Part shown: one piece after another, positions 1 to 32,231 of the stretch
How the letters are laid out: each line of letters starts with the position of its first letter
How positions within the stretch are numbered: the first letter of the stretch is position 1
Assembly (NCBI GenBank): GCA_003561535.1
Contig: PWWI01000246.1
Span: 1-32,231 of the forward strand
Direction: 5' to 3'
DNA: 32,231 nt
Origin: Nitriliruptoraceae bacterium
Lineage (GTDB): Bacteria > Actinomycetota > Nitriliruptoria > Nitriliruptorales > Nitriliruptoraceae
Notes under the pieces: model-generated
What the model saw: the letters and a program-made list of their open reading frames with translations, nothing else
Databases searched by the model: none
Told to the model about the DNA's origin: nothing
Program-made: the position numbers and the translations under genes

Positions 1-225
1 CAACCCGCCGCCGTGCAGTGGATGGAGCAGCTGTCCTCCCGCGCCACCAACGCCGTGGCGGATGCCTCCGTCGCCGTGACCACGGTCGCCATCGTCCTGC
101 TCGTCACCACCGTGGCGGGCGTGTGGATCGCCGCCCGTCGCCAGCGTGCGCGGGCGCGACCCGACGCTCACGACGACGAGCCCGCCACGCCCTCCACCCC
201 ACCATCCTCGACCCCTCGGAGCTGA
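1..225 (+). CDS. C-terminal end of a membrane protein (partial)
   Basis: The reading frame is open from the first base of the window and stops with TGA at 223-225, so only the last 74 residues are visible. There is one clear hydrophobic helix (about residues 24-42 of the visible part, rich in V, T, A, I and L). It is followed by an arginine-rich stretch and then an acidic, proline- and threonine-rich tail. The positive charges after the helix suggest the tail is cytoplasmic. The stop lies 2 bases before the ATG of the DUF3179 lipoprotein, so the two are probably co-transcribed. I do not recognise the family from this fragment. Confidence 0.55.
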   Translation, partial: QPAAVQWMEQLSSRATNAVADASVAVTTVAIVLLVTTVAGVWIAARRQRARARPDAHDDEPATPSTPPSSTPRS

Positions 226-227
226 CC

Positions 228-1472
228 ATGCGTCGCATCCTGCCCGCCCTGGCCGTCACCGCGCTGCTCGCCGCGGCCTGTGCCGCGCCCTCGGGGACCG
301 ACGAGGCCGCGCCGGCCGACACCTCCTCAGCGTCCGGGGAGACCGACGCCGGCGACGACGCCGGCACCTCCTCCGACACCGCCATCCGCACCGAGTCCGT
401 CGGGTGCGAGGACGGCGAGTTCTTCTGGGAGGTGGACGGCTGCGAGCCCGCGACCTCCATCGACCTCGACCGGCTGCTCGCCGGCGGTCCACCCCCCGAC
501 GGCATCCCCCCGATCGACGACCCCGTGTTCGAGTCGATCGCCGACGCCTCCGAATGGCTCGAGGACGAGAGCCCGGTCATGGTCGTCGACGTCGATGACG
601 ACGTGCGGGCCTACCCGCTCGCGATCCTCACCTGGCACGAGATCGTCAACGACGTGGTGGGCGGCGTGCCGCTGCTCGTCACCTACTGCCCGCTGTGCAA
701 CTCGGCGCTGGTCTTCGAGCGCATCGTCGACACCCCCGACGGCGAGGTGGAGCTCGACTTCGGCACCTCGGGTCGGCTCTACCAGTCGAACCTGGTGATG
801 TACGACCGGCAGTACCGCAACCTCTGGACCCAGTTCGAGGGCGAGGGGATCATCGGCGAAAGGTTCCTCGGCACCGAGCTGACCCGCATCCCGGCCTGGC
901 TGTTCGGCTTCGGCGAGCTACGTGAACTACACCCCGACGCTCAGATGCTCTCCCGCGACACCGGCCACAACCGCGACTACGGCCGCAACCCCTACACCGC
1001 CTACGACCAGGAGGGCCGCGCGCCCTTCCTGTTCGACGGGGAGCTCGACCAGCGCTTCAGCGCGATGGCCCGGCTCGTCGGCCTGGCCGACGGTGACGAC
1101 GCGGTCGCCGTCCTGCTCGAGCAGCTGGCGGAGGAGCGGACCGTCGAGGTCGCCCTCGGCGACGAGGCCCTCGTGGTCCTGTGGGCCCCGGGCCAGGCCT
1201 CGGCGCTCGACACCGCCGCGATCGACCAGGGACGGGACGTGGGCCAGACGGCGGCCTTCGTCGCCGAGCTGGACGGTGAGCCCGTGGAACTGCGGCCCGG
1301 CGACGTCGATGGCCGGTTCGTGGACCAGCTGAGCGGCTCCACCTTCGACCTGCGCGGTCGGGCGCTCGACGGGCCCCTGGAGGGCGAACAGCTCGAGGCC
1401 GTGACCCACGACGACACCTTCTGGTTCGTCTGGGTCGCCTTCAAGCCCGACACCGAGGTGGTGGGCGGCTGA
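228..1472 (+). CDS. DUF3179 domain lipoprotein
   Basis: A 414-residue protein with an N-terminal signal (MRR, hydrophobic stretch, then ALLAAAC) that fits a lipoprotein signal peptide, with the lipidated Cys near residue 20. A low-complexity Ala/Asp/Ser/Thr linker follows. The globular part matches what I know of DUF3179: a WHEIVND segment, then TYCPLCNSALVF with a C-x2-C pair, SNLVMYDR and LWTQFEGEGI. The family is common in actinobacteria, archaea and Planctomycetes. Its function is unknown, although the C-x2-C pair suggests metal or redox chemistry outside the membrane. The ATG at 228 was chosen because it gives the signal peptide; the frame is open further upstream but without one. It sits 2 bases after the upstream membrane protein. 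Confidence 0.85.
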   Translation: MRRILPALAVTALLAAACAAPSGTDEAAPADTSSASGETDAGDDAGTSSDTAIRTESVGCEDGEFFWEVDGCEPATSIDLDRLLAGGPPPDGIPPIDDPVFESIADASEWLEDESPVMVVDVDDDVRAYPLAILTWHEIVNDVVGGVPLLVTYCPLCNSALVFERIVDTPDGEVELDFGTSGRLYQSNLVMYDRQYRNLWTQFEGEGIIGERFLGTELTRIPAWLFGFGELRELHPDAQMLSRDTGHNRDYGRNPYTAYDQEGRAPFLFDGELDQRFSAMARLVGLADGDDAVAVLLEQLAEERTVEVALGDEALVVLWAPGQASALDTAAIDQGRDVGQTAAFVAELDGEPVELRPGDVDGRFVDQLSGSTFDLRGRALDGPLEGEQLEAVTHDDTFWFVWVAFKPDTEVVGG

Positions 1473-1478
1473 GACGGG

Positions 1479-1524
1479 GCCCCCGGCCCGAGCGGAGAAC
1501 TCCAGTGCCGCTCAGGCCGGGGGC
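1479..1524. terminator. Strong stem-loop between convergent genes
   Basis: Bases 1479-1488 pair with 1515-1524 (10 bp, GCCCCCGGCC with GGCCGGGGGC). After one mismatch, 1490-1495 pair with 1508-1513 (6 bp), around a 12-base loop. It lies between the converging DUF3179 and sigma-factor genes and could terminate both. There is no T-tract, as is common for terminators in GC-rich actinobacteria. Confidence 0.7.
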
Positions 1525-1561
1525 ACTGCGCCGCGTGCCTGAGCCTGGTCCACGACGGGGA

Positions 1562-2143
1562 TCAGCCGCGAGCCGAGGTGATGCCGTGGCGCTCGAGCCG
1601 CGTCCGCACCTTGGCGCGCGCGCGGTGCAGGCGGCTCATGACCGTCCCGATCGGGATGTCGAGCAGGTCGGCGGCCTCCTGGTAACTGAGCCCGTCCAGG
1701 TCCACCAGCGCGACGACGGCGCGATGCTTCGGTGACAGCGACGCCAACGCGTCCCGCACGATCGGATCGAGGTCGTCCCGCAGGGCCTGCTCGTCCGTTC
1801 CGTCCTGCCGACCGTCCGCGCCCCGCGCCGGGACCCGCCCGGCCACCTCGTCGTCGAGCAGATCGGGCCGACGCTTGCGCACCAGGTTGATGTGGGTGTT
1901 GCGAAGGATGGTCAACAGCCAGGCGCGGGGGTGACGACCATCGAACCTCTCGAACGCCCGGTAGGCGCGGACCAGGGTGTCCTGCACCAGGTCCTCGGCA
2001 TCCACCGGGTCCCGGGTGAGCCGCCGGGCCACCCGCAGCAACACGGGCAGCTCCGGGAGCACCTGCTCCCGGAAACGCACCTGCCAGGCGTCCTGGGACG
2101 CGCCGGGCCGGCCGGTCGAGGTCGAGCGATCATCGGTAGCCAC
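1562..2143 (-). CDS. ECF-type RNA polymerase sigma factor
   Basis: A 193-residue sigma-70 family factor of the extracytoplasmic-function group, which directs RNA polymerase to a stress regulon. Region 2 is visible as LLRVARRLTRDPVDAEDLVQ, followed by DTLVRAYRAFERFDG and AWLLTILRNTHINLVRKRR. Region 4 is visible as LASLSPKHRAVVALVDLDGL, SYQEAADLLDIPIGTVMSRL and HRARAKVR, a helix-turn-helix for the -35 element. The order and spacing match SigR/SigH-like factors. The GTG at 2143 is my choice because the frame is open far upstream without similarity; there is no strong ribosome site, so the exact start is uncertain. The divergent gene at 2288 encodes a zinc-finger protein that is probably its anti-sigma factor. 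That head-to-head arrangement is less usual than a sigma/anti-sigma operon. Confidence 0.9.
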   Translation of the reverse strand: MATDDRSTSTGRPGASQDAWQVRFREQVLPELPVLLRVARRLTRDPVDAEDLVQDTLVRAYRAFERFDGRHPRAWLLTILRNTHINLVRKRRPDLLDDEVAGRVPARGADGRQDGTDEQALRDDLDPIVRDALASLSPKHRAVVALVDLDGLSYQEAADLLDIPIGTVMSRLHRARAKVRTRLERHGITSARG

Positions 2144-2287
2144 ACCGGGGCAACCCGGCAGGCAGCGCGAGGCTTCCAACCCGGCACCGATCCGGGTGGA
2201 AGGCACGCGATGCCTCAGCGGTTGCCGATGGAGTCCGTCGGGCCTCGGCGGGCACCTGGCCCGGGCGGGGCCAGCAGGAGGTGGGAC

Positions 2288-2560
2288 GTGGCCGGAACCT
2301 TCGACGACACCGGACGCGCCCGGCTCGGCTGCCGGCAGGTCCGACGCACCCTGCAGGCCTTCCTGGACGGCGAGGTGGAGCCACTGCGTGCTGAGCTCGT
2401 GGCCGCCCACCTCGAGAGCTGTGCGCGCTGCCAGGTCGAGGCCGAGGTGCTCGAGCGGGTCATCGACTCGCTGCAACGGCTCAGGCCGGACATCGATCTG
2501 GCCGCCTACACCCGGCTCGTCGAGAACACCGAGCAGCTGACCGAACGCGAGCGACCCTGA
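2288..2560 (+). CDS. Zinc-finger anti-sigma factor (RsrA/mycothiol-system type)
   Basis: A 90-residue cytoplasmic protein with the zinc-binding anti-sigma pattern: an early Cys (LGCRQVRRTL), then LQAFLDGEV, then H-x3-C-x2-C (HLESCARC). In RsrA-like proteins these residues bind zinc and respond to thiol oxidation, releasing the bound sigma factor. The partner is probably the ECF factor at 1562-2143. GTG at 2288 was chosen because AGGAGGT at 2276-2282 ends 5 bases before it; an ATG at 2228 in the same frame lacks such a site. No transmembrane segment is present, so it would sense the cytoplasm. Confidence 0.85.
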   Translation: MAGTFDDTGRARLGCRQVRRTLQAFLDGEVEPLRAELVAAHLESCARCQVEAEVLERVIDSLQRLRPDIDLAAYTRLVENTEQLTERERP

Positions 2561-2637
2561 GCCAACCGTGGGTGGCGCCGTCGCTGACCGGCACGCGTCG
2601 CCAGCGGCACACGGCGAGCGGAAGCGGAGATGGACCG

Positions 2638-3312
2638 ATGGCGACGCAGAGCCGGCAGGCAGCCTGGATGGCGCGCTGCGTCGGCCGGGGAGATCTGGCT
2701 CCGTTCTCCGAGGTGGAGTTGGCCGAGCTCGAACGGCTGGTCGGGGTCCGCCACGCCGCCGCCGGGACGCCGTTGCTGGGCCAGGCAGCGACCGTCGACC
2801 ACATCGGCATCATCACCAGCGGCGAGGTGGAGCTCACCCACCGCCGCCGAGGTCGACCTGAGGTGCTCCAGGTGCTCCACCCCGGCGAGGTCTACGGCGA
2901 CATCGCGGTGCTGTGCTCGCTGCCGACGTTGTTCGGTGCCCGGGCCGCCAGCGACGTCCGCGTGATCGAGCTCGACGCCGGCCGCTTCTCGGCGCTGCTC
3001 GAGCAACGTCCCCACGTGTGCCGCCGGGTGCTGTTCTCGGTGGCGTCCCGCCTCGAACGGATGCAGCGTCGCCTGCTGACGGTCACCGCTGGCGATCTCA
3101 CCCACCAGGTCGCGGCGCTGCTGCTCGACGAGATGGGGCCACGACCAGGGGTCGTCGGGCTCTCACAGAGCACGATCGCCGAGCTGCTCGGCAGCACCCG
3201 TCCGAGCGTGAACCGGGTCCTGCGGTCCTTCGAGCAGGCCGGCCACCTCCAGTTGCACTACCGACGTATCGAGGTGCTCGATCCTGTGGGTCTGGAGCAG
3301 TTGCTGCGTTGA
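2638..3312 (+). CDS. Crp/Fnr family transcriptional regulator
   Basis: A 224-residue regulator with an N-terminal cyclic-nucleotide-binding-like barrel (about residues 20-130; GEVYGDIAVL and the GARAASDVRVIEL strand) followed by a long helix and a C-terminal winged helix-turn-helix. The recognition region reads SQSTIAELLGSTRPSVNRVL. The family senses small molecules, redox state or gases. The cysteines seen (residues 14, 92 and 127) do not form the N-terminal Fe-S cluster motif of Fnr, so the ligand is unknown. ATG 2638 follows a purine-rich GCGGAGA. The gene precedes the tandem membrane-protein genes, with a palindrome at 3321-3340 that could be its operator; that link is inference. Confidence 0.88.
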   Translation: MATQSRQAAWMARCVGRGDLAPFSEVELAELERLVGVRHAAAGTPLLGQAATVDHIGIITSGEVELTHRRRGRPEVLQVLHPGEVYGDIAVLCSLPTLFGARAASDVRVIELDAGRFSALLEQRPHVCRRVLFSVASRLERMQRRLLTVTAGDLTHQVAALLLDEMGPRPGVVGLSQSTIAELLGSTRPSVNRVLRSFEQAGHLQLHYRRIEVLDPVGLEQLLR

Positions 3313-3320
3313 CGGTGGGA

Positions 3321-3340
3321 AGTGTGTCCGACACGACACT
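3321..3340. promoter_or_regulatory. Palindromic operator-like site upstream of the membrane-protein operon
   Basis: The 20-base stretch AGTGTGTCCGACACGACACT contains a perfect 5-1-5 palindrome (GTGTC, C, GACAC at 3324-3334). Its outer ends AGTGT and ACACT are also mutually complementary. It lies in the 103-base gap between the Crp/Fnr gene and the first membrane-protein gene. Crp/Fnr proteins bind short interrupted palindromes, so it is a candidate operator. No footprint or second copy supports this. Confidence 0.35.
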
Positions 3341-3415
3341 CGTGGACGCCGCTCCGAGCGCCGCGGTTTCCCTCCCATAGCGGGCCAGCACCGACTGGCA
3401 CCGGAGGAGAGAACG

Positions 3416-4360
3416 ATGACGACAACCGCATGGATCGAACGTCCACCACTGACCGAGCGCCCCGATGCGCAGACCTGGCATCGCAACACGGGTATGGCGA
3501 TCGCGGGTCTCGGCCTCGTGATCGTCGCCGTCGCCGTCGCGGTCAACGTCACGACCGCACCCGCGGTGGGTGGCGGCTCCGATACCGCCGGCACCCTGGC
3601 CGGCACCTTCGCTGCCTCCACCTTCGGTCTGGGGGTCACCAAGATCGGCATCGCGATCATCCTGATCGGGATCATCCTCAGCCTGTGGCGGCGGGTCACC
3701 GCGGTCGGGACCGCACTCCAGAGACTCGCAGCGGGCCGCGAGGCCGGCTCCGACCATCCGGCGACCGGCGAGGTCGACACCCCGTACGGACCCGCGAGTG
3801 CCACCACCCGCCCGCCGGAGCCCCTGTCGATCCACCGGATGGCCGAACGCATGTGGCTCCCCGTCCTGGCGATGGGGGCCATGGCGCTGACCGTCGGCCT
3901 GCTGCTCGGGCTGTGGACCTCGTCCCTGGCGGGTGGGACGGAAGCCTTCCGGGTGGCGTCCGCCTGGAGCCAGGGCACGCTGTTCCTCGGCGAAGGGCTG
4001 CTGCTGAGCGGGATCTCCTTCCTGCTGGGCACGATCCTCTCCTCGCTGCGCCGGGGCGGGGGCGAGGTCCAGCAGGCACTCGGCGTCGACGTGCAGACCC
4101 TGAAGATGCCCGGCACCGCCAAGGCCTTCATCGCCCTTATGGCGCTCGGCATGATGGCGGCCATCGCGCAGTTCGCGCTGTACGGCATCGCCGCATCGGT
4201 CGCAGGTGACCCGGCGAGCTACGCCGTGTGGGTCAGCTGGCTCGGTCCCTTCCGTGAGGTCGCGCTCGGAGTCCTGCTCGCCGGCATCGTCCTGGCCCTG
4301 GCAACGATCGCCAAGGCGCTGGGGTTCCAGTTCCACCGTGTCCGTCAACTCGCCGCCTGA
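3416..4360 (+). CDS. Six-helix membrane protein, family unknown
   Basis: A 314-residue integral membrane protein with about six hydrophobic segments, near residues 25-46, 78-98, 143-168, 184-208, 233-257 and 280-302. The part from about residue 138 onward is clearly related to the next gene: both have an RMxxxMWxP start, an LRRGGG or FRVGGG loop, then VQTLKMP and AK followed by a Met- and Ala-rich helix. ATG 3416 follows GGAGGAGA. I do not recognise a named family. Tandem copies next to a Crp/Fnr regulator and OsmC suggest a stress-related membrane function, but this is only context. Confidence 0.75.
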   Translation: MTTTAWIERPPLTERPDAQTWHRNTGMAIAGLGLVIVAVAVAVNVTTAPAVGGGSDTAGTLAGTFAASTFGLGVTKIGIAIILIGIILSLWRRVTAVGTALQRLAAGREAGSDHPATGEVDTPYGPASATTRPPEPLSIHRMAERMWLPVLAMGAMALTVGLLLGLWTSSLAGGTEAFRVASAWSQGTLFLGEGLLLSGISFLLGTILSSLRRGGGEVQQALGVDVQTLKMPGTAKAFIALMALGMMAAIAQFALYGIAASVAGDPASYAVWVSWLGPFREVALGVLLAGIVLALATIAKALGFQFHRVRQLAA

Positions 4361-4381
4361 AGACACCGGAGAGGTCCGATC

Positions 4382-5071
4382 ATGAGCACCAACACCCCGA
4401 CCAGGAAGACCACGACCAACCGCGTCCCTCGCGCGCCCGAGCCGCGCAGCGACGGTTTCGCCGTCGACGGCTCCGACACGAGCCTCGGGACCAACCTCCC
4501 CCAACGTATGGGTGAGCGCCTGTGGGCACCGATGCTGGTGATGGCACTGATGGCGTTCGCCGCCGCGATGGCCCTCGGCGTCCTGCGCGCCGACGTCGTG
4601 GCCACCACCCCCGACGACGCGGTGCGTCTCGCACAGCTCCAGCACATCACGGCCGGCGTGATGTTCATCGGCTTCACCGCCGTGCTCTCCGCCATCGCCT
4701 TCGCCATCGCCCGCATCCTCGGCGTCTTCCGCGTCGGTGGGGGCCAGCTCCAGCAGTCCACCATCGGCCACGTCCAGACGCTGAAGATGCCGACCAGCGC
4801 CAAGCTGATGATCGCCCTGATGATGATGGGCATGATGGCCATCGTCGCTGCGGTCATCGGCCACTTCGTGGTCGCCGCCCAGACGACGGCCACCGCGGAC
4901 CTGCTGGCCGCCGAGCAGGCGTTCGTGAGCCTCGAAGCGGTCCGCAGGATCGGCGTCTCGCTGCACCTCGTCGCGATCGCCCTCGGGCTGGCCACGATCA
5001 TCGAGGTCCTACGGTTCCAGTCCGTGAGGATCGGCGAGCTCGCGACCACACCTCGCTCCGGCAGCACCTGA
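4382..5071 (+). CDS. Four-helix membrane protein, paralogue of the upstream gene
   Basis: A 229-residue membrane protein with four hydrophobic segments, near residues 46-68, 92-117, 139-163 and 185-205. It matches the C-terminal two thirds of the upstream protein, sharing VQTLKMP, an AK-led Met-rich helix and the final LATIxxxLxFQ helix. It lacks the first two helices and has a hydrophilic N-terminal tail of about 40 residues instead. It starts 21 bases after the stop of the upstream gene and is very probably in the same transcript, which appears to end at the hairpin at 5091-5120. The pair probably arose by duplication. Function unknown. Confidence 0.75.
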   Translation: MSTNTPTRKTTTNRVPRAPEPRSDGFAVDGSDTSLGTNLPQRMGERLWAPMLVMALMAFAAAMALGVLRADVVATTPDDAVRLAQLQHITAGVMFIGFTAVLSAIAFAIARILGVFRVGGGQLQQSTIGHVQTLKMPTSAKLMIALMMMGMMAIVAAVIGHFVVAAQTTATADLLAAEQAFVSLEAVRRIGVSLHLVAIALGLATIIEVLRFQSVRIGELATTPRSGST

Positions 5072-5090
5072 GCGGGCGCGCGACGACAGC

Positions 5091-5120
5091 GGGGTGGACG
5101 GTTCGATGACCGTCCACCCC
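5091..5120 (+). terminator. Perfect 12-bp hairpin after the membrane-protein pair
   Basis: GGGGTGGACGGT at 5091-5102 pairs perfectly with ACCGTCCACCCC at 5109-5120 around the 6-base loop TCGATG. It begins 19 bases after the stop of the second membrane protein. There is no T-tract, but the position and stability suggest a transcription terminator. Confidence 0.75.
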
Positions 5121-5218
5121 GCGTGCGTGGCACGGCCACCCACGGCCACCACCGAGGTCCGGCACGCTGGGGACCCGGCCGGCACCGACCATCACCATCA
5201 CCGATCAGGGAGCACCCG

Positions 5219-5650
5219 ATGAGCACGATCACCGCTGAGCTGACCGAGGGCTACGCCGTCACCCTGGGCACATCTTCGGGCCACACCTGGGCGGCCGACG
5301 AGCCGACGGAGGCCGGTGGCACCGACACCGGTCCGAACCCCTACGAGCTGCTGCTCGGTGCCTTGGCCGCCTGTACCACCATCACCGTGTCGATGTACGC
5401 CCAACGCAAGGGCTGGTCGATCGACGGCATCGAGGTCAGCTACGACCATGACCGCATCCACGTCGACGACTGCGCGGACTGCGAGGCGCACCACCGCGGC
5501 TACATCGATCGCATCGTCAGCCAGATCACCATCCGAGGTGACCTCGACGAGACCCAGCGCAAACGGCTGACACAGGTCGCCGCCAGCTGCCCGGTCCACA
5601 AGACGCTCGACAAGGGTGTGCACCTCGAGGACCACGTCAGCTTCGCGTGA
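5219..5650 (+). CDS. OsmC/Ohr family thiol peroxidase-like protein
   Basis: A 143-residue OsmC-family protein. These proteins reduce organic hydroperoxides through two cysteines. The fold signature is clear: GPNPYELLLGALAACTTITV carries the first Cys (C52) and AASCPVHKTL the second (C124). An additional C-x2-C pair (DDCADCEAHH, C85 and C88) is visible, as in the YhfA/OsmC-like branch. Length is normal. ATG 5219 was chosen because homology begins there; a weak purine stretch (TCAGGGAG) precedes it. It lies between two hairpins, so it is probably a single-gene transcript. It may belong to an oxidative-stress set with the sigma/anti-sigma pair upstream. Confidence 0.9.
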   Translation: MSTITAELTEGYAVTLGTSSGHTWAADEPTEAGGTDTGPNPYELLLGALAACTTITVSMYAQRKGWSIDGIEVSYDHDRIHVDDCADCEAHHRGYIDRIVSQITIRGDLDETQRKRLTQVAASCPVHKTLDKGVHLEDHVSFA

Positions 5651-5687
5651 GTCCGACCAAGCCCAACGGGAGGGAAGAGGACCGCGT

Positions 5688-5708
5688 CACCCACGGTTGC
5701 CGTGGGTG
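5688..5708 (+). terminator. 9-bp hairpin after osmC
   Basis: CACCCACGG at 5688-5696 pairs with CCGTGGGTG at 5700-5708 around the loop TTG. It lies 38 bases after the OsmC stop and before the small membrane-protein gene. It is a likely terminator or attenuator without a T-tract. Confidence 0.6.
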
Positions 5709-5739
5709 GACCGCTCAACCAGACCGCGGAGGATCCTCG

Positions 5740-5967
5740 ATGGCGGACACCGACCGGACCACCCGACGCCGCGAGCCCGGAGCCCCCAAGGGCCGGCCGA
5801 CCCCGGGCCGCAAGCAGCGCAACGCGGCTGCTCGGGCCCGCGCTCGCCACGAACGCGTCATCCTGCGCCTGTGGTGGGTCGGCGGTGCGCTGCTGTTGAT
5901 CGCGATCTTCACCGCCCTGGCGCTCACCGGCGTCGGGGCGGGCACCGGCGGTCATGTCGTCCCCTGA
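5740..5967 (+). CDS. Small single-span membrane protein
   Basis: A 75-residue protein. The first 45 residues are basic and hydrophilic, rich in Arg, Lys and Pro, and are followed by one transmembrane helix (about residues 48-68: LWWVGGALLLIAIFTALALT) and a short glycine-rich end. ATG 5740 follows GCGGAGGA at 5726-5733, a good ribosome site. The positive-inside rule puts the long N-terminus in the cytoplasm. No family recognised. Confidence 0.6.
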   Translation: MADTDRTTRRREPGAPKGRPTPGRKQRNAAARARARHERVILRLWWVGGALLLIAIFTALALTGVGAGTGGHVVP

Positions 5968-6000
5968 TCGTTCCCGAGCTCAACGGCTGCCGACGATGGC

Positions 6001-6006
6001 TACGGT
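6001..6006 (+). promoter_or_regulatory. Candidate -10 element TACGGT upstream of the BTAD regulator
   Basis: TACGGT fits the actinobacterial TAnnnT -10 pattern and lies 92 bases before the ATG of the downstream regulator. The same hexamer occurs in three other gaps of this window in the direction of the downstream gene. No convincing -35 was found. Confidence 0.35.
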
Positions 6007-6097
6007 GGGAGCAGGAACCAGCGATCCGCCCGAGGCCCGGACGACGCCTCTGCGCACTGACGGCGCGTGCAGCCTCGGGCACAGGTGAGGACGAGTG

Positions 6098-7339
6098 ATG
6101 CCGCAGCCGGTGGTGCGGGCTTTCGGGCCACTGCGGCTGGAGGTGGACGGCGACGGCCTGGGTCCAACGGACCTCGGTGGCCGCAAGCCCAAGCTCATCC
6201 TGGAGATCCTGTTGCTGGCCGACGGGCGTCCGGTCTCCCGGGATCGGCTGGCGGATCTGCTGTGGGACGAGGATCGCCCGCGCAACGTGCCCGGAACGAT
6301 CGACACCTACGTCTCCGTCCTGCGGCGCACGTTGGGCCGCCACCGTGACCTGCTCGTGACCGAACGCGAGGCCTACCGGCTGGCACGGTCGGAGCTGCTG
6401 GTCGACCTCGACCGCTTCGACCTCCTGGCCGAACGGGCCGCGACGCGTCCCAACGGGCGGGAGCGGCGTGCCACGCTCGAGGATGCGCTGAGCCTGGCCC
6501 ACGGCGAGGTGCTCGAGGACGAGCCCTACGCCGACTGGCTGCACGAGACCCGGGAGCACTACCGGCGGCGGGTGCTCGACCTCCGCGTGGAGGCTGGGCT
6601 GGCTGCACTGGTGGCGGGTGACGGCACCGCGGCGGTCGCGCACGCCGAGCAGGTGCTGGACGGCGATCGGCTCGAGGAGCGGGCCCACCGGCTCGCGATG
6701 CTGGGCCACCACCTCGGCGGGGTGCGCTCCGGCGCTTTGCGCGCCTACGAGCGCTGCCGCGAGGTGCTCGCCGAGGAGCTCGGAGCCGACCCGAGCCAGG
6801 AGACCGAGGATCTGCACGTCGCCATCCTGCGCGGACGTGCGGCAGCCGAGCTCGTGGCCGCCCACGACGAGGGCGCGGAGCGACCGTCCGCCAGGACATC
6901 CCGTGCCGCGGCCCGACGCGGACGGTCGCTGCACGTCCTGCTGGTCGAGGACACCCCGTCGGATGCGCGCCTGATCCGTGAGGCGCTCGAGTCGGGCACG
7001 GTGCCGATGCACGTCCACCACGTCCCTGATGGGGAGACGGCACTGGACTACGTCCGCGAGGCCGGCACCCGACCGGATCTGGTCCTGCTCGATCTGCACC
7101 TGCCGGGTCGCAGCGGACTCGAGGTCCTCGCTGAGCTGAAGCAGGATCCGTCGCTGCGGCGCCTGCCCGTGGTGATGCTCACCTCCTCGGCCGCACAGCA
7201 GGACGTGGCGAGCAGCTACGACCTGCACGCCAACAGCTACGTCACCAAGCCGACGGACCCTGACGACTTCGGCGATGTGGTCCGCGCCCTGGAGGCGTTC
7301 TGGCCCCTCACGGCGTCGGCGGCGGATCCGGGATCGTGA
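6098..7339 (+). CDS. BTAD (SARP-like) transcriptional regulator fused to a response-regulator receiver domain
   Basis: A 413-residue protein of unusual architecture. Residues about 5-95 are an OmpR-like winged helix (RAFGPLRLEV, GRKPKLILEILLL, PVSRDRLADLLW, TIDTYVSVLRRTLG). Residues about 100-250 are the bacterial transcriptional activation domain (DLDRFDLLAE, YADWLHETREHYRRRVLDL, AYERCREVLAEELGADPS). After an Arg- and Ala-rich linker, residues about 279-400 form a CheY-like receiver of the Rcp1 type (LHVLLVEDTPSDARLIREAL). The likely phosphate acceptor is Asp332 (LVLLDLHLPG), with the conserved Lys in YVTKPTD. SARP-type proteins normally lack a receiver, and receivers usually sit N-terminal to the DNA-binding domain. 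ATG 6098 follows GTGAGGACG. The partner kinase is probably the convergent gene, whose 3' end overlaps by 32 bases. Confidence 0.88.
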   Translation: MPQPVVRAFGPLRLEVDGDGLGPTDLGGRKPKLILEILLLADGRPVSRDRLADLLWDEDRPRNVPGTIDTYVSVLRRTLGRHRDLLVTEREAYRLARSELLVDLDRFDLLAERAATRPNGRERRATLEDALSLAHGEVLEDEPYADWLHETREHYRRRVLDLRVEAGLAALVAGDGTAAVAHAEQVLDGDRLEERAHRLAMLGHHLGGVRSGALRAYERCREVLAEELGADPSQETEDLHVAILRGRAAAELVAAHDEGAERPSARTSRAAARRGRSLHVLLVEDTPSDARLIREALESGTVPMHVHHVPDGETALDYVREAGTRPDLVLLDLHLPGRSGLEVLAELKQDPSLRRLPVVMLTSSAAQQDVASSYDLHANSYVTKPTDPDDFGDVVRALEAFWPLTASAADPGS

Positions 7340-9176
7340 AGCAGAAGGTGCTGCCCGCACCGGGGGCGGACCTCAGCCAGATGCGGCCATCGTGACGTTC
7401 CACGACCTTGCGGCAGATCGCGAGCCCGATCCCTGCCCCGTGACGTCGCTCCCGATCACGGGCCCGTTGGAACATGTGGAACACCCGCTCGCGGGCGACG
7501 GGATCGATCCCCACGCCCTGGTCGGCGACCTCGAAGCGCCAGGCGTGAGCTTCCCGGTGCGCGGAGATGTGGATGACCGGGGCCTGCCCAGGTGTGGGGA
7601 ACCGCAGCGCGTTGGACAGCAGGTTCTGCAGCACCGTGCCGAGGCCCCGCTCCTCGGCCCACACCGTCGGCAACGGTCCCATCGAGAACTGCGCGCCGGT
7701 GTCGCCGATCTGGGCCGCCAGTGCCCCTCGGGTCGCCTGCACCAGCTCGGTGACCTCGACCTGGGTCCGCTCGTGCAACTCCTCCCCGGCCTGGGCGTAG
7801 CCGAGCAGGCCCTCGGAGAGCAGCCGCAGACGTGAGGCCCCGTCGTCGAGGAAGCCGAACAGTTCCCCCGCCTCCTCGTCGAGGTGGTCGCGGTAGTGCT
7901 CGCGCAGCAGGCGGGTGTAGGCGATCACGGTCCGAAGCGGCGCGGACAGGTCGTGGGCGACCCCGAAGGCGAGCTGCTGCAGCTCGGCGTTGACCCGCTC
8001 GAGGTCGGTCAGGGATGCCGCCAGCTCCTCCTCGGCGAGCTTGCGGGCGGTGATGTCCTGGGCGATCGAGCGACTGGCCACCACCTCGCCGTGCTCGTCA
8101 CGGAGCGGGGTGACGGACAGCGCGATCCACACCGTCCGACCGTCGGCGGCCCGCATCACGAGCTCCTCCCCGCGGATCTCCTCCCCAGCTCGGAAGCGTT
8201 GCAGGACCCGCTCGGCCCGAGCCCGCCCCTCGGGCTTGTCGGGGTCGTACAGTTCGGCCACGGGGTGGCCGACCAGGTGCTCGTGTCCGAGTAGCTCGGT
8301 GGCAGCCTGGTTCGCCAGCCGGATCCGACCGTCGACGCCGACGGAGAAGTAGGCGAACGGGGCCTGCTCGTACAGGTCCCGGTAGCGCTGCTCGGCGGCA
8401 CGCAGCCGGGTCTCCATGCGGCGCCGGTCCCGGACGTCGCGGATGATCGCGAGCACCCAGGGGCGCTCGGCGACGGTCACCCACGAGGCGGAGATCTCGC
8501 ACGGCACCAGCTGGCCGCGGTTGTCGGCACAGGTCAGGTGATCCGCCCGCGCGACCCCCTGGTCCCGGACCCGCTCGACGAAGTGCTGGAAGGCGCCGGG
8601 CTCGTGGGCATGGATAGTCGACGGCCGCTGGCGCAGCAGCTCACGGCGGGAGTAGCCGAGCATGTCGCAGGCGCTGGGGCTGGCATCCAGCACTGCGTCC
8701 CGCTCCGGGTCGAAGATCAGGATCGCGTCGTGGGAGCGCGCGAAGATGGCCCGGAACCGCTCCTCGTCAGCCCGGCGCGCCTCCTCGCGGTGCCGCTCCT
8801 CGGTGATGTCGATGACGAAACCGAGGAACCCCGTCAGCTCGCCCTCGGCGTCGCGCAGCGGCGCCGGCCAGATGCGCGCCACGAAAGCGGTGCCGTCACG
8901 CCGGATGCGGATCGCCTCCATCGAGTGCCCGCTGCCGACCCCGGACAGTGCCAGGCGGCGCTGGGCCTCGTACTGGGCCGCCTCCTCACCCGGCGGGACG
9001 ATCCCGAGCTCCATCAGTGGACGCCCGAGCACCTCGTCGGCAGCCCATCCGAAGAGCCGTTCAGCCTCGGGGTTCCAGACCACGAGACGTCCCTCGGCGT
9101 CCGAGGCCACGACCGCGAAGGGGGAGGACTCCAGAACTGCGCGGTGGGCACGTTCGACGAGCTCGTGCTGGGGCAT
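7308..9176 (-). CDS. Triple-PAS sensor histidine kinase
   Basis: A 622-residue soluble sensor kinase without transmembrane helices. Three PAS domains are visible at about residues 10-130 (VVASDAEGRLVVWNPEAERL), 140-255 (AILIFDPERDAVLDASPSAC) and 262-385 (YFSVGVDGRIRLANQAATEL), each followed by a PAC-like segment. The HisKA box reads FGVAHDLSAPLRTVIAYTRL, where His is the phosphorylated residue. The ATPase domain shows the N box (LQNLLSNALRF), G1 box (VADQGVGID), F box (FHMFQRARD) and G2 box (GAGIGLAICRKVVERHDGRI). This is the kinase type that usually pairs with Rcp1-like receivers, matching the adjacent convergent regulator. ATG 9176 was chosen; a GTG one codon earlier is equally possible. 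PAS domains suggest a cytosolic cue such as redox or light, but no cofactor can be assigned. Confidence 0.92.
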   Translation of the reverse strand: MPQHELVERAHRAVLESSPFAVVASDAEGRLVVWNPEAERLFGWAADEVLGRPLMELGIVPPGEEAAQYEAQRRLALSGVGSGHSMEAIRIRRDGTAFVARIWPAPLRDAEGELTGFLGFVIDITEERHREEARRADEERFRAIFARSHDAILIFDPERDAVLDASPSACDMLGYSRRELLRQRPSTIHAHEPGAFQHFVERVRDQGVARADHLTCADNRGQLVPCEISASWVTVAERPWVLAIIRDVRDRRRMETRLRAAEQRYRDLYEQAPFAYFSVGVDGRIRLANQAATELLGHEHLVGHPVAELYDPDKPEGRARAERVLQRFRAGEEIRGEELVMRAADGRTVWIALSVTPLRDEHGEVVASRSIAQDITARKLAEEELAASLTDLERVNAELQQLAFGVAHDLSAPLRTVIAYTRLLREHYRDHLDEEAGELFGFLDDGASRLRLLSEGLLGYAQAGEELHERTQVEVTELVQATRGALAAQIGDTGAQFSMGPLPTVWAEERGLGTVLQNLLSNALRFPTPGQAPVIHISAHREAHAWRFEVADQGVGIDPVARERVFHMFQRARDRERRHGAGIGLAICRKVVERHDGRIWLRSAPGAGSTFCFTIPDPPPTP

Positions 9177-9232
9177 CACTGCGTTCCGAGGATCGCTGGT
9201 CGTGTCTCGCGTCGACAGCAGGTCGGGCGACC

Positions 9233-9238
9233 ACCGTA
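9233..9238 (-). promoter_or_regulatory. Candidate -10 element TACGGT upstream of the kinase
   Basis: On the minus strand this reads TACGGT, 56 bases before the kinase start, within the 168-base divergent gap 9177-9344. On the plus strand the same gap has TACCGT at 9289-9294, a possible -10 for the sigma-like gene. No clear -35 hexamers are visible. Confidence 0.3.
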
Positions 9239-9344
9239 GCGACCACCCCCGGCGCCAGTGGCCAAAAGGTACGCCAAAGGCCGCTGCTTACCGTTCCTGG
9301 TGTCGCACATGGTCCGGTGTCCACGGGGAACGAGGGGCAAGCCG

Positions 9345-9863
9345 ATGCAGCGTCGAACCCGGCAGCAGCCGCCCGATGAACCCGCCTTGAGCACTCGGCA
9401 GCGGGAAGCGGTCCGAGCTCACCTGCCGAGCCTGTTCGGCGCAGCGATGGCCTACACCGGCAGCGGGCCCGAGGCCGAGCTGCTGGTCAGCGACGCGCTG
9501 CGCTCCGCGGCAGCCGACCGGGTCGACGAGGACGACCCGTTGGTGTGGCTGCACGCCCACCTCTGGACGAGGTTCGAGGAGCACCGGCAGCACGGCGGGC
9601 CGCTGGCCGCCGCTGACGGCACGACGGGACCCACGACGGGGGCCACGCCACCACCCTCGCTGAGAGCGGCGGTCGCGGCGCTGTCCCCCGCGGCACGCGC
9701 GGCGGTCCACCTCGTCGACCTCGAGGGGCTGTCCTACGCCCGGCTCGCGCGGGTCCTCGGCACCAGCCGGCAGGAGGCGGCGGCGCTGCTGCACGACGCT
9801 CGTCGCCAGCTCATCCCTGCCGTGACCTCCACCCGCGTCGACCGCTCGGGGACCGCGAGCTGA
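9345..9863 (+). CDS. Degenerate ECF sigma-like protein (region 4 present, region 2 weak)
   Basis: A 172-residue protein whose C-terminal part is a sigma region 4 helix-turn-helix: LRAAVAALSPAARAAVHLVD, LEGLSYARLARVLGTSRQEA, AALLHDARRQL. The first half has the length of region 2 (LFGAAMAYTGSGPEAELLVS), but the core-binding and -10 recognition residues typical of ECF factors are poorly kept; Asp-Ala-Glu-Asp is replaced by PEAELL. It may be a sigma-like regulator that has lost core binding, or a diverged ECF factor. ATG 9345 follows GAGGGGCAAGCC. A longer reading from 9258 adds a basic stretch without similarity. It converges on the GH15 gene with only 29 bases between the stops. Confidence 0.65.
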   Translation: MQRRTRQQPPDEPALSTRQREAVRAHLPSLFGAAMAYTGSGPEAELLVSDALRSAAADRVDEDDPLVWLHAHLWTRFEEHRQHGGPLAAADGTTGPTTGATPPPSLRAAVAALSPAARAAVHLVDLEGLSYARLARVLGTSRQEAAALLHDARRQLIPAVTSTRVDRSGTAS

Positions 9864-9892
9864 CCGGGTCCCACCTGAGCGAGCGGGGCGAG

Positions 9893-11707
9893 TCACCCCG
9901 CGTCCGCCTCGCACGCCGCGATCGCGGCGGCGGCGGTGACCAGCCCGATGTGGCTGAAGGCCTGGGGCAGGTTGCCGAGCAGGACCCCGTTGCCGTACTC
10001 CTCGGCGAGGAGGTCGACGTCGTTGCGCACGCCGGCCGCCAGCGCGAAGGTCGCCCGCGCCCCCGCCGCGTCACCGGCCAGGGCCTGGGCGTGGGCGAGC
10101 CAGAAGGTGCACAGCAGGAAGCTGCCCTCCTCCCCTTCGAGCCCGTCGTCGCCCTCGTAGCGGTGGATGAAGCCCTCATCATCGGTCAGGCGCTCGCGGA
10201 CCGCGTCGATCGTGGCGAGCACCCGCGGATCGTCACCGGGTAGGAACCCCACGAGAGCGACCCGCAGCGCGCTGGCGTCCATGACACCGGAGCCGAAGGC
10301 CTGGGTGAACGCACCGGTCTCCGGGTCGACCCCCCGCTCCAGGATCGTCGTGCGGATGCGGTCACGTTCGCTGTGCCACCGGGCGAGCTCGTCCTCGGCG
10401 GGCGCGAGCACGTCGGCGAGCGCGATCGCCCGGTCGAGCGCCACCCAGCACATCAGCTTGGAGTTGAGCATGTGCTGCGGGCCGCTGCGGACCTCCCAGA
10501 TGCCCTGATCGCGCTGCTCCCAGCCGTCGATGGCCGCCTGGGCCAGCTGGCGCAGGAACCAGCGCGTGGTGTCGTCGAGCTCACCGAGTTGCTCGCGCAG
10601 CCGGGCCACCGCGGAGAGCACCTCGCCGTAGACGTCGAGCTGGACCTGGTCGTAGGCGCCGTTGCCCACCCGCACGGGCCGGCTGTCCCGCCAGCCGGCG
10701 AGGTGGTCCAGGGTCCGCTCGGCGAGGTCGTGCTCGCCCGCCACCCCGTACATGATCTGGGGGGTCGATCCGGCCCGCAGGTCCCCCGCTGCCGCGCCCA
10801 CCAGCCAGGCGACGAAGGCGCGGGCTTCGTCGGGGCAGGCGGCGATCCACAGGGCGTCCAGGGTCAGGGACGCATCCCGCAGCCACGCGTAGCGGTAGTC
10901 CCAGTTCCGTGACCCGCCGATCTCCTCGGGCAGCGAGGTGGTGGCGGCGGCGACCACCGCGCCGGTCGGCTGGAAGGTCAGCCCCTGGAGCACCCGCCCG
11001 CTGCAGCGCACCAGCTCGCGCCACGGGCCCTCGTAGCGCTGGTGCTCCGCCGCCCACTGCTGCCACGCCGCGGTGGTGTCCTCCAACCGTGCGACGACCT
11101 CCTCGGACCGCCACGTGGCCGGATCGGCCTCCCACGCCCGCGCCCACTGCAGGGCGACCGTCACCTCCTGTCCGGCGGTGAGCGTGACCCGGCCCTCGGC
11201 CCGGCTGTGGCCGAGCGTCAGCGGGACCTCGGTCCACAGCGCCAGGGCCGCCGGCGCACCGCGGGTCAACACCCCGCCCTCGACCGCGACCACGAGCGGG
11301 CGGGCCAGCCCGTACTCCGGTCGCGGCGCGAAGACCACCTCCACCTCGACGTTGCCCTCGGTGCACGCCAGCCGACGCAGCAGCGCATGGGGTGCGTCCC
11401 GGCCGAGCTGGTGGCCGCTGTCATCGGGGCGCAGCGCCAACGCGTCGGTGAGCACGACGGTCCCCGTCTCGGTCCTGAAGGTGGTCTCGAGGACCAGACT
11501 GTCGTCGAGGTAGCGCCGGGTCACCTCGGCGTCGTCGACGGGGCGGGTGAGCAGATGACCGGCGTCATCGTCCAGCAGGCGCCCGAACACGCTGGGTGAG
11601 TCGAACCGCGGGAAGCACAGCCAGTCGACGGAACCGCTCCGTGTCACCAGCGCCGCCGAGTGGCAGTCGGACAGGAAGGCGTGGTCTTCCAGCGGAATGT
11701 CGCTCAT
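9893..11707 (-). CDS. Glycoside hydrolase family 15 protein (glucoamylase/trehalase-like)
   Basis: A 604-residue GH15 enzyme. The family cleaves terminal alpha-glucosidic bonds with inversion; actinobacterial members include trehalases and glucoamylases. Visible motifs are DHAFLSDCHSAALVTRSGSV and DWLCFPRFDSPSVFGRLLD at the start of the N-terminal beta domain. The (alpha/alpha)6 barrel follows from about residue 230 with GGSRNWDYRYAWLRDASLTL. The two probable catalytic glutamates lie in GIWEVRSGPQHMLNSKLMCW and in EGEEGSFLLCTFWLAHAQAL. No signal peptide, so it is cytoplasmic. It is the last gene of the eight-gene operon and its ATG overlaps the tkt stop by 4 bases. It probably feeds glucose from stored alpha-glucan or trehalose to the kinase and G6P dehydrogenase upstream; the substrate is inferred only. 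Confidence 0.92.
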   Translation of the reverse strand: MSDIPLEDHAFLSDCHSAALVTRSGSVDWLCFPRFDSPSVFGRLLDDDAGHLLTRPVDDAEVTRRYLDDSLVLETTFRTETGTVVLTDALALRPDDSGHQLGRDAPHALLRRLACTEGNVEVEVVFAPRPEYGLARPLVVAVEGGVLTRGAPAALALWTEVPLTLGHSRAEGRVTLTAGQEVTVALQWARAWEADPATWRSEEVVARLEDTTAAWQQWAAEHQRYEGPWRELVRCSGRVLQGLTFQPTGAVVAAATTSLPEEIGGSRNWDYRYAWLRDASLTLDALWIAACPDEARAFVAWLVGAAAGDLRAGSTPQIMYGVAGEHDLAERTLDHLAGWRDSRPVRVGNGAYDQVQLDVYGEVLSAVARLREQLGELDDTTRWFLRQLAQAAIDGWEQRDQGIWEVRSGPQHMLNSKLMCWVALDRAIALADVLAPAEDELARWHSERDRIRTTILERGVDPETGAFTQAFGSGVMDASALRVALVGFLPGDDPRVLATIDAVRERLTDDEGFIHRYEGDDGLEGEEGSFLLCTFWLAHAQALAGDAAGARATFALAAGVRNDVDLLAEEYGNGVLLGNLPQAFSHIGLVTAAAAIAACEADAG

Positions 11708-13731
11708 CGCGCGTCCCGCAGGCTCCGGACCCGGGCCGCCACGGCCTCGGCGGTGATGTCGAACTGCTGGTACAGCGCGTCGGCGGCGCCTGAGGCCCCG
11801 AACCGATCGAGGGCGACCACCTCGTCGGCGAACTCGCGCCATCCCTGCGGCGAGGCGGCCTCCACCGCGACCGTCGGCACGCCGGGTGGCAGCAGCCGGT
11901 CACGCTCTGTCGCCGAACGGGCCCGGAACAGCTCCCAGGAGGGCAGGGACACCACCCGGGCGGCCACACCGTCCGCCGCGAGCAGCTCCCGGGCCTCCAG
12001 TGCGAGCGAGACCTCGGAGCCGGTGGCGACGACGGTGGCATCCGCGCCGTCGGCCACGATCCGGCCGGCCATGTCGAGCCCCTCGGTGGTGAGGACCGGC
12101 AGCTTCTGCCGCGACAGGATCAGCGCGACGGGGCCGTTGAGCTCGACCGCCGTGCGGACCGCGGCGGCCGTCTCGCCTGCATCGGCGGGTCGCAGCACCG
12201 TCAACCCGGGCGTGGCACGCAGGCTGGCGAGCTGCTCGACCGGCTGGTGGGTCGGGCCGTCCTCACCGAGGCCGATCGAGTCGTGGGTGAAGACGTAGAG
12301 CACGGGCAGCTGCATCAGGGCGGAGAGCCGGATCGCCGGCTTGACGTAGTCGCTGAAGACCAGGAACGTCGCACCGAAGGGCCTGAGGCCCCCGTGGGCC
12401 GCCAGGCCGTTGAGCACCGCGCCCATGGCGTGCTCGCGCACCCCGAAGTGCAGGTTGCGCCCGGCCTGGTCGGCGCGGGTCACGTCGCCCTCGCCGTGCA
12501 GGGTGGTGACGGTGGAGGGCGCGAGGTCCGCACTGCCACCGACCAGTTCAGGCACGCGCGCGGCAGCGGCGTTGAGCACCTCACCGAGGGCGGCGCGGGT
12601 GGCGACGGGATCGTCGCTGGCAGCAGCGGCCAGGAGCTCGTCCGCCCAGCCCTCCGGCAGCTGCCCGGCCATGCGGCGCTCGAACTCCGCCGCGAGCTCC
12701 GGGTGGTCGGCGCGGTAGCGCGCGAAGGACCCTTCCCAGTCCGTGCGGGCGCTCGCCCGGGCCACGACGTGGGTGTGCCAGTGGTCGTACACGTGGGTCG
12801 GGATCTCGAACGGGGCGTGCTCCCCCCCGAGCGTCTCGCGGGTGGCCGCCAGCGCGTCGGCACCGAGGGGAGCGCCGTGGGCAGCCGCATCGTCCTGCTT
12901 CGGGGAGCCGTAGCCGATGTGGGTCCGGGCGATCACGATGGTGGGCCGCTCGGTGTCCACGCGGGCGGCGTCCATCGCCCCGGCGAGCTCGCCGGAGTCG
13001 TTGACGTCGTCGACGCGCAGCACCTGCCAGCCGTGGGCGTCGAAGCGCCGGGCGACGTCCTCGCAGAAGGCGATGTCGGTGTCGCCCTCGATGGAGATGT
13101 GGTTGTCGTCGTAGAGCACGGTGAGCCGGTCGAGCCCGAGGGTGCCCGCAAGGGAGGTGGCCTCGCTGGTGACCCCCTCCATCATGTCGCCGTCGCCGGC
13201 GATCACCCAGGTGCGGTGGTCGACGATGCGGTGCTCACCTCGGTTGAAGTGCGCGGCCAGCATCCGCTCCGCGAGCGCCAGCCCGACCCCCATGCTGATG
13301 CCCTGGCCCAGTGGGCCGGTGCCGACTTCGACGCCGTCGGTGTGACCGCGCTCGGGGTGACCCGGGGTCCGTGAGCCGAGTTGGCGGAAACCCTGCAGGT
13401 CCTCGAGGTGGAGGTCGTAGCCCGACAGGTGCAACGCGGCGTACTGCAGCATCGAGGCGTGACCGACCGACAGCACGAAGCGGTCACGGTCGGGCCAGTG
13501 GGGCGCGGCCGGATCGTGGCGCAGCTGCCGGGCGTAGAGCTGGTAGGCGACCGGCGCCAGCGCCATGGCGGTGCCTGGGTGGCCTGAGCCGGCACGTTCG
13601 ACGGCGTCGGCGGCCAGGAAGCGCACCGCATCGATCGCGTCACGCTCCGGGCCGGGGGGCTGGGGTCCGGGGGTGCCGTGACCGACGGCGATGACGTCGT
13701 CGCGCAGGGCGGGGTCCGTGGACACGCTCAT
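11704..13731 (-). CDS. tkt: Transketolase
   Basis: A 675-residue ThDP-dependent transketolase, which moves two-carbon units between sugar phosphates in the non-oxidative pentose-phosphate pathway. Residues about 35-60 carry AVERAGSGHPGTAMALAP. The ThDP/Mg motif is GDGDMMEGVTSEATSLAG followed by LYDDNHISIEGDTD. The pyrimidine domain has GVREHAMGAVLNGLAAHGG with the catalytic Glu, and the C-terminal domain has ATGSEVSLALEARELLAADG. Length is normal. The start overlaps the pgl stop by 4 bases and the stop overlaps the GH15 start by 4 bases, so translation is probably coupled. Confidence 0.97.
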   Translation of the reverse strand: MSVSTDPALRDDVIAVGHGTPGPQPPGPERDAIDAVRFLAADAVERAGSGHPGTAMALAPVAYQLYARQLRHDPAAPHWPDRDRFVLSVGHASMLQYAALHLSGYDLHLEDLQGFRQLGSRTPGHPERGHTDGVEVGTGPLGQGISMGVGLALAERMLAAHFNRGEHRIVDHRTWVIAGDGDMMEGVTSEATSLAGTLGLDRLTVLYDDNHISIEGDTDIAFCEDVARRFDAHGWQVLRVDDVNDSGELAGAMDAARVDTERPTIVIARTHIGYGSPKQDDAAAHGAPLGADALAATRETLGGEHAPFEIPTHVYDHWHTHVVARASARTDWEGSFARYRADHPELAAEFERRMAGQLPEGWADELLAAAASDDPVATRAALGEVLNAAAARVPELVGGSADLAPSTVTTLHGEGDVTRADQAGRNLHFGVREHAMGAVLNGLAAHGGLRPFGATFLVFSDYVKPAIRLSALMQLPVLYVFTHDSIGLGEDGPTHQPVEQLASLRATPGLTVLRPADAGETAAAVRTAVELNGPVALILSRQKLPVLTTEGLDMAGRIVADGADATVVATGSEVSLALEARELLAADGVAARVVSLPSWELFRARSATERDRLLPPGVPTVAVEAASPQGWREFADEVVALDRFGASGAADALYQQFDITAEAVAARVRSLRDAR

Positions 13732-14456
13732 GATCGTTCCTCCTCGAGGATCGGTGCTGGGGGTCGGTCGAGCTCGGCAGCGGCGGCGCGGTCAACGAGC
13801 CATCGCGAGTCCCGCTGCGGCAGCCGGGCGGCGGGCAACGAGCGGTCACCGGCGTGCACGCGGGCCAGCGCCGGCGCCTTGTCCACACCGCTGACCAACC
13901 ACACGCGCTGGCGGGCGCGCGACAGCAGCGGGAGGGTGCAGGTCAACCGCCGGCGTCCCTGGTAGGGCTGCGTCACGGCGACCTCGCGGTCGGTGACGTC
14001 GAGGACGGGGTCGTCGGGCACCAGGGAAGCGGTGTGCCCGTCGGCGCCCATCCCCAGCTGGACGACGTCGATGACCGGCGGTGCGCCCGCCAGGGCGACC
14101 AACAGGCCGGCGTAGCGCGCAGCGGCGTGGTCGGGGTCCGCGGCGGTGACCGGCATCGCGTGGAGCATGGGCGCCGGCACCGCCAGCTGACCGAACAGGC
14201 TGCGACGCAGCAGGACGAGGTTGCGCTCGGGGTGACCGTCGGGCGCGAGCCGCTCGTCGACCTGGAGCACGTCGACGTGCTCCCAGGCCACCTCGCGTCG
14301 GGCCAGGGCCGCGAGCGTCGCGCCGGGGGTCCGCCCCCCGGAGACGGCCAGGGTCGCACGGCCACGCGCCGCGATGGCGTCGCGCAGGAGCTCGGCCAGC
14401 ACGTGCGAGCCGCGCTCGGCCAGGGCCTCCGGGGTCGCGAGCACCTCGAGCGTCAT
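13728..14456 (-). CDS. pgl: 6-phosphogluconolactonase
   Basis: A 242-residue member of the glucosamine-6-phosphate isomerase/6-phosphogluconolactonase family. It hydrolyses 6-phosphogluconolactone, the product of Zwf. Motifs are TLAVSGGRTPGATLAALA (phosphate loop), VLQVDERLAPDGHPERNLVL and VVQLGMGADGHTASLVPDDP. The last two carry the acidic and histidine residues of the active site. It lies between the histidine phosphatase and tkt with 4-base overlaps on each side. Size and context favour the lactonase over an amino-sugar isomerase. Confidence 0.94.
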   Translation of the reverse strand: MTLEVLATPEALAERGSHVLAELLRDAIAARGRATLAVSGGRTPGATLAALARREVAWEHVDVLQVDERLAPDGHPERNLVLLRRSLFGQLAVPAPMLHAMPVTAADPDHAAARYAGLLVALAGAPPVIDVVQLGMGADGHTASLVPDDPVLDVTDREVAVTQPYQGRRRLTCTLPLLSRARQRVWLVSGVDKAPALARVHAGDRSLPAARLPQRDSRWLVDRAAAAELDRPPAPILEEERS

Positions 14457-15097
14457 GCGGTCGCCAGGTGCGCGCGGTCGTTCCAGACCTCGATCACGGT
14501 CAACTCACGCTTGAAGCCCAGGGTGGACAGGCTCCCGGTGCCGAGACCGAGGTGTCGACCCAGCGCGATCGGCTGCCCGGCCCAGCGGGCCGCGAGCGCA
14601 CGCAGCAGATGCCCGTGGCTGAACAGCAGCGCGTGCCCACCCGCGCGGCACAGCGCGAGCAGTTCCTCGATCAGTTCGTCGACCCGCGCACGGACCTGCT
14701 CCGGTGACTCGCCGCCGGGCGCACCGTCGCGGTAGAGCTCCCAGCCCGGGTCCTGCTCGCGGATCTCGGGCGTGGTGCGGCCCTCGTAGGTGCCGTAGTC
14801 CCACTCGCGCAGGCCCTCGTGGACCTCGGCCTGGCCGGCGAAGCCCGTGATCGCGCAGGTCTCCGCCGCCCGGCTGAGCGGGCTGGTCAGCACGCGGGTG
14901 AAGCGCTGCCCGGCCAGTCGCTCCCCAGCCAGGGCGACCTTGCGCCGACCGGTGTCGGTCAGCGGCAGGTCCGTGGAGCCGGTGTGCTGGCCGGTCAGGC
15001 TCCACGCGGTCTCCGCGTGGCGGACCAGCACGATGCGCTGCAGGGAGCCCTCGGCGGGCAGCGCTGCACGGGTCTCGGGACGCGGATCGGTGGTCAT
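14453..15097 (-). CDS. Histidine phosphatase (phosphoglycerate mutase-like)
   Basis: A 214-residue histidine phosphatase superfamily protein. IVLVRHAETAWSLTGQHTGS carries the RH(G/A)E motif with the phosphorylated His near residue 25. SPLSRAAETCAITG, LREWDYGTYEGRTTPEI and LLFSHGHLLRALAARW (the second His) complete the active site. These enzymes remove or move phosphate on small molecules. Members annotated as phosphoglycerate mutase are often phosphatases, and the operon suggests a sugar phosphate as substrate. ATG 15097 overlaps the stop of the ROK kinase by 4 bases. Confidence 0.9.
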   Translation of the reverse strand: MTTDPRPETRAALPAEGSLQRIVLVRHAETAWSLTGQHTGSTDLPLTDTGRRKVALAGERLAGQRFTRVLTSPLSRAAETCAITGFAGQAEVHEGLREWDYGTYEGRTTPEIREQDPGWELYRDGAPGGESPEQVRARVDELIEELLALCRAGGHALLFSHGHLLRALAARWAGQPIALGRHLGLGTGSLSTLGFKRELTVIEVWNDRAHLATA

Positions 15098-16023
15098 GCC
15101 CCTGCCTCCCGGCCGACCGGGACCGGCGCCGCCGGCACTGCCGGCGCTGCCGTGACCTGCGCCCAGCCTGCGGCCCCGACCAGACCCGCGTCGTCGCCGA
15201 GCTCGGCGGTGCGCACCTCGATGGGTGGTTCGAGGCCGCGCGGTCCGTCCCGCCGGAGCCCCTCGCGGACCGGCTCGATGAGCTGCGGGTCGCGCCCCAT
15301 CCCCCCGCCGAGGACGACCACCTCGGGGGCGAACAGGTGCGCAGCGTTGGCCACGGCGGCCGCCACCACGCCGACCACCTGGTCCCACACCTCGGTCGAC
15401 GCCACGTCACCGGCGCGGACCAGCGCTGACAGCTCGGCGCCGGAGGCCGGCAGACCCCGTGCCGCCCCGAGCCGACCGAGCGCGGTGCCGGAGCCGCGGT
15501 CCTCCACGGTGGCCGGCTCGCCCCCCGCGTGCGCCGAGATGTCGACGATCGTGTGGCCGAGCTCGGCGGCCGAGCGACGACCGCGGACCAGCTGACCACC
15601 CAGCAGCACGCCGGCGCCGACGCCGGGGGACACCGTGACATAGACCAGGTCGGCGGCCCCACGTCCGGCACCGAAGCAGGCCTCACCGACGGTGGCGAGG
15701 TCCGCGTCGTTGGCCAGGGACACGGGCACACCGAGGTGGTCGGTCAGCAACTCCTCGCGCAGCGCCTGCGGCCAGTGGGGCGGGAGGTTGGGCGCCTCCT
15801 CGAGCGCTCCTGCCACGTGGTCGATGCGGCCGGGGACGCCGATCACCGCCGCGCTGACCGGCTGGCCCGCGAGGACGCCACCGACCAGGGCGAGCAGCGC
15901 ATCGGGGCAGTCGTCCTGTCGCGGGGTGGGCTGGGAGCGCCGCAGCAGCACGTCGCCGGACGAGCCGACCACCGCGGCGCGCATGTTGGTGCCGCCGAGA
16001 TCGACGGCCAGGGTGTCACCCAT
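15094..16023 (-). CDS. ROK-family sugar kinase (probable glucokinase) without the usual zinc cysteines
   Basis: A 309-residue ROK kinase, probably phosphorylating glucose to glucose 6-phosphate for the adjacent G6P dehydrogenase. Residues 1-20 give the phosphate-1 loop (LAVDLGGTNMRAAVVG), then VIGVPGRIDHVAGALEEAPN, the SLANDADLATVGEACFGAGR loop with the catalytic Asp, and YVTVSPGVGAGVLLGGQLVR. The zinc site normally reads H-x(9)-C-x-C-G-x2-G-C-x-E. Here AELGHTIVDISAHAGGEPAT then VEDRGSGTAL follows, so the His is kept but all three Cys are absent. The protein may be a structurally relaxed ROK enzyme, so glucose as substrate is inferred from context. The start overlaps the zwf stop by 8 bases. 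Confidence 0.88.
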   Translation of the reverse strand: MGDTLAVDLGGTNMRAAVVGSSGDVLLRRSQPTPRQDDCPDALLALVGGVLAGQPVSAAVIGVPGRIDHVAGALEEAPNLPPHWPQALREELLTDHLGVPVSLANDADLATVGEACFGAGRGAADLVYVTVSPGVGAGVLLGGQLVRGRRSAAELGHTIVDISAHAGGEPATVEDRGSGTALGRLGAARGLPASGAELSALVRAGDVASTEVWDQVVGVVAAAVANAAHLFAPEVVVLGGGMGRDPQLIEPVREGLRRDGPRGLEPPIEVRTAELGDDAGLVGAAGWAQVTAAPAVPAAPVPVGREAGA

Positions 16024-17419
16024 CGTTTCCGACCTCCGGGACGTGCCAGGTGCCACCCTCGGGCAGCAACCTCTCGGCCTGGTCGGGACCCCAGGTGCCA
16101 CGCTCGTAGGCGTGGACCGCTCCGGCGCGGTCGAGGACGGGGGCGACGACCCGCCAGGCCTCCTCGACACCGTCGGCGCGGGCGAACAGCCGCTGGTCAC
16201 CGTCCAGCGCGTCGTCGAGCAGGCGTGCGTAGGCTTCCTCCCGGGTGCCCTCCACGCGGTCGTCGTAGCGGTAGGAGAGCTCCACCGGGTGGCTGACCAT
16301 CTCGCCGCCGGGGGCCTTGATCTGGACCTGCAGACCGACCTCGCCGCCGGGCTTGATCTGGAACCGCAGCCGGTTCGGCGCCGGTGGCGGCGCATCGCAG
16401 CGGGTGAAGAACTGCAGCGGCGGCCGCTTGAACTCGACCACCCCCTCGGTGGCGGTGGCCGCCAGAGCCTTGCCGGCCCGGATCGAGAACGGCACCCCCG
16501 CCCACCGCCACGACTCGATCGTGGTGGTAAGGGCCACGTAGGTCTCCACCTCGGAGTCGGGGGTGACCCCGTCCTCGTCGCGGTAGCCGACGTACTGGCC
16601 ACGGACCAGCTGTGCCGGGTCGAGCGAGGGGATGGCGCGCAGCACCTTGACCTTCTCGTCGCGCAGCGCGTCAGCGCTGGTATCCACCGGCGGTTCCATC
16701 GCGACCAGGGTGAGCACCTGCAGCAGGTGGTTCTGCACCACGTCGCGCAGCGTCCCCACCTCGTCGTAGAAGGCGCCCCGACCCTCCACGTCCAGGGACT
16801 CGGCCATCGTGATCTGCACGCTGGCGATGTGGTGGCGGTTCCAGGCCGGCTCCAGCAGGGAGTTGGCGAGCCGGAACACCAGCACGTCCAGTACCTGGTC
16901 CTTGCCGAGGAAGTGATCGATGCGGAACACCGACGCCTCATCGAAGGCCTCGAGCACGCACCGGTTGAGCTCCCGGGCCGAGGCCAGGTCGCGCCCGAAG
17001 GGCTTCTCGAGCACCACCCGGCCACGCTTCGCGATGCTCGCGCGGGCCAGGCCGGCAGTGACGGTCTCGAACAGGCTCGGTGGGATGGCGAGGTAGAGCA
17101 GTGGCCGCTCGCTGTCCCCGAGCGCGGTCGCGAGCTGGTCGAAGGTCGCCGCGTCGCGGTAGTCACCCGCGACGTAGTCCAGCGCCTCGAGGACCTGCGA
17201 CAGCGCAGCCGGGTCGGTGACCCCGCCGCCGAAACGCTCGATCGAGGCCTCCACACGTGCCGTCAGCTCAGCAAGCGTCCAGTCGGAGGCAGCGACGGCC
17301 ACCACACGTCGCGGGAGACGGCCGGCGCGGGCCAGCTCGTACAGCGCGGGGTAGAGCTTGCGCTGGGCCAGGTCGCCGGTGCCGCCGAACAGCACCAGGG
17401 CGTCGGAGCGGTCCGTCAC
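16016..17419 (-). CDS. zwf: Glucose-6-phosphate 1-dehydrogenase
   Basis: A 467-residue enzyme oxidising glucose 6-phosphate to 6-phosphogluconolactone with NAD(P). Visible motifs are LVLFGGTGDLAQRKLYPALY (nucleotide fold, residues 9-28), VVLEKPFGRDLASARELN, the signature FRIDHFLGKDQVLDVLVFR with the catalytic His and Lys, and WAGVPFSIRAGKALA. Length is slightly short for the family but all blocks are present. The GTG at 17419 overlaps the gnd stop as GTGA, a typical coupled start. It is the third gene of the operon. Confidence 0.97.
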   Translation of the reverse strand: MTDRSDALVLFGGTGDLAQRKLYPALYELARAGRLPRRVVAVAASDWTLAELTARVEASIERFGGGVTDPAALSQVLEALDYVAGDYRDAATFDQLATALGDSERPLLYLAIPPSLFETVTAGLARASIAKRGRVVLEKPFGRDLASARELNRCVLEAFDEASVFRIDHFLGKDQVLDVLVFRLANSLLEPAWNRHHIASVQITMAESLDVEGRGAFYDEVGTLRDVVQNHLLQVLTLVAMEPPVDTSADALRDEKVKVLRAIPSLDPAQLVRGQYVGYRDEDGVTPDSEVETYVALTTTIESWRWAGVPFSIRAGKALAATATEGVVEFKRPPLQFFTRCDAPPPAPNRLRFQIKPGGEVGLQVQIKAPGGEMVSHPVELSYRYDDRVEGTREEAYARLLDDALDGDQRLFARADGVEEAWRVVAPVLDRAGAVHAYERGTWGPDQAERLLPEGGTWHVPEVGNDG

Positions 17420-18288
17420 GACCGCACCTCGTGGCCACCGAAGGCGTTGCGCATGATGGCGATCGCCTTCATCGCCGGTGCGTCGTCCTGGCGGGAGGAG
17501 AAGCGCGCGAAAAGCGCGGCGGTGATCGCCGGTGCCGGCACGGCCAGCTCGATCGCCTGCTCGACCGTCCAACGGCCCTCGCCGGAGTCCGCGGCCCACC
17601 CCTGCACGCTGTCGAGCTCCGGGTCGGCGTGGACCGCCTCGGCGAACAGGTCCAGCAGCCAGGAGCGCACCACCGAGCCGTGCCGCCACACCTCCAGCGC
17701 CGCGGGCAGGTCGATGTCGAGAGCGCTGGCCTCCAGCAGCTCGTAGCCCTCGGCGAAGCTCTGCATCATCCCGTACTCGACGCCGTTGTGGACCATCTTC
17801 GTGTAGTGCCCGGCGCCGACGGGTCCCACGTGGGCGAACCCGTCGGCGGTGACCAGCGCGTCGAAGACGGCGCTGAGGTCGGTGATGTCCTCGACTCCGC
17901 CACCGGCCATGATGCAGTAGCCCTCCTCGAGCCCCCACACCCCGCCGCTGACCCCGGCGTCGACGAAGCCGATCCCGCGGGTCGCGAGCTCAACGCCGTG
18001 GGTCTGGGAGTGGCGGAAGTTCGAGTTGCCGCCGTCGATCACGAGGTCGCCCGCGTCGAGGAGCTCCGACAACTGCTGGAGTGTGTCAGCGGTCGGTGCG
18101 CCGGAGGGCACCATCACCCACACGATGCGGCGCGCCTCGCCGGTCAGAGCCTCCACGAGCTCCTCGAGCGAGTCGACGTCGCGGGCGTCCGGGTCGCGGT
18201 CGAAACCGACCACCTCGTGGCCGTGGCGTCTCAGGCGCGTGGCCATGTTGCCGCCCATCTTGCCGAGTCCGATCATGCCGAGCTTCAT
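17416..18288 (-). CDS. gnd: 6-phosphogluconate dehydrogenase, short (NAD-type) form
   Basis: A 290-residue protein of the short decarboxylating 6-phosphogluconate dehydrogenase group, producing ribulose 5-phosphate and CO2. Motifs are MKLGMIGLGKMGGNMATRL, VIDGGNSNFRHS, FVDAGVSGGVWGLEEGYCIM and YTKMVHNGVEYGMMQSFAEG, the last with the catalytic Lys and Asn. The acidic residue after the second strand (VVGFDRDP) favours NAD over NADP, as known for this group. ATG 18288 has AAGGAG 6 bases upstream. The 101-base gap to the tal-pgi gene is the largest inside the operon and holds no further gene. Confidence 0.95.
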   Translation of the reverse strand: MKLGMIGLGKMGGNMATRLRRHGHEVVGFDRDPDARDVDSLEELVEALTGEARRIVWVMVPSGAPTADTLQQLSELLDAGDLVIDGGNSNFRHSQTHGVELATRGIGFVDAGVSGGVWGLEEGYCIMAGGGVEDITDLSAVFDALVTADGFAHVGPVGAGHYTKMVHNGVEYGMMQSFAEGYELLEASALDIDLPAALEVWRHGSVVRSWLLDLFAEAVHADPELDSVQGWAADSGEGRWTVEQAIELAVPAPAITAALFARFSSRQDDAPAMKAIAIMRNAFGGHEVRS

Positions 18289-18389
18289 GGGATGCTCCTT
18301 GCGGTGATGGTGTGCCAGGTCGGTGGGGGTGCGTCGGGGCCACGGGTGGGGGTGCCGCGACCCCGACGCGGGACGTGCGGGTGTCGCGG

Positions 18390-21014
18390 TCAGCGGCCGA
18401 GGCCGCGCAGCTCCGCGAGGGAGACGTGGGCGGCACGGCGGCCGGCCTCGCGCAGGGCCGCCAGGTCGCCGGCCGCCTGCGCGCGCTCGAGCGCGCCGAA
18501 GCTGAACCGCTCGCCGGGGATGTCGAGGTCGTGCGCATCGTCGCCGACCACCTGCAGGAACACCCCGGTGTTCGGTCCGCCCTTGTGCAGCTGGCCCGTG
18601 GAGTGCAGGTAGCGCGGTCCGACGCCGAGGGTGGTGGCGACCCGCTCGCGGTCGCGCAGGCGCTGGCGTACCTGCTCGAGCTCCGCCACGACCGGGTCCT
18701 CGGGGTCGACGTAGGCCTGGATGACCAGATGGTCACCCGGCTCGAGCTGCGCGAGCAGGGGGGCGATCGGCTCCACCTCGGGCTCGTCGACGCCCTCGTC
18801 CAGCGCGCGGCGGGCGGCCTGCTTGGCGGCCTCGACGTCGGGTTGGTCGAAGGGGTTGATGCCGAGCGCCGCCCCGGTCAGCGCGATCGCGATCTCCCAC
18901 CGGAGCACCTCACCACCCAGTGCCAGAGGGTCGGCCACGGGCAGGTGGTAGGTGGGATGACCCGCGGCGACGAGCGCGTCGAGGCGGCGGGGGTCACCGC
19001 CGATCTGGACGAACAGCCGGTCGTCGCCGTAGACCTCCGGCGCCCCGAGTGGCTCGCCGACCACCGGGAGCAGGCCGGTGCCGTGCTTGCCGGTGGACTC
19101 GGCGACCAGCTGCTCGAGCCACATCCCGAACCCATCCAGGACGGGGTCGACGAGCAGGGTCAGCTTGTCCCGACCGGCCGCCACGGCGCCGGCAAGGATG
19201 CCGGCGAGCTCCAGGCCGGGGTGATCGTCGTCGGGGACGCAGTCGGCACAGGCGGACAGCATCCACCCGGCACGGCGCAGCAGCTGTGCGACGTCCGCGC
19301 CGGCCAGGGCCGCGGGCACGAGTCCGAAGTGGGACAGGGCGGAGTAGCGTCCGCCGATGTCCGCCCGGTTGGCGAAGACCTGCCGGAACCCCCGCTGACG
19401 GCCGAGCTCGGCCAGCGGGGTGCCCGGGTCGCTGATCACGACGAAGTTCGCGGGGTCGGGGTGCCGCTGCCAGAACCACTCCAGCAGCGTCCGGGTCTCC
19501 GCGGTGGTCCCGGACTTCGATGAGGCGAGCACCAGCGTCTGCTCGGGCGGGAGCGCGGCGGTCTCACGGGCGATCGCCTGGGGGTCGATCGAGTCCAGCA
19601 CGTGCACCTCGAGGCCGCGGTCGACCTGGGCGAGGGTGCGGGCGGCCACCAGCGGGAACAGGCTGGAGCCTCCCATCCCGAGCACGACGGCGTGGGTCAG
19701 CCCGTCGGCACGGGCCTGCTCCGTGAAGCGTGCGAGGTCGGCCGCCTCCTCGGCCAGCTCGCCCGGCGAGGTCAGCCATCCGAGCCGGTCGGCCACCTCG
19801 GTGGGGTCGTCCTGCCAGGCGGTGTGGTCCCGCTTCCACAGCAGCGACACGATCTCGCGGCGTTGGAGGTCGGCGGTCACGTCGGCGACCTCGGTAGCGA
19901 TCGGCGCCAGCTGCGCCTCGGTCCGCTCAGCCGCGGTCTGCATCGCGTCGAGCTTGGTGCGCACGCACTGGAGCAGGTTGTCGAAGGAGGTGGCGAAGCT
20001 CTCGTCGCCCTCCTGCTGCAACCGTCGTCCCAGCGACTCGAGCCCCACGCCGGCCTCGCTGGCAGCGGTGGCGATCACCTGTGCCTCACCGGTGTCGCGA
20101 CCGAGGGAGCCGTTCACCTTGCCGTCACGGTCGAAGGCCAGCATGGTGTGCTCCGGCATGGTGTTGACGGTCCCGTCGGCGGCGAGCGCCTGCACGTAGT
20201 AGCCGTCATCGAGGCGCGGGTCCTTCGCCGACGTGCTGGCCCACAGCAGCCGCTGGGGCTGTGCCCCCGCGGCCGCCAGCCGCTGCCACCGGTCGGTGAC
20301 GAGCAGGTCGCGGTAGGCGCTGTAGGCGAGCTGGGCGTTGGCGACCGCCAGGCGGTTGTGGAGCTCCTCGGGGAGCTCGGGGTTCGCCGCCGCGTCGATG
20401 CGGCTGACGAAGAAGGACGCGACCGACGCCACGCGCAGGTGCTGGCCAGCGTCGTGGCGGCGTTCGAGGCCGCGCAGGTAGGCCGCGGCGGTGTCCGACC
20501 AGTGGGAGAGGGAGAACAGCAGCGTGACGTTGACGTTGATGCCGCGCGCGATCAGCTCCTCGATCGCGCCCATACCGGCCGGGGTCCCGGGGACCTTGAC
20601 CATCAGGTTGGGGCGGTCGACCCGGCGGGCGAGCTCGAGCGCCATCTGGATCGAGCCGTCGGTGTCGTGTGCGAGCCGCGGCGGTAGCTCCAGGGAGACG
20701 AAGCCGTCCCGGCCACGCGTCTGCTCGTGGATCGGCGCCAACAGGTCGGCAGCCGGCTGGATGTCGCCGACGGCGAGGTCCCAGAAGACCGCCTCCGGAT
20801 CGTCCTTGCCCTCACCGACCGCAGCGGCGATCGCCTGGTCGTAGTCACCCCCGCCCGCGATCGCCTGCTCGAAGATCGTCGGGTTCGAGGTCACGCCGGT
20901 GACGGCATAGCGATCGAGGTAGCTCGCGAGCTCACCACTTTCGAGCAGGTTGCGGCGGATGTTGTCGTACCAGACGCTCTGGCCTGCAGCTGCGAGGTCC
21001 TGGAGAGCTCCCAT
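18390..21014 (-). CDS. tal-pgi: Bifunctional transaldolase / glucose-6-phosphate isomerase
   Basis: An 874-residue fusion. Residues about 1-355 are transaldolase (SVWYDNIRRNLLESGELASY, GVTSNPTIFEQAI, NLMVKVPGTPAGMGAIEELI with the Schiff-base Lys, and NVTLLFSLSHW). Residues about 430-870 are phosphoglucose isomerase of the short bacterial type (THAVVLGMGGSSLFPLV, VLASSKSGTTAETRTLL, GGRYSALSHFGLVPAALAG, HKGGPNTGVFLQV). A linker joins them. The enzyme links fructose 6-phosphate to both glucose 6-phosphate and the non-oxidative pentose-phosphate branch. This fusion is known in several bacteria. ATG 21014 has AAGGAG with 7-base spacing. It is the first gene of the operon, divergent from the lipoprotein gene at 21182. 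Confidence 0.96.
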   Translation of the reverse strand: MGALQDLAAAGQSVWYDNIRRNLLESGELASYLDRYAVTGVTSNPTIFEQAIAGGGDYDQAIAAAVGEGKDDPEAVFWDLAVGDIQPAADLLAPIHEQTRGRDGFVSLELPPRLAHDTDGSIQMALELARRVDRPNLMVKVPGTPAGMGAIEELIARGINVNVTLLFSLSHWSDTAAAYLRGLERRHDAGQHLRVASVASFFVSRIDAAANPELPEELHNRLAVANAQLAYSAYRDLLVTDRWQRLAAAGAQPQRLLWASTSAKDPRLDDGYYVQALAADGTVNTMPEHTMLAFDRDGKVNGSLGRDTGEAQVIATAASEAGVGLESLGRRLQQEGDESFATSFDNLLQCVRTKLDAMQTAAERTEAQLAPIATEVADVTADLQRREIVSLLWKRDHTAWQDDPTEVADRLGWLTSPGELAEEAADLARFTEQARADGLTHAVVLGMGGSSLFPLVAARTLAQVDRGLEVHVLDSIDPQAIARETAALPPEQTLVLASSKSGTTAETRTLLEWFWQRHPDPANFVVISDPGTPLAELGRQRGFRQVFANRADIGGRYSALSHFGLVPAALAGADVAQLLRRAGWMLSACADCVPDDDHPGLELAGILAGAVAAGRDKLTLLVDPVLDGFGMWLEQLVAESTGKHGTGLLPVVGEPLGAPEVYGDDRLFVQIGGDPRRLDALVAAGHPTYHLPVADPLALGGEVLRWEIAIALTGAALGINPFDQPDVEAAKQAARRALDEGVDEPEVEPIAPLLAQLEPGDHLVIQAYVDPEDPVVAELEQVRQRLRDRERVATTLGVGPRYLHSTGQLHKGGPNTGVFLQVVGDDAHDLDIPGERFSFGALERAQAAGDLAALREAGRRAAHVSLAELRGLGR

Positions 21015-21151
21015 GGATGTGCTCCTTGGCGTCGAGGGCGGTGGCGACCGCGGGACCGCGGCTTCGGATCGAGACCGTGCCGGCCACACCTTTGGGCAAC
21101 CTGTGGGCCGGCCCGGGGCTTCCACCCGGCGCGGCGCTCGGCTCTCGTCGG

Positions 21152-21157
21152 TACGGT
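21152..21157 (+). promoter_or_regulatory. Candidate -10 element TACGGT upstream of the lipoprotein gene
   Basis: TACGGT lies 24 bases before the ATG at 21182, a spacing that fits a short leader containing GGAGGT at 21170-21175. The 167-base gap 21015-21181 also has to hold the promoter of the divergent eight-gene operon, for which I found no clear motif. Confidence 0.4.
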
Positions 21158-21181
21158 CGGAGACGTCCCGGAGGTCGACGG

Positions 21182-21652
21182 ATGTCCCGGCAGCGATGGC
21201 GCCGACATGGCGCGCCCCTGACCCTGGTTGCGGCGCTGGGCGCCGCGCTGATGCTGACCGCTTGCGCGCCCAGCGACCCGCCCGAGGTGAGCGAGGCGAC
21301 CGACGGTGCCGCTGCCGATGAACAGGAGCAGCGCTACCCGGACGTGCTGTCCGCGGAGCTCGGGGCGACGGGCGAGACATGGCGGCTGAGCGCGACGCTG
21401 TCCTCGCCCTACGACACCCCCGAGCGCTACGCCGACGCGTTCCGAGCCCTGGCCGAGGACGGCACGCCGCTCGGTGTGCGGGAGCTCGCCCACGACCACG
21501 CGAACGAGCAGCCGTTCACGCGGTCGCTGGCCGGCCTGTTGATCCCCGACGACGTGGAGCGGATCACCGTCCAGGGTCGTGACCAGCGCTACGGCTGGGG
21601 TGGCGCGACCGTGGAGCTCGAGGTCCCACCGTCACCGGCCGCCGACAGCTGA
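21182..21652 (+). CDS. Small lipoprotein of unknown function
   Basis: A 156-residue secreted lipoprotein. The N-terminus is basic (MSRQRWRRHG), then hydrophobic, then LMLTACAPS, a good lipobox with the lipidated Cys near residue 28. A short acidic linker leads to a beta-rich domain of about 100 residues (ETWRLSATLSSPYDTPERYA, VRELAHDHANEQPFTRSL, VERITVQGRDQRYGWGGATV). Similar small actinobacterial lipoproteins exist, but I cannot name the family. ATG 21182 follows GGAGGT with 6-base spacing. It converges on the next minus-strand gene with a 10-base gap. Confidence 0.75.
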   Translation: MSRQRWRRHGAPLTLVAALGAALMLTACAPSDPPEVSEATDGAAADEQEQRYPDVLSAELGATGETWRLSATLSSPYDTPERYADAFRALAEDGTPLGVRELAHDHANEQPFTRSLAGLLIPDDVERITVQGRDQRYGWGGATVELEVPPSPAADS

Positions 21653-21662
21653 TGAGCGCCCA

Positions 21663-22412
21663 TCACGCGGCGAGCAGCCGGTCCCGACCCGCCATGAACC
21701 ACGCCAGCAGCTCCTGCCCCGGCCCGTCGGTCGCCGCCAGCTCCCGCGCGGTCATGGTCGCCCCAGCGAGCGCGGTCGCGCTCCACCACAGGTCGGTGGC
21801 GGCCCCGTGGCGGTCCGGCTCCCACAGCGCGACGTAGGCATAGGGCTCGGCGATCGTGGTGTCACCAGGGGACACGCCGTAGGAGGCCCGACGGTCGTCG
21901 GGCAGCACCTCGACGCCAACGTCGAAGTGTTCCGGCCACAGCGTGGGCACCCCGGCGTCGGCGGACGCCTCGTCGGCGACCAGCTCGCCGAGCGCCGCGT
22001 AGCCGAGGCTGAACCAGTGACCGAGCCAGGCCGCCACACCGGGATCGATCGGCAGCGGCATGCTCGCAGCCACCGCGACCGGTGGATCATGGAGCCCGGG
22101 TTGCTCACCCCAGCGAGGCGGGCCGACCTCACCGAGCACCCACGACTGGGCGTCGCCGATGGTGGTCACCGATCGGCGGAACACGCCATCGGCACGCCGG
22201 ATGACGAGCTGGTCGAGCTCCACCTCGACGCCGCCCGGCACGTCGCCGGGGGTGCGGAACCCCTGTGGGGTCGGCTCAAGGCCGGAGTGGCCGACCCGAC
22301 GGAACCGCTCCTCGGCGACCACGTGGGCGGCCAGCAGGTGCCAGCTGCGACGCGTCGCGGCCAGCGCATGGGTGGACGGGACCGGTGCGAGCGACGGCAT
22401 CCGACGCCTCAC
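21663..22412 (-). CDS. Conserved actinobacterial protein of unknown function
   Basis: A 249-residue soluble protein. The first third (LAATRRSWHLLAAHVVAEER, LEPTPQGFRTP) resembles the start of a family of uncharacterised actinobacterial proteins. The rest has many Trp and Gly residues (GVAAWLGHWFSLGYAALGEL, EPYAYVALWEPDR) and no motif I recognise. GTG 22412 overlaps the stop of the upstream Rieske-ThDP gene by 4 bases, so the two are probably translated together. No membrane helix or signal peptide is present. Confidence 0.65.
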   Translation of the reverse strand: MRRRMPSLAPVPSTHALAATRRSWHLLAAHVVAEERFRRVGHSGLEPTPQGFRTPGDVPGGVEVELDQLVIRRADGVFRRSVTTIGDAQSWVLGEVGPPRWGEQPGLHDPPVAVAASMPLPIDPGVAAWLGHWFSLGYAALGELVADEASADAGVPTLWPEHFDVGVEVLPDDRRASYGVSPGDTTIAEPYAYVALWEPDRHGAATDLWWSATALAGATMTARELAATDGPGQELLAWFMAGRDRLLAA

Positions 22413-24406
22413 GTGAGCAGGGCGTCGGCCCGGACGTGGACCAGCGCCGGGCCGTCATGGGCGAACGCGGCTGCGAGCGCGTCATCGAGCTCCTCCAGCC
22501 GGTCGACCCGGACCCCGAACGCACCGCAGGAACGCGCGACCTCGGCGAAGTCGGGGTTGACGAGCCCGGTCTGCCACACCGCCCACTTCCCGGCCCGTTG
22601 CTCCTTGGAGATCTTGGCGAGCTCGTCGTTGTCGAGCAGGACGTGGCGGATCGGCATGCCGTACTTGACCGCGGTGGTCAGCTCCATCGCGTACTGCCCG
22701 AACCCACCGTCACCGGAGATCGCCACGACCTCACGCTGCCCCCTGACCGCGGCCCAGGCGCCGAGCGCCGCGGGCAGCGCGAAGCCGATGGAACCGAGGT
22801 AGCCCGACATCAGCACCGACTGCCGCGTCACCTCGAAGTAGCGCCCGAAGGCGTAGGCGTTGTTGCCCACGTCCACGCACAGCACGGCGTCGTCCGCGAC
22901 CACGCGGCCGAGCGCATCGAACACCGCCGCGGAGTTCACCCCCTGGCCACGGTCGTCCGACCGGCGACGTGCCTTCTCCGCGCGCCAGATCGACCAGCGC
23001 TCCGTGAGCTCGGGTCGGTGGTCCACGCACGCAGCGCGGTCACCGACCGCCTCGGCGAGCGCGGTCGCTGTGACACGCACGTCGCCCAGCACGGGCACCT
23101 CGACCGCGTGGAAGCGTCCCAGTGCCATCGGGTCACGGTCGACCTGGATGATCGGCTTGTACGGGGCGATGCCGGTGTGGTTGGAGAAGGACGCACCCCA
23201 GGCCACGATCAGGTCGGACTCGTTCATGAACCACGAGGCGATCGGGGTACCGGAGCGTCCGAGGACCCCGCCGGCCAGCTCGTGGGCGTCGCCGATGAGC
23301 CCCTTGGCCTTGAAGGTGGTCACCACCGGAGCGCGCAGCCGCTCCGCCAGCGTCACGATCTCCTCGATGCCGTCCCGCGCCCCGGCCCCGAGCACGAACA
23401 GGGGCCGCTCGGCCCCGGCCAGCAGCTCGGCCGCCTGTGCCAGGACCTGTGAGGGGGGAGCGACGGCCCGGTCGGCGATCCGTCCGGCCGGCTGGGCGGC
23501 GACCGCCTCGTCGGCAGCGGGCAGGGTCTGGACCTCATCGGGGAACTCGAGGTGGGCGACCCCCCGTTCGACCAACGCGGTCTTGCAGGCCATCGCGACC
23601 AGCTCCGCATGGTCGGAGCCGGCACGCAGCGTCGCCTGGTAGCGGGCGACATCGGCGAAGGCAGCGATCAGGTCGAGGTCTTGGAACGCCCCGCGGCCCG
23701 CCTGGTTCGAGGGCACCCCACCCGACAGCGCGAGCACCGGCGCACGGTCCACCTCGGCGTCGTAGAGCCCGGTGAGCAGGTTCGTGGAGCCCGGCCCAGC
23801 GATACCGAAGCAGGCGGCCAGCCCGCCGGTCAGCTTCCCGTAGGCGGACGCGGCGAAGGCGGCTGCGCCCTCGTGGCGGATACCGATGTAGGTGAGGTCG
23901 CCACGCTGCTCGGCCTCGCGGAAGGCATCCGCCAGTCCGAGGTTGGAGTGGCCGACCATGCCGAACACGGTGGTGACCCCGAAGGTGACCATCGTGTCCA
24001 CCATCACATCCGACACCGTGCGCTGTCGGGGTGTCGGGTCCGGCAGCAGCGCGTAGACCCCGTCCTCACGCACCTCGACCGGGTAGGCCGCCGGCGCGTC
24101 ATCGAACGGAGGCGGTGGCGCCCCATTGCACGGCGAGTAGTCGTAGCCGTGCCAGGGACAGCGCAGCCAGCCCTTCTCGATCGAGCCCTCCCCGAGCGGG
24201 CCACCCTGGTGCGGGCACCGGTCGTCGAGCAAGCCGTACACGCCGCCGACCTGCGTCGCCGCGTAGGTGCGCTGGTCAACGGTGAGCGTGGTCACCCGGC
24301 CCTCGGGCAGCTGATCGAGCGCGAGGATCCTGCGCCAGCTCGCGGGCCCGCCCGGCGCTGCCGGACTCGCCTGCGATGGTTGGGGGTTCGGTGTGTCCGG
24401 CTCCAC
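22409..24406 (-). CDS. Rieske [2Fe-2S] domain fused to a ThDP-dependent enzyme (pyruvate oxidase/acetolactate synthase-like)
   Basis: A 665-residue two-part protein. Residues about 22-125 form a Rieske ferredoxin domain with C64-x-H66 (RCPHQGG) and C83-x2-H86 (LRCPWHGYDYS), the full ligand set. Residues about 130-665 are a ThDP-binding decarboxylase/oxidase: GIRHEGAAAFAASAYGKLTG with the activating Glu, FGIAGPGSTNLLTGLYDAEV, a central domain, and the ThDP/Mg motif ISGDGGFGQYAMELTT followed by LLDNDELAKISKEQ. Pyruvate oxidase-type enzymes pass electrons to a quinone or oxygen, so the attached Fe-S domain suggests an electron route. Alternatively it may only bind a partner. GTG 24406 has GGAGGG upstream. 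The 5' end overlaps the preceding gene by 131 bases. Confidence 0.9.
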   Translation of the reverse strand: MEPDTPNPQPSQASPAAPGGPASWRRILALDQLPEGRVTTLTVDQRTYAATQVGGVYGLLDDRCPHQGGPLGEGSIEKGWLRCPWHGYDYSPCNGAPPPPFDDAPAAYPVEVREDGVYALLPDPTPRQRTVSDVMVDTMVTFGVTTVFGMVGHSNLGLADAFREAEQRGDLTYIGIRHEGAAAFAASAYGKLTGGLAACFGIAGPGSTNLLTGLYDAEVDRAPVLALSGGVPSNQAGRGAFQDLDLIAAFADVARYQATLRAGSDHAELVAMACKTALVERGVAHLEFPDEVQTLPAADEAVAAQPAGRIADRAVAPPSQVLAQAAELLAGAERPLFVLGAGARDGIEEIVTLAERLRAPVVTTFKAKGLIGDAHELAGGVLGRSGTPIASWFMNESDLIVAWGASFSNHTGIAPYKPIIQVDRDPMALGRFHAVEVPVLGDVRVTATALAEAVGDRAACVDHRPELTERWSIWRAEKARRRSDDRGQGVNSAAVFDALGRVVADDAVLCVDVGNNAYAFGRYFEVTRQSVLMSGYLGSIGFALPAALGAWAAVRGQREVVAISGDGGFGQYAMELTTAVKYGMPIRHVLLDNDELAKISKEQRAGKWAVWQTGLVNPDFAEVARSCGAFGVRVDRLEELDDALAAAFAHDGPALVHVRADALLT

Positions 24407-25241
24407 GGCAGCGGTGCCCTCCGGGTCGTCGTGCTTCGTCCTTGCATCCTGTCACGGCGCTCACGATGGCGGTTCCCACGACCGCCAGCAGCGCCACCGC
24501 CGCAGGGCCACGACGCTCGGGCCGTAGCCCGCGGAACAGGGTCGCCAGCCGGCCGGCCAGGAGCATCGGTGGGGCGCTGATGGCCAGGTCACGCGCCGCC
24601 CGAGGTCCGGCGAGACGGAGCACGTCGTCCACGTAGCCGAGGGCGGCGAGCACCGGGCCCACCATGCGCCGGCTCTGGCCGCGTCGGGGTACCTCACCGG
24701 AGCCGGCGGCGTCGAGCGCAGCACGCAGAGCCTGCTCGTCGCTCGACCAGATCGAGCGGAACACGATCCTGCCCCCGCGATCGACCAGGTAGGCGGCGTT
24801 GGGCTTCGGGTCGAGCGAGGTGTGGAAGGACCCCTCGAGATCATCGACCGCGACCGTGAGCGGCAGGTCCAGCGTCGCTCGCAACCGGCGGGCCTGCGCC
24901 ACCTTCTCCTCGAAGGTCGCCGCCTGCCCGAAGCGGTCACCCGGGTGCGCCTCGCGGACCTGCACCAGCACGAACCTGACCCGTCCCCCGAACTCTTCGT
25001 GGAGTCGCCGGAGCGGCTCAGCGGCACCGAGGGTCATCGGGCAGGTGCTGGAGCCGAAGACGAACAGGTGCGGCCGATCGAGCGTGTCGTAGGTCAGCGG
25101 TGGGCCGTCCAGCACCCTCAGGTCGAACTCGGGCAACTGGTCACCGGGGCCGGGGCTGGCCGGGTCGAAGCGCAGGTCGGCCAGCAGGTAGCGGGTGCGG
25201 AAGTGGGGGTAGCGGTAGTCGGTGGTCGTGGCTTGGTGCAC
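24276..25241 (-). CDS. Cysteine-type deiodinase-like redoxin with C-terminal membrane anchor
   Basis: A 321-residue protein. A thioredoxin-fold domain spans about residues 30-195. FVFGSSTCPMT holds the active-site Cys67 at the position where deiodinases carry selenocysteine. FVLVQVREAHPGDRFGQAAT, LTVAVDDLEGSFHTSLDPKP and AAYLVDRGGRIVFRSIWSSD follow, each matching the selenoprotein at 30228-30953. A C-terminal region ends in a hydrophobic helix (AAVALLAVVGTAIVSAV) near residues 249-265. GTG 25241 is supported by AGGAGG with 7-base spacing. The last 55 or so residues after TGCKDEARR look unconstrained and overlap the Rieske-ThDP gene in another frame. A frameshift near the end may have removed the natural stop. 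The substrate is unknown; nothing indicates iodothyronines. Confidence 0.85.
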   Translation of the reverse strand: MHQATTTDYRYPHFRTRYLLADLRFDPASPGPGDQLPEFDLRVLDGPPLTYDTLDRPHLFVFGSSTCPMTLGAAEPLRRLHEEFGGRVRFVLVQVREAHPGDRFGQAATFEEKVAQARRLRATLDLPLTVAVDDLEGSFHTSLDPKPNAAYLVDRGGRIVFRSIWSSDEQALRAALDAAGSGEVPRRGQSRRMVGPVLAALGYVDDVLRLAGPRAARDLAISAPPMLLAGRLATLFRGLRPERRGPAAVALLAVVGTAIVSAVTGCKDEARRPGGHRCRGAGHTEPPTIAGESGSAGRARELAQDPRARSAARGPGDHAHR

Positions 25242-25336
25242 GTCGAGGCCTCCTGACCGGTGCTGCGGCGAGCACTGCGGCAACCCGGCGTGGCCAGCGA
25301 GCATTCCCGCGTCCACTGGTAGCGACGGCGAGGTCG

Positions 25337-25630
25337 TCACCGGTGCAGATCGGCGGTCGGGTGGAACACGAACCAGTACGGGATGGCCACAAAGAGGGCG
25401 GAGCCGATCGTGCTCCCGATCCCCGCCGGGATGGTGTTCCAGCCGAGCGCGGTCAGCCAGTCGAGGTCGCCGCCGTGGGCGATGAACAGGGCCAGGAACC
25501 CCATGTTCGCCTTGCTGTACTGGAACCCGGCAGCCACGAACAGCATCACGGCCAGCAGCACGGGGATGTACTGACCGATGATGGTGCGCCGCATGAAGGC
25601 GAACCCCTCGATCAGCTTGCGGGTGCCCAC
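25337..25630 (-). pseudogene. C-terminal remnant of a formate/nitrite transporter (FNT family)
   Basis: The minus-strand frame from about 25630 to the stop at 25337 gives about 97 residues. IIGQYIPVLLAVMLFVAAGF then QYSKANMGFL and ALGWNTIPAGIGSTIGSALF then VAIPYWFVFHP match the last two to three membrane helices of FNT channels such as FocA, including the phenylalanine-and-Asn-rich GF(E/Q)xSxANM motif. The first three or four helices are absent: upstream the frame stays open but is Arg/Pro-rich without similarity. It cannot form a normal FNT pore. The boundary at 25630 (a GTG) is approximate. It lies 95 bases upstream of the Cys-type redoxin on the same strand. Confidence 0.6.
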
Positions 25631-25925
25631 CTGCTCGATGCCGGTCCCGACCGAAGCCCGCCATGCCGGCCACGACCCGGGAGGCGTCGAGGTGCTGGGC
25701 GTCGGGCACACCGTCGCGCGAAGGGTTCGGGGTCGGTCACGGCGGTCGGTCCCCGGTCGCGGGCATCGCGCGGCAGAGCGGCACGAGCCGCGAGGAGCAA
25801 CACCGCCGACCCGCTGCTGCTTCCACGACCGTGTCAAGGTGCGGCCTGGAAGCGGGACCGGCCGCCACCGGTTCCCTCAGGCGTACTCGCCCGCGGCACG
25901 CGCCCGCGGTGAGGGAAGCGCCTCG
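25631..25925. other. Gap between two decayed genes; no intact gene seen
   Basis: These 295 bases separate the transporter remnant (minus) from the glycosidase remnant (plus). All frames give Arg/Pro-rich translations without recognisable similarity. A short minus-strand stretch (DASRVVAGMAGFGRD, near 25665-25690) may be residual coding sequence of the transporter in a shifted frame, but it is too short to judge. Confidence 0.4.
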
Positions 25926-27290
25926 ATGGATGGGCCAGCACCGCACGCCACCACCGGTTCCCATCCGGCCACCAGCGGGCTCGATCCGGAGCGGGCCCGG
26001 CTCACCGGTCCCGAAGCCGACGCCGACGCCTGGCGACGATGGGGGCCGTACCTGAGCGAACGCGCCTGGGGCTCGGTCCGGGAGGACCACAGCCCCCACG
26101 GCACCGCCTGGAAGGCGCTGCCCCACGACCACGCCCGGTCCCGAGCCTGCCGTTGGAACGAGGACGGGCTGGCGGGGCTGTGCGATGACCAGCAGCAGCT
26201 TCGCGTGGCCTGCGCCTTCCACAACAGCCGTGACCCGATCCTGAAGGAGCGACTGTTCGGGCTGACCGGCGACGAGGGCAACCACGACGCCACCCCGACC
26301 CACAGCTGGTCGTGTTGGCAGTACGCCGACCCGCCGGCAGCCTTCCCCCACGACGACCTGGTACTGAGCAACGGCGCCCTGAGCAGGGAGGAGCCCGAGT
26401 ACGAGCTGCTCGACACCGGGGGTGTTCGACCACGGCCACTGGGACATCGCGGTCGACCACGCGAAGGCCGCCCCCGACGACCGCGTGACGGTGCCCGCCG
26501 GAGGCGAGGTGGCGCTCCGGCTCCGGCTCAGCACCGACCCGGCGCCGAACCGACCGTCGTCGCCGGCTACCCCTGGTTCGGTGACTGGCCACGGGACACG
26601 ATGATCAGCTACGAGGGCCTGTTCCTGTCCACCGGCCGGACCGACGAGGGCCGGCACCTACTGGAGCGGGGCGCGGCCGAGCTCTCGCAGGGGATGCTGG
26701 CCGTCACCGCCGACAACGACCTTGCCGCGAGCCTGCTGCCCGCCTTCGGGGGGATCGTCGACCACCAACTCGCAGGCACCCGGTTCGGCATCGGTGTCGA
26801 CGCGGCCGATGGGCTGCTGACCCAGGGCGGGGCCGGGGTGGCGCTGACCTGGATGGACGCACGAATCGCTGGCGTGCCCGTCACCCCTCGGCACGGCAAG
26901 CCGATCGAGGTCAACGCGCTGTGGGTCAACGCCCTGACCGCCACGGCCCTGCTCCCCGAGCTGCTCGGCCAGGATGCCACCGACATCCACGCGCTGGCCG
27001 CGAGGGCGAGCGAGGGGGTACGGCGACGCTTCATGGCGGGCGGCTCCCTGCTCGACGTGGTCGACCGACCCGATGGGGACGACTCGGCGTTGCGGCCGTA
27101 CCCGCTACTGGCGATCTCGCTCCCCCACGCCCCGATCATCGACCGGGAGGTGGTGGCGCGCCACCTCGGCGACTGGGAGGTCGGCTCGGTGTCCAAGACG
27201 GCAGGCGGCGACCCGCCCCATCACGCGACCGGCACCCCCTTCCAGGCCTGGTCGGTCGCCGAGCTGCTGCGGCGAGAGGGACCACGATGA
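25926..27290 (+). pseudogene. Chimeric, eroded glycosidase: GH63/MGH1-like N-part joined to amylo-alpha-1,6-glucosidase C-part
   Basis: The frame opens at ATG 25926. WRRWGPYLSERAWGSVREDH, LPHDHARSRACRWNEDGLAG and SRDPILKERLFGLTGDEGNH match MGH1-like (GH63-type) glucosidases. About a dozen residues usual before PTHS are missing. After PEYELLDTG the frame shifts at a run of five G (26418-26422). The +1 frame continues correctly (GVFDHGHWDIAVDHAKAAPD) to about 26540. The original frame then resumes with VVAGYPWFGDWPRDTMISYE, the start of the catalytic part of a different family, glycogen-debranching amylo-alpha-1,6-glucosidase. That part lacks about 25 residues after GMLAV and about 90 residues before WEVGSVSKTAGGDPP. 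The stop overlaps the next ATG by 4 bases. I read this as two neighbouring genes fused by deletion and still eroding. The long open frame survives because stops are rare at this GC content. Confidence 0.8.
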
Positions 27291-28003
27291 GCGACGCAGC
27301 GTCCACGGCGTCCGTCCCCTTCCCCCTCGTCAAGCTGCCCGACCTCACCACCGAAGAGATGCGCGAGGTCGACCGGATCATGGTCGACGAGCTGGGCATC
27401 CTGCTCCTGCAGATGATGGAGAACGCCGGCCGCCACCTGGCCGAACTCGCCATCGTTCGCCACCAGCCGAGGAGCTGCACGGTGCTCGCGGGCCCCGGCG
27501 GGAACGGCGGTGGTGGGCTGGTCGCCGCCCGCCACCTCGCCAACCGTGGCGTCGACTTCGAGGTGGTGCTGTCCGCACCGCAGGCGATGACCGAGGTCCC
27601 CGACCACCAGCTCGGCATCCTGCGCCGGATGGGAGTAGCGGTCGAGACCGCGCCGAAGGCACCCGCCCTGGTGGTGGACGCGCTGCTCGGCTACAGCATC
27701 AGCGGTGACCCCTACGGGCGCGCCGCGGAGCTGATCCGGTGGGCCAACGCGCGCGACGCGCCGGTGCTGGCGCTGGACACGCCCAGCGGGTTGGACCTGA
27801 CCTCAGGTCGGGTCGGCACGCCCTGCATCGTCGCCGACGCGACGTTGACGCTGGCGCTTCCCAAGCGTGGGCTGCGCCGTGCCCCCGAGGTGGTCGGTGA
27901 GCTGTTCGCCGCCGACATCGCCGTGCCGCCGTCGGTGTACGACCAGCTCGGGATCAGGAGCACCGCTCCCTTCGCGGCCGGGACGATCGTCGGGGTCGGC
28001 TGA
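27287..28003 (+). CDS. nnrE: NAD(P)H-hydrate epimerase (YjeF N-terminal domain)
   Basis: A 238-residue YjeF_N-domain protein that interconverts R and S forms of hydrated NAD(P)H for repair. TTEEMREVDRIMVDELGILL, LQMMENAGRHLAELA (with the Asn), VLAGPGGNGGGGLVAARHLA and VVDALLGYSISGDP carry the usual motifs, followed by LALDTPSGLDLTSG. Length is normal for a stand-alone epimerase; the dehydratase domain often fused to it is not encoded here. The ATG overlaps the stop of the glycosidase remnant as ATGA, suggesting it was translated as the end of an operon with the glycosidases. A purine stretch (GCGAGAGGGACC) precedes the start. Confidence 0.92.
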   Translation: MSDAASTASVPFPLVKLPDLTTEEMREVDRIMVDELGILLLQMMENAGRHLAELAIVRHQPRSCTVLAGPGGNGGGGLVAARHLANRGVDFEVVLSAPQAMTEVPDHQLGILRRMGVAVETAPKAPALVVDALLGYSISGDPYGRAAELIRWANARDAPVLALDTPSGLDLTSGRVGTPCIVADATLTLALPKRGLRRAPEVVGELFAADIAVPPSVYDQLGIRSTAPFAAGTIVGVG

Positions 28004-28198
28004 CAGCGTGGCCGTGGGTGCTCCCGGAGGTCGGCGCCGGGCTCAGGGGCAGTCATCGGTTCTGGTGGAAACACCCTGCCGAACGGCCACGTCGGGGCGG
28101 CTGGGACCCTGGGACCGGCGGTACGGTCGAGGACGGATGGCAGGGTTCTGCCAGGCCCCCCTGGGCGCGGCGGCGCGGAGTCGAGCTGCAGGATCCCG
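28004..28198. promoter_or_regulatory. Intergenic region with candidate -10 TACGGT (28122-28127)
   Basis: A gap of 195 bases without a gene. It contains TACGGT at 28122-28127, 71 bases before the ATG of the acyltransferase. An exact 8-base tandem repeat (CTGGGACC twice, 28101-28116) lies directly upstream, where a -35 element or activator site would be expected. It is probably the acyltransferase promoter. No RNA gene or strong terminator was found. Confidence 0.35.
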
Positions 28199-29548
28199 AT
28201 GAGCCTCACGCAGCGGATCGAGGAGCAGACGCCGGCGACCCGTGACCGCTACCTCGACCTCCTCCGCGTCGCGAGCATCCTCCTCGTCGTCCTCGGCCAC
28301 TGGATGGTCCGGGTGTTCACCACCGACGACGTCGAGGTCGCCGAGGGCTACCTCCTCAAGGCTGTCCCGGTCACCCAGTGGGCGACGCTGCTGTTCAACG
28401 TCATGCCGATCTTCTTCCTCGTCGGGGGTGCGCTCAACGCGCCGAGCTGGCGACGGGCCCGCGAGGAGGGCGAACCCGCCGCCGACTGGCTGCGCCGACG
28501 GAGCCGACGGCTGCTGCGGCCCCTGCTGCCGCTGCTCGCGCTGTGGCTCACGATCGCGGTCGTCCTCGGTGCCACCGTCGGCGAGGACGCGATGACCCTC
28601 GACCCCGACAGCGCGCTCACTCCGATCTGGTTCCTCGCCGCCTACCTGCTCGTCACCGCCCTGACGCCGGTGACGCTGCGGCTGCACGAGTGGGCCGGCG
28701 GACTGTGGCTCATCGCCGCCTGCGCCGTCGTGGCCGTCGGCGTCGACGTGCTGCGCTTCGGTCCGCTGGCCGACTGGGTGACGATCGAGGGACAACCCAT
28801 CATCGGTGGGGTCAACTACCTGGCCGTCTACGTGCTGCTGCACCAGCTCGGCTACCTCTGGGCCGACGACCGCCTGCCGAAACGCCCGTGGCAGCAGGTC
28901 GCGCTCGGCCTCGGCGGGGCCGCTGCACTGGTGGTGATGATCGGGCCCGGCCCGTACCCGCTGACGATGGTGCCGATCGCCGGCACGGACCTGCCCAACA
29001 ACCTCAACCCACCGAGCGCGGCGCTCGTGGCGCTCGGGCTGTGCCAGCTCGCGGTCGCCCTGCTCGCCCACGATCGCGTCACCCGCTGGCTCCAGGACCG
29101 ACGCGTCTGGACCGCGGTGGCGCTACCGGGCAGCCGACTCATGACGCTCTACCTGTGGCACCAGACCGCGATGCTCGCCGTCGCCAACGCGACGATCCTC
29201 ACCGGTGTGTGGCCGCTGTCCGAACGCGTCGACGCGTCCTGGTGGGTGACCCGGCCGCTCTGGCTCCTGCTCTGCGCCGCGGCGCTCGGCGCGCTCGTCG
29301 CCGTCGTCGGCCGGTTCGAGTCGCCACCGCCCCCGCGACCCGCCGGGCTCGCACCGCGCCCGGCCGCGGCTCTCGCCGGAGTCGGCGTCGCGCTGTCCAC
29401 CGGTGGCGTGGGCTGGCTCGTCGTCGCTGGCGTCTCCGACCCCGCCATGCCGCTGGGGCTACCACTGCCCGCCCTCGTCCCCCTCGCGGTGGGGCTGATC
29501 GCCCTCGGGGTCGTCGGCGATCGCCTGACGGCCGCCGGCTCCCGGTGA
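28199..29548 (+). CDS. Acyltransferase family 3 integral membrane protein
   Basis: A 449-residue multi-span membrane protein. The N-terminus has RDRYLDLLRVASILLVVLGH with the conserved Arg and His of acyltransferase-3 proteins such as OafA. IFFLVGGALNAPSWRRAREE, RRLLRPLLPLLALWLTIAVV and LYLWHQTAMLAVANATILTG also fit the family. About ten hydrophobic helices are visible. These enzymes transfer acetyl or other acyl groups to sugars, lipids or peptides at the membrane. The substrate is not predictable from context. ATG 28199 has only a weak ribosome site (AGGATCC). It is probably a single-gene transcript ending at the hairpin at 29559-29576. Confidence 0.88.
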   Translation: MSLTQRIEEQTPATRDRYLDLLRVASILLVVLGHWMVRVFTTDDVEVAEGYLLKAVPVTQWATLLFNVMPIFFLVGGALNAPSWRRAREEGEPAADWLRRRSRRLLRPLLPLLALWLTIAVVLGATVGEDAMTLDPDSALTPIWFLAAYLLVTALTPVTLRLHEWAGGLWLIAACAVVAVGVDVLRFGPLADWVTIEGQPIIGGVNYLAVYVLLHQLGYLWADDRLPKRPWQQVALGLGGAAALVVMIGPGPYPLTMVPIAGTDLPNNLNPPSAALVALGLCQLAVALLAHDRVTRWLQDRRVWTAVALPGSRLMTLYLWHQTAMLAVANATILTGVWPLSERVDASWWVTRPLWLLLCAAALGALVAVVGRFESPPPPRPAGLAPRPAAALAGVGVALSTGGVGWLVVAGVSDPAMPLGLPLPALVPLAVGLIALGVVGDRLTAAGSR

Positions 29549-29558
29549 GGCACGGAGG

Positions 29559-29576
29559 GAAGCCGAGCGCGGCTTC
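29559..29576 (+). terminator. 7-bp hairpin after the acyltransferase
   Basis: GAAGCCG at 29559-29565 pairs with CGGCTTC at 29570-29576 around the loop AGCG. It begins 10 bases after the acyltransferase stop. No T-tract, but position and stability fit termination. Confidence 0.55.
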
Positions 29577-29617
29577 GGAGGTTCCCCTCCCACGTCGACC
29601 TACCAAGCGGAGGAACC

Positions 29618-30142
29618 ATGCTCACCTTCAACCTGCTCGCCGCCCTCGTGGCCGGGCTCGCCGGCACGATCGCGATGACCGCGATGATGCGGGGCGCCAG
29701 CGCGATGGGCGTGACGAACATGCCCTCCATGACCCTGATCCAGGGCACGATGCTCACCGACGACGTCGACCAGGCCAACCGGATCGGCTTCGTCACCCAC
29801 GTGGTGCTCATGGGCTCGATCGTGTTCGGGATCGGGTACGCGGCGATCTTCACCGCCATCGGTAGCGCCAGCGTCGTGACCGGGGCCCTGATCGGACTGG
29901 GCCATGGCATCGTCGCCGGCGTGGCCATGGCGATGATGGGCTCGGTCCACCCGCGGATGACCGCCCCGGCGACCATCACACGGTCGGAGGGTGCCGTGCT
30001 GACCGTCACCGGCAGCGAGACGACCCTGGTGGAGCCCGGCATCTTCGCTCGCAACTACGGCCCCATGACCCCTGTCGGGCTGGTGATGGGCCACGTCGTC
30101 TTCGGTCTGGTCGCCGCGCTCGTCTACGGTGCGCTCGCCTGA
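29618..30142 (+). CDS. Four-helix, methionine-rich membrane protein
   Basis: A 174-residue membrane protein with about four hydrophobic segments, near residues 2-24, 60-82, 85-108 and 148-173. Helix 1 contains GLAGTIAMTAMMRGASAMG and helix 3 contains GHGIVAGVAMAMMGSVHPRM; the many Met residues and the His-Pro after helix 3 stand out. ATG 29618 follows AGCGGAGGAACC, a strong ribosome site. The stop is 85 bases before the deiodinase-like selenoprotein, with no hairpin between, so the three genes may share a transcript. I do not recognise the family; a membrane partner for the selenoproteins is a possibility only. Confidence 0.7.
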   Translation: MLTFNLLAALVAGLAGTIAMTAMMRGASAMGVTNMPSMTLIQGTMLTDDVDQANRIGFVTHVVLMGSIVFGIGYAAIFTAIGSASVVTGALIGLGHGIVAGVAMAMMGSVHPRMTAPATITRSEGAVLTVTGSETTLVEPGIFARNYGPMTPVGLVMGHVVFGLVAALVYGALA

Positions 30143-30227
30143 TGCTCCCCCTGCGGTCGAACGTCGAGCACCCGCTCGCCGGTCAGCCTGCGGTCGGCCC
30201 TGAGCTCGCGGGCGAGCGGAGGCGACG

Positions 30228-30953
30228 ATGACCACGGACACGGTCGAGTCGTACAACTACGCGACGTTCGACGGCTACGTCGCGACGGGCGCGGACGTCC
30301 ACGAGTTCGCCGCCTGGCCGAACCTGCTGCACGTGGGCGAGCGCGCCCCCGACATCGTCGCCACCAGCCTGGACACCGGCGAACGCCTCGCGCTGTCCTC
30401 GATCTGGAAGCGCCGCAGCGTGGTGGTCGAGTTCGGGTCCTTCACCTGACCCTACTGCTCAGCGGAGGGTCCTCTGCTCGACGCCGCGGCCGACCGCCAC
30501 CCCGAGGTGGCCTTCTACTTCGTGTACACCCGCGAAGCCCATCCCGGCGAGCACGTCGGCCACCACACCTCCTTCGAGGTCAAGCGGGCCAACGCCGCCC
30601 TGCTGCGTGACGAGGTCGGCATCCGCCGCCCGATCCTGCTCGACGACCTGGCCGGCTCGGCCCACCACGCCTACGGGCTGCTGCCGAACATGACCTACGT
30701 GATCGGACGTGGTGGACGGCTCATCTACCGAGCGGACTGGACCTCGGCGGCCAACGTCGAGTCCTTCCTGACCCGTCACGAGGAGCAGCGCCGGCACCGA
30801 CCGGCCCGCGGCGGCCGCTCGCCCTACGTCAGCGAGCAGCTCGAGTACCGCGACCAGGACCGGGAGGCGTTCGACGAGCGGCTCCGGCGCAACGGACCCC
30901 GCAGCTACGACGAGTTCCGACGAGCCGAGGAGATCTGGCGTGAGCGAGGCTGA
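30228..30953 (+). CDS. Deiodinase-like selenoprotein with in-frame TGA (Sec74)
   Basis: A 241-residue protein if the TGA at 30447-30449 is read as selenocysteine (residue 74). Before it the frame encodes HVGERAPDIVATSLDTGERL, then VVEFGSFT. After it come PYCSAEGPLLD, VAFYFVYTREAHPGEHVG, RRPILLDDLAGSAHHAYGLL and TYVIGRGGRLIYRADWTS. This is a thioredoxin fold with the Sec of iodothyronine deiodinases, whose motif is FGSxTU. The 321-residue Cys homologue at 24276-25241 aligns on both sides, with Cys67 at the Sec position. Sec-P-Y-Cys gives a redox pair. A charged tail of about 55 residues follows the fold. ATG 30228 has GCGGAGG upstream. A SECIS-like hairpin lies at 30461-30478, and the next gene overlaps by 14 bases. 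Likely a peroxidase, reductase or dehalogenase; the substrate is unknown. A frameshift reading is excluded because both parts are in the same frame. Confidence 0.93.
30461..30478 (+). promoter_or_regulatory. Bacterial SECIS element of the deiodinase-like gene
   Basis: In the mRNA, 30461-30467 (AGCGGAG) pairs with 30472-30478 (CUCUGCU): 7 bp including one G-U pair. The loop is the tetraloop GGUC at 30468-30471, 19-22 bases after the UGA. As I recall it, the E. coli fdhF SECIS has the same GGUC apical sequence at this distance. SelB binds this loop, and selB is the convergent gene at the window end. Confidence 0.85.
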
Positions 30954-31935
30954 CGAGCACCACACCGAGGACACCGGGGCGGACGCCGCCGAGCAGCCGA
31001 TGACGATGGCGGCGTTCCGCGGGTCGTTCTACTACGGCGAGCACGCCGACCTGCAGTTCAAGTACCTCGCCGAGTTCGATGACACCCGGGCCGCCGACGC
31101 GATCGCCGAGGTGCTCGCGATGGTCGGCGAGGTGGTGGACACCGGTGACCTCGACGCCCTGCGCTCACGGCTGGTCGAGCTGCAGGTCGCCGGCTACGCC
31201 CCGTCCGAGCCGGTGGAGCCGTCGGTCGACGACGCGCCCTTCACCCCGCTCAGCGGTCCGCTGGCCGAGCAGCGCCTCGCGCTCATCACCGCTGGCGGGG
31301 TGTTCGACCGGGACGACGACCCGATGGGGCCGGACGGGCCGACACAGGAGGAGTCGCTGGCGCTGATCAAGGACTTCCTCCGGGGGACCCCGACCCTGTC
31401 GACGATCGCGGTGGATACCCCACCCGAACGTCTCACGGCCCGCCATCCCGGCTACGACGCCCGCACGGCCCAGCGTGATCCGGACACGGTGTTCCCCCTC
31501 ACCCACCTGCGGGCGGCCGCGGCCGAAGGCCGCGTGCAGCTGGCCGACGAGCACTACGCGTTCACCGGGGCGACCTCCCAGCGGCGGCTGGAGCAGCAGG
31601 TGGCGCCGCGCTGGGCGGAGCACATGGCCGCGCGCGAGGTCGACGTGGTGTTCCTCGTCGCCACCTGACCCGTCTGCCACGGGTCGGTCGGACTCGTCGC
31701 ACGCGCGCTGGAAGCCATCGGGATCGCCACGGTGTCGGTGTTCATCCGCGCCTTCGAGCACCGCGCGGTGCAGCTGCAGGTCCCGCGCACGCTGGTCACG
31801 CCCCACCTGATGGGGCGCACGATCGGCCCGGTCGGCGACCGGGCACGCCAGCGCGCGGTGGTCGATGCCGCGCTGGAGCTGCTCGAGGAGGCGACCACGG
31901 GTGCCGCCCTGCGCCGCTTCGCACCTCCCACCTGA
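30940..31935 (+). CDS. GrdB-like selenoprotein (glycine/sarcosine/betaine reductase selenoprotein B family) with in-frame TGA (Sec243)
   Basis: A 331-residue protein if the TGA at 31666-31668 is selenocysteine (residue 243). Upstream are PFTPLSGPLAEQRLALITAG, GVFDRDDDPMG, the conserved DARTAQRDPDTVFPLTHLRA and DVVFLVAT. Downstream come PVCHGSVGLVARALEAIGIA, TVSVFI, VPRTLVTPHLMGRTIGPVGD and a helical end. This is the layout of the GrdB/PrdB-related family, in which Sec near the C-terminus attacks the substrate. Clostridial GrdB works with GrdA and GrdC, and neither is visible here, so this aerobic-type relative probably has another role. GTG 30940 has GAGGAG 7 bases upstream, inside the preceding gene, with a 14-base overlap. 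Sec-P-V-Cys parallels the Sec-P-Y-Cys of its neighbour. Read conventionally, the protein would lose its active site and the last 88 residues. Confidence 0.92.
31679..31697 (+). promoter_or_regulatory. Bacterial SECIS element of the GrdB-like gene
   Basis: 31679-31685 (ACGGGUC) pairs with 31691-31697 (GACUCGU): 7 bp with one G-U pair at the same position as in the other SECIS. The loop is GGUCG (31686-31690), with GGUC 18-21 bases after the UGA. The protein sequences here are unrelated, so the shared RNA shape is not explained by coding similarity. Confidence 0.83.
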
Positions 31936-31964
31936 GCTCCCGCTGAGCCTCGCGCTCGGCGCGA

Positions 31965-31993
31965 CCGGCGTCGGCGAGGGCGGTCGACGCCGG
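31965..31993. terminator. Stem-loop between the GrdB-like gene and selB
   Basis: CCGGCGTC at 31965-31972 pairs with GACGCCGG at 31986-31993 (8 bp; a G-C pair at 31973/31985 can extend it). It lies between the stops of the two converging genes and could terminate both. No T-tract. Confidence 0.55.
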
Positions 31994-31995
31994 GT

Positions 31996-32231
31996 TCAGC
32001 CGGTCACACGACGGTGGGACGTGCCGTCGAAGGTCGTGCGCCCGGTCGCGCGCAGGTGCTCGAGCAGGGGCACGGCGAAGCGGCGGGTCAGCCCCCAGGC
32101 CTGCCGCGCGTCGGAGGCGGTGAACGGGGCGCCGCCGCCACCGGGGCCGGCATCGAGCACCTCCACGGCCCGCTCGACGGTGTCGGGGGTGAACACCAGG
32201 CCGTCGCGTTGCAGCAGCTGCCCGCCGTCGA
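31996..32231 (-). CDS. selB: Selenocysteine-specific elongation factor SelB, C-terminal end (partial)
   Basis: The last 78 or so residues of a protein entering the window from the right edge, ending with TGA at 31996-31998. LLQRDGLVFTPDTVERAVEV and, after a Gly-rich turn, APFTASDARQAWGLTRRFAV, PLLEHLRATGRTTFDG and RRV match the final winged-helix domain of SelB. That domain is typically PFTxxxFRxxxGxSRKYAxPLLExLDxxGxTxR. It binds the SECIS hairpin and brings Sec-tRNA to the ribosome. The rest of selB, and probably selA, selD and the Sec tRNA, lie outside the window. It converges on the two selenoprotein genes, giving functional support for reading their TGA codons as Sec. Confidence 0.85.
   Translation of the reverse strand, partial: DGGQLLQRDGLVFTPDTVERAVEVLDAGPGGGGAPFTASDARQAWGLTRRFAVPLLEHLRATGRTTFDGTSHRRVTG

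Follow-up and report, generated by a model that had tools for sequence, protein, structure and literature searches.

Deiodinase-like proteins of family PF00837 and D-proline reductase proteins of family TIGR04483, each with a UxxC motif, are listed as prokaryotic selenoproteins in the accessible parts of published surveys (PMC13188914, PMC9312934, PMC1088965), where UxxC is a common motif, and the listing of both families goes back to at least 2005 (PMC1088965). As far as the accessible text of that source extends, a bacterial deiodinase-like selenoprotein family was reported from the Sargasso Sea, and a redox role was suggested by the authors (PMC1088965); the available portion of another study describes selenoprotein genes assigned to 'PrdB' as abundant in ocean metagenomes (PMC2398784). 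Several selenoprotein operons are also known, namely grdAB, prdB-prdC, frhA-frhD-hdrA, Prx with SelW-like, Prx-like with AhpD-like, SAO and Tso, in which neighbouring selenoprotein genes, like those of the pair described here, are thought to serve a single redox pathway (PMC13188914). A pair of deiodinase-like and PrdB-like genes is not among the operons named in section 9 of the same source.

A search of the literature, with most subscription papers outside its reach, yielded no description of a deiodinase-like/PrdB-like pair, in keeping with the proposal of the initial annotation that such a pair is uncharacterised, and no paper combining Nitriliruptor with a selenoprotein was found in the literature searched. 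Both families were thus already known as selenoproteins and, as far as we searched, it is their side-by-side pairing next to selenocysteine (Sec)-insertion genes that is new. To our knowledge, the selenoproteins of this phylum have been little studied.

Two overlapping genes with in-frame TGA codons

The window, that is, the whole stretch of 32,231 nucleotides analysed here, is the entire contig C322 of a draft genome of an uncultured Nitriliruptoraceae bacterium (3.5 Mb in 322 contigs, 81% complete). Two adjacent genes on its forward strand each contain one in-frame TGA, at 30447 and 31666, and overlap by 14 bases, all located as the initial annotation had claimed. The first is a deiodinase-like selenoprotein gene (30228..30953, + strand), which, with TGA read as Sec, encodes 241 residues (30228-30950) and carries Sec74 (TGA at 30447..30449) in the motif GSFT-U-PYC, within GSFTUPYCSAEGPLL. 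The second, a PrdB/GrdB-like selenoprotein gene (30940..31935, + strand), read in the same way encodes 331 residues (30940-31932) and carries Sec243 (TGA at 31666..31668) in the motif VAT-U-PVC, within VATUPVCHGSVGLVARAL. Each TGA is followed on the same strand by a SECIS-type hairpin: hairpin 1 (30461..30478) has a 7-bp stem (30461-30467 with 30472-30478) and a GGUC loop (30468-30471), and hairpin 2 (31679..31697) has a 7-bp stem (31679-31685 with 31691-31697) and a GGUCG loop. The table-11 open reading frames of both genes end at the TGA, so that standard annotation would split both, as had been predicted.

The overlap (30940..30953, + strand) is identical in another genome of the same genus, G345, and in its exact 14-base form is restricted to the genus (window and G345); in other loci, there is instead an intergenic gap, measured from inferred starts, of 28 (L095), 28 (L096), 69 (L098) or 0 (L099) bases. 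At its other end, the PrdB-like gene converges on selB, the 3′ end of which (31996..32229, − strand) is present in the window. A 9-bp perfect inverted repeat with an 11-nt spacer (31965..31993, assigned to neither strand; fold z −3.2) lies between the two convergent stops and is a possible shared terminator for the PrdB-like gene and selB. A DUF6789-like membrane gene, which in the window precedes the pair by 85 bases, was considered as an operon partner and dropped, because a same-genus contig of G344 has only ~137 bases between an acyltransferase gene and the deiodinase-like gene and thus no space for it.

Conservation of the TGA codons and of the SECIS-type hairpins

A scan of a species collection (84,980 species) with a two-sequence profile of the first protein gave 24 pattern matches, of which 13 were confirmed as deiodinase-like loci. 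The peptide pattern used, YCSAEGPL, constrains those residues but leaves their codons and the Sec site free; a second pattern required Cys codons at the site, and none of the 13 confirmed loci has Cys there. When these loci were combined with the window and G111, TGA was found at the homologous codon in 15 of 15, among which L106 is truncated at a contig end, the middle of L107 is missing (its DNA has two N), and the L105 copy has a TAA ahead of its C-terminal part. Hairpin 1 reads AGCAGAG-GGUC-CUCUGCU in most loci, and codons +7, +8 and +9 are GGT, CCT and CTG in all 15. Mean GC3 is only 0.40 within the stem-loop (six degenerate columns, +4 to +11) versus 0.87 at the 52 other columns, and the modal wobble base accounts for 0.86 versus 0.63. 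This codon invariance and the shift in GC3 are as expected from the constraint of an RNA hairpin.

Homologues of the PrdB-like gene provided 38 distinct sites, identical DNA and matches not covering the site being left out; 34 have TGA and 4 have TGC (Cys). Of the 34 TGA genes, 27 have the full hairpin 2 stem (+13 to +31), as against none of the 4 Cys genes. Over 32 distinct rows, 94.6% of the cells are paired, a value that none of 500 shuffles reached (77.6% there), and when the hairpin was slid along the alignment, at most 50.4% of the cells were paired. Both sides of the stem have changed in 6 of the 7 pairs (2.7 in shuffles) and in 24 cells versus 5.6, covariation counts that are inflated by related rows, and the GU of the loop is invariant. 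Rfam gave no match at gathering score in the whole window. The folding energies of the two hairpins compared with shuffles were not significant alone (z −1.5 and −1.3), so the case for them rests on codon constraint and covariation.

In both genes, coding sequence is thus conserved on both sides of an in-frame UGA, and a hairpin with a G in its small apical loop lies closely 3′ of it, as in bSECIS elements.

Selenocysteine machinery across a contig junction

The genome carries selA, selB, selD and tRNA-Sec. Contig C178 contains tRNA-Sec (71.7 bits, anticodon TCA), selD (355 bits) and selA (469 bits), all above cut-off; the initial annotation had staked its reading on the presence of these three. 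Behind selA, a selB gene running off the contig end matches positions 1-345 of the 581-position model with 224.7 bits, slightly below the cut-off of 242 bits, and was called from this match together with its position. The last 121 bases of C178 are identical to the first 121 bases of the reverse complement of the window. This exact contig-end overlap gives the order tRNA-Sec, selD, selA, selB, followed head-on by the PrdB-like and deiodinase-like genes, and joins the selB piece on C178 to the last 77 of its 640 residues in the window, bearing out the earlier identification of the convergent neighbour. In G345, selD-selA-selB converge on the same pair, all on one contig. The PrdB-like gene lies upstream of tRNA-Sec and selDAB, i.e., on the opposite side, in G194, G301 and probably G298, with the placement in G194 and G298 based on unjoined gene pieces at contig ends.

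Among the 13 scan genomes carrying the first gene, selA was above cut-off in 11 and was not found in G299 and G308. In a survey of the phylum, 55 of 296 genomes match the PrdB-like protein at E 0.001, and 53 of these 55 have a selA match (E 0.001), compared with 136 of the 241 others. Judged from sequence, the conserved TGA codon, the SECIS-type hairpins and the Sec machinery in the genome establish both as genuine selenoprotein genes in which UGA is retained to encode Sec.

A deiodinase-like protein with a distinct active site

Membership of PF00837, the iodothyronine deiodinase family, is indicated for the first protein by a gathering score that is passed (32.4 versus 27 bits), as do, at E 0.01, matches to PF00837 from each of the 18 members aligned; the earlier label of deiodinase-like was roughly right. 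The gathering score of the AhpC/TSA peroxiredoxin family PF00578 (22.8 versus 26 bits) and the curated score of NCBIfam deiodinase_rel NF038285 (58.2 versus 250 bits) were both missed. With a structure model of pLDDT 88.6, the top PDB matches were mouse Dio3 (E 1.5e-9) and Dio2, followed by ResA and peroxiredoxins. A profile comparison with Dio3 (E 2.6e-16) aligned GS-T-Sec/Cys-P and EAHP, the Dio3 crystal having Cys for Sec. These sequence and model comparisons place protein 1 in the deiodinase branch of the thioredoxin/peroxiredoxin fold.

According to the accessible part of PMC7506546, the proposed resolving Cys of Dio3 lies two residues before Sec, in the SCTU motif. In protein 1, by contrast, this Cys is replaced by Phe (SFTU) and a Cys lies three residues after Sec. 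Furthermore, ~9 residues of the omega-loop insertion that follows EAH in Dio3, by the hormone pocket, are missing from protein 1, which retains EAHP. With the SCTU Cys and the omega-loop insertion missing, a hormone deiodinase role is not favoured, and protein 1 probably acts like a thioredoxin or peroxiredoxin of deiodinase ancestry.

Protein 1 shares an active-site Sec, UxxC and PF00837 with the Sargasso Sea family, but it differs from that family, as described in the accessible text of PMC1088965, in forming a subfamily that has a C-terminal helical stretch of ~40 aa, has Sec in 15 of 15 loci and is partly paired with a second selenoprotein. The window also encodes a paralogue (24411-25238, − strand) with Cys at the Sec position and without UxxC.

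A PrdB-like protein without an identified pyruvoyl partner

The second protein passes PF07355 (GRDB; 41.9 versus 22 bits), with a match that, like the Pfam profile itself, ends immediately before Sec, and 17 of 18 aligned members match PF07355 at E 0.01. Its best equivalog is TIGR04483 PrdB (92.3 bits over profile positions 10-224 of 238), although the cut-off of 300 bits is missed, and the GrdB equivalog is far below cut-off (41 versus 602 bits). The earlier label of GrdB-like was thus roughly right, but PrdB is closer (92 versus 41 bits). UxxC is shared with both PrdB and GrdB; unlike PrdB, protein 2 has an N-terminal extension of ~90 aa, also present in the class relatives aligned. The pyruvoyl subunit PrdA/GrdE (PF09338), which would be the partner of either enzyme, was not found in 14 of the 15 carrier genomes, the host genome (81% complete) among them; the exception, G289, is a single positive, 14 control genomes having given 0. 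With PF09338 not found and the equivalog scores low, D-proline or glycine reductase is an unlikely function of the PrdB-like protein. To the extent that the accessible text of PMC2398784 allows the comparison, the marine Sec 'PrdB' genes and the PrdB-like protein described here may belong to the same loose family.

In the structure model (pLDDT 88.6), Sec243 lies between a strand (236-240) and a helix (244-259); no PDB fold match below E 0.03 and no sequence match to a solved structure were obtained for this protein. Homology of the two selenoproteins to each other was considered and rejected, the BLASTP alignment (E=0.05) spanning 15 residues with nothing beyond the motif. The initial annotation had taken the Sec-P-x-Cys motif in both proteins as a sign that they cooperate, an argument that this result and the common occurrence of UxxC do not support.

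Distribution and pairing of the two genes

In the class, represented by 66 genomes, the first protein was matched in 19 at E 1e-8. The gene was counted in 10 of these, in which a TGA-bearing copy has at least 60% identity; relics (G140, G205, G236, G330) and distant matches (G247, G321, G331, G332, G334) were set aside. The second protein was also matched in 19 class genomes and counted in 16, at no less than ~45% identity (G327 by a fragment), with G086, G313 and G322 set aside. On this basis, 9 genomes have both genes, 1 the first only, 7 the second only and 49 neither (Fisher p 2.7e-6, uncorrected for kinship). Seven of these class genomes are those of loci L095-L100 and L106. The two genes are same-strand neighbours in six of the nine genomes judged (G000, G345, G338, G339, G326 and G310) and are not adjacent in G327 (~1.2 kb apart, with a DsbA-like gene between them and a contig end), G325 and G315; the contig of G344 ends within the first gene. 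The pair itself has been seen in draft genomes only.

Outside the class, five of the seven genomes with the first gene are without the second. G306 has, elsewhere in the genome, a relative of the second protein whose identity is 33%; in G111, a TGA-containing relative (37%) lies 3.4 kb downstream on the same strand. Record titles of the first-gene subfamily name Nitriliruptoraceae, Euzebyaceae, Acidimicrobiia, Streptosporangiales, Haloechinothrix and Pseudonocardia. Cultured carriers of this gene include Haloechinothrix halophila YIM 93223 and Pseudonocardia nigra DSM 104088, the copy in the latter having a TAA ahead of its C-terminal part. In a plasmid collection, no record carries the pair; one weak deiodinase-like match (30% identity) and 22 records with PrdB/GrdB-family matches below 60% identity were found. 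Co-occurrence in the class is strong (9 of 10) and adjacency is frequent (6 of 9), but either gene can also be found without the other, and the dedicated pathway put forward in the initial annotation is possible rather than shown.

Redox genes in the neighbourhood

Six of the 44 regions searched contain an FAD disulfide reductase gene at 0.3-6.1 kb from a gene of the pair or from a relic of one, namely L086 and, at 62-80% identity to the L086 protein, those of the host genome, L081, L085, L098 and L105. In the host genome, it is 6.1 kb away, beyond the sel genes, at 8434-9837 of contig C178. The L086 reductase (Pyr_redox_2) scores best in NCBIfam against lipoamide dehydrogenase (327 bits) and MerA (283 bits), both below cut-off. 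No comparably similar reductase was found in 14 regions located mostly around selA loci, or in the 14 kb around the G345 pair. This type of FAD disulfide reductase may, we assume, be common in actinobacteria; given also that it was not seen in 38 of the 44 regions, the link may reflect an inherited neighbourhood.

In Pseudonocardia nigra, the deiodinase-like, AhpD-like and FAD disulfide reductase genes follow one another in this order on a single strand. AhpD-like proteins are encoded near the first gene in L102, L105 and L107, on the opposite strand in L102 and L107, and an OsmC-like gene lies downstream of the first gene in L107. All sightings of AhpD and OsmC beside the first gene come from outside the class. 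From the FAD disulfide reductase and the AhpD-like and OsmC-like neighbours, we infer a thiol/peroxide relay.

Proposed function and alternative explanations

The explanation that we favour, with reasonable though far from full confidence, is that these are two genuine, probably co-transcribed selenoprotein genes within a Sec-insertion locus, forming a selenium-based thiol-redox operon. We infer that protein 1 is a soluble Sec-dependent thiol oxidoreductase or peroxidase, and our best guess for the operon is thiol-redox chemistry or reduction of peroxides or electrophiles, fed by a flavoprotein disulfide reductase. The Sec74 selenolate would attack an electrophile, most likely a peroxide, or else an oxidised thiol or a carbon-halogen bond, and Cys77 of the UxxC motif would resolve the oxidised selenium as a selenenylsulfide. 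Protein 1 would then be re-reduced by a relay from an NAD(P)H-linked FAD disulfide reductase, in which an AhpD-like protein may take part in some relatives. The PrdB-like protein might carry out a second selenol/thiol step on a small molecule, its Sec being predicted to sit between a beta strand and the next helix of an alpha/beta fold, with the Cys three residues after Sec as the likely resolving residue. The assignments of substrate and electron donor are guesses. Co-production of the two proteins is likely a selected feature, given the gene overlap and the shared Sec supply, and their side-by-side placement next to the selenium-insertion genes may point to a redox task in common; the two proteins might also cooperate physically.

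A more specific version, in which a two-selenoprotein relay has the deiodinase-like protein as front-line reductase of peroxides or halogenated electrophiles, the PrdB-like protein as its specific partner and a lipoamide dehydrogenase/MerA-type enzyme as the entry for NAD(P)H, appears to us quite improbable; it would imply that the PrdB-like protein evolved away from amino-acid reduction after losing the pyruvoyl subunit. That the two are independent selenoproteins, sharing a promoter and a Sec locus because Sec genes travel with the machinery and having no common substrate or electron path, is a rather unlikely but substantive alternative. It would account for the absence of the second gene from five of the seven genomes outside the class that have the first, for the 7 of 16 class genomes in which the second gene has no intact first gene, and for the phylum survey, where, weaker deiodinase-like matches and relics being uncounted, the second gene is matched in 55 of 296 genomes and comes with the first in just G000 and G111; the second gene stands beside sel genes without an adjacent first gene in G194 and G301. 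It sits less well with the adjacent same-strand order in six genomes, the same 14-base overlap in two of the genus, the presence of the second gene in 9 of the 10 class genomes with the first (the co-occurrence test above, likewise uncorrected for kinship) and, outside the class, G111, where a Sec-containing PrdB relative follows on the same strand at a distance of 3.4 kb.

A dehalogenation or reductive-cleavage pair, in which selenolate attack by the deiodinase-like protein would remove a halogen and a related substrate would be handled by the PrdB/GrdB-like protein, finds some encouragement in the homology to deiodinases and in farB/farE, relatives of GrdB/GrdE for which C-F cleavage in monofluoroacetate is proposed in the accessible part of PMC10838667. 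We consider it very improbable, since the Cys of SCTU is Phe, the omega-loop insertion of ~9 residues is missing in the alignment, and the pyruvoyl GrdE/PrdA partner was not found in the 15 carrier genomes except G289. Finally, the fragmentation of the draft (322 contigs, 81% complete) and the first-gene relics in other genomes could suggest pseudogenes or sequencing errors, with TGA as an ordinary stop in broken or misassembled genes. The probability of this is vanishingly small: it is ruled out by the hairpins and by the conservation of the same TGA in 15 of 15 and 34 of 38 sites, alongside which stand constraint on both sides of the codon, SECIS covariation and the Sec genes.

The conserved pair extends the short list of selenoprotein operons with one that is linked to the Sec-insertion genes themselves. 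It supports, through both codon usage and covariation, the presence of SECIS hairpins in actinobacteria, and it is a real example of two adjacent genes that standard annotation would split. It also offers two well-bounded proteins, plus a natural Cys paralogue of the first, for probing the function of deiodinase-like and pyruvoyl-free PrdB-like proteins.

Deiodinase-like paralogues, variants and relics

The window carries a second deiodinase-like gene on the reverse strand (24411-25238, -), which has Cys at the Sec position (active site FGSSTCPMTLG) and lacks the UxxC motif, i.e., Sec followed by Cys three residues on. This gene provides a Cys counterpart, within the same genome, of the Sec-containing deiodinase-like protein. 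Additional deiodinase-like genes with an in-frame TGA were observed in G173 and G231 (loci L090 and L091), where Cys is absent three residues on. These genes, with active-site motifs TUPLTT and TUPITAG, represent a second type within the phylum.

Four class genomes, G140, G205, G236 and G330, carry copies of the deiodinase-like gene that are decayed or internally shortened (L081, 5665-5908; L082, 5275-5547; L083, 5983-6075; L085, 7747-8046; L175, 5766-6056), reflecting either gene loss or assembly error. Separately, Pseudonocardia nigra was found to carry the deiodinase-like gene together with a second, shortened copy (L105; copies at 3820-4456, -, and 5974-6690, +), and the main copy has a TAA ahead of the C-terminal part.

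Neighborhood, duplication and family models of the PrdB-like gene

Directly upstream of the pair lies a gene for a membrane protein with weak likeness to DUF6789 (29618-30142, +). G289 encodes a 52% relative of this protein, positioned downstream of its PrdB-like gene, but the interval just upstream of the deiodinase-like gene in G344, of the same genus as the window genome, has no space for such a gene. In G289, the PrdB-like gene has a second, very similar copy, located at a contig end (copies at L089 6041-6367 and L088 6753-7706); a long in-frame deletion lies inside this second copy.

The match of the window PrdB-like protein to the Pfam GRDB profile PF07355 stops one residue ahead of the Sec site, at the last position of the profile (347); the UGA may therefore have cut short the Pfam model itself. 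Furthermore, 6 of the 18 PrdB-like members in alignment A4 also weakly matched the UGSC selenoprotein family (best E 0.0003), which hints at a distant relationship between UGSC and GrdB/PrdB proteins.
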